Below, one piece after another: positions 1 to 64,000 of a stretch of 64,000 nt of DNA. Under the pieces are notes generated by a model that worked only from the letters and a program-made list of their open reading frames with translations, was not told the origin of the DNA and ran no database searches. This DNA is from Ignavibacteria bacterium. GTDB lineage: Bacteria > Bacteroidota > Ignavibacteria > Kapaibacteriales > Kapaibacteriaceae. Every line of letters starts with the position of its first letter. Within the stretch, counting starts at the first letter, position 1. Location: the NCBI GenBank assembly GCA_016191145.1, contig JACPPD010000010.1, forward strand, positions 124,001 to 188,000, given 5' to 3'. A program made the translations under genes and the position numbers.

Positions 1-1281
1 GTTGTTGATCAATTCCCACGTAGCGCCAAGATTTGTGCTCTTCATCATTCCGCCATCGTTTCCGGCATAAACCGTTTGCCGATCCGAAGTGTGGAATGCA
101 AGGCTGTGCTGGTCTACATGCGGCAGATTCGATCCGTTGCCATCGGAATACCCCCACGTTGTGTTTTCCCAGCTTACTCCGCCATTAGTTGTTCGCCAGA
201 TGTCTATGCCGGCGGCGAATGCCACAAGCGGATCGTAAGGTGAAACAGCAACATAGTTGTCGTAAAAACCTTGCGATGTACCTGCGGAACACGATCCAGA
301 AAAGAAACATCCCTGAGGATCGCGATAACCATTTGTCCATGACACGCCACGGTCTGTAGTGTAATAGATCGCAGCTAATCCGTCGAGCTCTACGAGTGCA
401 TATAAACGGTTGGGATCGGTGGGGCTTTGCTGAACTGACGTCCTGCCAACACTTCCAACGATACCGTTCATGCGTTTCGACCAAGATTGACCGCCATCCT
501 GTGTATAAAGAATTCCCTCGGTTGGAACTGCAATAAACCACTCGTTTTCATCGGCGGGATTAATCGTCATGTCGTAAACAGTTCCGCTGTACATCTTTGT
601 CCACGTCTCTCCCCGATCGAGGCTCTTATACACACCTGAGTTAGTATTCATGCAGGCTGCCATCAGATATTCAGTATTTTTAGGATGTGCATAAATTCTC
701 GAGAATGAACCCACGCTGGTGAGGCCAACAACCTTCCATGTTGCCCCGGCATCTGTAGACCTCATTAGACCGCTTCCCAGATAACTATTGCCGCCTGTTA
801 CCTGTTCACCCGTGCCGGCATAAATAATGTCGGGATCAGTAGGATCGAACGAAAGCGAGCCCAATGAGATGGCATTGGCATCGTCCATCAGAGGCGTCCA
901 CGAGCCCCCTCCATTATCTGTCCGCCATACACCGCCGGCAGCCGCGCCGATGAATACTGTGTTTGGATTTGTTGGATGAACGATGATGGATTTAACACGT
1001 CCGCCGGTCGAAAGCGGACCAATCAGCTTCCACTCAGGCTGTACTTCGAGGACACCTTCAGCAAGCTTCGATTGCTCCATGATGCGGACATGGTCGATGG
1101 CCTTGGATCGAATATCATCAGGCAGGGCAATGCCAACAGGCGTTCTTTGATTCTTAAAGTACTCGAATCTTTTGAGTATTGCACTGCCTTCCTGCTCCGG
1201 TAAAAGCTGCGCCTGCACCGGTGATTTCATCGATGCAAGAAACAGCGTGCCAATAGCCAGGAGTGACAATTTGTTTAACAT
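1..1281 (-). CDS. Secreted BNR/sortilin-type beta-propeller protein (C-terminus beyond window)
   Basis: The frame is open from an ATG at 1279-1281 to base 1 without a stop, so at least 427 residues are visible and the C-terminus lies outside the window. The N-terminus is a signal peptide (MLNKLSLLAIGTLFLA, cleavage probably after VQA, residue 24). From about residue 95 on there are at least seven Asp-box-like repeats of the form GxxxSTDxGxxW, for example GVWRTDNGGGSW, GLMRSTDAGATW, GVYKSLDRGETW and DIWRTTNGGVSW. This pattern is typical of Vps10/sortilin or BNR beta-propellers. In the FCB group such proteins often end in a type IX secretion sorting domain; that part cannot be seen here. Role unknown; probably a secreted or cell-surface protein. 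It is divergent from menG, with about 80 bp of shared upstream DNA. Confidence 0.85.
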   Translation of the reverse strand, partial: MLNKLSLLAIGTLFLASMKSPVQAQLLPEQEGSAILKRFEYFKNQRTPVGIALPDDIRSKAIDHVRIMEQSKLAEGVLEVQPEWKLIGPLSTGGRVKSIIVHPTNPNTVFIGAAAGGVWRTDNGGGSWTPLMDDANAISLGSLSFDPTDPDIIYAGTGEQVTGGNSYLGSGLMRSTDAGATWKVVGLTSVGSFSRIYAHPKNTEYLMAACMNTNSGVYKSLDRGETWTKMYSGTVYDMTINPADENEWFIAVPTEGILYTQDGGQSWSKRMNGIVGSVGRTSVQQSPTDPNRLYALVELDGLAAIYYTTDRGVSWTNGYRDPQGCFFSGSCSAGTSQGFYDNYVAVSPYDPLVAFAAGIDIWRTTNGGVSWENTTWGYSDGNGSNLPHVDQHSLAFHTSDRQTVYAGNDGGMMKSTNLGATWELINN

Positions 1282-1361
1282 GAGAGTCTCAATTAGTGTA
1301 GGCTGCAAAATAAGGCGCGGGGAGTGCAGTTCTGCCTGCGCCAACATCCTATTTTTGGACG

Positions 1362-2051
1362 ATGAGCGACGAAGTAAACGCTATGTTTTCCTCCATAGCA
1401 GCACAATACGACAGAGCAAACAACATTCTTTCTCTCGGAATTCATCATCTGTGGCGTTCTATTACAGTAAAGGAGAGTGGTGCACACGAGGGGATGAAAG
1501 TTCTCGATTGTGCAACCGGAACAGGCGATCTTGCAATCGCATTCAAAAAAAGTGTTGGTGTTAAGGGGCAGGTAGTCGGTGTTGATTTTAACCGGGATAT
1601 GATTGCCTTGGCTAAAAACAAGACGCATGTAAAAGGTCTTGAAATAAACTATCATGCAGCAGATGTTTTGAAGTTGCCTTTTGCCGACAATGTATTTGAT
1701 ATCACGAGTATTGCGTTTGGCATTCGCAACGTCGACGACATGATTCAAGGACTCACAGAGATGGCCAGAGTTACTAAATCTGGTGGTATGGTGGCGATTT
1801 TGGAATTCGGTCAGCCTGGCGGAATTATAGGCGTGGGATACAGGCTGTATAGCAGATGGATTCTTCCCGGATTGGGTACGGTGATTACCGGAAATAAAAA
1901 AGCCTATCAATACCTGCCAGAAACCGCTGCGCGATTTCCTGCTGGTAAAGAATTTGTGCAACGCATGGAAGCTGCTTCAGTTTTTTCTTCCATCAGACTG
2001 CGCAAGCTTACACACGGCATTGCATGGATTTATCTTGGAACAGTTCAATGA
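1362..2051 (+). CDS. menG: Demethylmenaquinone methyltransferase
   Basis: SAM-dependent methyltransferase of the UbiE/MenG family, 229 residues, the usual length. It methylates demethylmenaquinone in the last step of menaquinone synthesis. The family N-terminus MFSSIAAQYDRANNILS is at residues 8-24, glycine-rich SAM motif I reads LDCATGTGDLAIAF, and the conserved IAFGIRNVDD follows at about residue 125. MenG rather than UbiE is favoured because menA is the next gene. The stop codon overlaps the menA start in an ATGA arrangement (2048-2051), suggesting translational coupling. First gene of the menG-menA-pyrE-xth string. Confidence 0.95.
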   Translation: MSDEVNAMFSSIAAQYDRANNILSLGIHHLWRSITVKESGAHEGMKVLDCATGTGDLAIAFKKSVGVKGQVVGVDFNRDMIALAKNKTHVKGLEINYHAADVLKLPFADNVFDITSIAFGIRNVDDMIQGLTEMARVTKSGGMVAILEFGQPGGIIGVGYRLYSRWILPGLGTVITGNKKAYQYLPETAARFPAGKEFVQRMEAASVFSSIRLRKLTHGIAWIYLGTVQ

Positions 2052-2968
2052 GCATTGGCGTTTGGATTGAATCAACCAAGCCAAAGGTATATCCGGCAAG
2101 TATTGGACCCGTTGTGATAGGAACGGCTCTGGCTGCTGCAGAGGCAGCTGTGCGATGGGAGTTGCTCCCACTGATCCTCATCTGCGCTGTGCTCATTCAA
2201 CTTGTTTCCAACTGGACGAATGACTTGTATGATTTTACAAGAGGAGCAGATGCAAAAGAGCGCGCAGGCCCACGCCGGGTACTCGCAGAAGGACTGATTA
2301 AACCAACGCATCTTAAAACTGCCACGTGGTTGGCTGCAACGGTGTGTTTTCTGCTTGGAATGATTCTCGTGAATGAACGAGGATGGATTGTCCTTGCCAT
2401 TGGCCTGGCAAGTCTTGTGGGTGCGTGGATGTATACAGGTGGGCCGTATTCATTTGCCTATCATGGCCTGGGTGAAGTAGCGGCGCTGTTCTTCTTTGGA
2501 ATGCTCGGAGTAAATGGAACGTATTACATACACACAGGAACAATCAGCGTTGTTTCGGTCGTGATGTCTGTGTCTATTGGAATGCTCGTGGCAAATATTT
2601 TACTTGTCAACAATATTCGTGATGTTGCTACCGATGCCAGCGTCGGCAAACGCACACTTGTGGTGCTGATTGGTGCTAAGGCATCCAGATGGCTTTATTG
2701 CATCAGCACATGGGTTTCTATTATTCTTCCGTCGGTGTTTCTCTTTACCGATCGCGGACCAATTTTGTTGTTCCCCTTACTCGCGCTAATTCCTGCGGTG
2801 GGACTCATGCGATATGTAATGCGCAACGAAGGCAAAAGTCTTAATAAGGCGCTGGTGAGCACGGGCTTGTTATTGCTTCTGTTTACAATTCTGACTACGC
2901 TGGCGTTGTTGGCCTCAACCTTGATTAGCCTGCCAAGAGGTTTGGCTGGTGATATTTTTGCGTCATGA
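2048..2968 (+). CDS. menA: 1,4-dihydroxy-2-naphthoate polyprenyltransferase
   Basis: Integral-membrane UbiA-family prenyltransferase that attaches the polyprenyl tail to dihydroxynaphthoate in menaquinone synthesis. I place the start at ATG 2048, which overlaps the menG stop by 4 nt; an in-frame ATG at 2024 lies inside menG and adds residues atypical for the family. The protein has about 306 residues with eight to nine hydrophobic segments. The first Asp-rich motif is NDLYDFTRGAD (about residue 58) and the second region is NNIRDVATDASVGKRT (about residue 182), the usual prenyl-diphosphate/magnesium sites. The stop overlaps the start of pyrE by 4 nt. Confidence 0.94.
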   Translation: MSIGVWIESTKPKVYPASIGPVVIGTALAAAEAAVRWELLPLILICAVLIQLVSNWTNDLYDFTRGADAKERAGPRRVLAEGLIKPTHLKTATWLAATVCFLLGMILVNERGWIVLAIGLASLVGAWMYTGGPYSFAYHGLGEVAALFFFGMLGVNGTYYIHTGTISVVSVVMSVSIGMLVANILLVNNIRDVATDASVGKRTLVVLIGAKASRWLYCISTWVSIILPSVFLFTDRGPILLFPLLALIPAVGLMRYVMRNEGKSLNKALVSTGLLLLLFTILTTLALLASTLISLPRGLAGDIFAS

Positions 2969-3498
2969 CGCGCACCGACCTTGCCAAGACAGTATTTGAT
3001 TGCTCGCACCTTACGGGAGAGTTTACACTCCGAAGCGGAGTTGTTAGCAATGAGTATTTTGATAAATATCAATTTGAATCAAATCCCGAAGTACTGACTG
3101 AAATAGCCAGACATCTTATCCAAATAATTCCTGAGGGAGTTGAAATGCTTGCCGGACTGGAAATGGGCGGATTGGCGATAGCCACTGCACTCAGCATGAA
3201 AACTGGCATTCCGACTGTTTTCGTTCGTAAAAAAGCAAAGGAGTATGGAACTGCTAAACTTGCCGAAGGCCCGTCGGTAAACGGGAAACGTGTTCTTGTT
3301 GTCGAAGACGTAATTACCAGCGGCGGACAGGTTGTTCTTAGCACTGCAGACCTGCGGATGCTGGGCGCCAACATCGATCACGTTATATGTGTAATCGATC
3401 GGGAACAGGGCGGGAGGGAGTCTCTACGGATGCACGGGCTTGATTTACTTGCACTATTTACAATGTCTGAACTCAGATCCGCGGGCGAAGAATCGTGA
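2965..3498 (+). CDS. pyrE: Orotate phosphoribosyltransferase
   Basis: Transfers phosphoribose from PRPP to orotate to make orotidine 5'-phosphate in pyrimidine synthesis. 177 residues. The PRPP-binding signature is VLVVEDVITSGGQV at about residues 110-123, and the upstream GLEMGGLAIATAL and FVRKKAKEYGT stretches match the OPRTase fold. It starts at ATG 2965, overlapping the menA stop by 4 nt, and its stop overlaps the GTG start of xth by 4 nt. pyrF, the next pathway enzyme, lies elsewhere in the window at 24279. Confidence 0.93.
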   Translation: MTRTDLAKTVFDCSHLTGEFTLRSGVVSNEYFDKYQFESNPEVLTEIARHLIQIIPEGVEMLAGLEMGGLAIATALSMKTGIPTVFVRKKAKEYGTAKLAEGPSVNGKRVLVVEDVITSGGQVVLSTADLRMLGANIDHVICVIDREQGGRESLRMHGLDLLALFTMSELRSAGEES

Positions 3499-4265
3499 AA
3501 ATTCTAAGCTGGAATGTTAATGGGATTCGAGCGGCTCTAAACAAGGGGTTTGCTGATTGGGTAAAACAGACGAAGGCAGATGTAATCTGCATACAAGAAA
3601 CCAAGGCCGATCTTAGCAAGATTCCAGATACTATCAGGAATCTCGACCATTACAATACGTTTTGGCATTCCTGCACATCTCGCAGTGGATACTCCGGTGT
3701 TGGAATTCTCTCCCGCATTAAACCGGAATCAGTAAATGAGAAGCTTGGGATCGAGGAATTCGATGTGGAAGGAAGGGTTCTTGAACTTGATTTCGGTTCC
3801 TTTATTCTCTATAACATTTATTTCCCCAATGGCGGTGCGGAAAATAAACGCGTACCGTTCAAGCTTCGCTTCTACGATGCCGTATTACACCGAAGTGCCA
3901 AACAGCGCCGCAATGGAAAGGGAATTGTTATTTGCGGTGATTATAACATCGCACATAAAGAAATTGATCTGGCCCGGCCAAAGGAAAACATTAAAACAAC
4001 GGGCTTTCTTCCCGAAGAACGGGCCAAACTTGATGAGATGGTGAATGACGGCTGGATAGATTCGTTTCGGGAATATCACCCCGACGAACCACAACAGTAC
4101 TCATACTGGGATACGTTTACCCGTGCACGGGAACGTAATGTTGGCTGGCGCATAGACTATCATTGGATAACACCCGAAATGCGTCCGGCATTAAAAAACG
4201 CATGGATTTCACCCGAAGTGATGGGCAGCGATCATTGTCCTGTAGGGATCGTCATTAATCCCTAA
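3495..4265 (+). CDS. xth: Exodeoxyribonuclease III family AP endonuclease
   Basis: Endonuclease/exonuclease/phosphatase-fold DNA repair enzyme that acts at abasic sites, 256 residues. All family blocks are present: NVNGIRAAL, QETKAD (metal Glu), GYSGVGILSR, NIYFPNGG, ICGDYNIAHKEIDLARP, NVGWRIDYHW and the terminal GSDHCPVG with catalytic Asp-His. The start is GTG 3495, overlapping the pyrE stop (GTGA). It closes the four-gene string and converges on murD; the 43 bp between them hold no obvious terminator. Confidence 0.93.
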   Translation: MKILSWNVNGIRAALNKGFADWVKQTKADVICIQETKADLSKIPDTIRNLDHYNTFWHSCTSRSGYSGVGILSRIKPESVNEKLGIEEFDVEGRVLELDFGSFILYNIYFPNGGAENKRVPFKLRFYDAVLHRSAKQRRNGKGIVICGDYNIAHKEIDLARPKENIKTTGFLPEERAKLDEMVNDGWIDSFREYHPDEPQQYSYWDTFTRARERNVGWRIDYHWITPEMRPALKNAWISPEVMGSDHCPVGIVINP

Positions 4266-4308
4266 TTCTCATTGGTAGGACGCTGCCGAGAAAACATAAA
4301 TATACTTA

Positions 4309-5637
4309 CTATCCAAGCTGCTGTACTAATTCCTTAAACATTCTTCCGCGCTCCTCAAAGTCCGTAAACATGTCGAAAGACTTACACGCCGGAGAGAATA
4401 AGACGACGTCGTCTGCTTCAGCCGTATCTGCGGCGAATTGAACTGCTTCTGACAACGTGTGTGCCTTGACGCAGCGCTTCAGCGTACACCAGTGATTAAA
4501 AATAGCTGTCGCCTCTTCGCCAATGCAGATTATAGCTTTTGCATTCGTGGCAACGAGTTCATCGAGTGAGGAATAATCGTTGCCGTCGGCCCTTCCGCCG
4601 GCAATCCACACCAGTGGCCTGTCGAAACTCGAAAGGGCATACCATGCCGCGTTAATATTGGTTGCTTTGGAATCGTTGATCCATCGTACACCGTTGAGCA
4701 CGCGTACGGTTTCAAGTCTGTGCTCCACACCATTGAAACTACTCAGCGAGTTGCGGATGCTCTCGCTGCTGACTTCCACTGCACGTGCTGCAAGCGCAGC
4801 AGCCATGGAATTGTATACGTTATGTAATCCCGGCACACCTATACGACGTGTAGGCATAAGACGCTCCTCTGTTTGCTGCCACCGTAATACCACTTCGTCC
4901 CCCCGGACAAATGCCCCTTCAACTTCATGGCCGATGCTGAAAAAGGCTGTAGTACTTCTGGTGTTGGGACGAGCCTGCATTACATAGGCATCATCCGCAT
5001 TCAAAACTACAATATCATCCTCTGCTTGTCGAGCGAATATTTTCCACTTTGCATTAACGTACTGTTCAAATGTGCCATGATACGTTGTATGGTCGGGAGT
5101 AATGTTCAATAAAACACTCACGTTTGGTTTAAATAGCTTTATAGTATCCAATTGATAAGAGCTGACCTCGACGACGATTACTGTATCGGCACTAACAGTT
5201 GAAACGATGCTCGAGAGAGGCTCTCCGATATTGCCTGCAACAACAGATCTTACTCCACCGTTGTTCAAAATGTGAGACGTTAACGCTGTTGTTGTTGTCT
5301 TGCCGTTTGTGCCTGTAATTGCAACGATGGTGTTGCTCAGATGCCTCCAAGCAAATTCGAGCTCTCCGATCACTTCAATACCTTCTTCTAATGCTTGCCT
5401 GCGAATTGGATTTGAAGGGGGCACTCCAGGCGAAACAACGATGAGGTCGGCTTTGAGGCTTCTCTCTGTATGCTGTCCAAATTCGTGTTCGATGCCTGCG
5501 TCATCGAGCAGTTGAATTCTTTCGGCTGCTTTTTCGGTGTCAATAGAATCGGTTACAAATACCCTGTCACCGTCGCGTTGCGCAAGCAATGCAGCCGCCA
5601 GACCGCTCCGCGCAGCGCCAACAATTGTTATGTGCAT
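4309..5637 (-). CDS. murD: UDP-N-acetylmuramoylalanine--D-glutamate ligase
   Basis: Cytoplasmic ATP-dependent ligase adding D-glutamate to UDP-MurNAc-L-alanine in peptidoglycan synthesis. 442 residues, normal length. The N-terminal Rossmann-type start is MHITIVGAARSGLAAA, the Mur-ligase ATP loop is GTNGKTTTTAL at about residue 106, and the HRLE block with WINDSKATN (about residue 318) and FSPACKSFDMF near the end is diagnostic of MurD. Last gene of the 12-gene minus-strand run; 10 bp separate it from the polyprenyl synthase gene. It stands apart from a classical mur-fts cluster. Confidence 0.95.
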   Translation of the reverse strand: MHITIVGAARSGLAAALLAQRDGDRVFVTDSIDTEKAAERIQLLDDAGIEHEFGQHTERSLKADLIVVSPGVPPSNPIRRQALEEGIEVIGELEFAWRHLSNTIVAITGTNGKTTTTALTSHILNNGGVRSVVAGNIGEPLSSIVSTVSADTVIVVEVSSYQLDTIKLFKPNVSVLLNITPDHTTYHGTFEQYVNAKWKIFARQAEDDIVVLNADDAYVMQARPNTRSTTAFFSIGHEVEGAFVRGDEVVLRWQQTEERLMPTRRIGVPGLHNVYNSMAAALAARAVEVSSESIRNSLSSFNGVEHRLETVRVLNGVRWINDSKATNINAAWYALSSFDRPLVWIAGGRADGNDYSSLDELVATNAKAIICIGEEATAIFNHWCTLKRCVKAHTLSEAVQFAADTAEADDVVLFSPACKSFDMFTDFEERGRMFKELVQQLG

Positions 5638-5647
5638 AGATGCGAAA

Positions 5648-6625
5648 CTAGTGCTGACGTCCCATCAGTTGAAGTGTGAGCAGTTCAAGGTTCTTCCTTG
5701 CATTGCCGTCGGGCACCGCTGAAAGATGCGACTGTGCCGCGAGTGTAAGACTTTCAATGAGAGCTTTTGCCTTTTCGAGGATTCCATTCGTTTCCATCAG
5801 CGACCGCACTTCCGGGATGCGACTGCGATCCAAACCATTATTCTTGAAGAATTCTGACACAAGGCTGCTGCCCCGTCCATCGAGAACCGTGTCGCGCAGC
5901 GTTATCATTAACCACGTACGCTTTCCCTGGATGATGTCTCCTCCGGCAGTCTTTCCAAATTGCTCACCACCTGTGAGGTCTAAAAGATCATCATTTAATT
6001 GAAAAGCTAATCCAATATCATGCGCAAAGTCTTTGAGAGCGGTAATATGCTGATCTGATGCGTTGCCAATACTTGCGCCGACTTCCACGGCAGCCTCGAG
6101 AAGTTTTGCCGTTTTTAAGTCAATCATGGCAAGATAGTCGTCGGATGTTACGTGCGGCGAATTCAAATGCCACATATCAAGAGCTTGTCCTTCGCACACA
6201 AAGATGAGTCCGTTGGTGAATGCTTCGAAGACATTCAACGGCTGAACACAATGATGCGCGTCCTTTCCAAGCAGGCGTAATGCGATGCCGATCATCACGT
6301 CGCCTGTGAGAATTGCAGTGTTTGCATTCCACTTTTTGTGGACGGTTAATCTGCTTCGGCGCATTTCGGAATTGTCCATGATGTCGTCGTGCACAAGTGT
6401 AAACGCATGCAGCATCTCAACGGCAATCGCTGCATTGAGTGCTCTCCCTGCTTCACCGCAAGCTGCTTCGCACGCTAAGAGTGTTAGCAAAGGACGTACG
6501 CGTTTACCGCCCCCTTCAATCAGATAACGAATGGGGTCGTAGAGCTGTCCCGGATGCAGATATGTGCTCAGTGCCTCCCTGAGTCCCTCTTCAATGATTG
6601 CCTTATATGATTCCACGAAGATCAT
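5648..6625 (-). CDS. Polyprenyl diphosphate synthase
   Basis: Trans-isoprenyl diphosphate synthase, 325 residues, which elongates allylic diphosphates with isopentenyl diphosphate, probably for the menaquinone side chain or undecaprenyl precursors. The first Asp-rich motif reads LVHDDIMDNSEMRR at about residue 75 and the second FQLNDDLLDLTGG at about 215; GGKRVRPLL marks the substrate-binding N-terminus. The ATG at 6625 overlaps the preceding isomerase gene by 23 nt; an internal GTG at 6616 is an alternative start. Product chain length cannot be read reliably. The pairing with IPP isomerase is a coherent isoprenoid unit. Confidence 0.92.
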   Translation of the reverse strand: MIFVESYKAIIEEGLREALSTYLHPGQLYDPIRYLIEGGGKRVRPLLTLLACEAACGEAGRALNAAIAVEMLHAFTLVHDDIMDNSEMRRSRLTVHKKWNANTAILTGDVMIGIALRLLGKDAHHCVQPLNVFEAFTNGLIFVCEGQALDMWHLNSPHVTSDDYLAMIDLKTAKLLEAAVEVGASIGNASDQHITALKDFAHDIGLAFQLNDDLLDLTGGEQFGKTAGGDIIQGKRTWLMITLRDTVLDGRGSSLVSEFFKNNGLDRSRIPEVRSLMETNGILEKAKALIESLTLAAQSHLSAVPDGNARKNLELLTLQLMGRQH

Positions 6626-7613
6626 CTATTGTCTTTGTACCTGTTAAAAACATTCTTCTTTTCAAGTCAAGTGTCCATTGGGCAATCAGTTGTTCAATAC
6701 CGTTAGTACCTGCTGCTATTGCTGCCTGAAGTATTGGCTGGGCCGCACCGCACAATGTAGCTCCAAGAGCAATAGCGTTAGCAATGTGAGTGCCGCTGCT
6801 GATGCCGCCGCTTGCTATCAATGTAGGTACAATTCCCTTGCATTGTTTAATACATTCAGCCGTTGGAATTCCAACGTCCCAATAGCTCAGTGTATCATTT
6901 TGATCAGTGCGGCGCATAATCTCGACACCAGCCCAAGATGTTCCTCCTGCACCAGCTACATCAATCATCGTTACTCCAGCGTTGCTGAGTCTTCGGGCAA
7001 CGTTGGCGGAGATTCCGGCCCCAACTTCTTTAACGATAATCGGCCATTCCAACTCATCAACGATGGCTGCAATTGCATCAGTTACGCCGCGAAACCGCGG
7101 CTGTCCTTCGGGCTGTAGCATTTCCTGCAAAGGATTCAGATGAATGGCCAGTGCAGAAGCATTGATCATAGTACACAAATGGTGTATGTTCTTCAGCAGT
7201 GTGCCCAAGCTATGCCATTCAACAAGCTGCACGCCGCCAATGTTTGCAATAATTGGAATGTGGGATGAAAACTCTTTTACAACAGAATATGTCGGTTCCA
7301 GCGAAGGATCTTCGATTGCCGCCCGCATAGACCCAACGCAGAATGCCGTTGCCGACTGAGCACACGCTAGTGCAATTGTACGATTGATTTGTTCAGCGTC
7401 TGCATAGCCCCCCGTCATACCAGTAACCATCAGCGGCTGGTTAAGGGGCTTGCCCAGGAATTCGATGCTAGTATCAACTTCGTCGAAGTTGATTTCCGGC
7501 AGAGCATTATATGGAAGTTCAATGTCGTCGAGACCATTGGACTTGTTGCGAAAATGAACATCAGACCTCAGGACAACCTCGACGTGTTCTTGCTTACGAG
7601 ATGGCGTATGCAT
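6603..7613 (-). CDS. fni: Type 2 isopentenyl-diphosphate delta-isomerase
   Basis: FMN- and NAD(P)H-dependent interconversion of isopentenyl and dimethylallyl diphosphate. 336 residues. Family blocks are visible: RKQEHVEVVL at the N-terminus, VTGMTGG at about residue 64, FCVGSMRAAIED, the IVKEVGAGIS block around residue 194, and the FMN-phosphate region VAGAGGTSWAGVE; IASGGISSGTHIANAIALGA lies near the C-terminus. Supplies the adjacent polyprenyl synthase with substrate; the genes overlap by 23 nt. Located 51 bp after dprA, the widest gap in this run. Confidence 0.94.
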   Translation of the reverse strand: MHTPSRKQEHVEVVLRSDVHFRNKSNGLDDIELPYNALPEINFDEVDTSIEFLGKPLNQPLMVTGMTGGYADAEQINRTIALACAQSATAFCVGSMRAAIEDPSLEPTYSVVKEFSSHIPIIANIGGVQLVEWHSLGTLLKNIHHLCTMINASALAIHLNPLQEMLQPEGQPRFRGVTDAIAAIVDELEWPIIVKEVGAGISANVARRLSNAGVTMIDVAGAGGTSWAGVEIMRRTDQNDTLSYWDVGIPTAECIKQCKGIVPTLIASGGISSGTHIANAIALGATLCGAAQPILQAAIAAGTNGIEQLIAQWTLDLKRRMFLTGTKTIDDLRGII

Positions 7614-7664
7614 CCCGCAAATTAGGGAGGCAGACTTCGTTCGTGCGGCACATCACCACTGCCG

Positions 7665-8708
7665 TTAGCGATTTATTGCGAAAAAACTTCCGGGAAGCTG
7701 CCGAACCAAACCATCGAATTCATATTGGATCAGGCGCGATATCGCAGCACCAACAGTGCACGACCACAGTGATGAGATTGCGTCGATGTGAATCGCTTCC
7801 GGGCCAAGTATTTCGAGATCAACAGGCAGTGTTCGTTTCCTTGGTTCCTGAGTGTGGTCTACTCCCAATGCGATGAGCAAATCATCGGGTGAGCAGAGGA
7901 TTCTTGCCAGACCATCACGAATCATATTGTTAGTGCCAACGCTCCGTGATGATGTAATAAAGCCTGGAAGTGCCCACACCTGTCTGCTTTGTTTGCGTGC
8001 GAATTCAGCGGTAATTAACGCTCCGCCTGTTGCCTTACTTTCTACAACTACCACGGCATCGCTGAGCCCGCTGATGATGCGGTTCCGAGCAGGGAAATAC
8101 GGAGGCAGCGCCGCAACATGATGCGGATGTTCGGATATAACAGCTCCGCCTTTTTTAACAATAGTTTCTGCCATCTGTTGTGCTGCAGACGGAGTTATGC
8201 GTCCGATTCCGCTTGCAACCACAGCGATGGTAACGCCGCCCGATTTACAGCAGGCATCATGAGCCAGCATGTCGATTCCATTTGCCAGCCCGCTTACAAT
8301 TGTGCACCTCGCTTTAACGAGGTCTGCCACCAATGCATCGGTTGCAGGTTTGCCGTGTTGTGCTGTACAAGATCTCGTCCCTACTATTGCAATTGTGGGC
8401 ACATCATTGCCGGGCAGCGTGCCGCATACAAAGAGGATTGGAGGCGGAGAGTCGATACTCTTCAACCGCGCTGGGTATTGCGTGTCCCACAGGGATATGA
8501 TGCGAACGTTGTACTCGTGGCAATCGGCAATCCATTGGTCTATGATTCCTTTGTCAGGCTCGATTGCTCCAATCTCGCCGAAGGCGCTCTCCAGCGAGTC
8601 GTGATTCTCGATTAGCCTGATGCGGTCTGCATTGGTGAGCTTTCCGAATAGATACAGCGTTAGAATGTTGTGATGTGTCCAGGGCATGACGTATTGTGCC
8701 GCCGGCAT
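7665..8708 (-). CDS. dprA: DNA processing protein DprA
   Basis: Rossmann-fold protein that binds incoming single-stranded DNA during natural transformation and loads RecA. 347 residues. The Rossmann-like core runs from IAIVGTRSCTAQHG (about residue 108) through TIVSGLANGIDMLAHDAC, GGAVISEHP and FPARNRIISGLSDAVVVVES to ALPGFITSSRSVGTNNMIRDG, all strongly DprA-like. A SAM-like N-terminal stretch and a winged-helix-like C-terminal stretch flank it. The start at ATG 8708 has a GGAGG 21 nt upstream; an alternative ATG is at 8687. It directly follows the degenerate RM-like gene with a 16-bp gap, so the two are probably co-transcribed. Confidence 0.94.
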   Translation of the reverse strand: MPAAQYVMPWTHHNILTLYLFGKLTNADRIRLIENHDSLESAFGEIGAIEPDKGIIDQWIADCHEYNVRIISLWDTQYPARLKSIDSPPPILFVCGTLPGNDVPTIAIVGTRSCTAQHGKPATDALVADLVKARCTIVSGLANGIDMLAHDACCKSGGVTIAVVASGIGRITPSAAQQMAETIVKKGGAVISEHPHHVAALPPYFPARNRIISGLSDAVVVVESKATGGALITAEFARKQSRQVWALPGFITSSRSVGTNNMIRDGLARILCSPDDLLIALGVDHTQEPRKRTLPVDLEILGPEAIHIDAISSLWSCTVGAAISRLIQYEFDGLVRQLPGSFFAINR

Positions 8709-8724
8709 TTTGCCGCGTGACGCA

Positions 8725-11700
8725 TCATGCCTCCATCATCACGGCTCGCACGGCGCTACCAACGGTATCTCTGATGTCTTCCGGAAGGGGTTCCGTCAGT
8801 TCCTTTATCGAATGCTCCAGATCTGTAGTAAACGTTTTGGCAAGAGCCAATACTTCTGCGATAAGGGGCGGATCCATCGGGATATCGATATATCGTTTTC
8901 CGAGATTGATCAATAATTCTAACATCTCGGATTCTTCGGCACATGAACATTCGAGTACATCGTCTGTCCTGTTACCCCGAAATAGCGATACCTGCCAGCC
9001 AAACATCGATCGGGAACTTGCCGCATGCGTCACGCCCGGTGGTATGATAATGGTCCGTTGTGCCGATGCAGGCAACTGTTCGATGCGAGGCGTATACCAC
9101 TCACGCATAGGGCGAACGCGATGGCGCAGCATGATTTCGGCGGCTAGTGCATTGGCAAGGTGACGCACATTTGTCGATGATGTGAGCCACGCAAGCGCAA
9201 ACCGATACACCCAACGAGTTTCTTCGTCGGTAAAGCCGAACATATCGTGCATGAAATACTGATCTAAACGCGAACGATCTCGCCGGATCATCTTCGGCCG
9301 TACAACATCGGCGTCCTCCGTACCAAATTCTTCGACGATGGTTCCTGACCTACGATGCAGAAGTTGCTTAAACCGCCGCACGTCGAAGGTCTTCAGCATT
9401 TCTTCTGTAGGGACGGGGAATTCCTGAACGTCGCGAACTGTAACATCGAACACGTGTGTGTGGCTCCTAACAAGTTCGCTGAGAAACATCCCGAGCGATG
9501 AATTCATCCACAATGCCAATGCTTCGGTGTGTGCAGGTTCTTGCAATCGAATTTCGATGAAAGAGTCGGAGACGAATGCATTTGTTTTGTTAATGGCAAC
9601 AAGCCACCGATCGCGAATCTGTCGGGGAATAATTAAGTGTGGGATATCAAGATCGCGAAGAAACCACCACGGCTTGCGCGTCCTAACGGTCGGACGTTCA
9701 TGCACACCGTCGTGTTCAGCCTGTTCAATTCGAAGTAATACCCTTGTTCCGTCCATAGTGGATTTATCCTCGGGCAAAATCAGCAGCCGTCGGTCCGATG
9801 TAGGAATCCCGGCAATGCAGTCAAGCTCGTCTGCAGATGTAATCAGGACACTTTCTATTCCATCGCGCTGAAAATATTTTTCCTCCAGATGTTCTTCTGC
9901 GATTTCAGCAATACGTGGTGCCAGGACGTCGGCAGCACCGGTTCGCAAGCCCCCTGACACAGTTGCAATTTTTCTGAGAGCAACGGTTTTCCCGGACAGC
10001 TTGCGCAGGATGGATGCAATGACATCGGGCGGAATGATTAAGTCGTCCCACCCACCTTCGATGGATGCAGACCTTGCTCGGAGTTCGGCTGATGCAACCT
10101 TTCTAACGACGACTTCATCATTGATTTTACCGCGTTCAGATGCCGACAAATATCGAATAAAGGTGGAGAGCTGTTCTTTACGGACAATGGAAAGATCGCG
10201 AATGGATTCGGCGGGGGAAACAACCGACGACAGTGGCCTGCGAAGAAACGCGAACTGCGCCATCGTTGCGTCAAATTCCGAAAATCGTTCATGCAGTTCT
10301 TGCGAATCGAATCCGGCGCGAAATTCTGCAACAATGCAGCACGTTCCATTATCGGGAATCGCCAGGGGCTCTGCATCGGCTGTTAATACCCAGCAAAGCC
10401 TGAACCGCTCTAGGAGCACACGGCGAACATCTGCGAATTCGGCGTCGCGTATTGCAGCCAGAGGAGCGAAGACAACAACTTTGGCGTTATCCGATAATTT
10501 TTGCGATTGTAACAAAAGCAACAATCTGTGCCGCTCAGAGAGGTGCGTTAGCGATATGCAGACAAGGTCCCAGGGATGGTCGGTGTCTTCGTGACGCCGG
10601 ATGATGCGCAAATCCGACGGATCGCGAAGCCGCCCGAGAGATCGCAGCAGTACAAGACGTTCTTCGGCTTCGGAGGGGGCGTATACGCGCGTATCGCACA
10701 GCGGGTGAAAGAGCCGCACCCTTACGCCAAAAGCGCCAAGGGTAGAGCCTACCTCGAGCACCTGCGGAATGTCCCGCTCCGACAGCGAGCCAATATGAAT
10801 TGTACTCAAGGCAAGGTCGATAGCGTCGATTGTTGGAACGGGCGTTCCAAATTGTTGAAAGCACCACGAGAGCACACCATCTACTGCCAGGGCAAGCTCG
10901 TCGGCTGCTAACCTGCCGAGATCAAACGCATGGACGAACGAAACAAAGTCTGCAAGCGTCGATCGGAAAAGCTTTCGTTTTGCAGGCGAAATGTCAATGT
11001 CCGAAATATTCGAGGGAAACATTGCATAACCAGCCCGATAAGCCTCACGCAGGTATGCGCTGATAATGTCTAGCATGAGCCTTGGCTCGCGAATAGACTC
11101 AGGCAGCGTAAGTGCATCGAGGTCTGCAGGCCGCTGAAGCCGAACAAGTAAGTGGCCAAGGACGGCAGTAACAATATTTACAATAGCCTCTTTGTCTACA
11201 GGAGTCGAATCTGTGCAATACAGCAGTTCGTCGAGCAGATGAATTATTCGTTGGTGAAAAAAGTTTGCTGACCTCTCATCTGCTCCGGAAGAAAGCGCGT
11301 ATAAGACTTCGCTTTCAGCATCGGATCTGGAACGGTCCAACTCAGCGCAGTGCACAATGCATTGCCGAAGCGATTCCGTAAGCCCTACGCGATTAGACGA
11401 AGTCATCACATCGTCGGCCGACATTACATCTGCCCCCTTAATCATCAGCAGGATTTGTCCCTCGTGGGTTCGTCTTTTTGAAAGCGCTTCAACGTCGAAA
11501 AGCACACACATCCTAAATGAGCTTATCATCATGAATGGGGCATGCATTCGCGTGGAGACTGACTTCATTCTGTGCACTACGTCGTTGTCAAACGCCGATT
11601 CATCAGGGTCTACGCAAAACGCCAGCATCAGGGGCTGCAGGGTATTTGCCGGTTTAATAAGAATGAACGAGCCTTCGACTCCTGCATGCGTGCTTACGTC

Positions 11701-11766
11701 CATCCTGACGGCAGAACGATCAAGCGCGTCGTGAAGGCATGTTGCAAGAACTTCAGACGACGTCAT
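8725..11766 (-). CDS. Degenerate N6-adenine methyltransferase / type IIG RM-like protein, catalytic motifs lost
   Basis: Intact 1013-residue protein whose layout follows type IIG/Eco57I-like enzymes. Residues 1-150 resemble a nuclease-type N-terminus but lack a PD-(D/E)xK signature. FGTPVPTIDAIDLAL (306-320) sits where such enzymes carry a GxxYTPxxIV block. Residues 336-348, VLEVGSTLGAFGV, sit where DPACGSGxFL is expected. WDLVCISLT (399-407) replaces the FDxIIxNPPY/F motif. From 583 to 790 there is a recognisable target-recognition-like domain: LRKIATVSGGLRTG, IPHLIIPRQIRDRW, LALWMNSSLGMFL, DVQEFPVPTEE. A C-terminal region of about 200 residues follows (RLDQYFMHDMFGFTDEE, then unassigned). 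DNA binding without methylation or cleavage is my inference. It lies between a phosphohexomutase gene (18 bp) and dprA (16 bp), in frame throughout. Confidence 0.72.
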   Translation of the reverse strand: MTSSEVLATCLHDALDRSAVRMDVSTHAGVEGSFILIKPANTLQPLMLAFCVDPDESAFDNDVVHRMKSVSTRMHAPFMMISSFRMCVLFDVEALSKRRTHEGQILLMIKGADVMSADDVMTSSNRVGLTESLRQCIVHCAELDRSRSDAESEVLYALSSGADERSANFFHQRIIHLLDELLYCTDSTPVDKEAIVNIVTAVLGHLLVRLQRPADLDALTLPESIREPRLMLDIISAYLREAYRAGYAMFPSNISDIDISPAKRKLFRSTLADFVSFVHAFDLGRLAADELALAVDGVLSWCFQQFGTPVPTIDAIDLALSTIHIGSLSERDIPQVLEVGSTLGAFGVRVRLFHPLCDTRVYAPSEAEERLVLLRSLGRLRDPSDLRIIRRHEDTDHPWDLVCISLTHLSERHRLLLLLQSQKLSDNAKVVVFAPLAAIRDAEFADVRRVLLERFRLCWVLTADAEPLAIPDNGTCCIVAEFRAGFDSQELHERFSEFDATMAQFAFLRRPLSSVVSPAESIRDLSIVRKEQLSTFIRYLSASERGKINDEVVVRKVASAELRARSASIEGGWDDLIIPPDVIASILRKLSGKTVALRKIATVSGGLRTGAADVLAPRIAEIAEEHLEEKYFQRDGIESVLITSADELDCIAGIPTSDRRLLILPEDKSTMDGTRVLLRIEQAEHDGVHERPTVRTRKPWWFLRDLDIPHLIIPRQIRDRWLVAINKTNAFVSDSFIEIRLQEPAHTEALALWMNSSLGMFLSELVRSHTHVFDVTVRDVQEFPVPTEEMLKTFDVRRFKQLLHRRSGTIVEEFGTEDADVVRPKMIRRDRSRLDQYFMHDMFGFTDEETRWVYRFALAWLTSSTNVRHLANALAAEIMLRHRVRPMREWYTPRIEQLPASAQRTIIIPPGVTHAASSRSMFGWQVSLFRGNRTDDVLECSCAEESEMLELLINLGKRYIDIPMDPPLIAEVLALAKTFTTDLEHSIKELTEPLPEDIRDTVGSAVRAVMMEA

Positions 11767-11784
11767 AATTCGTGTGCAGAATGG

Positions 11785-13167
11785 TTAAACAACTCCGGAG
11801 TTCATTTTGTTGACATGCTGTTCGACGTTGCCGATGAGCGTCGCCGCATCGGTATCGGTAGGCGCTTCTGCAATCAGCCGAAGTATTGGTTCTGTGTTTG
11901 ACGCTCTCACGTGAATCCATCTGTCGGCCCACGACAGATGCAAACCATCTTCTTTCGACATCGAGGCATGCGAATAGAATTTTTCCAGTTTGCTGAGAAC
12001 ATTTGGAAGTTCAGTTCTATCTCTCAGTTCTACGCGCCTTTTAACCATTGCATATTTCGGTATTGAGTTGCACAGTTCGCTGAGAGTCTTACCGCTTGAG
12101 TTAAGCAAGCCGCAAATGAGAGCGATGCCAACCAGACTGTCACGTCCGGCGTGAACTCTGGGGTACACTACTCCGCCGCTGCCTTCGCCCCCTATCAGTG
12201 CGCCCGTCGCCAGCATTTTGCGGACAACATTTATCTCGCCAACAGCGGCCCGAACGGTGTGTGCACCATATCGTTGAGCAACATCGTCCACCGTCCGTGT
12301 TGTGGAATAATTCACAACCACAGTACTGTTGTCTGCTGGTTGTTTTTCTAATGCAGCCATCACAGAAAGTGCAATCGTCAGTTCTTCGCCAATGGGATCA
12401 CCGTGCTCATTAAACAACACCAGCCGATCGGCATCTGGATCGACGGCAACGCCGAATGCCGCGTCGTACTGTATTACAGCACGACCTAAATCTTCGAGGT
12501 TCCCGGCAATCGGCTCGGGTGGATGGGGGAACGAGCCTGAACCGTCGCAGTACAAGGGAACGGGTTGGTAACCCAGTAGCGTGAGAAGATGGGGGACAAT
12601 AACAGATCCCGAACAATTCACTGCATCGACAACAACTCGCTTCATGCTACCTATATTCTGCGAAGGTAATTTGCTATCGATATTGAATACTTTGCATATT
12701 ACTTCAATGTGCTGTTGAATGGCATCCGTGATGTACTCAACCGATCCGCTCTGTTGCCGATCCGAGAATACTTGCGAGTGTGAGTCGACAATCCGCCACA
12801 TCGATTCATTGGCTACATCATCAAGAAATATTCCGGCTCTATCAAGAAACTTCAATCCATTCCATTCCGCGGAATTGTGAGACGCTGTAACGACGATCCC
12901 TCCCACAGCATCGGATTTTTCTGTGAGTAATTGCACCGTAGGTGTTGGCACCATCCCAAGAGATCTGATTGGCCGATTGCATGCCCTAAGCGTTCCTAGC
13001 ACGATTTCCTCTATCCAGTTTCCGGATGGCCTGCCGTCGCGACCAATTACAATTGGTCCTTCGGAAAGCATCGTGCTGAACGCTGAAGTGTATTCTGCAA
13101 TAAGCTGTGGTGTAAGGTCAGATCCGAGTGTGGCTCTTAAGCCGGAAATCGACCGCAGTAACGACAT
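11785..13167 (-). CDS. Phosphoglucomutase/phosphomannomutase family protein
   Basis: Alpha-D-phosphohexomutase, 460 residues. The catalytic phosphoserine loop is VVTASHNSAEWNGLKF at about residue 94, the magnesium loop VAVDPDADRLVLF at about 241, the sugar-binding loop GGEGSGG at about 314, and the phosphate-binding loop VRASNTEPILRLI at about 423. All four elements are present, so it should be active. Substrate (glucose-, mannose- or glucosamine-phosphate) cannot be settled from these loops alone; phosphoglucosamine mutase is possible because murD and envelope genes share the run. Gaps are 9 bp upstream and 18 bp downstream. Confidence 0.9.
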   Translation of the reverse strand: MSLLRSISGLRATLGSDLTPQLIAEYTSAFSTMLSEGPIVIGRDGRPSGNWIEEIVLGTLRACNRPIRSLGMVPTPTVQLLTEKSDAVGGIVVTASHNSAEWNGLKFLDRAGIFLDDVANESMWRIVDSHSQVFSDRQQSGSVEYITDAIQQHIEVICKVFNIDSKLPSQNIGSMKRVVVDAVNCSGSVIVPHLLTLLGYQPVPLYCDGSGSFPHPPEPIAGNLEDLGRAVIQYDAAFGVAVDPDADRLVLFNEHGDPIGEELTIALSVMAALEKQPADNSTVVVNYSTTRTVDDVAQRYGAHTVRAAVGEINVVRKMLATGALIGGEGSGGVVYPRVHAGRDSLVGIALICGLLNSSGKTLSELCNSIPKYAMVKRRVELRDRTELPNVLSKLEKFYSHASMSKEDGLHLSWADRWIHVRASNTEPILRLIAEAPTDTDAATLIGNVEQHVNKMNSGVV

Positions 13168-13176
13168 GACACAAAT

Positions 13177-15921
13177 CTATTTAATCGCGCTGCCAACCAG
13201 CGCCTCAATCTCCGCTGCCTTGCGGGGAAGCGCACCCGAAAGATTGATTGGATCTGCATCCGTTATCAGAATGTCGTCTTCGATACGTACTCCGATATTC
13301 CACCACCGCTTGTCGCATGCAGATCCGGCGGCGATATATATGCCTGGTTCGACTGTTATAACGGAGTTAGGCTGCAGCAGCCCCCCTCTGCCAACATCAT
13401 GGACATCCAGGCCGAGGTAATGCGATGTTCCGTGCATGAAGTATCGTTGGGCATCTGCGGCATCTGAAATGATTCCAATTTCGATTAACCGTCGAACAAC
13501 CACACGCATTGCCGCGCGATGTGGATCCTTGAATTGCATTCCTGCTCTGCACGCGGCAATGCCGGAATCCTGGGCTTCGAGAACAATGTTGTAAATCGTT
13601 TTCTGTTCTTCAGTGAAAGATCCCGATAACGGAAATGTCCTGGTAACATCGGCAGTATAGCCATGATATTCAGCGCCGCAATCTGCGAGAATCATGTCGC
13701 CGGATTTTGCTGCACGTCGGTTTGCGATGTAGTGGAGAATGCATGCATTGTAACCAGAACCTACGATGGACGGGTAGCCAACATCTTCTGCTCCGCCGGC
13801 TTTAAAACCAAATTCAATCAACGCTTCAATCTCAAACTCCTTCATCCCAGGTTTTGTACGGCTCATTGCATATCTGTGTCCGGCTACCGTCACATCTATT
13901 GCCTTGCGCATCAAGCGTAACTCCGCAGTGTCTTTTACTTCGCGCATGGCAACAAGCGCATCGATTTGAGATACGATTTGCAATGCGGGAAAACTAGACG
14001 TCAGCCCCTTTCGACTTTCCTTGTCGATATACATGTTCTTGCCGAGCAAAGGCATGAACACCGATTTTGTGGGCCATCCGGCAACAAACAATTTGTCTAT
14101 CCCTTGCTCAGCTCGTGCAACTAGTGTTTGACCTGGCTGGGCTTGGCTTGATGTTGAGTCGTTTTTCAAGACAGCATTCACAAATTCCGTGAGTTTGGTG
14201 GAAGCTAATGCTGTATCGAGACCGTATACCTGCATCGTTTCCTTTGGACCGGCCGTCGTTCCCGTCCACTGCTCCTTTTCGGCAACCCGCTCTTCTATAA
14301 ACATGACTTCGTGGAACTTTCTGCCGTTTATTACAATTCCGGACGAAGACAACAGCAGCACGGCATTCGGATGGGGGTATCCTGTAAGGTAAAGAAGATT
14401 AGAATTCTGTCGGTATTCATAATCAACATCGTTCTGACGGTTTCTCTCATCTGCCGAAAGAACGACAGCGATGCTGTTTCCGGGTAGGGAGTCAAGCAGC
14501 CTTTCCCGACGCTCTTTAAAGACTCGCTTGGAAGGCATATCGGTGTCGAAGACTTCATAATCAAACGTCTGACTCATGGATGAATTACCAGGCATTGCAA
14601 CGCCAACCAGCGTCATTAGCAGTAACCCTAACACCGTTGACTTCTTCCGCTCAATATTTGGAATCAACAATCTTGCTCCCGGCTGAAATGAAACATAGTA
14701 CCACATCCACTCAACAAGAACCTTTAGGCGGTTTCGAAAACTAATGAGTTTTATAATATGCAGCACAGCCCAGAATATCCATGCAATGAATCCGCTGATT
14801 CTCAGCCTGCCAAGCTCTACAACTGCTTTTGCCCGACCAATCGTTGCCATCGAACCCAAATCCTTATATGCAAAAGGCTTTTCTACCGTACCACGCAGAA
14901 TGTTGCCGGCAACATATCTGCCCATCTGAATGGCCACCTGAGCAACACCTGGAAGGGGGCTCATTAGCCCGTAGTCGAAATTTGCTGCGTCGCCAATGAC
15001 GCAGATTTCCGGATGATCTACAATGCTACAATCACTCCCGACAACCGGCCGACCATAGCTGTCAATGCTGCAATGCAGCGAAGAAAGAATGGGCGATACT
15101 GCATTGCCTGCAGCCCAAATAATGTTGCTACTGTTTATTATAATGTTGTTTAATTCTCCCGTTTTGGCATCACGTTGTTGTACGCGAACACCTGTTGAAT
15201 TTATATTAACAACCTTGGTTAACAACAGCACATCAACGCCAATGGAAGTGAGGGACCGCAGCGCCCGATGCGACAATTCTTTGTGATATGAGGTGAGAAC
15301 GCGATCCTGGCCTTCGATGAGGATGATTCTCACGTCGCTTCTCAATATCTGCGGGAAATCCGGCAGCATCGTCCGCAGCGCAATTTCAGAGACTGCACCG
15401 GCAAGTTCTACACCAGTTGGACCGCCCCCTACAATAACAAAAGTTAGGAGTTGTCGGAGATTCTCCGTTCCAACGGCTTTGGTGGCCTGCTCAAAGGTTT
15501 GCAGAAGTCTGCGGCGAATCTCAAGGGCATCGGTTAAATCTTTTAGTCCCGGTGCAAATTGTTCCCATTCATCGTGACCGAAGTAGGAATGACGAGTGCC
15601 GGTAGCAATAACAAGATGATCGTATTCATACCGATCTAATTTGCCTATGACATTGCGGCTATCAACGTCAACGTCAACTACTTCATCCATAACCACGGTG
15701 ATGTTTTTCGAACCACTGAGGATTGCGCGCAGCGGCTGCGCAATATCGGCGGGCGACAATGCGGCTGTTGCAACCTGATACAAAAGCGGCTGAAAGAGAT
15801 GATGGTTTGTTTTGTCGATCAGCGTAACATCTACATGCGAGTTGCGCAGAGATTTCGCTACGGACAAACCGCCGAAACCGCCTCCAACGACGACAATCTT
15901 CTTTCTCTGGTCCGAAGGCAT
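13177..15921 (-). CDS. NDH-2 type NADH:quinone oxidoreductase fused to M24B aminopeptidase P-like domain
   Basis: One 914-residue frame holding two complete proteins. Residues 1 to about 420 are a type II NADH dehydrogenase: FAD motif VVVGGGFGGLSVAKSL, NAD motif FVIVGGGPTGVELAGAV (161-177), GDAANFD and two hydrophobic C-terminal helices (376-412). Residues about 427-443 form another hydrophobic stretch resembling a signal peptide or anchor. Residues 455-914 are a secreted-type Xaa-Pro aminopeptidase: AMP_N region with YEYRQNSNLLYLTGYP, then M24 metal ligands in LADCGAEYHGYTADVT (D747, D758), MHGTSHYLGLDVHD (H834), VEPG (E858) and RIEDD (E881). No stop or frameshift separates them. A GGGAG followed by TTG at 14668-14670 could start the peptidase independently. 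Confidence 0.88.
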   Translation of the reverse strand: MPSDQRKKIVVVGGGFGGLSVAKSLRNSHVDVTLIDKTNHHLFQPLLYQVATAALSPADIAQPLRAILSGSKNITVVMDEVVDVDVDSRNVIGKLDRYEYDHLVIATGTRHSYFGHDEWEQFAPGLKDLTDALEIRRRLLQTFEQATKAVGTENLRQLLTFVIVGGGPTGVELAGAVSEIALRTMLPDFPQILRSDVRIILIEGQDRVLTSYHKELSHRALRSLTSIGVDVLLLTKVVNINSTGVRVQQRDAKTGELNNIIINSSNIIWAAGNAVSPILSSLHCSIDSYGRPVVGSDCSIVDHPEICVIGDAANFDYGLMSPLPGVAQVAIQMGRYVAGNILRGTVEKPFAYKDLGSMATIGRAKAVVELGRLRISGFIAWIFWAVLHIIKLISFRNRLKVLVEWMWYYVSFQPGARLLIPNIERKKSTVLGLLLMTLVGVAMPGNSSMSQTFDYEVFDTDMPSKRVFKERRERLLDSLPGNSIAVVLSADERNRQNDVDYEYRQNSNLLYLTGYPHPNAVLLLSSSGIVINGRKFHEVMFIEERVAEKEQWTGTTAGPKETMQVYGLDTALASTKLTEFVNAVLKNDSTSSQAQPGQTLVARAEQGIDKLFVAGWPTKSVFMPLLGKNMYIDKESRKGLTSSFPALQIVSQIDALVAMREVKDTAELRLMRKAIDVTVAGHRYAMSRTKPGMKEFEIEALIEFGFKAGGAEDVGYPSIVGSGYNACILHYIANRRAAKSGDMILADCGAEYHGYTADVTRTFPLSGSFTEEQKTIYNIVLEAQDSGIAACRAGMQFKDPHRAAMRVVVRRLIEIGIISDAADAQRYFMHGTSHYLGLDVHDVGRGGLLQPNSVITVEPGIYIAAGSACDKRWWNIGVRIEDDILITDADPINLSGALPRKAAEIEALVGSAIK

Positions 15922-15935
15922 TCTTCAATAATACT

Positions 15936-16655
15936 CTATGCAGCCGCCAACGTGGCAGCATCGATTCTGCGCGCGCCTGCTTCCATAAGCGCAGATGCGC
16001 ACGAATTCAACGTTGCTCCTGTTGTAAGAACATCGTCAACAACGAGGATGTTTGCTCCGATAACAGCGCTGCGATCTATTACTTCGAAGGCGCCTGTAAC
16101 GTTTCCCAGCCGCTGGTGCTCCGAGAGCGCAGTCTGTGTGCCAGTATACCGTGTGCGCCTGAGTGCAGGAATGTTTTGCACATGCATGGCATCTGCTACG
16201 CCGGAGGCAATGAATTCTGCTTGGTTGTAGCCGCGTTCACGCTTTCTGGCACTGTGTATTGGTACTGCACAAACGAAATCAACTTGCACATCTCTGTCAA
16301 TAAGGTACTCACCCAACATGATACCTAAACGAGTTGCAAGTCTTGTTCGCCCGCCATACTTGATGGCATAAATTGCCTTGTCTATAGAAGGCCGCCCAAT
16401 TTCGTCGGCAAAGAACGGCGATCCAACCAACCACAAGGCGTTGAACGACGAGATGTACATTTCATCTTCGTCAATGTGGCGCTGTACTGTGAGCATCAGC
16501 TCGATATTGGAAGGGGCAGGCTGGCACGCATCGAGCGCTGCACGCGAGATGGGGAAGTGGTGATCTGACAGGGGAACGTCTGTTAACAAGCAATGCGGCG
16601 GGTACACTACATCATCGAGTGCATGCACAAGATTTCTCAGCAGTGAACCAACCAT
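15936..16655 (-). CDS. comF: ComF family phosphoribosyltransferase-fold protein
   Basis: Competence-associated ComF/GntX family protein, 239 residues, needed for DNA uptake in transformable bacteria. The block RKRERGYNQAEFIASGVA (about residues 142-159) and the PRPP-type loop ILVVDDVLTTGATLNSC (about 203-219) are canonical. The N-terminal zinc finger of typical ComF (two Cys-x2-Cys pairs) is reduced: only one Cys remains in VYPPHCLLTD and another in LDACQ. Lies between tryptophan dioxygenase (17 bp) and the NDH-2 fusion (14 bp), in the same run as dprA. Confidence 0.9.
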   Translation of the reverse strand: MVGSLLRNLVHALDDVVYPPHCLLTDVPLSDHHFPISRAALDACQPAPSNIELMLTVQRHIDEDEMYISSFNALWLVGSPFFADEIGRPSIDKAIYAIKYGGRTRLATRLGIMLGEYLIDRDVQVDFVCAVPIHSARKRERGYNQAEFIASGVADAMHVQNIPALRRTRYTGTQTALSEHQRLGNVTGAFEVIDRSAVIGANILVVDDVLTTGATLNSCASALMEAGARRIDAATLAAA

Positions 16656-16672
16656 ATTTCACCAGACATTAT

Positions 16673-17740
16673 TCAACGTGCTTCATTTACGAATTGCAAT
16701 CGTTCAGCGATTTCGTCTGGCAACTTCGGAGTGGCACTCCGCGGGATGAGATACGAGCTGAGTGAGGTAATGTCGTCGAATACACGCTGACGGATTGATG
16801 TTTGCAGTAGATAGTCGTGTCCGCTCGATCCACCAGTGCCAACTCTCATACCAATCATTCTACTTACCATCAGTGAATGTCTGTATCGCCAAAGCGAAAC
16901 GTTTTTGTCGAGTTCGATAATTGAATCAATAAACCGATATGGAAGTTGCAGCAACGGATAATCGCGGTATGTTGAAATGAAAAGTACCGAAAGTGTTGCT
17001 CTCTGTGACATGCGCCGGGCTCCGCTGTCAATAAGCTGGTAGTATTTGTCGGTATCGAACAACGATAAAAATCCCTCGGCATTTGCGTCAATCTGAGCAA
17101 GAGCCTTCGCAGCATCGTGTCCTTCAGCTTTGGCAAGTTTTTTCACTTCAGTCCTGTCGTTCTCGAGCATCCTGAGAACTGCATTCTTGTATTCCTCCCA
17201 AAATGCATAACTGCCCGACTGCATGAAGGGAATTTTTTCCAGCCAATGCTCAATAACATTAAATAACGTCGAGTCATGCAGGGCAGCATCAAGTTCTTTC
17301 TTATGCGGCTCGCTCAGTGCATCGGTATAGTTGCCATAAACGCGGCTTCGTTCCGGTAGACCCAATTTCCGTTCCAGCATCCGCCATTGGACTGATTGAA
17401 AGCCCGACGCTGGATTAAGAAACGATCTGAAATCCATGAATTCACTTGGAGTCATCATTTCAATAAGCGTGAATTGATTACACAAGTGTTCCATAATTCG
17501 ATTTACACGGCGTACCCGAGCCTGACACACCGATACATCCGATTCCCGAACGTAGTCTTGTTCGAGAAGCTTAATCACAGACTGGATTTCAAACAGAGCC
17601 TGCTTAAACCATAGTTCAAAAGTTTGATGTGTAATGATGAAAAGCATTTCATCGTGTGCAGGCTGACCATGCTTGTCACTTTCGGGATCTTGCGCATTGA
17701 GAATCGAATCAAGTTTCAGGTAATCCGAATAGTAGATCAT
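16673..17740 (-). CDS. kynA: Tryptophan 2,3-dioxygenase family protein
   Basis: Heme enzyme opening the indole ring of tryptophan to N-formylkynurenine. 355 residues. The N-terminus YYSDYLKLDSILNAQDPES and AHDEMLFIITHQTFELWFKQ, the middle block FRSFLNPASGFQSVQWRMLE, and the C-terminal RHSLMVSRMIGMRVGTGGSSG (substrate/heme region including the His) are characteristic. It is longer than bacterial TDO of the 280-residue type and closer to the eukaryote/Bacteroidota form. No other kynurenine-pathway gene is visible in the window. Gap of 14 bp from the RDD gene. Confidence 0.93.
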   Translation of the reverse strand: MIYYSDYLKLDSILNAQDPESDKHGQPAHDEMLFIITHQTFELWFKQALFEIQSVIKLLEQDYVRESDVSVCQARVRRVNRIMEHLCNQFTLIEMMTPSEFMDFRSFLNPASGFQSVQWRMLERKLGLPERSRVYGNYTDALSEPHKKELDAALHDSTLFNVIEHWLEKIPFMQSGSYAFWEEYKNAVLRMLENDRTEVKKLAKAEGHDAAKALAQIDANAEGFLSLFDTDKYYQLIDSGARRMSQRATLSVLFISTYRDYPLLQLPYRFIDSIIELDKNVSLWRYRHSLMVSRMIGMRVGTGGSSGHDYLLQTSIRQRVFDDITSLSSYLIPRSATPKLPDEIAERLQFVNEAR

Positions 17741-17754
17741 TATTATTTACCTAT

Positions 17755-18381
17755 CTATCGTGTTACGTCGGCGCGGTTAAATACAGCCGTCACTGCAATC
17801 CTGTCGTGCAAAGCCAGCTTCGACTCAGAGAGAGCGAAGAAGAATCCTATGAAGATGATAAATCCTGTAAACGATCCGAAGTATTCAACAAAACCCAGTG
17901 TTGGGATTAAAGCAATGAAATTCAGGATTGCAGAAATATTTTTTACTGCCCATCGCCTGACGAAAAGCGGAGTGGAGCCCGCGTGCCCATCGGGTGCTGC
18001 AATCAACAAACGCATGATACGCTTGCCGGGCGAAGCGCCCGTGAGCCCTTCAATCAACGAATACGAGATTGGTGCAATAACACTGGCGAGAATGAGCGCC
18101 GGGAAAAGTTGCCTAACTACATCGCCAACCTGATCGGCTATTCCAAACATTTCGTACAGTTGATAAACCTGGTCGATTGTCTGCTGCATCACTTCCGTCG
18201 GAGCAATATTCATCTGCATTAACCCAATCGTGAGCACAATCGTAAACACGATGCTGATGAGAATGTCGATGATGAAGGCAACTACCCGCGGACCGAATCC
18301 CACGCGACGAAACTGAATAGACTGCACGGACGATGGCTCGAATGGATTCGTTGAATATTGCTGATTATCGTCGCTTTGCAT
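17755..18381 (-). CDS. RDD family integral membrane protein
   Basis: 208 residues. The first helix starts with the RDD-type motif RRVGFGPRVVAFIIDILISI at about residue 27, followed by two more hydrophobic stretches; SPGKRIMRLLI at about residue 124 is the family's second block. Function is unknown for the family (transport or envelope roles are proposed for some members). Its ATG lies inside the last codons of the metF-like gene, an overlap of 17 nt, so expression is coupled. Confidence 0.85.
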   Translation of the reverse strand: MQSDDNQQYSTNPFEPSSVQSIQFRRVGFGPRVVAFIIDILISIVFTIVLTIGLMQMNIAPTEVMQQTIDQVYQLYEMFGIADQVGDVVRQLFPALILASVIAPISYSLIEGLTGASPGKRIMRLLIAAPDGHAGSTPLFVRRWAVKNISAILNFIALIPTLGFVEYFGSFTGFIIFIGFFFALSESKLALHDRIAVTAVFNRADVTR

Positions 18382-20245
18382 GAGTTGCCTCCAATAAATT
18401 AACTTGATTTAATATTTTCACTGCCACGTCGTATTTCCGAAACGGCGGCATCAGGTACACGCCATTTACTCGCTGAAAGACAGTCTTCAGTAACGATGTT
18501 GCAAGTTCTATACCCAGCTCGGTAGCAGCTTCGGTTGCAGGTCCTGCGTGTTTGAATTTTTCTCTCACCCATAGTGGAATAACCATGCCGGGAACTTCAA
18601 AATGCAGAAATTCCGCGTGGCGTACAGATCGCAGCGGAATGATTCCAACAAGGAATTTTATATCAATGCTCTTTGCACGGTCTAAGAATCTATCGAGAAC
18701 CTCTTCATCAAATACAGGCTGTGAAAAAGCCACATGTGCACCCTGTTCGGCTTTGGCAGCCAGCCGCTCAATTTCCCGATCCAGATCGTCGGCTGCCGGA
18801 TTCGCCGCACAGGCAATACAAAATCCGGTTTGTTCGCCAAAAGGATTTCCCATCAGGTCCATACCTGAATTCATGCGGCCCAAGGCGCGGACGAGTCCTA
18901 TTGCGTCGACGTCGTAAATGCTCGTTGCAACAGGGAAATCGCCAATATGTGTTGGGTCTCCTGTTATGGCAAGAATATTCCGTACACCCAATGCGTGTGC
19001 GCCGAGCACTTCGCTCTGCAGAGCAACCATATTCCTGTCTCTGCATGCAAGGTGGGTGATGCAATCCATGCCGATTTCGTCCTGGACTAACTTAGATATC
19101 GCGATGGGACTCATCCGCAGGCGTGCGCGTGCTCCGTCGCTGATGTTCACGGCATCGACACCTGCTTCTTTAAGGTAGCGAGCCCCTTCCAAAACACCAT
19201 GCATATCAAGGCCGCGTGGGATATCGAGTTCGACCGTTGATACAAATCTGGAATCGAGCGCTTCATGAAATCGTGTTTTGTTAGGGGGCTTACTTTGTGG
19301 TGATTGTCGGCGTGCAGATGCGGGAGCTCCGGGCTGAACCGATGCAACCAAAACGTTTTGCGTTGCTTCGGCAATAGCCTTGATGTGTTCCACTGTTGCG
19401 CCGCCGTCTGCGCCCACAATACACGCTCCATGTTCAACCAGCCTAATTGCAGCCTCGGCAACATAGGCGGGTTCGGCATTGTAAATAGCGTTACCAACTA
19501 CGATGGTTGGTATACCAACATCAGGCAGCGCTACAAGCGGGAGGTCGCTTATCCTGAGGGATTCGATTATGCCAAGCATCCTCTGTGGCCCTACCGTGCC
19601 GTTGCTGCCCATGGCCTGAATGCCGTGCCGTGTAAGACGTCGAGCTACATCGGACGGAAAATTTCCTGCGAGCACAGATCCATCTTCGGGGAACGACTTG
19701 AGGGCAATTACGGGAACGTCCTTGCTGAGCATGCGGACAACATCGATTGCAATTTCCAGCTCGTCGAGATCGATAAACGATTTTAGTATGATGAGATCGC
19801 AACGGGCCGAAAGGAGTGCTGAAATCTGATCGTGAAAACAGGAACGCAAATCGTCGGTTGAGATCGGACCCAACGGCTTCAGCAGCCTTGTTGTGGGTCC
19901 TGCCACTCCGGCCACCGGGATTGTTTTATTTGCTGCTGCACGTGCAAGCCACACGCCTTTTCGATTTATTTCCTGTACGCGTGCCGAAAGCATTGATGAT
20001 TCCAACGCATACCGATTGGCATTCAGTGTATTGCTTTGAATAAGCGTGGCTCCGGCATCAATGAATTCATGGTGGATTTGTTCAACAATCATCGGTATCG
20101 TGAGATTATACCGATCACACGGCCGTTCGGCATAACCGCGCTTTGCAAGCTCCACACGCATGGAACCATCGGCAATCAGCGGCGCCATACCGCGGCGTTC
20201 CAACAACACATGTACTCTGCCAATCTCTTCGCGCGGTTGGTCCAC
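18365..20245 (-). CDS. Homocysteine S-methyltransferase-like domain fused to methylenetetrahydrofolate reductase
   Basis: YitJ-type fusion of 626 residues starting at GTG 20245. Residues about 325-620 form a 5,10-methylenetetrahydrofolate reductase: catalytic Glu in STVELDIPRG, THLACRDRN (397-405), LGVRNILAITGDPTHIGDFP and FSQPVFDEE are intact. Residues about 20-300 keep the homocysteine-methyltransferase barrel (LIADGSMRVEL, QSNTLNANRYAL, DLDELEIAI), but the zinc-binding cysteines are gone: GSNGTVGP (213-220) in place of GxNCxxGP and GADGGATVEH (278-287) in place of GGCCGTTPEH. MTHFR activity is likely; methyl transfer to homocysteine is doubtful. It starts 3 bp after mauE and overlaps the RDD gene by 17 nt. 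Confidence 0.88.
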   Translation of the reverse strand: MDQPREEIGRVHVLLERRGMAPLIADGSMRVELAKRGYAERPCDRYNLTIPMIVEQIHHEFIDAGATLIQSNTLNANRYALESSMLSARVQEINRKGVWLARAAANKTIPVAGVAGPTTRLLKPLGPISTDDLRSCFHDQISALLSARCDLIILKSFIDLDELEIAIDVVRMLSKDVPVIALKSFPEDGSVLAGNFPSDVARRLTRHGIQAMGSNGTVGPQRMLGIIESLRISDLPLVALPDVGIPTIVVGNAIYNAEPAYVAEAAIRLVEHGACIVGADGGATVEHIKAIAEATQNVLVASVQPGAPASARRQSPQSKPPNKTRFHEALDSRFVSTVELDIPRGLDMHGVLEGARYLKEAGVDAVNISDGARARLRMSPIAISKLVQDEIGMDCITHLACRDRNMVALQSEVLGAHALGVRNILAITGDPTHIGDFPVATSIYDVDAIGLVRALGRMNSGMDLMGNPFGEQTGFCIACAANPAADDLDREIERLAAKAEQGAHVAFSQPVFDEEVLDRFLDRAKSIDIKFLVGIIPLRSVRHAEFLHFEVPGMVIPLWVREKFKHAGPATEAATELGIELATSLLKTVFQRVNGVYLMPPFRKYDVAVKILNQVNLLEATHAKRR

Positions 20246-20248
20246 GAG

Positions 20249-20692
20249 CTACCTCGCCAGCCGTTCATCGAGCGACAGCCATGATTGCGGGTAGAACCAT
20301 AGAAGCTCAGTTCCAGCAATCATGAGCGTGTTTTTCCCAACCTTCCACCAGCTCACTTCCTCGCCCCCTGCCTCACCAAAGCATCCGCAGTCAATGTGCA
20401 AACCATTCGCAACAGCCCAGGCAACTGCGAGAGTGAATATCAGCAGCATCAAACCGCAAAGAGCTGCCGCAAGCTTTGTCTTATAGCCAAGCAGCAGCGC
20501 CGATCCGGCTAACAGCTCCAGCCACGGCAGGATGAGAGCAATGGCATTAATAGCCCATACCGGTACTAAGCCATAATGATAAATAGACGTTGCAAAGGCA
20601 AGAGGCTCTGTGATTTTGGGGATGGCGGCAAGGACAAAGTAACCGCCTATGAATGCGCGAATTAAAAGGAGACCAAAGGGTGCGATTAGCAT
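20249..20692 (-). CDS. MauE/DoxX-family membrane protein
   Basis: 147-residue protein with four predicted hydrophobic helices. The IDCGCFG motif at about residue 100 is typical of MauE-like members of the DoxX superfamily, often linked to thiol-redox handling in the membrane. N-terminus LIRAFIGGYFVLAAIPKI matches the family's first helix. First gene of the 12-gene minus-strand run; it is divergent from the DUF5684-like gene at 20757, so 20693-20756 should contain promoters for both, though I recognise no clear -35/-10 boxes there. Confidence 0.8.
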   Translation of the reverse strand: MLIAPFGLLLIRAFIGGYFVLAAIPKITEPLAFATSIYHYGLVPVWAINAIALILPWLELLAGSALLLGYKTKLAAALCGLMLLIFTLAVAWAVANGLHIDCGCFGEAGGEEVSWWKVGKNTLMIAGTELLWFYPQSWLSLDERLAR

Positions 20693-20743
20693 GACGACAA
20701 AACTACTATTTTAACGGTCGGACTAATTTTCATCATTCTCTTT

Positions 20744-20750
20744 GGAAGGA
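20744..20750 (+). promoter_or_regulatory. Shine-Dalgarno sequence fixing the start of the 20757 gene
   Basis: GGAAGGA ends 6 nt before ATG 20757. A longer reading would need TTG at 20742 with no such site upstream, so the ATG is the better start. Confidence 0.6.
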
Positions 20751-20756
20751 TTCCAC

Positions 20757-21197
20757 ATGGATGATTTTACAATGGGCGAAACCACCGGCTTGGGGATGCT
20801 GATGGCAATGGTTGTCGTGTTTTTCATTCCCATTGTCGCGTATTTGTTTATCGGCTTTTGTCTGGGCAAGGTTTTCGAAAAAGCCGGAAAACCATTATGG
20901 GCAGGTTTTATACCGGTTTACAATTTGATTCTATTGCTCGAAATAGTAGGCAGGCCTATCTGGTGGGCAGCATTCTATCTTATACCAATTTTGGGATGGA
21001 TATTCGTCCCTATCATCACCGTCATCCTTTGCATCGACCTTGCCAAGAGTTTCGGCAAGGATACGTTGTGGGGAGTGCTGACGGCGTTTTTTGGAATTGT
21101 AATGATTCCCATCATGGCCTTTAGTAAGGACATTCAGTATGTGGGCCCGTCTGTCGCGCCGCAGGGCGCTGCAGGAGGCGGTTCCATGGGTGCATAA
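20757..21197 (+). CDS. DUF5684-like small membrane protein
   Basis: 146 residues starting MDDFTMGETTG. Four hydrophobic segments alternate with short loops. The central PLWAGFIPVYNLILLLEIVG and WWAAFYLIPILGWI segments resemble DUF5684 proteins, a family of small four-helix membrane proteins sometimes annotated as signal-peptidase-I-like, without the catalytic Ser/Lys of a peptidase. The tail is glycine/alanine-rich. Converges on the small 21214 gene with a 16-bp gap. Function unknown. Confidence 0.72.
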   Translation: MDDFTMGETTGLGMLMAMVVVFFIPIVAYLFIGFCLGKVFEKAGKPLWAGFIPVYNLILLLEIVGRPIWWAAFYLIPILGWIFVPIITVILCIDLAKSFGKDTLWGVLTAFFGIVMIPIMAFSKDIQYVGPSVAPQGAAGGGSMGA

Positions 21198-21213
21198 AAT
21201 TGTGCCGAACCAT

Positions 21214-21453
21214 CTAGTTCAGCACATACGTGGAGATTAGGCTCCACACAATTAAGGCTATCATAAACGAATTTAGTATGAGACCTCCGGTGGCAAGCAA
21301 ACGTGCCCCACGGAGGTCTCTTCGTTTTTTGGGATCGGTTTCTCGAAGATTCTTTGTCTTGTGTAACACGTACATGGCTGGTAGGAGCCCAATCGCCCAA
21401 ACGATTGCGAAGAAGATTGATGCAAACGCCAGGTAGACATACAGCTTTTTCAT
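21214..21453 (-). CDS. Small two-helix membrane protein, unknown
   Basis: 79 residues, MKKLYVYLAFASIFFAIVWA onward, with one hydrophobic helix at 5-30 and another at about 53-77, linked by a strongly charged loop (HKTKNLRETDPKKRRDLR). The loop's positive charge suggests it faces the cytoplasm. I do not recognise a family. It follows the metalloprotease gene by 39 bp on the same strand and is probably co-transcribed with it. Confidence 0.6.
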   Translation of the reverse strand: MKKLYVYLAFASIFFAIVWAIGLLPAMYVLHKTKNLRETDPKKRRDLRGARLLATGGLILNSFMIALIVWSLISTYVLN

Positions 21454-21492
21454 GCGAATGAGCTCATGCAGCGTACTTACTATAACAAACCA

Positions 21493-23961
21493 TTATCGGG
21501 AATCGGCAAGAGCCCGACGTATTTCAAGCGACAGGTCTTCGAAATGTGCCTTTGTAACAGCGTCGGATCCGGCGCCTTTCATCTTCTTCTCCAATGCGGC
21601 TAGTCTTGCCCTGCTGATTGCTCGCACATCCGTCTTGTAAGCATCCATGAGTTGAGCCATAAAGCCTCTGATAGACAGTTCACCTGACTGCTTTTCCGGC
21701 TCACGCGTTTTTTCAATCAACGATTCAACATATCCTCGCTGTAGATTCCTGCGGTAGAAGTCTACCGACGATTTTGCTGAAAGCTCGCTGAATACCATCG
21801 CTTCGATATCATCAAACAGTTCCGACACCTTGTAGGGGGCTTGAGTACCGCGGGCTTCAATCTCCAGCAGACGCTTCAGCTTGTCGTTGGAGATCGCTGT
21901 CTTGAGAATCGATACCTGAACGTCGGCAAGCCTCTGCACCGAACCGCTAGATTGGAGAAGATCAATAATTTTAGCATCGATAAGCCACGTTGGCGTTGTA
22001 AACACCTGCTCTCCAAGAAAGGCAAGCGCGCGCTGTTGGCGGTCTTTTGCAACTGGCGTGTAAACCGGACCAGAAGATGAACCAAATACTTTTTCATCTG
22101 TCTCGATACCGCCGATAACATTTGCGCAATGACTCATTTCCCGACGCCACTGCCCAATCAGGTCGAAATAGCCATCCGATAAGGCTTCAAAGTTTTTTCC
22201 CTCTTTGTATGTAGCATCGTACAAATAACCCATTGCGCGCTTCAGATTGGCAACGCCATACTGGCCTGCCTTCACTGCGTCGTCACCCAAATCTTCCGTT
22301 TGAGATGTTGGATCTTCGATAAAAAATTGCTGATGGCCAAACCGAAACATTTTATTGGTTTCTGTTTCTTTAGCCCACGAATGCAAGGTCGGGACTTCGT
22401 CGTCCGATGTTCTTGCATCGATAATTGGCCGATAACCCCAACGAACAGCAAAAAGATCGTACGGACCAACCTTGGGGAACACATCTACATCGTCGCCGGG
22501 CTGTGCGATGTAGTTGTACCGCGCATAGTCCATGATGGAGGGGGCTGTACCAAACTGAGCGCAGAATGTTTTCGACCGAAGGGAATCAACGGGATATGCA
22601 TTCGATGCGCGCATGTTATGCGGCAACCCGATGGTGTGTCCGAACTCATGAGCGGCAACGGTGGCAATCAGCATGCCCATGAGCGAATCTGAATAGGGCA
22701 GTTTTCTCGACCTCGGATCGCTCACAGCTTGGGAAAAAAACCACCCCGTCTGCAATTTTAAAATGTTATGAAACCAACCGATATCACTTTCAAGAATTTC
22801 GCCTGTTCGTGGATCGTGAATATTTGGACCGTACGCGTTTTCGATGGGCGATGCATAGTAACGAATCACACTATAGCGTGCATCTTCGGGCGACCAGTCA
22901 GGATCCTGCTCCTTGGTTGGCGGGTCGAGAACTCTAACGGCATTCTTAAATCCCGCCATTTCAAACGCGGGATTCCACGATTCCACGCCCCTTTTCAGCC
23001 AAATTCGCCACTGAACAGGTGTTGCCGGGTCGATGTAATATGTAATGGGCGTCATTGGCTCCACGAGTTCTCCACGCAGGAACGCCTGCGTGTCGCGCGG
23101 TTCGAGTCTCCACCGAAGTATGTAGGAACGGTTCACTGCTTCCGGCTCACTTCTGCCATAATCGGTTTGACGTAAGGAAAAGAATCCCACACGCGGATCG
23201 GCAAGACGCGGACTCATGGGCTTTTCCGGCAGCCGCACCATGGAGTGATGCATGGTAAACGACATTGTTCTCGACGCCGGATTCTGTGGGGGTTTCTCTG
23301 CCGAGAATGTAACAACGTTTTCGACTTCGACATTCAACGGAAAGCTGTGAACAGTATCTATGTAAGAACGCTCTCTATCGAGCGATCCCATTTGAAATTC
23401 CTTTCTGACGTTTTGTTGTGGTGTGAGGATACCAACGTCTGTAGTAAAGAGCATGGTTACATCGATGACGATGTTTGAGCTATCGCGGTTATATGCCTCA
23501 ATTGCAAATGATTTTATTATTTCCTCAAAGTTTGAAGCCTTAACTGCTCTGCTAATCGGCATTGAATCGGGAGCAACATTCTCGTGGCTAACGGTTCGCA
23601 GATAGATTCGATCTCCCTTTCTGTCCCATCTGACTACCACGGAGTTACTTTCTTCACCACCGTAACCAACCTGAGGTGTTTTTGCCGTGCGCGATACAAG
23701 CAGAAATTCCTGTCCCAATTCCTTCTTCGGTATCTCATACAATAGTTTGTCGCCGATAATATGCGTTATAAATAAACCGCTATCGGAAACTGCCCCTTTT
23801 GTAACCACTTTATCATAGGGCTTCATTGGGGGTTTACCCTGCATTTTCGTGGTATCGGGCCCGCGCTCTCCCATCGATACATTCGACATGGAAATGCATG
23901 AAGCCAGTAATGTGCTAATACACACCAATCCTGTTGCTAAAAACAGCGTTCGTCCGTACAT
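21493..23961 (-). CDS. Zinc-dependent metalloprotease, DUF5117/DUF4953 type, lipoprotein
   Basis: About 822 residues. A signal peptide ends in LLASC, a good lipobox, predicting lipid attachment at the cell envelope. The zinc site is HEFGHTIGLPHNM (HExxHxxGxxH) at about residue 495, followed by SIMDYARYNY, as in the DUF4953 metalloproteases of Bacteroidota; the preceding region matches the DUF5117/5118 N-terminal part. I start at ATG 23961 because GAGGAG lies 10 nt upstream; a GTG at 23979 in the same frame has no such site and would add six residues. Substrate unknown. Divergent from pyrF across a 317-bp structured intergenic region. Confidence 0.88.
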   Translation of the reverse strand: MYGRTLFLATGLVCISTLLASCISMSNVSMGERGPDTTKMQGKPPMKPYDKVVTKGAVSDSGLFITHIIGDKLLYEIPKKELGQEFLLVSRTAKTPQVGYGGEESNSVVVRWDRKGDRIYLRTVSHENVAPDSMPISRAVKASNFEEIIKSFAIEAYNRDSSNIVIDVTMLFTTDVGILTPQQNVRKEFQMGSLDRERSYIDTVHSFPLNVEVENVVTFSAEKPPQNPASRTMSFTMHHSMVRLPEKPMSPRLADPRVGFFSLRQTDYGRSEPEAVNRSYILRWRLEPRDTQAFLRGELVEPMTPITYYIDPATPVQWRIWLKRGVESWNPAFEMAGFKNAVRVLDPPTKEQDPDWSPEDARYSVIRYYASPIENAYGPNIHDPRTGEILESDIGWFHNILKLQTGWFFSQAVSDPRSRKLPYSDSLMGMLIATVAAHEFGHTIGLPHNMRASNAYPVDSLRSKTFCAQFGTAPSIMDYARYNYIAQPGDDVDVFPKVGPYDLFAVRWGYRPIIDARTSDDEVPTLHSWAKETETNKMFRFGHQQFFIEDPTSQTEDLGDDAVKAGQYGVANLKRAMGYLYDATYKEGKNFEALSDGYFDLIGQWRREMSHCANVIGGIETDEKVFGSSSGPVYTPVAKDRQQRALAFLGEQVFTTPTWLIDAKIIDLLQSSGSVQRLADVQVSILKTAISNDKLKRLLEIEARGTQAPYKVSELFDDIEAMVFSELSAKSSVDFYRRNLQRGYVESLIEKTREPEKQSGELSIRGFMAQLMDAYKTDVRAISRARLAALEKKMKGAGSDAVTKAHFEDLSLEIRRALADSR

Positions 23962-24007
23962 GAGTTCTTTTCTCCTCACCTGATTTGACTACGAAGCTAA
24001 ATAAAAT

Positions 24008-24051
24008 GATGCCCGGCGCTGGGTGGGAGGGACTAATTGCGCTCGGGCATC
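24008..24051. repeat. Inverted repeat / hairpin 1
   Basis: GATGCCCG-GCGC at 24008-24019 pairs with GCGC-T-CGGGCATC at 24039-24051: a 12-bp stem with one bulged base and a 19-nt purine-rich loop. No T-run follows on the plus strand, so it does not look like a simple intrinsic terminator. Confidence 0.65.
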
Positions 24052-24059
24052 TCTGGTGT

Positions 24060-24105
24060 GACGTGTGGCTTTATATGAGGGCCGGATCGGGGATGACCAC
24101 ACGTC
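24060..24105. repeat. Inverted repeat / hairpin 2
   Basis: GACGTGTGG at 24060-24068 and CCACACGTC at 24097-24105 form a perfect 9-bp dyad with a 28-nt loop, starting 8 nt after hairpin 1 ends. Confidence 0.65.
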
Positions 24106-24186
24106 CTGTTTGGGGGATTTTCAAATTTTCAACCACTTGCTAAGACCTAAATCATCCTGAAGTGTTACACGATCCTGTTTCATCTT

Positions 24187-24208
24187 TTGGGTTCCCTTTG
24201 GGTTCCCT
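24187..24208. repeat. 11-bp tandem direct repeat
   Basis: TTGGGTTCCCT occurs twice head to tail. Located about 70 bp before the pyrF start; possibly a regulatory site, unproven. Confidence 0.6.
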
Positions 24209-24278
24209 CTCGTGCCTGGTGTATGACGGACACAATGCAGCATGATTTTATCTTTGCCATACATAAAATCAGTAGATA

Positions 24279-25025
24279 ATGATGAGTTTAAAATCAGGGT
24301 TGTGCATTAGTCTGGATCCAGATATTCGGCGTATTCCTGCCCACTTAATGCGCGGCGAACAGCCGATAATTTCGTTTCTGACGCAGGTTATTCATTCGAC
24401 CCGTCGGTTCGCTAGCGCATACAAAATCAACACGGCGTTTTTTGAGCAGTACGGAAGGTCTGGCATCGAAGCCATGTATCGGATCAGGGAAGAGCTGGGC
24501 GAGTCGTATTGTATCGTCGACGCTAAGCGCGGCGACATCGGCAATTCTTCCGATGCATACGCCAGGGCGATATTTGATGACCTCAAAGCTGATGCTGCCA
24601 CAGTTTCGCCATATATGGGCCGTGACTCTGCAGAAGCATTTCTCAAATATGAAAATAAATTAGTTTATGTTCTTGCGCTCACTAGTAATCCTGGCGCATC
24701 GGATTTCCAGTTTCTTAATGTGAACGGGCAGCCGCTGTATTCAGTTGTCATCGAACGGGCGATGAATTGGGATAGGTCTGCCGACCTTGGATTTGTATTT
24801 GGTGCCAACCGTTTGGAGCAAATTGCTGATTTCAGAATCGCGCACCCAAACGTCCCTCTTCTTCTGCCTGGCATTGGCGCGCAGGGAGCTACACTCGAAT
24901 CGGCGAAAACTGCTAACGCGAACGGTCCTGCTTTTTTTAGCGTCGGCAGAGAGATTCTCTATTCATCAGACGGTGAAGATTTTGCCGAACAAGCTGCGCG
25001 TGCAGCGTCACGGTTTCTGCTTTAG
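24279..25025 (+). CDS. pyrF: Orotidine 5'-phosphate decarboxylase (type 2)
   Basis: Last step of UMP synthesis. 248 residues. The catalytic Lys-Asp array is VDAKRGDIGNSSDAYARAIF at about residues 84-103, the signature of the long (type 2) PyrF; LTSNPGASDFQ and LLLPGIGAQGA (phosphate loop) follow. Two ATGs are adjacent (24279 and 24282) and no clear Shine-Dalgarno precedes them. First gene of a plus-strand string; 15 bp before the DUF2851 gene. Confidence 0.93.
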   Translation: MMSLKSGLCISLDPDIRRIPAHLMRGEQPIISFLTQVIHSTRRFASAYKINTAFFEQYGRSGIEAMYRIREELGESYCIVDAKRGDIGNSSDAYARAIFDDLKADAATVSPYMGRDSAEAFLKYENKLVYVLALTSNPGASDFQFLNVNGQPLYSVVIERAMNWDRSADLGFVFGANRLEQIADFRIAHPNVPLLLPGIGAQGATLESAKTANANGPAFFSVGREILYSSDGEDFAEQAARAASRFLL

Positions 25026-25040
25026 TCTGCACTTCGGTGC

Positions 25041-26030
25041 ATGTCCGTTACCGATCTCCCGGAGCGTCTTCTTCAGCGTGCTGCGCATGCAGTGCTTGCA
25101 GACCCATCGAAGACGTGGACCTGTACAAATGGCGATGTAATACAGATTGTTGCGGCAGGACTTGTTAATCCGCACGAGGGCCCGGATTTTCTTGATACGG
25201 CATTGTTGTACGAGGGAACAGTGCTCATCGGCGATGCAGAGTTCCACCGTCGGTCTTCCGACTGGCATCAGCATGCACACGCAGCAGACAACAGGTATTC
25301 TACACTCTTGCTGCACATCGTTGCTATCAACGACGATGAGCCTGAAGCTGCTCGATGGACGCTGGTAATTCCGCCCGAAGAATTGCGGAGCGCTCTTCGC
25401 AATCTTAAAAACAATACGTTGAACTCAGATGTTGCCGTAAATGAGCTGCAGCACTTTGCATTACTGAGGTTATTACGCTTGACTGCGGAAGCACAGACTA
25501 CAATAGACAGGTTGGGCTTAGACGCCTCGCTGCGTGCTCTCGCAATTTCATGGCTTGACAGGCTGTCGAAGAAGCGACACCGTCCGGTCGACGATGCAGT
25601 TGTTGATTCCATTCGATCCGGCATGACTAACAGCAACTTCTGCTCTCTCATTCACGCCTTCCCAGCAATACCGGGAGAAGAAGTTCTCTCAGCAATTGAA
25701 CGGACCGAGCACAGCAGGGTAGGTCTCGAGGGCCACAGCATGCGCCGGGAGCTGTTTCTCAATGCCGTGCTCCCAACGTTGTGTGCAATGGCACGGCAGG
25801 ATCAGCGCATCGTGCTCCTTCAGTGGTTCTGGGGAGCAAAATCAATTCATCCGTATGCAGTGATAAGCAGAAGATTTCCCGATCAACGGCAGGACTATGT
25901 GTGGCAGCAGCAAGGGCTGTTGGAGTACATGCGGTACCACGGACGTAGAATCAGCTCATGTGGCGAAGCCATCAGAGCGTATGGAATTGCACGTACTGTA
26001 GAGTTTCTCGATGCAGAGTACGCCAGATAG
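25041..26030 (+). CDS. DUF2851 family protein
   Basis: 329 residues of unknown function. The diagnostic segment is VNPHEGPDFLDTALLYEG followed by IGDAEFHRRSSDWHQHAH (about residues 54-71), typical of the DUF2851 family found in Bacteroidota, Chlorobiota and relatives. The conserved His/Asp/Glu pattern hints at a metal- or nucleic-acid-related enzyme, but no activity is established. Between pyrF (15 bp) and the threonine dehydrogenase gene (35 bp). Confidence 0.82.
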   Translation: MSVTDLPERLLQRAAHAVLADPSKTWTCTNGDVIQIVAAGLVNPHEGPDFLDTALLYEGTVLIGDAEFHRRSSDWHQHAHAADNRYSTLLLHIVAINDDEPEAARWTLVIPPEELRSALRNLKNNTLNSDVAVNELQHFALLRLLRLTAEAQTTIDRLGLDASLRALAISWLDRLSKKRHRPVDDAVVDSIRSGMTNSNFCSLIHAFPAIPGEEVLSAIERTEHSRVGLEGHSMRRELFLNAVLPTLCAMARQDQRIVLLQWFWGAKSIHPYAVISRRFPDQRQDYVWQQQGLLEYMRYHGRRISSCGEAIRAYGIARTVEFLDAEYAR

Positions 26031-26065
26031 TAGTTTTGCCCCTCACGATAACTTCTGGAATCTGC

Positions 26066-27076
26066 ATGAGAACAATACTGGTAACTGGTGCATGTGGTGA
26101 AATTGGTCACAGCCTGCTGCAAACATTTGCTGAACGCGGTAATAACACCATCATCGCTGCCGACATTAATCAGCTTCCAGATGAGCAGGCAGCGAACGTG
26201 AGTGTAGCTGTTCGGGGAGACATCTCGAACCCCGATTTTATCAAACAGCTTGAACAATACAACTTCGACGAAGTTTACCATCTGGCGGCTCTTCTGTCTA
26301 CGAGTGCGGAGCGGAACCCGGAGCTGGCGCATCAGGTTAATGTAAATGGAACGATGGCACTGCTTATGATGTCGCGCCGCATCGGTATGCGCACCGGAAA
26401 TCCCGTCATATTCATGTTCCCAAGCACCATCGCTGTGTACGGGCTGAAGAGTCTGACGATAAAAAATGTTGCCGGAAAACTCACCGAAGATGAACATTTG
26501 AAACCAACAACCATGTATGGCATCAACAAATTGTATTGCGAACAGCTTGGCGCCTACATGAGCGACCGTTATGGTCAGCTTACGTCAGAATCGGATACTA
26601 AAACAATTGACTTTCGCGCACTACGGTTTCCCGGTTTAATATCTGCAACAACGCTGCCCAGTGGCGGTACAAGCGACTATGCACCGGAGATGATTCATGC
26701 CGCCGCTCAGGGTAAGCCTTATAGCTGCTTTGTCCGCCCCGATACCAGAATTCCGTTTATGGCAATGCCCGATGGTGTAAAGGCTCTGCTACAGCTTGCT
26801 GCGGCACCGTCGGAAAAACTTACGCGACGTACCTACAACATTGGAGCATTCGCTCCCTCTGCCGAAGAAATTGCTGCAAAGGTGAAGGCCGCCTTCCCTG
26901 ATGCCGATATTCAATATAATCCGCATCTGAGACGGCAAAATATCGTTGACTCGTGGTGTGCCGATGTTGATGATACTGCTGCAAGGATGGACTGGGGTTG
27001 GTCTGCCGAATACGATATGCAGCGCGCTTTCGACGAATACCTAATACCGACGATTTCGGGCGTCTATGCCGGATAA
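26066..27076 (+). CDS. SDR-type L-threonine 3-dehydrogenase
   Basis: NAD-dependent extended short-chain dehydrogenase, 336 residues from ATG 26066; an open frame continues upstream to 25958, but the Rossmann motif [12 protein letters not shown] sits at residues 6-17 from this ATG, so the longer reading is unlikely. The catalytic YGINK is at about residue 150. The stretch [18 protein letters not shown], then [15 protein letters not shown] and [19 protein letters not shown], resembles the SDR threonine dehydrogenases that make 2-amino-3-ketobutyrate. Other NDP-sugar epimerases lack this C-terminus. Overlaps the next gene by 11 nt. Its partner, 2-amino-3-ketobutyrate CoA ligase, is not in the window. 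Confidence 0.85.
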
Positions 27077-29126
27077 CCTACGGCCGAATCTCCTTATCAA
27101 CGAGCATTCACCGTACCTGCTCCAGCATGCGTATAACCCAGTAGCCTGGCGACCCTGGAATGAAGAAGCTTTTCAGATTGCCAACGCCCAGGATAAACCT
27201 GTTTTCGTATCAATCGGCTATTCGACGTGTCATTGGTGCCATGTGATGGCGCATGAATCGTTCGAAGATGAAGAGGTTGCCGATTTTTTAAATCAACATT
27301 TCATCAGCATCAAGGTAGATAGAGAGGAGCACCCGGACGTCGATGCGCTTTGTATGGACGTTTGCCAGGCCATGACTGGACACGGTGGATGGCCCCTTAC
27401 CATCATGATGGATGCACTGCAGAGACCATTCTTTGCGGGAACATATTTCCCGAAGCATACGCAGCACAACCGCCTGGGATTTCTCGATCTCCTAAGGAGA
27501 TTGCATGAAGTTTGGATCAGCGAACGCGAACGCATTACAGCAAGTTCGATGGACACTCTGCGAGTTCTGCGCGAGATAGGAGAGACTGACCTACAGTCTA
27601 CCATTCATAACAATATTTACGATTTAGCTGCACAACAACACACAGCGATGTTCGACGACGTATACGGCGGCTTCAGCGTGAATCCAAAATTTCCGTCGCC
27701 ACACCATTTGTTGCTGCTTTTACGGATTGCACAGCGTAGGCGAAATACGGAACTAAGGCACATGGTTACGTTAACGCTTGATGCAATGAGGGCAGGGGGC
27801 ATTTACGATCATGTAGGCTTTGGATTCCATCGGTACAGCACAGACAGAGAGTGGATTGTTCCACATTTTGAGAAAATGCTTTACGATCAGGCAATGCTCA
27901 TGATGGCATATACAGAAGCCTGGCAGATGACGAAGGATGAAATGTATCGGCAAACTGTAAACGAAATATTTCAGTATGCCAAGCGGGAATTGCTAAGCCC
28001 TTGCGGTGCATTTTACAGCGCACAGGATGCCGATTCCGAAGGCGTCGAAGGTAAATACTACGTCTGGTCTGCGGATGACACGGGAGAGGATAGAGAGTGG
28101 CTGATGCAGAACATGTCCTTGGTGAAAACAGGAAATTTTCAAGATGAATCAACACAGGAATCAACTGGGTTGAACATTTTGCATTTTCAGTCGCCTGCAC
28201 AAAAGCACCGTCCGGTTATCACGCTGTGGGAACCCGTGCGTAAGCGATTATTTAACCGGCGCTTGAAACGAGTGCCTCCGTTAACCGACACCAAGATCCT
28301 GGCAGATTGGAACGGTTTGATGATACTGGGTTTGGCAAAGGCGGGTCGTGCAATGTCCGATACCAGCTACATCGATCTTGCTGCTCGTGCCTACACAGGT
28401 GTATTGCAAATGTGCGGAGATGTAGAACGGCACTATTCATACAACGAAGTTGATACTCATGACGAAGGAAAGCAGGAACCGACAGGAACAGCAGTATATC
28501 GGAAGGTTGTATTTCTGGATGATCTGGCCATGATGGGCTGTGCTGCATTGGAATTGTATATGGCAAGTGGTGAGGAACGGTATTTAAGAGATGCAGAGCG
28601 ATGGGCACACAGAATTATTAGTGATTACAAATCTGCCGAAGGCTCGCTCATGCTGGGACCGACGGGAAGTGCATCGCCAGAGACGCAATGGAAAAACACA
28701 AGGTCTGCAAACGATGCGGCCTATCCAAGTGGGAACAGCATGGCAGCCATACTTTTTGCAGAGTTGGGAATCATTGAAGGTAAGCCTTCATGGATTGATG
28801 AAGCCCGCACATGTATTGAATCCGTGGGACTGCAACTCAACAATTTTCCGTCGGACTTTTGCATGGCGCTCTGTGCATGGGACCTCATAACAAACGGGTA
28901 CCAGACAACATCATTCATCGGAGCTGTCGATCAGGTTATTTCAGCCGATATCATTGAATTATTAAATTCTTTGTACAGACCTCACGCTCTAACTCGTTAT
29001 GAACCAGCGCCCGAAGGGCGGGACGCCGTGCCGCATGTGCTTGTATGCGACGAAGAGCAATGCCGATTGCCCATTCGCAGTGCAAAAGAGGTTTTGGAGT
29101 ATATCGCAGAGGAAACACAATGGTGA
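27066..29126 (+). CDS. YyaL/DUF255 thioredoxin-domain protein
   Basis: 686 residues, related to YyaL and spermatogenesis-associated protein 20. The N-terminus [19 protein letters not shown] and the thioredoxin-like block [20 protein letters not shown] (CHWC at about residues 55-58) are diagnostic. The rest forms an (alpha/alpha)-barrel of the N-acylglucosamine epimerase/glycosidase type ([35 protein letters not shown]). Cytoplasmic; exact reaction unknown. Translationally overlapped with the upstream dehydrogenase. Confidence 0.92.
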
Positions 29127-29159
29127 AGCGATACAACTCATGACCGTAATTTGCAGCCA

Positions 29160-30032
29160 ATGGCCCATATCATCGATGGCAAGGCTATAGCACGAACAAT
29201 TCGTTCAGAAGTAGCAGAACAAGTACGATTAATCGTAAATAGAAATCAACGAAAACCCGGATTGAATCTCCTGCTGGTTGGTGAGGACTCAGCATCGAAC
29301 ATCTACGTTCGCAATAAATCTAAAGATTGTGAGCAAGTGGGCATTGCATCTGTTGTTCAGAGGCTGCCTGCAGATGTGACGGAAGAACAGGTGCTCGATA
29401 TCATTGAGCAGTGGAATGCCGATAAAAACGTTGATGGCATCCTCGTACAACTGCCGCTACCCCGACACATTGATGAACACAGGGTGATACGCACAATCGA
29501 TCCATTGAAGGACGTAGACGGATTCCATCCGATCAGCGCCGGAAATCTCATGATCGGTATCGATGGCTTCATACCCTGTACGCCTGCGGGAGTCCTTGAG
29601 CTGCTCAAACGTTCGAATATCGATCCGAGCGGTATGCATGCAGTAGTTGTTGGCCGCAGCAACATCGTTGGAAAGCCCCTTTCCATGCTGCTTGCGCAGA
29701 AGCGACCACAAGGCAACGCTACTGTAACAATTTGCCATACCGGCACCAAGGATCTCATCGAGTACACGCGGTCTGCAGACTTGCTGGTGGCAGCGATAGG
29801 CAGGGCGCAGGCAATAACACGGGAGCATGTAAAAGAAGGCGCCGTGGTAATTGATGTTGGGATAAATCGTATTCCGACGCCCAGCGGCGACGCGATGGTT
29901 GGCGATGTAGACTATGCGAGTGTGTTCGATGTTGTAAGCGCCATCACGCCTGTTCCGGGAGGCGTAGGGCCCATGACGCGCGCAATGCTGCTAACGAATA
30001 CATTGCGTGCTTATCATGGTCTGCAGAAATGA
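29160..30032 (+). CDS. folD: Methylenetetrahydrofolate dehydrogenase/cyclohydrolase
   Basis: Bifunctional one-carbon enzyme, 290 residues, interconverting 5,10-methylene- and 10-formyl-tetrahydrofolate. MAHIIDGKAIARTIR marks the start at ATG 29160 (an upstream in-frame TTG at 29151 is less likely). Key blocks: SNIYVRNKSKDCEQVGI with the catalytic Lys, VDGILVQLPLP, DVDGFHPISAGNL, VVGRSNIVGKPLSMLL and the terminal PVPGGVGPMTRAMLLTNT. Its product pool links to the metF-like gene at 18365. The stop overlaps rluA by 4 nt. Confidence 0.95.
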   Translation: MAHIIDGKAIARTIRSEVAEQVRLIVNRNQRKPGLNLLLVGEDSASNIYVRNKSKDCEQVGIASVVQRLPADVTEEQVLDIIEQWNADKNVDGILVQLPLPRHIDEHRVIRTIDPLKDVDGFHPISAGNLMIGIDGFIPCTPAGVLELLKRSNIDPSGMHAVVVGRSNIVGKPLSMLLAQKRPQGNATVTICHTGTKDLIEYTRSADLLVAAIGRAQAITREHVKEGAVVIDVGINRIPTPSGDAMVGDVDYASVFDVVSAITPVPGGVGPMTRAMLLTNTLRAYHGLQK

Positions 30033-30784
30033 AAAAAGTACACTTTGATACAATCTTCGAAGACGACGATATTATCGTTATTGATAAACCATCAGGTTTA
30101 TTATCGCTGCCTGACCGTTACGATCGAACACTGCCGAATGTGAGGGAAATTCTTCTGAACAAGTACGGATCTATCTTCGTTGTTCATAGACTAGACCGCG
30201 ACACATCAGGAGTGATGGTTTTGTGCAAGACTGCAGACGCCCATCGAATACTCAGCGAACAGTTTGGGCAGCACACCGTTGAAAAACTGTATCATGCAAT
30301 TGTTAGCGGTGTTGTAGATCGAGACCAGTTCACAATCGACATTCCACTTGCCTCAGACTCCAAACGCAAGGGGTTGATGAAGCCATCGGCAAGAGGGAAA
30401 GAATCGCACACAGAGATTGTTGTGTTAGAACGTTTCCGGTTGGCTTCGCTCATTCAGTGTACATTAATTACCGGACGCACGCACCAAATTCGAGTACACT
30501 GCAGCGCCATTGGACATCCGTTACTAGTTGACCCGGATTACGGGACGTCGGCCGAATTCAAATTGTCGGCAATCAAACGACGCTACAAATTGGCCAAGAA
30601 CACAATCGAGCGCCCGATTATCGATAGAGTGACGCTTCATGCCTTCAGAATATCGTTTCGGCACCCTTCAACGAACCAGGAAATTTCGTTTACCGCAGAT
30701 TATCCCAGGGACTTTACAGCAGCGCTTCAGATCCTAAAAAAATATTCAGCCCCCTATACATCGGCTATCGGTGATTATTTTTAA
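30029..30784 (+). CDS. RluA family RNA pseudouridine synthase
   Basis: 251 residues. The catalytic motif HRLDRDTSGVMVLCKTADAH (about residues 53-72) carries the essential Asp, and GRTHQIRVHCSAIGHPLLVD at about residue 148 is the second RluA block. No S4 domain precedes it. Target (rRNA or tRNA uridine) cannot be told from sequence. Starts within the folD stop (ATGA) and ends 2 bp before adk. Confidence 0.9.
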   Translation: MKKVHFDTIFEDDDIIVIDKPSGLLSLPDRYDRTLPNVREILLNKYGSIFVVHRLDRDTSGVMVLCKTADAHRILSEQFGQHTVEKLYHAIVSGVVDRDQFTIDIPLASDSKRKGLMKPSARGKESHTEIVVLERFRLASLIQCTLITGRTHQIRVHCSAIGHPLLVDPDYGTSAEFKLSAIKRRYKLAKNTIERPIIDRVTLHAFRISFRHPSTNQEISFTADYPRDFTAALQILKKYSAPYTSAIGDYF

Positions 30785-30786
30785 GC

Positions 30787-31347
30787 ATGATAATAATTCT
30801 GTTTGGTGCTCCTGGTGTAGGTAAGGGTACCCAGGCATCTTTGCTCGCCCGCAAGCTCGGGATTGCCCATCTCTCTACCGGCGACGCTTTTCGCACAGCA
30901 ATTCAAAATCAGACTGAAGTGGGAAAAATTGCTCAGTCTTATGTTGATGAGGGCAGCCTGGTTCCCGACAACATAGTAGCCTCCATCGTCGAAGAAGCCA
31001 TGCAAGGCCCAGCATACCGCAACGGCTGTATACTCGACGGCTTTCCGCGAAACAGAGGTCAGGTTGATGCTCTGAATTCAATACTTGTTGGTAGGGGGCT
31101 TAGAGTCGATAAAGTCATCAATCTGGAAGTCGACAATGAAACTATCATCAAACGACTTCTGGGGCGCGGGCGAAATGACGACAGTGCCGACGTAATTGAA
31201 CACCGACTCAACATCTACCGTCACGAAACAGAGCCCCTGCTCGAGTATTATTCACAGAATGGAAACCTTATAACGGTTGACGGTGTTGGGGATATTGCTG
31301 AAATCAATAGGCGGATTCTCGAGGCTATTGATGACCACAGTGACTGA
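30787..31347 (+). CDS. adk: Adenylate kinase, short form
   Basis: 186 residues, converting AMP and ATP to two ADP. P-loop GAPGVGKGTQASLLA at residues 7-21; AMP-binding HLSTGDAFR and LDGFPRNRGQ; the LID is the short form, passing directly through LLGRGRNDDSADVIEHRL, without the zinc-finger-like insertion of long adenylate kinases. Two bp after rluA; followed by a 189-bp intergenic gap. Confidence 0.94.
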   Translation: MIIILFGAPGVGKGTQASLLARKLGIAHLSTGDAFRTAIQNQTEVGKIAQSYVDEGSLVPDNIVASIVEEAMQGPAYRNGCILDGFPRNRGQVDALNSILVGRGLRVDKVINLEVDNETIIKRLLGRGRNDDSADVIEHRLNIYRHETEPLLEYYSQNGNLITVDGVGDIAEINRRILEAIDDHSD

Positions 31348-31536
31348 AGAATGTGGGTGTCGGTGTTAACAACATGTGATTAACGCTTTATATTTTTGTA
31401 TAATTCTGTATGCGCAACTACTAATAATTATTGACAGTTGTCGTTTTTTTCACATTTTGTATCTTCAATACGTGCCTTGGTGGAAAACGGAACGGCACTT
31501 GCTATGTAGTGCAGAGATGCGGACTGGAGCCAACTA
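31348..31536. other. Intergenic region upstream of the outer-membrane protein pair
   Basis: AT-rich 189 bp. It contains TATTTTTG (about 31389-31396), which fits the Bacteroidota -7 consensus TAnnTTTG, and TTGACA at about 31431, but no matching partner box at the expected spacing for either, so promoter assignment is weak. No ORF or clear hairpin. Confidence 0.3.
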
Positions 31537-32901
31537 ATGTATCGACATCTATTGTGGGCATCGTTCCTGGGAACCGTGCTCTTATTAAGCAGCCAGCAGG
31601 GCGGTGCGCAGCAGCGCGCTGGCGAGGTAGCCGGATTCCTCTCATTTGCAGCCAACAAGTATAGTGGGGAATTCACAGACGATTTATGGGGATTTGGTGG
31701 ATTCGCTTCGCTCCAATATGCGCCCATGAGCAGGCTGCTGCTGGAAGGACGTGTGGGGCTGGGTGAAATCAAATGGGGCATCACGCCGTCGGATTTGGCA
31801 CGCTATCCTGATTATTTCGGTCGGGGGGCAAAAATTGGAGACAACTATCCCGGCACCATAACGGAAATTGAATCCGAAAACGAATCTCGCATCACAACTG
31901 CAGATCTGCTGATGCACTACGTGATTGTCGACAGGATTGCAGCGGTGCCATTCATCACAGTGGGTATAGGACTTGTAAATTTTTCACCAGCCACCAACCA
32001 ACAACACGAAGCTCTGCCCAACAATGCATCAGGATTGTATTCAACTTCGGCGTTCTCGATTCCAGTTGGCGGCGGCGTTCGGATTCCATTCTCCAACCGT
32101 GTTGGACTCTTGCTGAGAGCGGAGCACAGATTTGTATTTACTCAATATCTTGATGATGTTGCAAAAAACGGTTCCAACGACGGTATCACGTCGCTCTCGA
32201 TAGGACTTACGTATGCGTTTACGCCAGGTATCAGAGGCAAACGCTACTACCATGATTATCAGCCGTGTAATGATTGCGATGATGAAGATAAATATGATGA
32301 TAAATCAAGAGAACACGGAGGAAAAGCGGATGTCCATGATGGGAGCAATGACACAAAGGGCGCAGACATCACTCCAGAAACCCCAAAGAAGGGAACAGTA
32401 CAATCCGATTCTGCAAAGAGCAGCACTCTGGATGGATCGGAGAGTTCAGTAAAACAAGACACTGCAAAAAGCGCTTCGTCTAAGCCACCCAAGGCTGATA
32501 CCGTAGCAAGCAAGCCACCCAAACCACCTGTGGATATTAAGCCATGTCCGCCGGGAACAGAACGCGCATGTGTGTCAGAAAACGAATCGGTATGTGTAGT
32601 AAAAGTCACGCCTGGTGCTGAGCGCATTCGATGGGAAGATGCATTTATTTATGAACCGGGTCAGCCATTGAACAAAAAAACCTTGCTTCAGGCCGATCAA
32701 CCATCACCGCGCTACGGCATTGTGGTTAGGCAGACTGCCAACTCATACTACATGTGTGTTGAATGCCAATTCGAGAAGGCAGTTGTAAACGGAGCGGTGC
32801 AATACCAGACACAAGGTGAAGCAGCTGTTGTTAAGGGGGCGGGAACATTCAATCCGGCGGATTGTCCGGATTGCGAAAAGGTTGTCCAGAAAGGGCAATA
32901 G
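31537..32901 (+). CDS. Outer-membrane beta-barrel protein with CxxC-bearing C-terminal extension
   Basis: 454 residues with a signal peptide cleaved near GGAQQ. Residues about 27-230 form an outer-membrane barrel-like domain (ASLQYAPMSRLLLEGRVGLG, AFSIPVGGGVRIPF, RAEHRFVFTQYLDD) that is clearly paralogous to the first half of the next gene. The C-terminal half differs: an acidic, Lys/Ser/Pro-rich linker (about 245-345), then a Cys-containing domain with CPPGTERAC, MCVECQ and ADCPDCEK, giving several CxxC-like pairs and no OmpA peptidoglycan-binding domain. Probably surface exposed or periplasmic; role unknown. Six bp before its paralogue. Confidence 0.78.
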   Translation: MYRHLLWASFLGTVLLLSSQQGGAQQRAGEVAGFLSFAANKYSGEFTDDLWGFGGFASLQYAPMSRLLLEGRVGLGEIKWGITPSDLARYPDYFGRGAKIGDNYPGTITEIESENESRITTADLLMHYVIVDRIAAVPFITVGIGLVNFSPATNQQHEALPNNASGLYSTSAFSIPVGGGVRIPFSNRVGLLLRAEHRFVFTQYLDDVAKNGSNDGITSLSIGLTYAFTPGIRGKRYYHDYQPCNDCDDEDKYDDKSREHGGKADVHDGSNDTKGADITPETPKKGTVQSDSAKSSTLDGSESSVKQDTAKSASSKPPKADTVASKPPKPPVDIKPCPPGTERACVSENESVCVVKVTPGAERIRWEDAFIYEPGQPLNKKTLLQADQPSPRYGIVVRQTANSYYMCVECQFEKAVVNGAVQYQTQGEAAVVKGAGTFNPADCPDCEKVVQKGQ

Positions 32902-32907
32902 CTTCAC

Positions 32908-34356
32908 ATGCCCATCAGCCTAATCCGAAGCGCGTTAACATCAGCGATGATTTGCTGTGTACCTGCATTGACGTGTTCCGTTTCGGCGCAACAGAACAAG
33001 GGCGAAGTGATTGGCATTTTATCGGGCACGCTAAACGCTCTTCAGGGTGAATTTGCAAACGATGCATGGGGCGTTGGTGGTTCTGTTTCTTTGCAGTATG
33101 CGCCACTCAGACGCTTAGCCATCGAAGGCAGGTTCGGACTCGGAGAAATTCGATGGAAGGTTACCGAGGCCAACCTCGCAACATACCCGGATTATTTCGG
33201 TCAGGGGGCTTCCTATGGAGATCTATACCCAGGTACAGCGGTTCCTATCGAGCCAACGAACGACTCGCGAATAACGACGGCCGACGTATTGCTGAACTAC
33301 GTGCTGGTTCCCAACCTACCTGCAGTTCCCTTCATTTCGGCAGGCATCGGTCTCATTAATTTTTCTCCTTCTACCGATATTCAGCACGAGGCTCTCCCGA
33401 ATAACGCAGCCGGTGTGTACTCAAAATCGGCCTTCAGCATTCCCATAGGAGGAGGCGTTAGGATACCGTTCAATGATGTTTCCGCATTGATCCTCAGGGC
33501 AGAACACCGTTTTGTTTTCTCCGGCTACCTTGATGATTTCAATCCATCTAAGTCCAACGATGGCCTCCACACAATATCAATAGGTTTAACATATACGTTT
33601 AATCCTCCGGCCAGGTTCAACAGCGCCGACGATGCTTACGAAGACGTTCTCCTTGAATTATTCGAACAAGAGTGCGATTGGGCAGATGCTGATGGTGAAG
33701 ATTGTTTTGAAGAGCATTGTTGTGATGCAGACTGTTATGATGATGCGTACTGCCACAAACATGAATTACACCGGCATTGTTTTCATCAATCGTGTTGCCA
33801 TCATTGCTGCTGTTGCTGCTGCGAAAAATCCGCAGCGGCAGCGCCTGCTGCAGTTACGCCTCCGCCTACTCCAGAGCCACCAGCTCCGCCGCCCCCTCCC
33901 GAGCCAGTTCCCGAACAACCCTCACCTCCAGCACCACCGGCAGAGAGAAAAGCTTTTTCGAAAGACATTCGATTCAAGCTCAACACCGATGAATTTGATT
34001 TCACGCAACCCGAGACTGAAAAAAATCTTGAGGAATTGCTGACGTACATGAAGGAGGCCCCAAAAGGACACGAAGTGATCATTGAAGGTCACGCTTCTTC
34101 AGAGGGTCCACCGCAACGAAACAAGGTGCTCTCAGACCTTCGTGCAAAAAAGATTAGACAGTGGCTCATTGAACAAGGTGTGGAGCAGGAAAAGATTCGT
34201 GGTACCGTTGGTTATGGTTCGTCGATGCCAAAAGTTATGGAGCCCTCACCGCAAGAAGCCAAACGCATGACGAAGGAAGAGTTGGAAAGCATCCGACGTC
34301 AGAACAGGCGCATCGAAGTACATGTGCTAAAGGATGCGTACGCTCCGCAGATTTAA
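32908..34356 (+). CDS. OmpA-family outer-membrane protein with Cys/His-rich segment
   Basis: 482 residues. Signal peptide ends near SVSAQ; residues about 30-235 are a beta-barrel-like domain paralogous to the previous gene. Residues 256-305 (DNA 33673-33822) are extraordinarily rich in Cys (15) and His (8), ending in CCHHCCCCCC. A Pro-rich linker follows (315-345). Residues 350-475 are an OmpA-like peptidoglycan-binding domain: FKLNTDEFDF, IIEGHASSEGPPQRN, LSDLRAKKIRQWL, and NRRIEVHV. The protein probably ties outer membrane to cell wall; the Cys/His segment may bind metal. The 12-bp repeat array begins immediately after its TAA. Confidence 0.88.
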   Translation: MPISLIRSALTSAMICCVPALTCSVSAQQNKGEVIGILSGTLNALQGEFANDAWGVGGSVSLQYAPLRRLAIEGRFGLGEIRWKVTEANLATYPDYFGQGASYGDLYPGTAVPIEPTNDSRITTADVLLNYVLVPNLPAVPFISAGIGLINFSPSTDIQHEALPNNAAGVYSKSAFSIPIGGGVRIPFNDVSALILRAEHRFVFSGYLDDFNPSKSNDGLHTISIGLTYTFNPPARFNSADDAYEDVLLELFEQECDWADADGEDCFEEHCCDADCYDDAYCHKHELHRHCFHQSCCHHCCCCCCEKSAAAAPAAVTPPPTPEPPAPPPPPEPVPEQPSPPAPPAERKAFSKDIRFKLNTDEFDFTQPETEKNLEELLTYMKEAPKGHEVIIEGHASSEGPPQRNKVLSDLRAKKIRQWLIEQGVEQEKIRGTVGYGSSMPKVMEPSPQEAKRMTKEELESIRRQNRRIEVHVLKDAYAPQI

Positions 34357-34404
34357 CGCCGGGAGAAACGCCGGGAGAAACGCCGGGAGAAACGCCGGGT
34401 CAAA
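34357..34404. repeat. 12-bp tandem repeat array (CGCCGGGAGAAA, 3 perfect + 1 imperfect copies)
   Basis: Copies at 34357-34368, 34369-34380, 34381-34392 and a diverged fourth at 34393-34404. It starts at the base after the ompA-like stop and runs into the stop codon of the convergent DUF2279 gene. The unit length is a multiple of three. It shares the octamer GCCGGGAG with the 29-bp array at 56146. Confidence 0.9.
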
Positions 34405-35281
34405 AACGCAGGCCATACCAGGTTACCGTCGGATATATTTTCACAGCCGGTGCAGGCAGATGATACAGATGTATAATTCGCAGAAGCGATTGCAACCAGG
34501 GGGCAAGGCGAGGAATCCGGGCAAGGTTCCAGTCAAGTGACAAGTACACGACGTGGTTGCCCCCTCCCAGACCATTGAGATTCTCAACTGAATGTCCGAC
34601 GGCGACGCCAAGCCACGGCGGATAAACTCTTTGCCACGATCCTGGCATCCAGTCCACGATACTCATCGCAAGCCAATGTGTAGTAGACGTGTAATCGTCG
34701 ATAATCGAATTATATGCCCCCTCCCGATATGCTTTTGAGGGCCAATAGGATATTTGAACCTCGAAGGGACGGATACCTGGAGCGTAGTGCTGAATAACGG
34801 GGAGCGCTGCTCCGATGGTATTGGCTGCAACGTCGCCCCACGAAAATCCATAGTCGGCCGAAAACCCGTCGCGTATTTCAATGTAGGTCTGGTATGCCAT
34901 GGCAACACCAGCGCCGCTCCAGACAGCAGATGACGAATCCATACCGCACCAGCGGAAGACATCTGCATACACGGTGGTTGCAGCGTAGGCAAAGGTGATG
35001 TGACCCATCTTGTCAGCTCCGAGGGCATAGGTGTAATCTGTTGTTGAATTAATGTGGAAATCAGAAGGCTCACCCTTCCACCACAAATTATTCAGGTAGG
35101 CATGCCCAATAAGAAATGCTCCCACCGTAACTCCCGATACGATTCCTATTTTCCAAGCACTTACAGACGACGAGTCACTGGTCGTTGCCGCAGACTGAGC
35201 GGATAATTCTCCCCAGGTTACCAACAGAACAATAAACATCATAACCTTTTGATTTCTATAAGCATATTCAATTATCCACAT
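34400..35281 (-). CDS. DUF2279 (YfiM-like) envelope protein
   Basis: 293 residues, with an N-terminal hydrophobic signal (VMMFIVLLVTWGELSAQ). The conserved ADKMGHITFAYAATT, EIRDGFSADYGFSWGDVAAN and IGAALPV segments match the DUF2279/YfiM family of envelope proteins. Function unknown. The start is ambiguous: ATG 35281 gives positive charge ahead of the hydrophobic stretch, while ATG 35242 has AAAGG just upstream. Convergent with the ompA-like gene, its stop lying in the 12-bp repeat array; divergent from the RlpA gene. Confidence 0.8.
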   Translation of the reverse strand: MWIIEYAYRNQKVMMFIVLLVTWGELSAQSAATTSDSSSVSAWKIGIVSGVTVGAFLIGHAYLNNLWWKGEPSDFHINSTTDYTYALGADKMGHITFAYAATTVYADVFRWCGMDSSSAVWSGAGVAMAYQTYIEIRDGFSADYGFSWGDVAANTIGAALPVIQHYAPGIRPFEVQISYWPSKAYREGAYNSIIDDYTSTTHWLAMSIVDWMPGSWQRVYPPWLGVAVGHSVENLNGLGGGNHVVYLSLDWNLARIPRLAPWLQSLLRIIHLYHLPAPAVKIYPTVTWYGLRF

Positions 35282-35356
35282 AATTTATTTCCATTCTGCT
35301 GTGAGACTTTTGCACTTACACCAATATAGATAACGTTATCCACCCTTTGTTGATAA
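35272..35356. other. Cluster of DnaA-box-like sequences (candidate oriC element)
   Basis: TTATCCACA at 35272-35280 (perfect consensus, plus strand), TATAGATAA at 35325-35333 (7/9, minus), TTATCCACC at 35336-35344 (8/9, plus) and TGTTGATAA at 35348-35356 (TTATCAACA, 8/9, minus). A 12-bp perfect palindrome GATAACGTTATC covers 35329-35340. AT-rich DNA follows to about 35412. I saw no other perfect TTATCCACA in the window. It sits between divergent genes, about 5 kb from rpmH-rnpA-yidC, a cluster commonly near the origin; dnaA itself is not present. Confidence 0.35.
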
Positions 35357-35483
35357 CGCTGAGCAACCAAGAATTTGAATAGTGAATTGATTTTCACGGT
35401 TCATTAATTGGCGAACTCGAAATTTCGCCGTTGTTTCGTGGCCCCTGAGAATTCATACCACCATACGGATTGCCGTATTCCTA

Positions 35484-36140
35484 TTGTTTTTTGTGTGCGT
35501 AATGTCGGTCAGTTTTTTGGTCGAAGCACACGACGTACCGGAAGGCGTCAAGGCAATCGCATCAATCTCTGATTCTGTCGCACCAGAGTCCGAATTTTCC
35601 GTGTTTGAACTAAGGGATGTATCAAACGGACTTGCATCATGGTACGGCAAGGGCTTTCAGGGCAGGCGCACGGCGAGCGGTCGCCGGTACAATATGCACG
35701 AGCTGACGGCTGCGCATCGGACTCTTCCGTTTGGGACGCTGCTTCGAGTTGTTAACTCCCGCACCGGCGATGCAATCATTGTAGAGATCACCGACCGGGG
35801 ACCGTTCATCAAGCGGCGCGTTGTCGACCTGTCTTACGCTTCAGCCAAGCGGATCGGAGTAAGCGTAACTCCCGTTGAACTCGATGCCATTACACCAGAT
35901 GATATTCAAGAATTTTACAATAATAACGACACAACACTGCTTGTTATAGCGCAAACCATGCAGGTTCAGGTTTGGCCAGTTAATAGTGTTCTAATGGTAT
36001 CTGATTTTGTATCGTATTCCGAAGCCGCATCCGATCTTGCAGCCGGAGAAGTCGTAGTTGCGCAGCGTGGCACCGACAGCAAAGCCGTATATGCCCGTGG
36101 AAGAATTATAAATGCTGAACTGGCAGCCGTTGAAATATAA
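35484..36140 (+). CDS. RlpA-like septal/endolytic transglycosylase domain protein
   Basis: Double-psi beta-barrel protein related to RlpA, which cleaves denuded peptidoglycan glycans. The domain spans GLASWYGKGFQGRRTASGRR, AAHRTLPFGTLLRVVN, VEITDRGPFIKRR and VVDLSYASAKRIG (about residues 48-125). A weakly conserved tail of about 90 residues follows, with no SPOR domain recognised. Start is uncertain: TTG 35484 leaves a signal peptide without positive charge, ATG 35502 cuts into it, and the frame is open upstream to 35391, where CTG 35445 would give a better signal peptide (RIHTTIRIAVFLLFF...). The stop is 6 bp from the convergent hydrolase gene. Confidence 0.83.
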   Translation: MFFVCVMSVSFLVEAHDVPEGVKAIASISDSVAPESEFSVFELRDVSNGLASWYGKGFQGRRTASGRRYNMHELTAAHRTLPFGTLLRVVNSRTGDAIIVEITDRGPFIKRRVVDLSYASAKRIGVSVTPVELDAITPDDIQEFYNNNDTTLLVIAQTMQVQVWPVNSVLMVSDFVSYSEAASDLAAGEVVVAQRGTDSKAVYARGRIINAELAAVEI

Positions 36141-36146
36141 TTGACA

Positions 36147-37577
36147 TCAGTCGACTCTGTCGGCCCATTCAACAATATCCCACAGCACTTCAATTTTTAT
36201 CGTCTCTGGATTTGTGCTCGCCTCTTCCAGAGTACAATCGTCGCACGATTGGAAATTGTGGTTTACTCCCACAACCAGACGCACATCTGACCGAGGGTCT
36301 AAGCGAGGTATTGCTTGCCAAGCACTCAGATTTTGTTTTGAGGGCACGTGAACGTCGCGTTCCGCCATAAGAGCAAGAAATGGAACTGGTATTTTCGAAA
36401 GGATCGGAGTGGGGTTGAGTACTGCGTATGAATACAGCCACGGATACAGTGTTTCGTTGATATACTCATCTCGGTCGAGTCTCATCAGGCGTGCAGCAAC
36501 AGGAAATTTTGTTACGAGTTCCTCATGTTCCTTCACCACAGAGTCGGCGAGGGCTGCGATACGTTGGGTTGCTTTCGTGAGGTCCTTTATCGAGGCAACA
36601 ACATTCATCCACGACCGGAGTAATTGAACAGCGACTGCGACAACATTTTCGTCGGTTCCGTATAAGCGCTCAGAAGACTCCACCATTTCCGGTAACAACT
36701 CAACACCGGGCACTGCAGGTGTTGCTGCGCAGACAATACCGCGGACAATGCTTGGATTAAGCATGCTAACGAGTGCGCCAACCAAGCCCCCTTCGCCATG
36801 TCCAATGATAAATATTCTAGATGTGTCGATGTTATTATTATTTCTAATCTGTTCAACCAGACGCAGCATATCGGCAGCGTGGGCTTTCCGCAAGGAGTCG
36901 TCGTCATACTCTGCTTCATCCTTGCGGTCTTCGCACCGCAGCGATGCCCAGTGCCGGCGCGCCAGCATTTGCGCCATAACGAGGAACGGTTTATGGCCGG
37001 TCTGATCTGTGGCGTCCTGATCTTGGTAGCCATGATCGCTAATTAAAATGAACAACGGCCAACGGTGAATGGTATCGGGAAGAATCAGCGTCGCAGTCCT
37101 GCCAGACATATGGCCGCTGTCGGTAACATCGATATGCTGTACCACATAGTTAAGTCCTAGGGAAGATTGCTGAAATCGAACAGGGGCGATATTTTTCCGC
37201 AGCCTTACTGGAGAACGCGAAAGTTTCTCAATCCAGGTTCCGTCAATGGTGCCTTCGTGAGCGTCGAACAATCCCTCGACGTACGCATCTGCTGAATCAT
37301 TAACCAGTTGCAGTCTCGAATTATAAATTGATGCGTTGGTAAACCGTAATCCGTATGCCTGCCTGTCCGGAACATCGTAGGTTGCCTGGATTGTTCCATT
37401 GTTAAAAACACGCAGATGCACAATCAGCAGGAATCGCAATCCTCTGTCTGAAATGACGCTGCCACTGTATTCGCCCGAAGCAGTGGTGTCGTAATGCGTC
37501 GGCACAGTCGTAAGAGTTCCCTGAGCAATCCCTGCTGACTGACTGCACAGAAAGACTAAAAGAATAAATAGGAACAT
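36147..37577 (-). CDS. Secreted alpha/beta-hydrolase-fold protein with Gly at nucleophile position
   Basis: 476 residues with a signal peptide ending near GIAQG. Residues 140-476 follow an S9/esterase-type alpha/beta hydrolase: ATLILPDT, the nucleophile elbow IIGHGEGGLVGA (258-268), acid loop LMAERDVHVPSKQN (Asp 408) and histidine loop VVGVNHNFQ (His 440). The usual GHSxGG serine is replaced by Gly 261 (codon GGC, 36795-36797). The N-terminal 130 residues form a beta-rich domain. Likely periplasmic. Either catalytically dead or using another mechanism. Convergent with the RlpA gene. Confidence 0.83.
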   Translation of the reverse strand: MFLFILLVFLCSQSAGIAQGTLTTVPTHYDTTASGEYSGSVISDRGLRFLLIVHLRVFNNGTIQATYDVPDRQAYGLRFTNASIYNSRLQLVNDSADAYVEGLFDAHEGTIDGTWIEKLSRSPVRLRKNIAPVRFQQSSLGLNYVVQHIDVTDSGHMSGRTATLILPDTIHRWPLFILISDHGYQDQDATDQTGHKPFLVMAQMLARRHWASLRCEDRKDEAEYDDDSLRKAHAADMLRLVEQIRNNNNIDTSRIFIIGHGEGGLVGALVSMLNPSIVRGIVCAATPAVPGVELLPEMVESSERLYGTDENVVAVAVQLLRSWMNVVASIKDLTKATQRIAALADSVVKEHEELVTKFPVAARLMRLDRDEYINETLYPWLYSYAVLNPTPILSKIPVPFLALMAERDVHVPSKQNLSAWQAIPRLDPRSDVRLVVGVNHNFQSCDDCTLEEASTNPETIKIEVLWDIVEWADRVD

Positions 37578-37676
37578 AGACCTTGCCGTTAATGTAGCGA
37601 TAGATGCGAAATTGCGTAAGGTTGCATTGGTTTTTCGAACAAAATGTATTTCAACTACATGTATTTGGAGTCGATC

Positions 37677-38402
37677 ATGTTCAAATGGAGAGTCACGTTC
37701 ATTGCCACACTGGTTGCAGTTATGGCAACATCTGCCTCGGCGATTACGCTACAGGAGGTGATTGCAAAGAACCTTGAGGCACGCGGCGGAGTTGATAAAA
37801 TCAAGAGTTTTAAGAGTGCAAAGTCTACAGGAACAATGTCTACACAAGGTGGGGATTTGGCATTCACCAGACTGATGAAGGGAAACACCAAGTTCAGAAT
37901 GGACATGACCATTCAGGGAATGAGCATAACGCAGGCGTACGATGGCACAGTAGCCTGGCGCATCAACCCAATGGCTGGCAATAAACCAGAAAAGGTTTCC
38001 GACGAAGAGTTAAAGGATATTGCAAAAGAGGCAGATTGGGCTGGTGAGTTTGTCGACACTGAAACAAAGGGTTACCAGTTAGAGCTTGTAGGACCCGAAG
38101 ATCTAGATGGTTCATCTGTATATAAAGTTAAAATCACGAGTCGAGATGGCGATGTTGAGTATGCATACATCGACGCAATAACGTGGCTGATGGTTCGCAA
38201 GGATCAATCGATGAACATGGGCGGCACGCCGATGAGCGTGGAGACTTACTACACAGATTACAGGGAATTTGGCGGCATTCAGGTTCCGATGAAAATAGAA
38301 ATCAAGTATCAGGGTCAATCGGCGATGGCAATGACGATTGAGAACATCGATACCAACGCCGACATCCCTGATGAGCTGTTTAAGTTTCCCGAACAAAAGT
38401 AG
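37677..38402 (+). CDS. LolA-like outer-membrane lipoprotein-sorting family protein
   Basis: 241 residues from ATG 37677, preceded by GGAG at 7-nt spacing; an ATG at 37644 in frame would put charged residues ahead of the clear signal peptide MFKWRVTFIATLVAVMATSASA. The rest is beta-rich (MDMTIQGMSITQAYDGTVAW, DLDGSSVYKVKITSRDG, TYYTDYREFGGIQVPMKIEI), matching the LolA/DUF4292-like half-barrel family. Could carry lipoproteins or lipids across the periplasm. Sits 65 bp before the TPR lipoprotein gene. Confidence 0.78.
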   Translation: MFKWRVTFIATLVAVMATSASAITLQEVIAKNLEARGGVDKIKSFKSAKSTGTMSTQGGDLAFTRLMKGNTKFRMDMTIQGMSITQAYDGTVAWRINPMAGNKPEKVSDEELKDIAKEADWAGEFVDTETKGYQLELVGPEDLDGSSVYKVKITSRDGDVEYAYIDAITWLMVRKDQSMNMGGTPMSVETYYTDYREFGGIQVPMKIEIKYQGQSAMAMTIENIDTNADIPDELFKFPEQK

Positions 38403-38467
38403 ATCAGCTTCGACAAGAAACCTCCTGCGTACCTTTGTGTTCTAATGGAACACAGAACGGAGATTTT

Positions 38468-39967
38468 GTGAGACGCACTTTACACCTCCTTGCAGTGCTG
38501 GGACTAGTCGGTGTCCTTACACAGGGATTTCAGTGTGCATCGACGGATGTGTCGGCTGCTAAGACAGCAATGAAGCAGCGCGATTTTGTAAAAGCTAAAC
38601 AGTCTCTGGAAAAGGCTGTTTCCGCAAATCCAGAAGATTGTGAGGCTCTGATCTTACTTGGAGATGCCAATCAGGGTCTCAACGATGCCGCTGCCATGAT
38701 AGAAGCCTATAAGAAAGCTTCGGCTTGTAAGGGGCTGACTCCCGCGCAGAAAGACGAACTCTCGCTGAAGTTGTACAACGCATGGGCTGCAAGCTATAAC
38801 GGAGGCATTACTAAATTTAATGATTATGTTGCCTCTAAGGCAGACAGCGATCTTGCCGAGGCCGCAATGTATCTGACGCAGGCCGAGCAGATCAAGCCCA
38901 TGTATTCAGATCCTATTGCCTTGCTTGGACTGGTACGGGAAAATCAGATCGATACAAATGCCGCCGTTGCAGCCTATAAGCGGTGGTATAGTATTGAACG
39001 TCCGGGATTCGACATAATCATTCTAAAAAATATTACGATCGGCCAGCAAAGGGAAAGTATTGTTAAGTTGCTTGGTACGCCGGTCGAAACAAAGAAGGAC
39101 AGCCTGCAGGGCGATGCCATTATATACAAAGACCGATTCGACGTCGGCAGCCGCCCCCTCTATCTGTTTTCAGCAATGGAAGCGGGCCAGGCAGATGCAG
39201 TGCTTGAGGGATGGACATTTAACCCAAGCGACGACATCAGCACCGCTGAACGGTGGAGGCTGCGTACATCGTCTATCACTCCACTAAAGAGTTTGGCATT
39301 TATAGAATATCAGCGCGGCAATAAGCAGGCAGCTTTCGACTATGCGACAACTGCAATGAAGCTTAAGCCAACGGATACAGAAGTGGTGCCGTTGAGAACT
39401 CAATTGCTGCAGGAGCTGGGAAGAACCGACGAAGCTATACGTGAATTAGAAAGTCGGCTTAAAACGGAACCGTCGAACTACATGCTACGGCTGCAGTATG
39501 CGTCGCTGCTTGCCGGGATTGGACGTGAAGAAGAATCTCTTCGAGAATATAAAAATGTTTTGACGGCAGATTCTTCGAATGAAACAGCTCTGTACAATCT
39601 TGCAGCCCATTATAAAAATGTTGCAGGTAATAAACAGCGCGCAGAGCTGGAAAAGATGGATGCCGATGTGAATTACAAGCCAAACATGTCGTACATGGAT
39701 GACTTGGCAGTTGCCGCAGTGCACTTCGAAAAGCTTAGAGTCTCCCCCAAATACGCGTCTGATATAATCGTCCTCGAGCAGCTTGCAAATATCTACGAGG
39801 TTCGCAAGGAAACTGCAAAGGTCAAAGCTCTCATCATGGAACTTGAAGCGTTGGAAGGGCTCAACCTGAGCAATAAAGAGTACTATCGGATAATGGAAGG
39901 TCTCTACGGAAGAAACAAGATGATGGACAAGATGAAACAAGCCGCCGAGAAGGGGGCAAAACTTTAA
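38468..39967 (+). CDS. TPR-repeat lipoprotein
   Basis: 499 residues from GTG 38468 (CGGAG upstream); the frame continues upstream to 38435 but that part precedes the signal peptide MRRTLHLLAVLGLVGVL. The following GFQCAST suggests a Bacteroidota-type lipoprotein Cys. At least two clusters of tetratricopeptide repeats are visible: residues about 30-90 (AMKQRDFVKAKQSLEKAVSA, ALILLGDANQGLNDAAAMI) and about 280-420 (AFIEYQRGNKQAAFDYATTA, RTDEAIRELESRLKTEPSNY). A scaffold in the envelope is likely. A good Shine-Dalgarno for the next gene follows its stop, so the two probably form an operon. Confidence 0.85.
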   Translation: MRRTLHLLAVLGLVGVLTQGFQCASTDVSAAKTAMKQRDFVKAKQSLEKAVSANPEDCEALILLGDANQGLNDAAAMIEAYKKASACKGLTPAQKDELSLKLYNAWAASYNGGITKFNDYVASKADSDLAEAAMYLTQAEQIKPMYSDPIALLGLVRENQIDTNAAVAAYKRWYSIERPGFDIIILKNITIGQQRESIVKLLGTPVETKKDSLQGDAIIYKDRFDVGSRPLYLFSAMEAGQADAVLEGWTFNPSDDISTAERWRLRTSSITPLKSLAFIEYQRGNKQAAFDYATTAMKLKPTDTEVVPLRTQLLQELGRTDEAIRELESRLKTEPSNYMLRLQYASLLAGIGREEESLREYKNVLTADSSNETALYNLAAHYKNVAGNKQRAELEKMDADVNYKPNMSYMDDLAVAAVHFEKLRVSPKYASDIIVLEQLANIYEVRKETAKVKALIMELEALEGLNLSNKEYYRIMEGLYGRNKMMDKMKQAAEKGAKL

Positions 39968-39980
39968 TTAGGAGTCTATT

Positions 39981-40295
39981 ATGGCCGACAAAAAGGATGC
40001 CCCTCAACAGCAGCAGATGACGATAGAACTGGGTGAGAAAGAGGCTGAGGGTATTTATTCCAATCTCGCAATTATTTCACATTCGCCTGCTGAATTCGTG
40101 ATTGACTTCACTAGAATCCTGCCCGGCGTTCCAAAGGCTAAAGTCCATGCACGCATTGTGATGACTCCGCAGCATGCGAAGTTGCTCCTGCATGCTCTTG
40201 GCGACAACGTTTCTAAGTACGAACAGCAATATGGAGAAGTGAATGTTGATGGCCAGTTGCAGGCATTCCCGCCTGGCGTCACGAATGTCAACTGA
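39981..40295 (+). CDS. DUF3467 domain protein
   Basis: 104 residues. TIELGEKEAEGIYSNLAIIS and HSPAEFVIDFTRILPG, then RIVMTPQHAKLLLHALGDN, match DUF3467, a small conserved family common in Bacteroidota and Chlorobiota. Function unknown; cytoplasmic, probably oligomeric. AGGAG lies 8 nt before the ATG. It precedes rpmH by 52 bp. Confidence 0.87.
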   Translation: MADKKDAPQQQQMTIELGEKEAEGIYSNLAIISHSPAEFVIDFTRILPGVPKAKVHARIVMTPQHAKLLLHALGDNVSKYEQQYGEVNVDGQLQAFPPGVTNVN

Positions 40296-40347
40296 TCTTT
40301 GTAACTTTGCAGTTCTGTCAAGTATTCGATAGCCCAACAGGTAACAG

Positions 40348-40494
40348 ATGAAGCGTACGTATCAACCTAGTAAACGTCGTCGTGTTAACGTGCATGGATT
40401 TCGTGCGCGCATGGCCACAAAGAATGGTCGCAAGGTCCTCAATCGGCGCCGGGCAAAGGGCCGGTACCGTATTGCTGTGGGCACTTCCAGATAA
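40348..40494 (+). CDS. rpmH: 50S ribosomal protein L34
   Basis: 48-residue, highly basic ribosomal protein: [20 protein letters not shown], then [19 protein letters not shown]. This is nearly the family consensus. It is followed after 11 bp by rnpA, the classical order. Confidence 0.97.
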
Positions 40495-40505
40495 AGACAA
40501 CAGGC

Positions 40506-40901
40506 ATGGTCATTCAACCGCTTAAAGGTGTCAATGCCTTTCGCACAGCGGTTAAGAGCGGTCGACAGTTTTCGGCAGGTCCGGCAAGGATTACTGTGGC
40601 CTCCACTTCGTTGAACGGAATTGGCCAGATTATACGCGTTGCCGTCATCGTTGGTAAGCGAAGTTGTCCGAAGGCAGTGGTTAGAGTACGGATCCGCAGG
40701 CTGTTGCGCAGTGCGGTTCGCGATGTTATCACCAAGCATCAGGATCGTTTCAGGAAATCCGCTATCGGCACCGTCGTTGTGGCCTGGCGGTCAGCACCAG
40801 CATCAGCATCTCTGATTCATCTCTGCAATGTGGAACCCTATGTCAAGGATGCAATGTTACAGTCACTAAATTCAATGCACTCAGTGCGAGAAGAAGCGTG
40901 A
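40506..40901 (+). CDS. rnpA: Ribonuclease P protein component
   Basis: 131 residues. [20 protein letters not shown] and [11 protein letters not shown] form the RNA-binding region equivalent to the KAVxRNxxKRxxRE motif, with the usual Asn replaced by Val/Arg, so it is a divergent member; the assignment rests also on its place between rpmH and yidD. Its TGA overlaps the yidD GTG start. Confidence 0.9.
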
Positions 40902-41128
40902 TTAGATCTGCAATCATTCTTGCAATAAAAGGTTATCGGTTTCTGATTTCACCGTTATTCCCGGCAGCTTGCCGTTTTTCACCCACATGCTCGCAGTATA
41001 CCATCGAAGCGGTAGAGCGTTTTGGAGTTCTGCGTGGCTCGTGGTTAGGTATTCGGCGTATAGCGCGTTGCCATCCTTTCAACCGCGGGGGATACGACCC
41101 CGTTCCCGATCACGCTCATAAACATTAA
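40898..41128 (+). CDS. yidD: Membrane protein insertion efficiency factor
   Basis: 76 residues starting at GTG 40898 inside the rnpA stop (GTGA). [20 protein letters not shown] and [13 protein letters not shown], then [13 protein letters not shown], are the YidD signature, with the three conserved Cys. Associates with YidC at the inner membrane. Confidence 0.96.
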
Positions 41129-41143
41129 CTCATTTTAGAATCG

Positions 41144-43003
41144 ATGAATAAAAGTTCGCTCCTTGGTATCATTTTGATTGCTCTCGTTGTGAGCCTTTGG
41201 ATTTTTTATCAAAGCATGACAACACGGCGCGACGTAACGCCGGAGCAAACGCAACGACGTCGGGAGCAGGTCGATTCCATTCAAAGCACCATAGTACCAC
41301 CATCAGCAGCGCGCCAGTTGCCGCCCGTAGACTTTATTCAGGCGCCGCCAAGAACTCTAACCATTGAAACGGATTTGCTGCGAGTGAGATTGAGTTCCGA
41401 GGGGGCGACCATTCGATCCTGGAAACTCAAGAAATACCGGCCATGGTACAAAGACTCCGTTCCTGGCGCCATCGTGGATCTCATTCACCCGGGCGCACAT
41501 GAGTTTGGTTTTTCCTTTCGCACAATTACCGGCGCGAAGATCGTTGCCACCGATGTTCCGTTTAACTTTTCCGCGACGTCCGATACAATTCGATTAACAG
41601 GTAACGAAACAACTACAATCAATGCAATTGCAAGAGTTGTTGGTGGCGGATCGATTGTAAGGTCGTATACATTTACCGGCAGCACGTACGACGTAAAGAC
41701 TAGTATTACACTCAATCACCTCGAAGATCTTATACCGCAAACCAATCGTTTCATTAATCTTGAATGGAGCAAGGGCATTCGGTACCAGGAGGGAAGCAGT
41801 GTTGACGAAAGTAATAACGCCGTTGCCATGGCATCGTTTAATGGAGACCTCGACGAATTAGATGCTAAAGACTTCCATGCTCCGGAGCTGCGGACAGCAG
41901 CCGGTAAGATTGATTATCTGGCAACGAGAACAAAATATTTTGCAGTGGCTCTTGTTCCGCCTGCAGGGTTCGATGGTACAGCGTTTTATGCAGGGCAGCG
42001 TTTTGGTTCGGAGAATGGAGGACACATCGAACAGTATAGTCTTGCGTATCGCCTACCATACAAAGGTGGTGAACAAAAGCACGATGTAATGCTCTACGCT
42101 GGTCCGATGCAGTACGACACTCTTGCACGTTATGGATTAACCAACATCATGAACCTTGGGTGGAAATGGATTGTCAAACCCATAGGTGAGTATTTCATGA
42201 TTCCCACTATGAAGGCAATTCACTTTCTTGTTCCGAATTGGGGTATCTCGATAATCATCTTTGCGCTGATTCTCAAAGCGCTGCTGTATCCCTTAAGTAT
42301 TACTCAATTGAAATCAGCCAGAAAGATGCAGTTAGTTGCCCCCTTAATGAATGAAATTCGAGAAAAGTATAAGGATGATGTACAGACGCAGCAGCAGGAG
42401 ACAATGAAGCTGTATGGCGAATACGGAATTAATCCTGCAGGGGGCTGTTTACCGCTGTTACTACAGATGCCCATTCTGTATGCGATGTACTCCGTTCTGA
42501 GTCTGAATATCGATATTCGTCAGGCTGCATTCCTGCCTGTGTGGATCACTGATCTTTCGATCCCCGATGTTATCCTATCGATTCCCTTTAAGGTTCCACT
42601 CTTCAACATTGATAAATTTTCAGGGCTGGCGCTACTGATGGGCGCCACGCTATTTATCCAACAGAAGCAAACCGTCACCGATCCGAGGCAGAAGGGGCTG
42701 GTTTATCTCATGCCGATAATGCTGACGCTGATGTTTTCGGCATTACCGGCTGGATTAAACCTGTATTACTTTGTATTCAACATTGTTGGAATAAGTCAGC
42801 AGGTGTGGATGACGAAGTTCAGCAAGACGAAACTGACGCTTGAAGACATCAAGAAGTTGCCCAAGAAGGAATCCTGGTTGCAGCGTAAAATGCGAGAAGC
42901 CCAGGAGATAGCGCAGTCGCAAGGCAGAACCCTGCCGGGGCAGGCACCCCGAAAGGGAGGGCCGAACGGTTCACCAAGCAAAAGGGGAGCAAAACGGCGC
43001 TAG
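41144..43003 (+). CDS. yidC: Membrane protein insertase YidC
   Basis: 619 residues. An N-terminal transmembrane helix (6-25) is followed by a periplasmic beta-domain of about 300 residues, then the conserved insertase core with five helices: WGISIIIFALILKALLYPLS, a cytoplasmic hairpin (IREKYKDDVQTQQQETMKLY), NPAGGCLPLLLQMPILYAMY and the C-terminal helices. The tail is basic (PSKRGAKRR), which helps ribosome contact. Gram-negative type. Fifteen bp after yidD. Confidence 0.95.
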   Translation: MNKSSLLGIILIALVVSLWIFYQSMTTRRDVTPEQTQRRREQVDSIQSTIVPPSAARQLPPVDFIQAPPRTLTIETDLLRVRLSSEGATIRSWKLKKYRPWYKDSVPGAIVDLIHPGAHEFGFSFRTITGAKIVATDVPFNFSATSDTIRLTGNETTTINAIARVVGGGSIVRSYTFTGSTYDVKTSITLNHLEDLIPQTNRFINLEWSKGIRYQEGSSVDESNNAVAMASFNGDLDELDAKDFHAPELRTAAGKIDYLATRTKYFAVALVPPAGFDGTAFYAGQRFGSENGGHIEQYSLAYRLPYKGGEQKHDVMLYAGPMQYDTLARYGLTNIMNLGWKWIVKPIGEYFMIPTMKAIHFLVPNWGISIIIFALILKALLYPLSITQLKSARKMQLVAPLMNEIREKYKDDVQTQQQETMKLYGEYGINPAGGCLPLLLQMPILYAMYSVLSLNIDIRQAAFLPVWITDLSIPDVILSIPFKVPLFNIDKFSGLALLMGATLFIQQKQTVTDPRQKGLVYLMPIMLTLMFSALPAGLNLYYFVFNIVGISQQVWMTKFSKTKLTLEDIKKLPKKESWLQRKMREAQEIAQSQGRTLPGQAPRKGGPNGSPSKRGAKRR

Positions 43004-43108
43004 GTACTGTAACTCCAGGGTTGTTGTTTTGTTGTTTGTTTGGCACGGGGAAGAACAACGTAGCAATGCATTTGCGATCTTAGCATCAACAACCTTTAGG
43101 AGAGATCC

Positions 43109-45523
43109 ATGCCGGTTCGATCCACCTTAAAACAGTTATACTTATTTACAATAAGTGTTATCACTGTCGTTAGCGCTTCGGCGCAGAATCCTTACGACCG
43201 CTTGTCCATCATCGAAGAATTTGCCAGCGCCACCTGCACTCCGTGCGTAGCTGTAAACGATTTTTTGAAAGTCGTTGTCGATCCCACCAACGGAGTCGTC
43301 TCTGTTAGGTACCATGTTGAAGGACCTGTGGCAGGAGACCCATGGAATGTGCAGAATCCTACGGATGTAAACGGACGCGTGGTATTCTACGGAATTGACC
43401 GTATTCCATGGCTATTTCTTAACGGTGTGTATGTCGATTCTGCCCGGGCTGCTTCAATACTCAATGTTATAAAATCCGATAACGACCGAAAGAGTCCAAT
43501 AAAGATTGACGTAACGAATACGCCGAAGCTCGGTGGCGGTGATGTTTCTGTAAAGGTTACCTCGAGCATTGCTCTTGGCGCTTCGTATAAGCTCTTTGTG
43601 GCAGTAGTCTCGTACTACTCACCAATGCCCAATTTGCCGGGGACACTGACGGGGAGCAACGGAGAAACTGAGTTCTACGATGCGATGAATAAGATGCTCC
43701 CAAGTTCCGGTGGCACTACACTGAACATTGTTGCAAACACCGATCAGACATTTAACTTCTCCTATGTTAATGCGGGCGGTCTCACGTGGCCAGCCGGGCA
43801 GCAGTACATCGTTGCTTTTGTGCAAAACACAGGCACAAAGGAGATCGTCAACGTCGGTACAAATTTGAAACTGCGTGAAGCCATTGCCAGTGTGGCAGGC
43901 AACCCTTACGAATACATTCCACGTTCCGGTCAGAAGACCAAGTCAATTAACATCTCCAACACTTCCGATGAAGATCTGTTGTGTACTTTTTCAATTGCAA
44001 ATGCCGATAACCTTGCACAGGTGGGATGGGTGGCTGCACTGAACAAAACAGAGGCAACAATTCCCGCCCAGGGTAATGCAATTATTCAGGTGACAAGTAC
44101 TGCCGTTAATCGAGCTCTTTTTGCGCCAATTATATTGCAAGTTGATCCTATTACAACTAACGGTATACCACGACGTTCGACGTTCACCTTTGGGTATTTA
44201 ACAGAGGACACCAGGGTTGCCGTTTATTACGGAAGCACTACTGGTGCAATTGGCGTAATTCTTCCGGCTCTTGAGACGACGTTTGGAACTGAATCTGCGT
44301 ACCTTCCTTACAACACCGATGTACTGACTGCCTTTCCCCCATCGGATTTCGATGCGGGACTGTTTCCGGTTGGTGAGGATGGACGATTTAACATTGTTGC
44401 TTTTATTCCAACTATAAATGCAATGACTGCAGCCGGCAAGGGTGTGTGGATGAGTGCTCCTTTAGGCGCAGCAGTAGCAACCAACCCGGCTAATCAGGGG
44501 AATCCCGGATATCCCGAGGCAAATGCCTGGTTCACACAAAAACTGGGTGTCGGAGTCAAAAATATTGCCGTACGTAACGACGGTGTTAAATATACCAGCT
44601 TTCAGGTAAAGGGTGTTGCAGGCGATCCGATAGGCGATAAGTTCACCAGTACGGTTAATCAGCCAGTTGGCAGCTGGCCATTTGCAATGGGGTCTCAGGA
44701 ACTTCTTACAATTAATCCCGGTTCGAAATCCAAGAGCTGGGTATTTGCTGACAACACTTCATCAAACATCAGTGGTATTCGCTGGGAAGAACCTGGTAAG
44801 GGGCGAATAGTGTACACAACGTTTGGATCGGAACATCTTCCCTCACCTGATTCGCGAAAGTTGATGTTGCAGCGGATTCTTGACTGGTTGCTCGAGCCTG
44901 TAACCATAGATCTGCCCAAAATTACCTTGAGCGTTCAATCGATAAATTTTGGTAACGTCGAGGTTGGAAATTTCAAAGATTTATCCTTCATCATCCAGAA
45001 CTCCGGCACTGCAGATCTTGAATTAACATCCCTCGAACTCTATGGTACGGATGCAGTCGACTTCGACTTTACCTCCGGCAAACCTGGAATCGATCCCGTT
45101 ATCGTCTCTCCCAGCGGCACGCACACTGTTGGACTCAGATTTTCTCCGAGTGTGGAGAAAGCTCTTTATAGCGCAAGAGTTGTGATAACAGCAAACGCAT
45201 CATCGCCGGATGTTGAGCTGCGCGGCTCCGGTGTAACCAGTGTTGAAACAGAAGCGGCAAGTGAGTCGGGAGCCATTGCCATCAGGCTTGTCGGCGCCAA
45301 TCCGATTACAGAATCATCCAATGTTGAAATTCGTTCATTGGATGCCGTAAGTGTATCGGTTATCGATTTGCTCGGTCGGAATGTACGGTCGCTCTACAAC
45401 GGTTCCGTTTCCGGTTCAACAACTGTACCCATCCCTGGCCATGAACTTTCGGCGGGTACGTACATGATTGTTGCCTCGGCTGGTAGCGAGCGGGCGGTTC
45501 TGACATTTGTGATTGCGAAGTGA
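43109..45523 (+). CDS. Omp28-like secreted protein with anchor-D and T9SS sorting domains
   Basis: 804 residues, Shine-Dalgarno GGAGAG before ATG. Signal peptide ends near SASAQ. Residues 30-280 are an Omp28-like region with a thioredoxin-type EEFASATCTPCVAVND (CxxC, about 38-41). Residues about 605-710 form a choice-of-anchor D/HYDIN-like Ig domain (INFGNVEVGNFKDLSFIIQN, VGLRFSPSVEKALYSARVVI). The last about 85 residues resemble a type IX secretion C-terminal domain (SVIDLLGRNVRSLYNG, LSAGTYMIVASAG). Probably exported to the cell surface by T9SS. Confidence 0.87.
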   Translation: MPVRSTLKQLYLFTISVITVVSASAQNPYDRLSIIEEFASATCTPCVAVNDFLKVVVDPTNGVVSVRYHVEGPVAGDPWNVQNPTDVNGRVVFYGIDRIPWLFLNGVYVDSARAASILNVIKSDNDRKSPIKIDVTNTPKLGGGDVSVKVTSSIALGASYKLFVAVVSYYSPMPNLPGTLTGSNGETEFYDAMNKMLPSSGGTTLNIVANTDQTFNFSYVNAGGLTWPAGQQYIVAFVQNTGTKEIVNVGTNLKLREAIASVAGNPYEYIPRSGQKTKSINISNTSDEDLLCTFSIANADNLAQVGWVAALNKTEATIPAQGNAIIQVTSTAVNRALFAPIILQVDPITTNGIPRRSTFTFGYLTEDTRVAVYYGSTTGAIGVILPALETTFGTESAYLPYNTDVLTAFPPSDFDAGLFPVGEDGRFNIVAFIPTINAMTAAGKGVWMSAPLGAAVATNPANQGNPGYPEANAWFTQKLGVGVKNIAVRNDGVKYTSFQVKGVAGDPIGDKFTSTVNQPVGSWPFAMGSQELLTINPGSKSKSWVFADNTSSNISGIRWEEPGKGRIVYTTFGSEHLPSPDSRKLMLQRILDWLLEPVTIDLPKITLSVQSINFGNVEVGNFKDLSFIIQNSGTADLELTSLELYGTDAVDFDFTSGKPGIDPVIVSPSGTHTVGLRFSPSVEKALYSARVVITANASSPDVELRGSGVTSVETEAASESGAIAIRLVGANPITESSNVEIRSLDAVSVSVIDLLGRNVRSLYNGSVSGSTTVPIPGHELSAGTYMIVASAGSERAVLTFVIAK

Positions 45524-45560
45524 CGCTATACAGGATGAGCAGATACTAACTAAGATTAAT

Positions 45561-45600
45561 AAATAGCATTGTCCGTCCTAAGGATAGGATCTTGCTATTT
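45561..45600. terminator. Candidate bidirectional terminator hairpin
   Basis: AAATAGCA (45561-45568) and TGCTATTT (45593-45600) form a perfect 8-bp dyad between two convergent genes, with an inner TCCTAAGGA palindrome. The A/T-rich outer stem ends give T-runs on both strands. It overlaps the stop codon of the GWxTD gene. Confidence 0.5.
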
Positions 45601-46896
45601 GAATCGATATTTGATGCTCATCGGCAACGGGACTCTTAGCCTGAAGTCGCCGAATCCCGTGCTGTCATCAAACAGGTACGTCGCCCCATTGCTATACGTC
45701 CACCTTACGGCTACGGTAGTGCCCGTCTGCCCGGTATACCGATCGATATTTCGAGGTTCACCAAAAATTATATACACCATTCCCATGTCCGTAAGCCAAC
45801 CTTCTGTATACGAGGTAAATCGTTTGTTAGCAGTCTCGATTCTCGTGTAATATTCCTCGAATGCTTCGTTTCTAACGGTCGTCGGACTGGGATCGTGCCG
45901 TTTCCAGAATTCTTCGAACCGCTGCTGCATATCTGCCTGATTGGTGGATGAATTGATATAGTCGATTTCTCGCTGCTCAGCCACATAGGCGAGATGTTTA
46001 ATTGCTTTGTTAAGATCTGAAAGAACCGATCCGGCAAATGTTCTGGGTACAATGTAGGGGCGTGATTGCGATGCAAGCTGTATTGAACTGTCGACTACGT
46101 TGTTCACTACATCATGCATAACAATCTTTAGAGTATATGTTCCGGGCAAAACCTTGTCAACTTTAATTAGCGGAAGGAATGTCTGGAACGACTGTGAACG
46201 CACGGGAATGGGTTCACCCATACCAGAACTTACAGATTGCTCGTCGGACGTCTTGATAGACCATGAGAACGCAACCGTATCGTCCTGTTTATCCAGGTAA
46301 ATCTCGAAAAATGCAAAGAGTGTAAGATCTGAATTCCAAATTGTGGATCCGATGTACGGTGTTATTGAATATCGGTCTCCGCGCTGCTCCACCTGACTAA
46401 CATACATGATAGACGAAATGGAAGGCCTAATGGAAAAATCGGCGACGGTGAGCGAATCGGTTGATGAGAATTCACGGTTAGAAAATTTGTCTTTTACATG
46501 AACTTCCCGACGGTAGAAACCAGGCTGCAAAGAAGTCCTGAAGACTACGTTGTCGGCCTTGCCGGTTGATCCAAGTGTAACGTTGTACGAGGTTTCAATA
46601 ATTGACCGTGTTGCCGATGTATCGAAAACTTTTCTGCCGACGGTATCGCGTACCGTGACGTTGACTTGATATTGAGCGGCATATTGATTATCAAATTCTG
46701 AGAATTGTAACGATGTATAGGGAACTGCGACGTAAATATCGGTTTGTGTAGTCAGGCCGTAATTCTGCCCTTTAAAACACAGCACATCCACAAGGGTAGT
46801 GGGCGCTGTTTTGCCCGATTGCCCGGTAGCAGAGGCGGAAGCCATGAACACTGCTACGGTGAGTGAAAGAGTATGCCAGGCGTACTGATTCTGCAT
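45595..46896 (-). CDS. GWxTD domain-containing secreted protein
   Basis: 433 residues with a signal peptide ending near SATGQ. The diagnostic block is SYTEGWLTDMGMVYIIFGEP at about residues 365-384, preceded by RFEEFWKRHDPSPTTVRNEA and followed by WTYSNGATYLFDDSTGFGDF. The family is characteristic of FCB-group bacteria and has no known function. The 340 residues before it are beta-sandwich-like. Converges with the T9SS protein; 26 bp from the CoA-transferase gene start side. Confidence 0.87.
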   Translation of the reverse strand: MQNQYAWHTLSLTVAVFMASASATGQSGKTAPTTLVDVLCFKGQNYGLTTQTDIYVAVPYTSLQFSEFDNQYAAQYQVNVTVRDTVGRKVFDTSATRSIIETSYNVTLGSTGKADNVVFRTSLQPGFYRREVHVKDKFSNREFSSTDSLTVADFSIRPSISSIMYVSQVEQRGDRYSITPYIGSTIWNSDLTLFAFFEIYLDKQDDTVAFSWSIKTSDEQSVSSGMGEPIPVRSQSFQTFLPLIKVDKVLPGTYTLKIVMHDVVNNVVDSSIQLASQSRPYIVPRTFAGSVLSDLNKAIKHLAYVAEQREIDYINSSTNQADMQQRFEEFWKRHDPSPTTVRNEAFEEYYTRIETANKRFTSYTEGWLTDMGMVYIIFGEPRNIDRYTGQTGTTVAVRWTYSNGATYLFDDSTGFGDFRLRVPLPMSIKYRFK

Positions 46897-46922
46897 TTAA
46901 TCTTTATCGGTAAGGAAAATCG

Positions 46923-48206
46923 TTAGATGTTAACAGTTAGCTTCCATAGGTCGCGACATTCACGCATCAACAGCTCGCGATCATCTGGGTGTGCGATACG
47001 AATAAGACTCTGAGCTCGTTCACGGATCGACTTTCCATGAAGGAAGGCAATGCCGAATTCAGTTACCACATAGTGTACGTGAGCACGCGATGTTACAACG
47101 CCGGCGCCTGGTTTCAGAACACTTGTAATTCTTCGCATACCATTAGATGTTCTCGAGGGTAATGCAATGATAGGCTTTCCGCCACTGCTTAGGCTAGCTC
47201 CGCGAATGAAATCAACCTGGCCTCCAAAGCCTGAATAAGGAGCCGTCCCAATAGAGTCAGCACACACCTGACCCGTCAGATCCACTTCGAGAGCGCTATT
47301 GATTGCCATTACCTTATGATTTCGCTGAATAACCGCCGGGTTATTAACGTAGGCAACGTCCAGCATTGCAACCATTGGATTGTCGTCGATAAACTTATAT
47401 ACTTTTTCAGTACCCATCACAAATGTTGCAACGATTTTTCCCGGATGGATGGCTTTGTACGCTCCAGTTACAATGCCCCTTTCAACAAGGTCGACAAGAC
47501 CGTCGCTGAACATTTCTGAGTGTACACCAAGATCGCGGTGATGAGTGAGTTTCGACAACACCGCATCGGGGATAGCGCCTATGCCCATCTGCAGCGTTGA
47601 GCGATTTTCAACGAGCGATGACACATATTCTGCAATGGAGTCCTCAACCGAACTGATTTTACTGCGCGGCACAATTGGGATCGGATCGTTTACATCCACC
47701 AGATACGTGATGGCAGAATGATGCACTAATGCGTCGCCATGGGTTCGCGGCATATTTGGATTGACTTGTGCAATTACGATTTCCGCCGAGAACAACGCTG
47801 CATGTGCGGCTTCGACCGTGACGCCAAGCGAACACCAACCGTGCACATCGGGTGGAGACACCTGAATAAGCGCTACATCGATGTCAAGTTGATTTGACCG
47901 AAATAAACGGGGGATTTCGGATAAGAATATTGGAGTGTAATCTGCGCGGCCTTCCTGAACGGCACGTCGGACGTTACCACCGATGAAAAGGCAGTTTACT
48001 CTGAAATTTTCGGCATACTCCGGATCGGCATACGGAGCGGCTCCCTCTGTATGGAGGTGCACGATTTCAACATTCCGCAGTCGGGGGGCCTGCCGAACAA
48101 GTTCTGCAATTAATGTTTGAGGCGATGCTGCAACACTATGTAGATAGATACGATGTCCCGATTGGATATGGCTTATCGCTTGTTCTGCACTAACTGTTTG
48201 CTGCAT
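46923..48206 (-). CDS. Acetyl-CoA hydrolase/transferase family (4-hydroxybutyrate CoA-transferase-like)
   Basis: 427 residues. The catalytic Glu lies in GVHSEMFSDGLVDLVERG at about residue 232; GIGAIPDAVL and GFGGQVDFIRGASLSSGGKP are CoA-binding blocks of the family, followed by VHYVVTEFGIAFLHGKSIRE. It moves CoA between acetate (or another short acid) and an acyl-CoA, fitting with the thiolase and acyl-CoA dehydrogenase genes in the window. Exact acyl specificity is not readable. Confidence 0.9.
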   Translation of the reverse strand: MQQTVSAEQAISHIQSGHRIYLHSVAASPQTLIAELVRQAPRLRNVEIVHLHTEGAAPYADPEYAENFRVNCLFIGGNVRRAVQEGRADYTPIFLSEIPRLFRSNQLDIDVALIQVSPPDVHGWCSLGVTVEAAHAALFSAEIVIAQVNPNMPRTHGDALVHHSAITYLVDVNDPIPIVPRSKISSVEDSIAEYVSSLVENRSTLQMGIGAIPDAVLSKLTHHRDLGVHSEMFSDGLVDLVERGIVTGAYKAIHPGKIVATFVMGTEKVYKFIDDNPMVAMLDVAYVNNPAVIQRNHKVMAINSALEVDLTGQVCADSIGTAPYSGFGGQVDFIRGASLSSGGKPIIALPSRTSNGMRRITSVLKPGAGVVTSRAHVHYVVTEFGIAFLHGKSIRERAQSLIRIAHPDDRELLMRECRDLWKLTVNI

Positions 48207-48258
48207 TCAGATACTGTTGAAATAGTTGGCGCAAAGTTAGGGTTTGGTATCTTTAACT

Positions 48259-50304
48259 GTGGATCTACATAACGTTGTTTTCGCAGGCGTGCTTACAGTT
48301 GCTCTGGTTTTTTTTGGCATTAGCAGCTCTAAGCTCATTTCTTTTCTAAGGTTGGCGAAACCCGTCGACAGGCTTGATAATCTTCCCAGACGCATTTATA
48401 CCACGCTAGTAGTTGCGTTTGGACAGAGCAAGATTCTCAGAGATAGGGTAGCCGGTCCAATTCACGCTTTCATCTTCTGGGGCTTTCTCATCCTGCTGTT
48501 TTCTGCTGCGGAGATGGTGCTCGAAGGGCTTCACAACGGCTGGTCGCTCAATTTTCTTGGGCCAATATATTCTGCCGCTACAGTTCTCACCGATTTATTC
48601 TGCCTGCTGATCATTGCCGGTACGGTAATGGCGCTATGGCGCAGATATGTTTCGCGCGTCAGGAGACTTCAGGTTGAGAAAGAGCAGATTGAGGCAGGTT
48701 TAATACTAGTAACAATATTTATTATTGTTACCGCCCTTTTTATTCAGAATTCGCTGCGTCAGCAAGAGTATGGCTCGGATTTTTCCTGGGCTGTACGGCC
48801 CATCACTCATGCATTTGGTAATCTGCTCAGAGATTCAACAGCGAGCTTCGCCCCTGATTCAACAGCAACTCAAACGGTCTTTAGCATAGCATGGTGGGTG
48901 CATGCCTTATTCATTCTTGGGTTTCTCAATTACCTGCCATATTCAAAACATCTTCATGTACTAACATCGGTCCCGAATGTGTTCCTTGGTCCAATGGAAC
49001 CCTCAAATTCACTGAAGAGAATTGATTTTGAAGAAGATGGTGTTGAAAAATTCGGAGTCGTCGATATCGAGGACTTTACCTGGAAGACCCTGCTTGACGG
49101 CTATACCTGTACTCATTGCGGCAGATGTACAGACGTTTGTCCGGCTAATCAAACGGGCAAGGTACTCGACCCACGTGGTGTGATTGTTTCGATTCACGAG
49201 CGGACACTCGACCGAGCCCCCTTACTAATAAAATTGAAAAGGGGCGAAACACTAACTGATGAAGAGCAGAAGATATTTGATAAAAAGTTGGTAGGCGATT
49301 ATGTGAACCCGGATGCGCTATGGGCGTGCACTACATGCGGCGCATGTATGCAGGAATGTCCGGTAAATATTGAACATGTTCCGGCAATTGTTGATATGCG
49401 CCGTTCGATGGTGATGATGGAATCTAAGTTCAATGATGAATCTGAACTGCTTCCCGACATCTATGGGAACATGGAAACGAATTCGGTGCCGTGGGGTGGT
49501 TTCGGACATTCAGATAGGGCAAATTGGGCTGAAGGATTGAATGTAAAAACTGCAAGTGAAGACTCAAATATGGAAGTTCTGTTTTGGGTTGGCTGTGCAG
49601 GGTCGTACGATGAACGCGCAAAGAAAATCACGCGTGCATTTGCAGAGCTGATGCAGGCTGCCCAGGTTGAATTCAGAATATTGGGAGTGGAAGAGAATTG
49701 TAATGGCGATGTGGCAAGAAGAACAGGGAATGAGTACCTCGCCGATGCCCTGACGAAGACTAATGTTGAGACCCTCCAGCGATACAACGTTAAAAAAATT
49801 GTCGCTACATGTCCGCATTGCTTCAACACTCTTAAAAACGACTATCCTCAATATGGTTACAATGCCGAAGTTGTTCACCACACGCAGTTCATTCGTGAGC
49901 TAATTAACACAAGGCGTCTGAAAATCGATCGTTCCAAGGCATCATCGATGGCTATTACCTACCACGATTCTTGTTATCTGGGAAGGTACAACGGCGAATT
50001 CTCCGCACCCAGAGCAACGCTACGGGAAGTGCCGGGACTAACGATACTCGAACCAGCACGTCATGCGGACAGGGGGCTTTGTTGTGGCGCCGGCGGCGGA
50101 AGAATGTTCATGGAGGAAAAGGTGGGCGACCGCGTGAACGTTGTTAGAACTGACGAGCTTTTATCTACTGGCGCCGAAACCATTGCAGTAAACTGCCCCT
50201 TTTGTACAACCATGATTACCGATGGCGTAAAGGCCGCAAATAAAGCAGACACCGTAGCGGTACTCGATGTTGCGGAAATAGTTCGCAACAGTCTGAGTGA
50301 GTAA
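48259..50304 (+). CDS. Membrane-bound (Fe-S) quinone reductase, HdrD/EMO-like
   Basis: About 681 residues. The N-terminal 235 residues have about five membrane helices (NarI-like). Two ferredoxin-type 4Fe-4S motifs follow: CTHCGRCTDVCPA and CTTCGACMQECPV. Then come two Cys-rich CCG domains: FWVGCAGSYDERAK with EENCNGD, and CYLGRYN with RGLCCGAGGGRMFMEE and CPFCTTM. This architecture matches ETF:(methyl)menaquinone oxidoreductases, passing electrons from ETF to menaquinone during acyl-CoA oxidation. Start is probably GTG 48259; TTG 48244 is the longest alternative. Divergent from the CoA-transferase gene. Confidence 0.88.
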   Translation: MDLHNVVFAGVLTVALVFFGISSSKLISFLRLAKPVDRLDNLPRRIYTTLVVAFGQSKILRDRVAGPIHAFIFWGFLILLFSAAEMVLEGLHNGWSLNFLGPIYSAATVLTDLFCLLIIAGTVMALWRRYVSRVRRLQVEKEQIEAGLILVTIFIIVTALFIQNSLRQQEYGSDFSWAVRPITHAFGNLLRDSTASFAPDSTATQTVFSIAWWVHALFILGFLNYLPYSKHLHVLTSVPNVFLGPMEPSNSLKRIDFEEDGVEKFGVVDIEDFTWKTLLDGYTCTHCGRCTDVCPANQTGKVLDPRGVIVSIHERTLDRAPLLIKLKRGETLTDEEQKIFDKKLVGDYVNPDALWACTTCGACMQECPVNIEHVPAIVDMRRSMVMMESKFNDESELLPDIYGNMETNSVPWGGFGHSDRANWAEGLNVKTASEDSNMEVLFWVGCAGSYDERAKKITRAFAELMQAAQVEFRILGVEENCNGDVARRTGNEYLADALTKTNVETLQRYNVKKIVATCPHCFNTLKNDYPQYGYNAEVVHHTQFIRELINTRRLKIDRSKASSMAITYHDSCYLGRYNGEFSAPRATLREVPGLTILEPARHADRGLCCGAGGGRMFMEEKVGDRVNVVRTDELLSTGAETIAVNCPFCTTMITDGVKAANKADTVAVLDVAEIVRNSLSE

Positions 50305-50336
50305 CGCCAATCTGCATTCAGTGTGGTATGAAGTCG

Positions 50337-51638
50337 CTAAAAAACGCGCAGAGATGTGGCTAATACCCTTGCTAAGTCTGCGGTGAGACTGCGACGGTCA
50401 AACTGTTGTACAAAGCGTGCATCAGGTGTTGGTGGATTCTGGGATTTCCACCTATCGTACATTTCTGCTATTGCAATTGCAATTGCATCCACGTCGGCAG
50501 GGTCTGTAATCCAGGCTGCTCCATAACGTTCGGCATCTCTGCGCAGCGCTCCATCGGGAACGCTTACCAAGATGGGCTTTCCCGTTCCAAAATATTCGTA
50601 GAGTTTACCGCTGGAAATAGTGTCGGCATTGCGCGTATTGCCAACCATCATCCATAGAGCGTCGCTTTGAATCATCATTTGCACAGCATTTCTGTGCATC
50701 TGATAGCCATGATCTACCACCAGATGGCTAATTCCCAATCGTTTTGCTTTTTTAAGGTATTGGTCTCGCAGAAGGCCGACGAAATGTAGTTTCAGGTCGG
50801 CGTCGGGCCTGTTGCTTCTCACCTGCTGCACAGCCTTGAAAAACGGAACGGGAGTTACGAAGTCGTAAAAAATTCCAACATACGTGAGGTTGAACACTGT
50901 GGGATCGAATACCGAGTTGAGGTTAGCTTCAGTTGGCTTGTTCTCCGGCAAAAAATCTTCGGAGTCGTAACCGTGGGGAATGATCGCTACATCATCGTGT
51001 GTTAAATGTCTGTACGATGAAAGCAGTTTCTCTTTAATGCGTCGGTTTGTAACAATTACTCTCGAAGCTCTCGACAGCGTTGCGTGTTCAAGGTTTAGAT
51101 GTCTTCGGGCATGCCATGGAGTGGGATAGCTGTGAAACTGATTCCCGTACCACAAGTCGCGATAGTCAAGGACGAGGGGAATGCCTGTTTCGGCACTTAA
51201 CTGCGCACCTGCAATCATCGACGAGAAGGGCGGACCCGTAACGAGAATGACGTCTACTTTCTTTTCCTGAATTATCTCGCGAGCAATTGATATCGCTCTG
51301 CGCGCCCAGCTCTTTTTATTATCTGGTATGAATAGCGAACTACTAATGGAGCTGAGTAATTTCCGAACACCTTCGCGCGGCATCCTGATTGTGCCTTTCG
51401 ATGCCAGCAGGCGATTGGGGTCTGTTCCGGAAGTTCTGTAAATGTCGAGCTCGCGTGCACTCAATTCGTCGAGGAGAGACTGGTCGTGAGCGTAGTACGC
51501 AACGGGTCCGGTAGTTACTATGTGAGGATGCCAGCCATAATCAGGTAGATACTTGACAAACTTGGCGATGCGCTGAACACCGCTTAGTCCCATCGGAGGA
51601 AAGTAATAAGCCAGAACCAGAACGTTGTGCGGTGCCAT
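50337..51638 (-). CDS. Glycosyltransferase family 4-like protein
   Basis: 433 residues, GT-B fold. The N-terminal domain begins VLVLAYYFPPMGLSGVQRIA, and IPLVLDYRDLWYGN is an acceptor-domain block; the donor domain contains IPHGYDSEDF, LTYVGIFYDF and DTISSGKLYEYFGTGKPIL, where the Glu of the EYF segment contacts the nucleotide sugar. Probably builds cell-surface polysaccharide. Five bp after the peptidase gene; last of the atpD-atpC-guaB-pep-GT string. Confidence 0.88.
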   Translation of the reverse strand: MAPHNVLVLAYYFPPMGLSGVQRIAKFVKYLPDYGWHPHIVTTGPVAYYAHDQSLLDELSARELDIYRTSGTDPNRLLASKGTIRMPREGVRKLLSSISSSLFIPDNKKSWARRAISIAREIIQEKKVDVILVTGPPFSSMIAGAQLSAETGIPLVLDYRDLWYGNQFHSYPTPWHARRHLNLEHATLSRASRVIVTNRRIKEKLLSSYRHLTHDDVAIIPHGYDSEDFLPENKPTEANLNSVFDPTVFNLTYVGIFYDFVTPVPFFKAVQQVRSNRPDADLKLHFVGLLRDQYLKKAKRLGISHLVVDHGYQMHRNAVQMMIQSDALWMMVGNTRNADTISSGKLYEYFGTGKPILVSVPDGALRRDAERYGAAWITDPADVDAIAIAIAEMYDRWKSQNPPTPDARFVQQFDRRSLTADLARVLATSLRVF

Positions 51639-51643
51639 GCTCC

Positions 51644-52747
51644 CTACACGACAACTAATTCGCGCGGCGCAGTTGTTAGGATTTCTGCTCCATTGATTTT
51701 CACTACGACGTCATCTTCAATTCTCATCCCGAACTTTCCTGGAAGGTAGATCCCTGGCTCAATAGTGATAACGCTTCCTGCCTGTACCAATCCAGCTTTA
51801 TTCGAGGGAGAGATACGAGGCTCTTCGTGGACTTCGTAGCCCAGACCGTGCCCAAGTGAATGTTTGAAATACTCTCCGTATCCTCGGTTTTCGATGATGG
51901 ATCGGGCAGACCAGTCGAGTTCCGATGCATTCACCCCTGCCTTTGCAGTATCCAAGGCAGAAAGATGTGCCTCAAAAAGGACGGCAAACACATCAACGAC
52001 TTTTTTTGAAGGGGTACCAATACAGAATGTCCGAGTCATGTCGCTAAAAAACCCTTTTACGCAGCATCCAAAGTCAACGGTAACTACGTCGCCCTTTTTT
52101 ATTTTCTCTGCCGACGCTCTTCCATGCGGCATTGCACCTCGTTTACCCGAAACAACGATGATATCGAATGCATCTCGTTCAGAGCCCAGTTCCCGTGTTG
52201 TTGTAGCAAGAAAGTTTGCCACATCAATTTCAGTCTTTCCTGCTGCAACCCATCCCAACATCTTCTCATAGGCTACAGAGGTAATATGCGCAGCCTTTGC
52301 AATCGAATCAATTTCCTTCTTTGTTTTAACTTGTGTTATCGGCGAGATTATATCCGGGACTTCAACCAGATGCGCACCAGCAACGGCTTTCTTGATGGAT
52401 TTCAGGTCGGCAACCGTAGTTAAAGCGGGGAAATAACCAATACGTTTCGATGTCTTAAATGCATTGCCGCGGATTAGGCCCGACCACGGGTCTCGCTCGA
52501 TAATTATCTGAAGGTTATCCAGCGGATACAATTCAGTCTTAATCTGTTCGGCATAAAGATCATTTGTTACAAAAAATACTTTCTTCTTTGTTACAATCGC
52601 CAACCCGGCCGATCCGGAAAATCCAAAAAGATATCGTAATGAAGATGAGCTCCGAATAATCAGAGTATCAACATTTGCACTGTGCATCTCAATCCGGAGC
52701 TTTGCAAGCCGATCGGCTGCGGATTTTACTCTTGCCTTGTGCGACAC
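51644..52747 (-). CDS. Xaa-Pro peptidase family M24B (cytoplasmic)
   Basis: 367 residues from GTG 52747 with GAGG just upstream. Creatinase-type N-domain, then M24 metal ligands: VDFGCCVKGFFSDMTRTF (two Asp), HSLGHGLGYEVHEEPRIS (His), IEPGIY (Glu) and RIEDDVVV (Glu). It lacks a signal peptide, unlike the M24B domain fused to NDH-2 at 13177, and is a shorter, PepQ-like form. Cleaves peptides at Xaa-Pro bonds. Four bp after guaB. Confidence 0.92.
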   Translation of the reverse strand: MSHKARVKSAADRLAKLRIEMHSANVDTLIIRSSSSLRYLFGFSGSAGLAIVTKKKVFFVTNDLYAEQIKTELYPLDNLQIIIERDPWSGLIRGNAFKTSKRIGYFPALTTVADLKSIKKAVAGAHLVEVPDIISPITQVKTKKEIDSIAKAAHITSVAYEKMLGWVAAGKTEIDVANFLATTTRELGSERDAFDIIVVSGKRGAMPHGRASAEKIKKGDVVTVDFGCCVKGFFSDMTRTFCIGTPSKKVVDVFAVLFEAHLSALDTAKAGVNASELDWSARSIIENRGYGEYFKHSLGHGLGYEVHEEPRISPSNKAGLVQAGSVITIEPGIYLPGKFGMRIEDDVVVKINGAEILTTAPRELVVV

Positions 52748-52751
52748 AGGA

Positions 52752-54221
52752 CTACCTCGTGTAATAATTCGGCGATTCCTTGGTGATGATTACGTCGTGA
52801 GGATGAGATTCACGCAGCCCAGCAACCGTCATTCTCACAAACCGAACCTCGGTCTTCAACATTTTTATTGTTAGGCAGCCGCAATATCCCATGGCAGCAC
52901 GCAGACCTCCCACCATCTGGTAGATTGTGTCGCTAACCGATCCTTTAAATGGAACGCGTCCTTCGATACCTTCGGGGACAAATTTGGCGAGTTCTTCCTC
53001 GACATCCTGGAAATATCGGTCGGCACTTCCTTCACCCATCGCGCCAAGAGAGCCCATGCCTCTGTAAATTTTGTACACGCGTCCTTCAAGCTGAACCTTT
53101 TCACCGGGCGATTCTTCATGCCCTGCCAGCAACCCGCCGATCATGACGGTATCGGCGCCCGCAACCAATGCTTTGGAGATGTCGCCTGTTTGTTTGATGC
53201 CGCCATCGGCAACCACCGGGACGTTATGAGCTGCGGCGACTTCTGCCACATCCATGATAGCGGATATTTGCGGAATGCCAACGCCTGCAACTACGCGTGT
53301 AGTGCAAATGGAACCTGGCCCAATGCCCACCTTAACACCATCTACGCCAGCATCAATCATGGCACGTGCAGCTTCGCCTGTTCCAATATTGCCGCCAATA
53401 ACTTCAAGTGTTGGGAAGGTGGTTTTAACAATTTTTATAATGTCCAGCACTCCCTTTGAATGGCCATGCGCCGTATCGACAACAACCAGGTCGACGCCGG
53501 CTTCAACGAGCATCGTAACGCGGTCTATTGTACCGGGGGCGATACCAACTGCCGCTCCAGCAAGTAATCTTCCATGTTCATCTTTCGCAGAGCGCGGGTA
53601 TTTTTTCTTTTTCTGGATGTCCTTTACAGTCATCAGTCCCGCTAGTCTACCATCTGCATCAACTATTGGGAGTTTCTCGATACGGTGTTCCTGAAGGATC
53701 CGTTCAGCATCTTCGAGTGTAGTGCCAACCTTAGCTGTAACAAGCCTTTCGGCAGTCATAACCGAAGACACAAGCTCGTGCGCAACAGTTGCAAACCGCA
53801 TGTCTCTATTCGTCACGATTCCAACCAGACGATTGTCGTCATCAACAACGGGGAAGCCGCTGACCTTGTACTTTGTCATGAGGATGCGCGCATCGTCAAT
53901 CGTATTGTCGGCACGCAGAGTTATCGGCTTTCGAATCATTCCACTTTCGGAGCGCTTCACCTTGTCAACCTCTTCAGCTTGCCGTGCAGCCGTCATGTTC
54001 TTATGTATGATTCCAATGCCCCCTTCACGAGCAAGCGCAATAGACATCGCCGAATCTGTTACGGTATCCATTGCAGCGCTGACAATCGGAATATGCAGTG
54101 ACAACTTTTTTGTAAGCTGCGTCGAAGTATCGGTGTTTCTTGGGAGCACTTCCGAATAGCGCGGCACCAGAAGTACATCATCAAATGTGATGCCTTCACC
54201 GATGATTTTCTGGTCAATCAT
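52752..54221 (-). CDS. guaB: Inosine-5'-monophosphate dehydrogenase
   Basis: 489 residues. Oxidises IMP to XMP, the committed step to GMP. Barrel N-terminus [10 protein letters not shown]-type segment ([20 protein letters not shown]), two CBS domains (about 95-205) and the catalytic-Cys loop [27 protein letters not shown] and VPFKGSV form the later flap region. The start overlaps the atpC stop by 4 nt (ATGA), so guanine-nucleotide synthesis is translationally tied to ATP synthase subunits here. Confidence 0.96.
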
Positions 54222-54652
54222 AATCTTGCTGTTGCAGTTTGGTGCAGTGAGGCAACTCTGTAGCGCGCTTCGGCCCAGTGCAGATCTCGAAGAGCGTTGT
54301 CTCTTGCTCCTCTTCCATGTGAAGCATTCCAGTGCTGACGTGCTTTTTCGACTTCTTGCCCCATCTCTTCGGAGTCGATTTCAGCAGCCGAAAGGATTTC
54401 TTGTACAACGATATTGACGTTGTTTTTCAGAACCTCGACAAACCCTTCTTTTACTGCATACAATGCGACGTCGTGATTTGGAAACACGAGTTTCAACGTT
54501 CCGATGTCCAATGAAGATATTATTGGAGCATGATTATAAAGAACTTGAAAGGGGCTTTTTGAGCCGGGCACTGTTACTGCAAGCGCAGTTCCTTCGAAGG
54601 CAATCCTTGCCGGTGTTACAATCGAGACGTGCAGGACGTGTTCTTCACTCAT
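54218..54652 (-). CDS. atpC: ATP synthase F1 epsilon subunit
   Basis: 144 residues. N-terminal beta-sandwich: LHVSIVTPARIAFEGTALAV, VPGSKSPFQVLYNHAPIISS, then YAVKEGFVEVLKNNVNIVVQ, as in bacterial epsilon; the C-terminal helical hairpin (about 90-140) is present. Three bp after atpD. Confidence 0.92.
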   Translation of the reverse strand: MSEEHVLHVSIVTPARIAFEGTALAVTVPGSKSPFQVLYNHAPIISSLDIGTLKLVFPNHDVALYAVKEGFVEVLKNNVNIVVQEILSAAEIDSEEMGQEVEKARQHWNASHGRGARDNALRDLHWAEARYRVASLHQTATARL

Positions 54653-54655
54653 ACA

Positions 54656-56261
<1,606 letters not shown>

Positions 56262-56332
56262 CCTGCCCAATTTCCGGGCAGCTCACTTCGTAATTTTGCA
56301 ATTGTATCCCCTCACTCTCGAGACACTAAACA

Positions 56333-57502
56333 ATGACTTACATCCTCGCATCTGCCCGCACGCCAATTGGTTCGCTATTGGGTTCGCTACAAGACTTGTC
56401 TGCTCCGCAGCTTGGAGCTGTTGCCATTAAAGCTGCCGTCGACCGTGCACACCTCGGCGCCGATGATATTGATGAAGTGATTATGGGTAATGTGCTGACT
56501 GGCGGAATAGGCCAGGCGCCTGCCCGTCAGGCGGCCATCTATGCGGGGTTGTCGAACCACACTGCCTGCATGACGATTAACAAAGTGTGCGGTTCTGGTT
56601 TGAAGTCTGTGATGCTTGCCGACCAGGCTATCAGGTGCGGCGATGCACGTATAGTTGTTGCCGGCGGACAGGAATCGATGACGAATGCTCCGCATGCTGT
56701 CCTTGATTCACGCAAGGGTATCAAGTTTGGTAACGCTAAGATGGTTGACCTTATGCAGTGGGATGGATTGTGGGATGTGTATAATCAGGTGCCGATGGGT
56801 GACGCGGCTGAATTGTGTGCGTCTGAATGCAACATTGGACGCGACCTGCAGGACGCATTCACCATTGATTCTTACAAGAGAGCACAGGCTGCCATTGCTG
56901 AGGGAAGATTTAAGGATGAAATTGCACCGGTAACCCTTAAAGGAAAGAAGGGCGATGTAATTGTAGATACAGACGAAGAACCGATGCGCGTACAGTTTGA
57001 AAAAATTGCGTCGTTAAAACCTGTATTCAAAAAAGATGGAACTGTAACGGCAGCGAATGCATCAACTATCAATGATGGAGCCGCTGCTCTTGTGCTTGCT
57101 TCGGAAGACGCAGTATCTGTGCGCAAGCTGACTCCGGTTGCGCGTATTGTTGCTCAGGCATCGTATGCACACGACCCGATGTGGTTTACAACAGCTCCGG
57201 TAGAAGCCATCAGTAGAGTACTAAAGAAATCCGGTTACTCGCTCGATGACATCGATCTGTTTGAAATCAACGAAGCATTTGCTGTTGTCGCCCTTGCTGC
57301 AGAACAGCAAGTTGGTATTCCTCACAACAAGGTTAATGTTAACGGCGGAGCTGTTGCACTCGGCCATCCAATTGGTGCATCAGGCGCACGCATCCTCACA
57401 ACACTGCTCCATGCTTTAAAGCACCGAGGGTTGAAGCGTGGGCTTGCTGTATTGTGCATTGGCGGCGGAGAGGCCAGTGCAGTTGTTGTGGAGCTTGTAT
57501 AG
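56333..57502 (+). CDS. Acetyl-CoA C-acetyltransferase (thiolase)
   Basis: 389 residues. Active-site Cys in [15 protein letters not shown] (about residue 86), conserved His in [18 protein letters not shown], and second Cys in [13 protein letters not shown]. Family II biosynthetic/degradative thiolase making acetoacetyl-CoA or cleaving 3-ketoacyl-CoA. With acyl-CoA dehydrogenase and CoA-transferase it suggests fatty- or short-chain-acid metabolism. Divergent from atpD across the repeat array. Confidence 0.94.
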
Positions 57503-57634
57503 GCGAACCGCACACCGTCACGCAGATTAAGGCTGATGGCATTGCTCCCGAAATGGCAGATATCGTTAAATTCTTGTATGAACTAGAATTGAAGGGTAAA
57601 CGTTGGATGCATGTGGAACTGCTAAGCACCGTGA

Positions 57635-60600
57635 ATGAACTACTTCGATATGCCGAAGTCTCAGGATAGGAAGAAGGGCGAGAGATTATTTCGTCGGGCC
57701 GTTCGGATTGCGGGCCGATGGCTGTGGCGAATTGGGGGGACGTTTCTGATTCTATGCGCATTCTTTGTTATCATCTCTCAAACGGAATTTTTCAAACGGT
57801 GGCTAAGAAATACCATTGTTTATATTGTAAATAATGAGTTAGTTGGCAAGCTTACCATTGACGGTGCAAGAGTTGACATTTTCCACGGAATCGTAATTGA
57901 GCACCCACGTCTGTATGCAGACGGTACTCTTCTGTTCGAAGCGCAACAACTTTCAGTTGCCTACGATCTTGCTGCGCTCGCAAACCAAATGGGATCTGTC
58001 GGCGAAATTGTAATAACGAACCCGAAGGTCGACATCTTAAAATCGAAAGCAGGTGTATGGAACATCGATCGTGTCATTAAGCCGATTACCGATACATCCG
58101 AAACCGAACCACCAGATTTTACCATTGCTGTCCGATCTCTACGAATAGAGGATGGTTCGATTCTCGTGAACGACGGAACAACGCAGTGGAGTGATGGCAC
58201 TACGTTCGATCCACAGCATATTCATCTCGATAATGTTAACTGCAACATTTCTGTCCGTGCTTCCTTAAGAGCACGCGACTACGCTGTTGCTGTCAATGGA
58301 ATGTCGTTTACAGATAAGTTCGGCCCGGTTGATGTACATGACTTGAAATTGGTTGCCCGTGCATCGCCTGAAGGAGTCGACGTTCAGTCCATGCATCTCA
58401 GAGTTAACAAATCCGATATCTCCCTGCGGGCACGTATCGACGGTGTTGATATCACCAAAGGGTTCGAGGATTCACTGCTGAAGTCTCATCCAATTGTTGG
58501 ACACGTTGAGGCCGATAGTGTGTGGGGACCAGATGTGAAGTTCTTCTTCAATGACGTTGACATGTTGGGTTCATACGCCTTGAAGGCCGACGTGAAATTT
58601 GACGGCAACACTCTCGACGTCTCCCGCATGGATTTACATGCCGGAGACACAAGATTGTATGGACGTACTATTGTAAAAAACCTTAGCAACAACAAACAAT
58701 TGACGCTCGATGTGTCGTTGCGCGATTCAAAGGCGCGTTATGCAGACCTTCGTCGAAGGTTACGGTTCGTTGAAATCCCCGAACTTGATTTTCTTTCAAC
58801 CACAGATTTACGATACGTTTACATGAAGGGGGCTCCAACAGAGAAGCTATCGTTCGTGGTTGACGCAAGTGACAAGCCTGGAGATTTCCGCGGCGAGCTG
58901 ACGTTGGAGTTGAACAAAAGAAAGCTCGGATATCAAATGGATATGAAGGTGTTTAACGGTAATCTTTCCCAAATCACCGGAGATACGCTTCAGACAACAA
59001 ATCTCAATGGCAGAGTTATGATGGTTGGTAGCGGCACAACCCTGCAGGACGTGTTGGGAACATTTCAGATTGAACTCGACCGTTCGCGATTTTTTCGGCG
59101 GCCATTGCGAACCATGAGAGCCATTGTTAAGGCGGATGGCAAAGGAAAGATTACCCTTGATACGCTTTTTGCAGATGTTACACCATTCTCTGACGATACA
59201 ACGCTTGCCGATCCATTTCAGGAACTGAGTTCGCAACGCATAAGTTTATCAGCAGCCATCGATGTAGCGGATACGACAAGGCCATCTTATACGGCAACCA
59301 TCGGAGCAAATGGACTCGACTTGGCGTCACTCTTCGATGACTCAAGAATGCCTTCGAGATTATCGTGGCAGTTTAGTGTAGAAGGAACAGGAATTCAGCC
59401 CGATAGCATACAGGGCTGGCTAAGAGGCCGAGTCAACGAGCTAATGCTGTCAGACAGGTCAATGCTACCGTTCGATATCGAGCTGTCATCTCAGAGAAAA
59501 GGCTCGTACCGCAACGTTTCATTAAAGTCGGATTTTGCCACTGCTAGCATAACAGGTGAGTTTATCCCTTCAACCTTGATTGAAACGATTACGCTGTCTG
59601 CTAAATCCCTTGTAAACGTAATCAAGCACCGGATAAAAAATATTGTAACAATCGATAGCATCACTCCTGTGCAACCAGTGAATTTAAAACCAATTGATGC
59701 CGATGTTTCGATTCAGCTTTTTGATGTATCGCCCCTTAACATGTTTCTTGTCGATGTTGCCCTATCTGGATCAGCGACCCTATCTGGATCGGTTAGCGTA
59801 ACGCAGAATTTGGCATCGATTGTTTTGGATACGATTTACACTCAGACGGTTAACGTCGTTTCTGCCGACGTTGACATTTATTCGGATCCAATTTCGGCGA
59901 GTTTTGAAGTTAGCATCGACAATAATTCCATTGCACCAAAAGTTAGAAGACTGAAAGTATCCGGCACGTGCGATTCTACTGTTCGTGTTGGCCTCACACG
60001 TGTATTGCATCCCAGAGTTCTAATCGACGATCAGGATGGAGAGATTCAAATTGTTGCTTCGAGTTGGGTAGACGACATGGCGTTTACCGTTGGCGCCAAA
60101 GCCAATGTAATGGAAGACAAATTGCTGCTTGAACTGGATACTGCGTCGTTTGTCCTAGATACTGCACACAATCTTAATTGGGAATTATCTCATCCATCCG
60201 TTGTTTCAATTGCTTCTGGCGTGCTGCAATTCGATGGATTCAAGTTTGAAAGAAAAAGGTCAGAAACCATTACACTTTCGGGTTATGCTTCATCCGAAAA
60301 CTTCAGAGATTTTAACATCGAGGTTCAAGAGTTTTTCTTGCACGATGTTTCGCACTTTGTTAAGCTTTCCGAAGATCATCCTCTTCATTTGATAGGGGGC
60401 AAGGTCGACGATCTCGATGTAGTGATCAATGGATCCTGGACTGAGCCACTTGTCCTGCTAAAAATGAAGGCATCGCAGGTAACATACAATCTCTCGCTCA
60501 TCGGCAGCCTTACTTCGCAGCTAATGTATAGGCAGCGCGACGTTACGGGCTTTGTTGTGGTCCGCGACGAAGAACGCACGGAAAACGTAGAAGCTCTAAG

Positions 60601-62278
60601 GCTGGACATCAATGCTCTTCCGCTCGACCTGGCATTGACCAGGGTGGAGGAACGCTTTGTTCCGAATAAACCAATTGATATCAGCCTGACCGCAGATGAC
60701 CTCGCACTTGCCGTTGTAGAGCCATTTCTGCCGGCAATTGAGCATCTCAGGGGCAAGGTTGATGCATCAATAACTCTTACTGGAACATCGCCCGATGAAA
60801 TGCATCTCGGTGGCCAGGGTAGGTTTGAGAAAGCGCAATTCCGTGCCAGTTCCACCAACATGGAGTACTTCGCAAATGGTGTGCTGCATTTGGAGGAAGA
60901 GGATTTATTTCTGGATACTATTCGGATTTACAATAAAAGCAACGATATGCGAGGTGGAATGGCACAACTTGGCGGTGTGATCCACTTCGATGGATTCAGT
61001 GTTAAGAGCTTTGACTTTTCAATTATAACGCCTGGAAAGAATGGGGTTAAAATTATGAATCGGGCATCTCAAGTAAAGAGTCCCGATGTGTATGGGGATT
61101 TAATTATTGCTACAAATGACGGCGGTTTGCGTTTCTATGGTCCGCTCGATGCTCCTCGCCTTAGCGGTGAGGTTTTCGTCAACTATGCCGACCTCACATT
61201 GCCCAAGGAGAGATCTGCGGTAAAGGCGCGTCCGAATTTCGTTAAATATATCAGAAAAGTATCGGATACCATCCAGCGTGAAAATATTCTCGAATACTAC
61301 CCGCAGTTCAAGATTGAGTATGATACACTCTCGAAGGACACAACAAGAGCGCAAACGGAGACTGCAGTAAAGAAGGCCATTGTTATATCGACTCCATCGT
61401 TCGCCGATATCATTGATTACGATCTGAAAATATACTTGCGCGGCAGAGTGCTGATTAAAATGGTGCTCGGCACATTTGAGGTATTAATAGCCGATCTCGA
61501 ACAGGTTGATTACACAGTACCTCTGGAGTTCACTGGCATGTTTGCCAATAACAGCACTAACCTGCTTGGGAAAGTGCATGTAAAAGAGGGAGCATCTACC
61601 TATCAGTTTTACAAGCCATTTCGAACAGGCGGAACCCTCGACTTCAGTGCAGGTGGTCTTACAAATCCGACACTGGATCTTAAAGCTGTTTATGAAAATA
61701 GACGCTACAAACAAACCACGGGCAGCGACCAAGGCACTCCGGAAACCTATAAGGTGGAGCTAACTATTACCGGTACAAAACAATACCCAAGGTTGAGGTA
61801 CCGCTTGTGGCGGAACGAAAGAGAAGTTGTAGACGACTCCGCTCAGATTGCTGCGGATGCACTGTCGCTGATTCTATTCGGAAAAACCCAGGCAGAGCTT
61901 GTCTCATCCGGACAGGGGAGTATTGCCAATCAGGCTGCTGCGCTTTCAGCGGCGGCTTCGAGTTTTCTCGGTGATTTTGTAGGGGGCAGTGGCACGATAG
62001 TGCAGAGTGCGTCAGTCGATGTAGGCTCAAACCTGTCTACCTCTACGCTAACAGTAACAGGCCAGATTGTAAGTGATGTTAACTACCGAGTCACAAGTCA
62101 GGTGTCCGATTTTTCAGGCAACAGCACATTCACGCTTACTTTGCCCCTTAGCATCGTCAACGATAACAAGCTGATGCGACTATTACAATTAGATTTCTCG
62201 GCTTCGGTAAACAACTCGGGGAATATCACACGCCAGACGCGCCTCTGGGAAATCAAATTCGGCGCTCGTCTCCCCTAA
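57635..62278 (+). CDS. TamB/DUF490-domain translocation and assembly protein
   Basis: 1547 residues, the largest gene here. One N-terminal membrane helix (about 27-48, GGTFLILCAFFVII) is followed by a very long beta-helical region with AsmA-like start (VGKLTIDGARVDIFHGIVIE) and ends in the DUF490 domain (VKEGASTYQFYKPFRTGGTL, ADALSLILFGKTQAEL). The C-terminal residues GARLP follow an amphipathic beta-strand pattern. TamB-like proteins bridge inner and outer membranes in lipid transport or outer-membrane protein assembly. No tamA partner is visible nearby. ATG 57650 is an alternative start. Converges with acyl-CoA dehydrogenase, 3 bp apart. Confidence 0.88.
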   Translation: MNYFDMPKSQDRKKGERLFRRAVRIAGRWLWRIGGTFLILCAFFVIISQTEFFKRWLRNTIVYIVNNELVGKLTIDGARVDIFHGIVIEHPRLYADGTLLFEAQQLSVAYDLAALANQMGSVGEIVITNPKVDILKSKAGVWNIDRVIKPITDTSETEPPDFTIAVRSLRIEDGSILVNDGTTQWSDGTTFDPQHIHLDNVNCNISVRASLRARDYAVAVNGMSFTDKFGPVDVHDLKLVARASPEGVDVQSMHLRVNKSDISLRARIDGVDITKGFEDSLLKSHPIVGHVEADSVWGPDVKFFFNDVDMLGSYALKADVKFDGNTLDVSRMDLHAGDTRLYGRTIVKNLSNNKQLTLDVSLRDSKARYADLRRRLRFVEIPELDFLSTTDLRYVYMKGAPTEKLSFVVDASDKPGDFRGELTLELNKRKLGYQMDMKVFNGNLSQITGDTLQTTNLNGRVMMVGSGTTLQDVLGTFQIELDRSRFFRRPLRTMRAIVKADGKGKITLDTLFADVTPFSDDTTLADPFQELSSQRISLSAAIDVADTTRPSYTATIGANGLDLASLFDDSRMPSRLSWQFSVEGTGIQPDSIQGWLRGRVNELMLSDRSMLPFDIELSSQRKGSYRNVSLKSDFATASITGEFIPSTLIETITLSAKSLVNVIKHRIKNIVTIDSITPVQPVNLKPIDADVSIQLFDVSPLNMFLVDVALSGSATLSGSVSVTQNLASIVLDTIYTQTVNVVSADVDIYSDPISASFEVSIDNNSIAPKVRRLKVSGTCDSTVRVGLTRVLHPRVLIDDQDGEIQIVASSWVDDMAFTVGAKANVMEDKLLLELDTASFVLDTAHNLNWELSHPSVVSIASGVLQFDGFKFERKRSETITLSGYASSENFRDFNIEVQEFFLHDVSHFVKLSEDHPLHLIGGKVDDLDVVINGSWTEPLVLLKMKASQVTYNLSLIGSLTSQLMYRQRDVTGFVVVRDEERTENVEALRLDINALPLDLALTRVEERFVPNKPIDISLTADDLALAVVEPFLPAIEHLRGKVDASITLTGTSPDEMHLGGQGRFEKAQFRASSTNMEYFANGVLHLEEEDLFLDTIRIYNKSNDMRGGMAQLGGVIHFDGFSVKSFDFSIITPGKNGVKIMNRASQVKSPDVYGDLIIATNDGGLRFYGPLDAPRLSGEVFVNYADLTLPKERSAVKARPNFVKYIRKVSDTIQRENILEYYPQFKIEYDTLSKDTTRAQTETAVKKAIVISTPSFADIIDYDLKIYLRGRVLIKMVLGTFEVLIADLEQVDYTVPLEFTGMFANNSTNLLGKVHVKEGASTYQFYKPFRTGGTLDFSAGGLTNPTLDLKAVYENRRYKQTTGSDQGTPETYKVELTITGTKQYPRLRYRLWRNEREVVDDSAQIAADALSLILFGKTQAELVSSGQGSIANQAAALSAAASSFLGDFVGGSGTIVQSASVDVGSNLSTSTLTVTGQIVSDVNYRVTSQVSDFSGNSTFTLTLPLSIVNDNKLMRLLQLDFSASVNNSGNITRQTRLWEIKFGARLP

Positions 62279-62281
62279 TCC

Positions 62282-63436
62282 CTAGCTGCCGTTCTCTCTC
62301 AATAGCTCTCGTGCAATAACGATGTGTTGGATTTCACTCGTTCCTTCGTAGATCTCAGTGATTTTTGCATCGCGCAGGTATCGTTCAACGAGATATTCAC
62401 GGACATATCCATAGCCTCCATGCACCTGAATGGCTTCCAGGGCAACATGTACTGCTGTCTGCGATGCCATCAGTTTTGCCTGAGCAGCAGCTCTGATAAA
62501 ATTTTGCCCCTGATCCTTTTGAAATGCTGCAAAGTATACAAGCATCCGTGCAGCTTCAATCCGTGTGGACATATCGGCCAGTTTCAGTTGAATTGCCTGC
62601 AGGTCGCTGATTGGCTTGCCGAATGCCTTGCGCTGGGTTGAATACCTGAGGGCTGCCTCAAACGCACCCTTTGCAATGCCAAGCGCCTGCGATGCAATGC
62701 CTATGCGTCCGCCATTAAGTGTCTCCATTGCAAACTTGAAACCATGACCAACATCGCCCAACACCTGATCGTCCGGGACAAAGACATTTGTTAAACCTAT
62801 TGAACATGTGTCGCTCGATCTGATACCAAGTTTGTCTTCTTTCAATCCTGGTTCAAAGCCTTCTGCCTCTCGTGAAATGATAAAGCACGTGATACCGCGG
62901 TGTCCCAGCTCAGGATTTGTTTGTGCCATAACCAGATACCACGAAGCTGATGTGCCGTTGGTTATCCAATTCTTGGTGCCGTTCAGAATCCATCCTCCGT
63001 CGGCCCGAATTGCAGTTGTGTGCTGCTGCGTTGCATCACTGCCCGCCTCGGGTTCGGAAAGACAAAACGCTCCGTGCACAGAGCCCTGGGCCAGTGGCGT
63101 GAGAAATCTTGTTTTCTGATCGGGTGTGCCGTATTCTTCGATGCCCCAGGTAACTAAAGAATTATTTACCGACATAATGACTCCAACAGATGCATCGACT
63201 GCGCTGATTTCTTCCATCGCTATCACATAACTAAGCGTATCCAATCCCGATCCACCCCATTCGGGTGAAACCATCATTCCCATAAAGCCTAGCTCACCCA
63301 GCTTCTTAACGATGTCGGTTGGAAACGTTGCCGCCTTATCTCGTTCCACTGAGGAAGGAGCAATTTCGGTTTGTGCAAAATCGCGTGCAGTCTGACGTAT
63401 CAGTTCATGTGTCTCTGTGAATTCGAAGGAAAACAT
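62282..63436 (-). CDS. Acyl-CoA dehydrogenase
   Basis: 384 residues from ATG 63436 (MFSFEFTETHELIRQTARDF); the frame is open for 20 more residues upstream, which look unlike the family. FAD-binding segments: AFCLSEPEAGSD, WILNGTKNWITNG; substrate/FAD region RIGIASQALGIAKGAFE; the catalytic Glu is in ITEIYEGTSEIQHIVIAREL. Short-chain/butyryl-type by overall similarity. Should feed ETF and then the membrane Fe-S reductase at 48259. Confidence 0.94.
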   Translation of the reverse strand: MFSFEFTETHELIRQTARDFAQTEIAPSSVERDKAATFPTDIVKKLGELGFMGMMVSPEWGGSGLDTLSYVIAMEEISAVDASVGVIMSVNNSLVTWGIEEYGTPDQKTRFLTPLAQGSVHGAFCLSEPEAGSDATQQHTTAIRADGGWILNGTKNWITNGTSASWYLVMAQTNPELGHRGITCFIISREAEGFEPGLKEDKLGIRSSDTCSIGLTNVFVPDDQVLGDVGHGFKFAMETLNGGRIGIASQALGIAKGAFEAALRYSTQRKAFGKPISDLQAIQLKLADMSTRIEAARMLVYFAAFQKDQGQNFIRAAAQAKLMASQTAVHVALEAIQVHGGYGYVREYLVERYLRDAKITEIYEGTSEIQHIVIARELLRENGS

Positions 63437-63473
63437 GCAGTGTGTGTATTTCGATGATAATACCGTTATTGAA

Positions 63474-64000
63474 CTACAAATTAACGCCTTTTGCATTCAC
63501 GTCGAGGAGCGACCATATCGGCGTTAGCGTAGTTGAATCGTGAATCTGCTCTGCCCAATCGTTGCGTGCGAATAACCACACGTGTGTTGAAGCTTGCTTT
63601 TGTTGTACGCGATAGAGGCTGAACATAGCCTGAAATCGTTCTTCGCGAAGGAGCCCATGCGTCATAGTGTTAAAGTCTGGACTATCGAACACCAAATCAG
63701 CTATATAGTGAATGGCATCCGAATCGGACCTGGCGGTAAAACAATACAGAACTTCTGGCGGATACGCGTAGAATTCTGTTTTTTTAAATCCCCTGTGATT
63801 TCGTTTACCTACCTCGCCTTCTGATTTGGCGTGAGCAATTCGCGTGTTATTCAAGCCAAGCAAATCAGTCACCTCACCAGGATAGGCGTAAGATATTCCA
63901 CCAACTGTAAAGGAACCCAGATTTGGCAATTCATCTGCACTGAATTGCGATTTCAACAATGTTCCTTGCATTCTCCCTTCTGCGGCAAGGTCGAATTCGT
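63474..64000 (-). CDS. Unknown protein, N-terminus beyond window
   Basis: Stop at 63474; the frame stays open to base 64000, so the gene is probably truncated by the window. An ATG at 63971 would give 165 residues, but in-frame sequence upstream (EFDLAAEGR) looks coding. Visible parts: SFTVGGISYAYPGEVTDLLG, KSEGEVGKRNHRGFKKTEFY, a Trp/Phe-rich C-terminus WLFARNDWAEQIHD. I recognise no family, signal peptide or membrane helix. The order on the minus strand puts it 37 bp ahead of the acyl-CoA dehydrogenase gene. Confidence 0.55.
   Translation of the reverse strand, partial: EFDLAAEGRMQGTLLKSQFSADELPNLGSFTVGGISYAYPGEVTDLLGLNNTRIAHAKSEGEVGKRNHRGFKKTEFYAYPPEVLYCFTARSDSDAIHYIADLVFDSPDFNTMTHGLLREERFQAMFSLYRVQQKQASTHVWLFARNDWAEQIHDSTTLTPIWSLLDVNAKGVNL

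Follow-up and report, generated by a model that had tools for sequence, protein, structure and literature searches.

What is a full-length type IIG protein kept for when its catalytic centres are gone? The question is raised by one gene in the window, by which we mean the whole stretch of 64,000 nucleotides analysed here. The gene (positions 8725 to 11766, minus strand) runs from an ATG to a stop with no internal stops and encodes 1013 amino acids, as the initial annotation had it. Its product, recognised from the frame, from hhalign comparisons and from a structural model as a pseudo type IIG protein, is labelled pMT below. Restriction genes are usually patchy in their distribution and quickly lost. 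A dead full-length type IIG protein fixed in a bacterial family would show that such proteins have roles beyond cutting and methylating, and pMT would be a natural separation of binding from catalysis.

The gene is also an annotation trap: the window protein is nameless in Pfam and NCBIfam (zero matches at E up to 10), and the PADLOC type II methyltransferase profile is its sole clear library match. This profile (MTase_II, PDLC03267) covers residues 556-805 only, with E 3.6e-12, and matches 16/16 aligned members of the pMT family; a weak match to M_Eco57I_C is found in 5/16 (best E 0.0021). A search of PDB sequences with the single window protein gave 0 matches, and the family profile gave one match at chance level, to the O-methyltransferase 5zw3 (E 0.6).

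The kinship of the protein is seen in profiles and folds. The alignment by hhalign of the pMT family with eight intact relatives is collinear over residues 31-837 (probability 100, E 1.2e-44, 767 columns). An AlphaFold model made from 18 sequences has a mean pLDDT of 84.2 and a pTM of 0.77, with lower confidence in parts of 610-720, and its first Foldseek match is RM.BpuSI (3s1s, E 2.8e-22). VIA gives Z 17.2 for the model against RM.BpuSI (rmsd 12.9, 701 residues), and Z values near this for M.BseCI (18.4), an HsdM protein (17.4) and CamA (17.2). The high rmsd against RM.BpuSI suggests that the domains are placed differently. At fold level, nuclease, helical, N6-methyltransferase and target-recognition (TRD) parts follow each other in this order in a single chain, which is the type IIG arrangement. 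Profile and model support the earlier claim that pMT is a relative of type IIG enzymes with its catalytic centres erased, and the methyltransferase fold and TRD for which a structural check had been proposed are both present in the model.

All parts are read from the minus strand. The nuclease-like N-terminal domain (residues 1-120, positions 11407 to 11766) has S33, F50 and V52 at the D, E and K positions. It is followed by a connector (residues 121-305, positions 10852 to 11406) that is helical in the model and whose boundaries were set by us; many structural matches of the model begin near residue 162. Then come a methyltransferase-fold domain without catalytic motifs (residues 306-570, positions 10057 to 10851), placed by hhalign and the model, and a target-recognition-like domain (residues 571-800, positions 9367 to 10056), which is net acidic and has the top mean identity of the family. 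Within the latter lies a G-(L/I/M)-R-T-G-A loop (residues 606-613, positions 9928 to 9951), whose counterpart in intact enzymes is GIKTGANDFF. The chain ends in a C-terminal helical and beta region (residues 801-1013, positions 8728 to 9366) with 19/213 invariant columns. A model of the truncated member L048 matches the same folds as window pMT, with low confidence in the connector and early methyltransferase part, and mostly near 90 pLDDT in the TRD and C-terminus. The methyltransferase part is shortened in L021, L022 and L023 (genomes G005, G004 and G003), a further erosion within the window's own genus, and the strand 2-3 region of this part is missing in L021 and L022.

None of the 21 family members retains the nuclease K, SAM motif I or the catalytic motif IV. 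In general motif I is tied to SAM, and motif IV is the adenine-methylation motif. At the position of motif I (residues 338-344, positions 10735 to 10755) E-x-G-x3-G replaces DPxCGxG: E stands for D and the central G is gone in 21/21, and E338, G340 and G344 are invariant in the same 21, so the residues at this position are not random. At the position of motif IV (residues 405-408, positions 10543 to 10554) the window has SLTH where relatives have NPPY, and N, P, P and Y/F are all four absent in every member. As for the PD-(D/E)XK triad, K is found in 0/21 and the first D in 1/21, and the E position holds an acid in 15/21 (D 14, E 1). Alignment of these positions shows that a third centre, the N-terminal PD-(D/E)XK site, is lost in addition to motifs I and IV. 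Columns 361-366 hold no conserved acid, though acids are common at 367-369; the window has E366 and L004 has D366, so motif II may or may not be kept. Sites were mapped by hhalign and MAFFT, which are concordant at the catalytic positions, and the residue-to-DNA arithmetic by which the initial annotation had placed motif I, motif IV and the TRD is right.

Outside the family, motifs I and IV are present in 23/23 full-length relatives examined, with motif IV as NPPY in 19, NMPF in 1 and NFP-Y/F in 3. Frames matching the pMT profile outside the family number 32, and nine short or broken ones (L074-L078, L164-L167) were left out of this count; among these nine, motif IV is found in six, motif I in L078, and neither in L076 and L077. 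L072 and L080 are near-copies.

How widespread is pMT, and is it maintained? Searching 60 relatives with the protein and 123 genomes of the order with the profile places it in 22/23 genomes of one Kapaibacterium-like family, the window's own. The sole family genome without pMT (G016) lacks a dprA match as well, so an assembly gap is the likely cause. The gene is one uninterrupted frame in each of 21 members, and the copy in G001 is split across two contig ends. Outside the family, partial matches to the profile are found in 16 genomes of the order (12 of which were fetched), in 24/294 genomes of a class sample and in 16/395 of a phylum sample, these samples being overlapping. Two of the outside genomes, G066 and G330, match the profile over almost its whole length, in separate pieces, and the proteins concerned (L067 and L157) have intact motifs. 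Phage-borne relatives were considered and rejected: none of 109 pattern matches in viral contigs was confirmed.

Retention by selection, as proposed earlier, is borne out by low dN/dS in eight close pairs (0.070, 0.043, 0.048, 0.037, 0.076, 0.074, 0.084 and 0.133), with dS above 1 in five of the eight. In the pair of the window and L032, the value for pMT (0.070 over 761 codons) compares with 0.083 for dprA, 0.080 for fni, 0.143 for polyprenyl synthase and 0.062 for murD. Within pMT the same pair gives 0.032 for the methyltransferase part, 0.059 for the C-terminal part and 0.091 for the TRD. Identity to window pMT is 33-48% among 15 aligned members. Recent decay in a single strain, which would have spoken against the initial annotation, is rejected, given the presence in 22/23 genomes, the low dN/dS and the loss of motifs in 21/21; no family member with intact motifs was found. 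The loss and the selection are each well supported, which makes pMT an old domesticated pseudo-restriction enzyme. As its centres look lost while selection on it is strong, it probably serves a new purpose that does not involve catalysis.

In a quick tree of residues 401-860, for which uneven composition was flagged, a single branch (SH-aLRT 100) parts the 21 pMT members from 22 intact relatives. The separation is about 2.0 changes per column (1.43 + 0.55 across the midpoint root). The bipartitions in common are 7/14 for pMT and glmM, 6/11 for pMT and dprA, and 6/11 for glmM and dprA. The pMT tree is thus as congruent with the dprA tree as the glmM tree is, and vertical descent fits, though it is unproven.

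The 3' end of pMT lies 16 bp before dprA (positions 7665 to 8708, minus strand; PF02481, E 2.6e-67). On the other side is a glmM-like phosphohexomutase (positions 11785 to 13167, minus strand), recognised by its PGM_PMM domains and, by synteny, the strictest neighbour. The initial annotation had noted both the spacing to dprA and a run with comF, and this agrees with the window, where all genes from murD through comF are on the minus strand. The neighbours at 4309-16655 are a Mur ligase, a polyprenyl synthase, an FMN_dh protein, dprA, a PGM_PMM protein, an oxidoreductase-peptidase and a ComF-like protein. We take the FMN_dh and PGM_PMM genes to be fni and glmM from this Pfam family likeness, and the ComF-like neighbour, which has no Pfam match at 1e-10, is presumably ComF. 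The order comF, peptidase, glmM, pMT, dprA, fni, polyprenyl synthase, murD recurs in 17 named loci where the contig permits, with the peptidase inverted in L038 and L039 and wider spacing in some loci. In the window (13177-15921) an NDH-2-like oxidoreductase and an Xaa-Pro aminopeptidase are joined in one reading frame (Pyr_redox_2, AMP_N, Peptidase_M24); in L033 and L048 a stop separates the two parts.

A glmM-like gene precedes pMT in 16/16 testable loci (L032 begins inside pMT), and dprA follows directly in 13/16 (the contig of L034 ends too early). In L042 the two genes are separated by 1.7 kb with Abi_2 (Abi_2/AbiD; 8943-10622), in L045 by 5 kb with an MmeI-like type IIG gene and a HipA-like pair (8946-13992), and in L046 no dprA is seen up to the contig end 3.4 kb from pMT, with other genes instead. 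The defence-type genes at this place in L045 and L042 perhaps mark an insertion hot spot. Of the two traits that the initial annotation had wanted checked in orthologues, motif loss holds throughout (0/21 intact) and the dprA neighbour holds in these 13 loci and fails in three. In other families dprA is present in 14/14 tested genomes, no copy of pMT was found around it in 14 stretches, and glmM directly adjoins dprA without pMT in 3/14 loci (L099, L100 and L109). From this junction we infer that pMT entered a pre-existing one.

Does the position reveal the function? The initial annotation had derived from it a part in handling incoming DNA, in sensing methylation or in defence. The adjacency stands, but the derived role is weakened: glmM is the stricter neighbour, and the glmM-dprA junction also exists without pMT. 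Genes for cell-wall, isoprenoid and DNA processes stand together in this run, so adjacency alone is insufficient for a DprA partnership. ComEC is found in 21/23 family genomes, which makes DNA uptake plausible. A passage in PMC4489622, citing Dwivedi 2013, reports that H. pylori DprA inhibits a restriction enzyme and stimulates a methyltransferase, and for this reason a partnership of DprA and pMT is worth testing. The functional link between pMT and dprA is only suggestive.

The protein had been described as DNA-recognising. The fold of the TRD is retained, but its charge and loop do not support this description. Across the 21 members the TRD carries a net charge between -3 and -17, and 28 relatives from outside the family span -3 to +16 (Mann-Whitney p 3e-9, a generous value since the sequences are related). 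For background, the median charge of 142 ORFs from the window's genome is -2.3 per 230 aa, with 10-90% at -7.0 to 5.4. As a lineage control we used 16 loci from the genomes of the family, which gave 11 usable motif-IV-bearing methylase frames; with windows at a fixed offset, a crude choice, these range from -16 to +3.7 per 230 aa (median 1), versus -4 to -14 for pMT. One control, a 129-residue window, is at -16, past every pMT member, and another, at -5, lies inside the pMT range. These values show that the charge shift is smaller than it first looked. Further, 21/21 members are 3-4 residues shorter in a TRD loop that 8/8 aligned intact relatives possess, six of them with G-x-G.

At the same time the TRD is the most similar part between members. 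Its mean pairwise identity is 0.504, versus 0.412-0.443 in other parts of pMT, and 26/230 columns are invariant. Its identity exceeds that of the methyltransferase part in 153/210 family pairs versus 114/253 outside pairs. The arginines R608, R691 and R720 are invariant among 16 members.

A DNA-uptake sequence was looked for in samples of two genomes (464 kb and 400 kb) and rejected: the enriched words are of the GGGGCT/GGGGGC type, and beyond these no abundant uptake-like word is common to both. The conspicuous repeats of G000 are tandem arrays.

Some repeats were observed along the way. Positions 56143-56262 of the window hold a 29-bp tandem repeat of 4.1 copies with the core TATGCTGCCGGG, which recurs in 8/20 other 20-kb stretches of the genome, mostly at 29-bp spacing, as a dispersed mini-repeat family. 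Arrays of a 7-bp unit (GGGTTCA) are found in L114 (4624), L130 (11200-12024) and L132 (3855-4617); in L130 and L132 they come as oppositely oriented pairs some 450-470 bases from each other.

The explanation that we favour, by a little over an even chance, is domestication. In the ancestor of the Kapaibacterium-like family a type IIG gene would have come to lie between glmM and dprA by a single capture, would have lost the nuclease, SAM motif I and the adenine-methylation motif, and would yet have been retained as a non-catalytic protein. pMT would act by binding, without chemistry, with its nuclease-like N-terminus, TRD and C-terminal region as putative working surfaces. The acidic TRD, its shortened loop and its top identity suggest that it holds one fixed putative partner, for which a protein is likelier than a stretch of DNA, with clear uncertainty. 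The methyltransferase shell may serve mainly as structure, given that its strand 2-3 region is missing from two members and that a third has a shortened one. The most likely description of pMT is a binding scaffold, non-catalytic, for a putative partner. As for the process, our best single guess, and no more than that, is a role alongside DprA in or near DNA uptake or recombination. It is possible, if rather doubtful, that a full-length type IIG enzyme was exapted here as a core non-catalytic housekeeping component, for example as a DprA partner via a protein-binding TRD, in which case it would guide or guard incoming or recombining DNA.

Several observations speak against the scaffold. The charge contrast is weaker within the lineage; constraint in the pair of the window and L032 is strongest on the methyltransferase part and weaker on the TRD, which fits poorly with a mere shell and with the TRD as the main working part; the invariant TRD arginines could contact DNA; and the invariant E338, G340 and G344 may reflect a kept pocket. 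The arginines lead to a rival that we consider unlikely, yet the nearest: pMT would still bind DNA sequence-specifically, the TRD recognising a fixed site as a regulator, a nucleoid or DNA-uptake factor or a methylation sensor. The TRD fold of the model, the G-x-R-T-G-A loop kept in 21/21 and the high TRD identity, which is unlike a diversifying specificity, all agree with it, but the TRD is net acidic in 21/21 with its loop shortened, and the sampled genomes have neither an abundant uptake-like word in common nor, in G000, conspicuous repeats other than tandem arrays. The pocket leads to another, in which pMT would sense a ligand or be a new enzyme, its altered motif I having kept the ability to bind SAM or some other small molecule. 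Here the three invariant residues and the low dN/dS of the methyltransferase part count in favour, as does the precedent of RM.BpuSI, whose cleavage is abolished when a SAM-binding residue is mutated (PMC3817140), so that a pocket for SAM can work as a switch. However, L021 and L022 keep E-x-G-x3-G without the strand 2-3 region, so that there, at least, ordinary SAM binding is not what the motif is kept for; columns 361-366 show no conserved acid, though acids are common at 367-369; and the match to the O-methyltransferase 5zw3, which would favour this reading, is at chance level. We regard this reading as improbable.

It is more improbable still that pMT is a defence protein without catalysis of its own, such as a decoy or a sensor triggering other systems. 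The defence-type genes next to it in L045 and L042 would suit such a role, but its fixed place in 22/23 genomes differs from the patchy Eco57I-type domain (PF07669, in 16/23 genomes of the family), and the viral contigs gave no confirmed relative. That the genome also encodes an active partner of Eco57I type was considered and rejected, PF07669 having no match in G000. Least credible is a decaying relic without function: the lost motifs and the three shortened members would be expected of one, but dN/dS is low in 8/8 pairs, and the frame is unbroken in all 21 members free of a contig-end cut, despite their divergence from the window.

How does the domesticated protein compare with known systems? 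Among the open-licence papers listed, judged by titles and abstract starts, we found no report of a full-length type IIG protein that was domesticated or had lost its catalysis. BREX PglX/BrxX resembles pMT in its methyltransferase and TRD fold (9ewz, Z 14.1, rmsd 11.4, 540 aligned), but the catalytic motifs are absent from pMT. Membership in BREX PglX is rejected: the PADLOC PglX profile matches 1/16 members (E 4.5e-4), and none of the seven window neighbours scanned is a BREX gene by Pfam or name. RM.BpuSI, a type IIS/C/G enzyme (3s1s), has the same order of nuclease, helical connector, methyltransferase and TRD; it is active (PMC3817140), whereas pMT lacks three sets of catalytic residues. 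Intact type IIG relatives from the same order and class are L067 (G066) and L157 (G330), with similar length, part order and TRD hallmarks. L067 matches the PADLOC profile REase_MTase_IIG (PDLC03606, E 7.8e-54) and, unlike pMT, has D...EAK, LDPSCGAGTF and NPPY; its contig of 4 kb is too short to show the locus. L157 has DPSCGAG and NPPY. Their TRD charges are +14 and +16, in contrast to the acidic TRD of pMT. Finally, HVO_A0006 of Haloferax volcanii is, like pMT, a type IIG derivative short of the full enzyme, and its deletion alters methylation (PMC4389544). In the same source it is a rare N-terminal nuclease fragment that keeps PD-EAK and is flanked by transposition genes; pMT, in contrast, is full-length, has lost its sites and is found in 22/23 genomes of its family.
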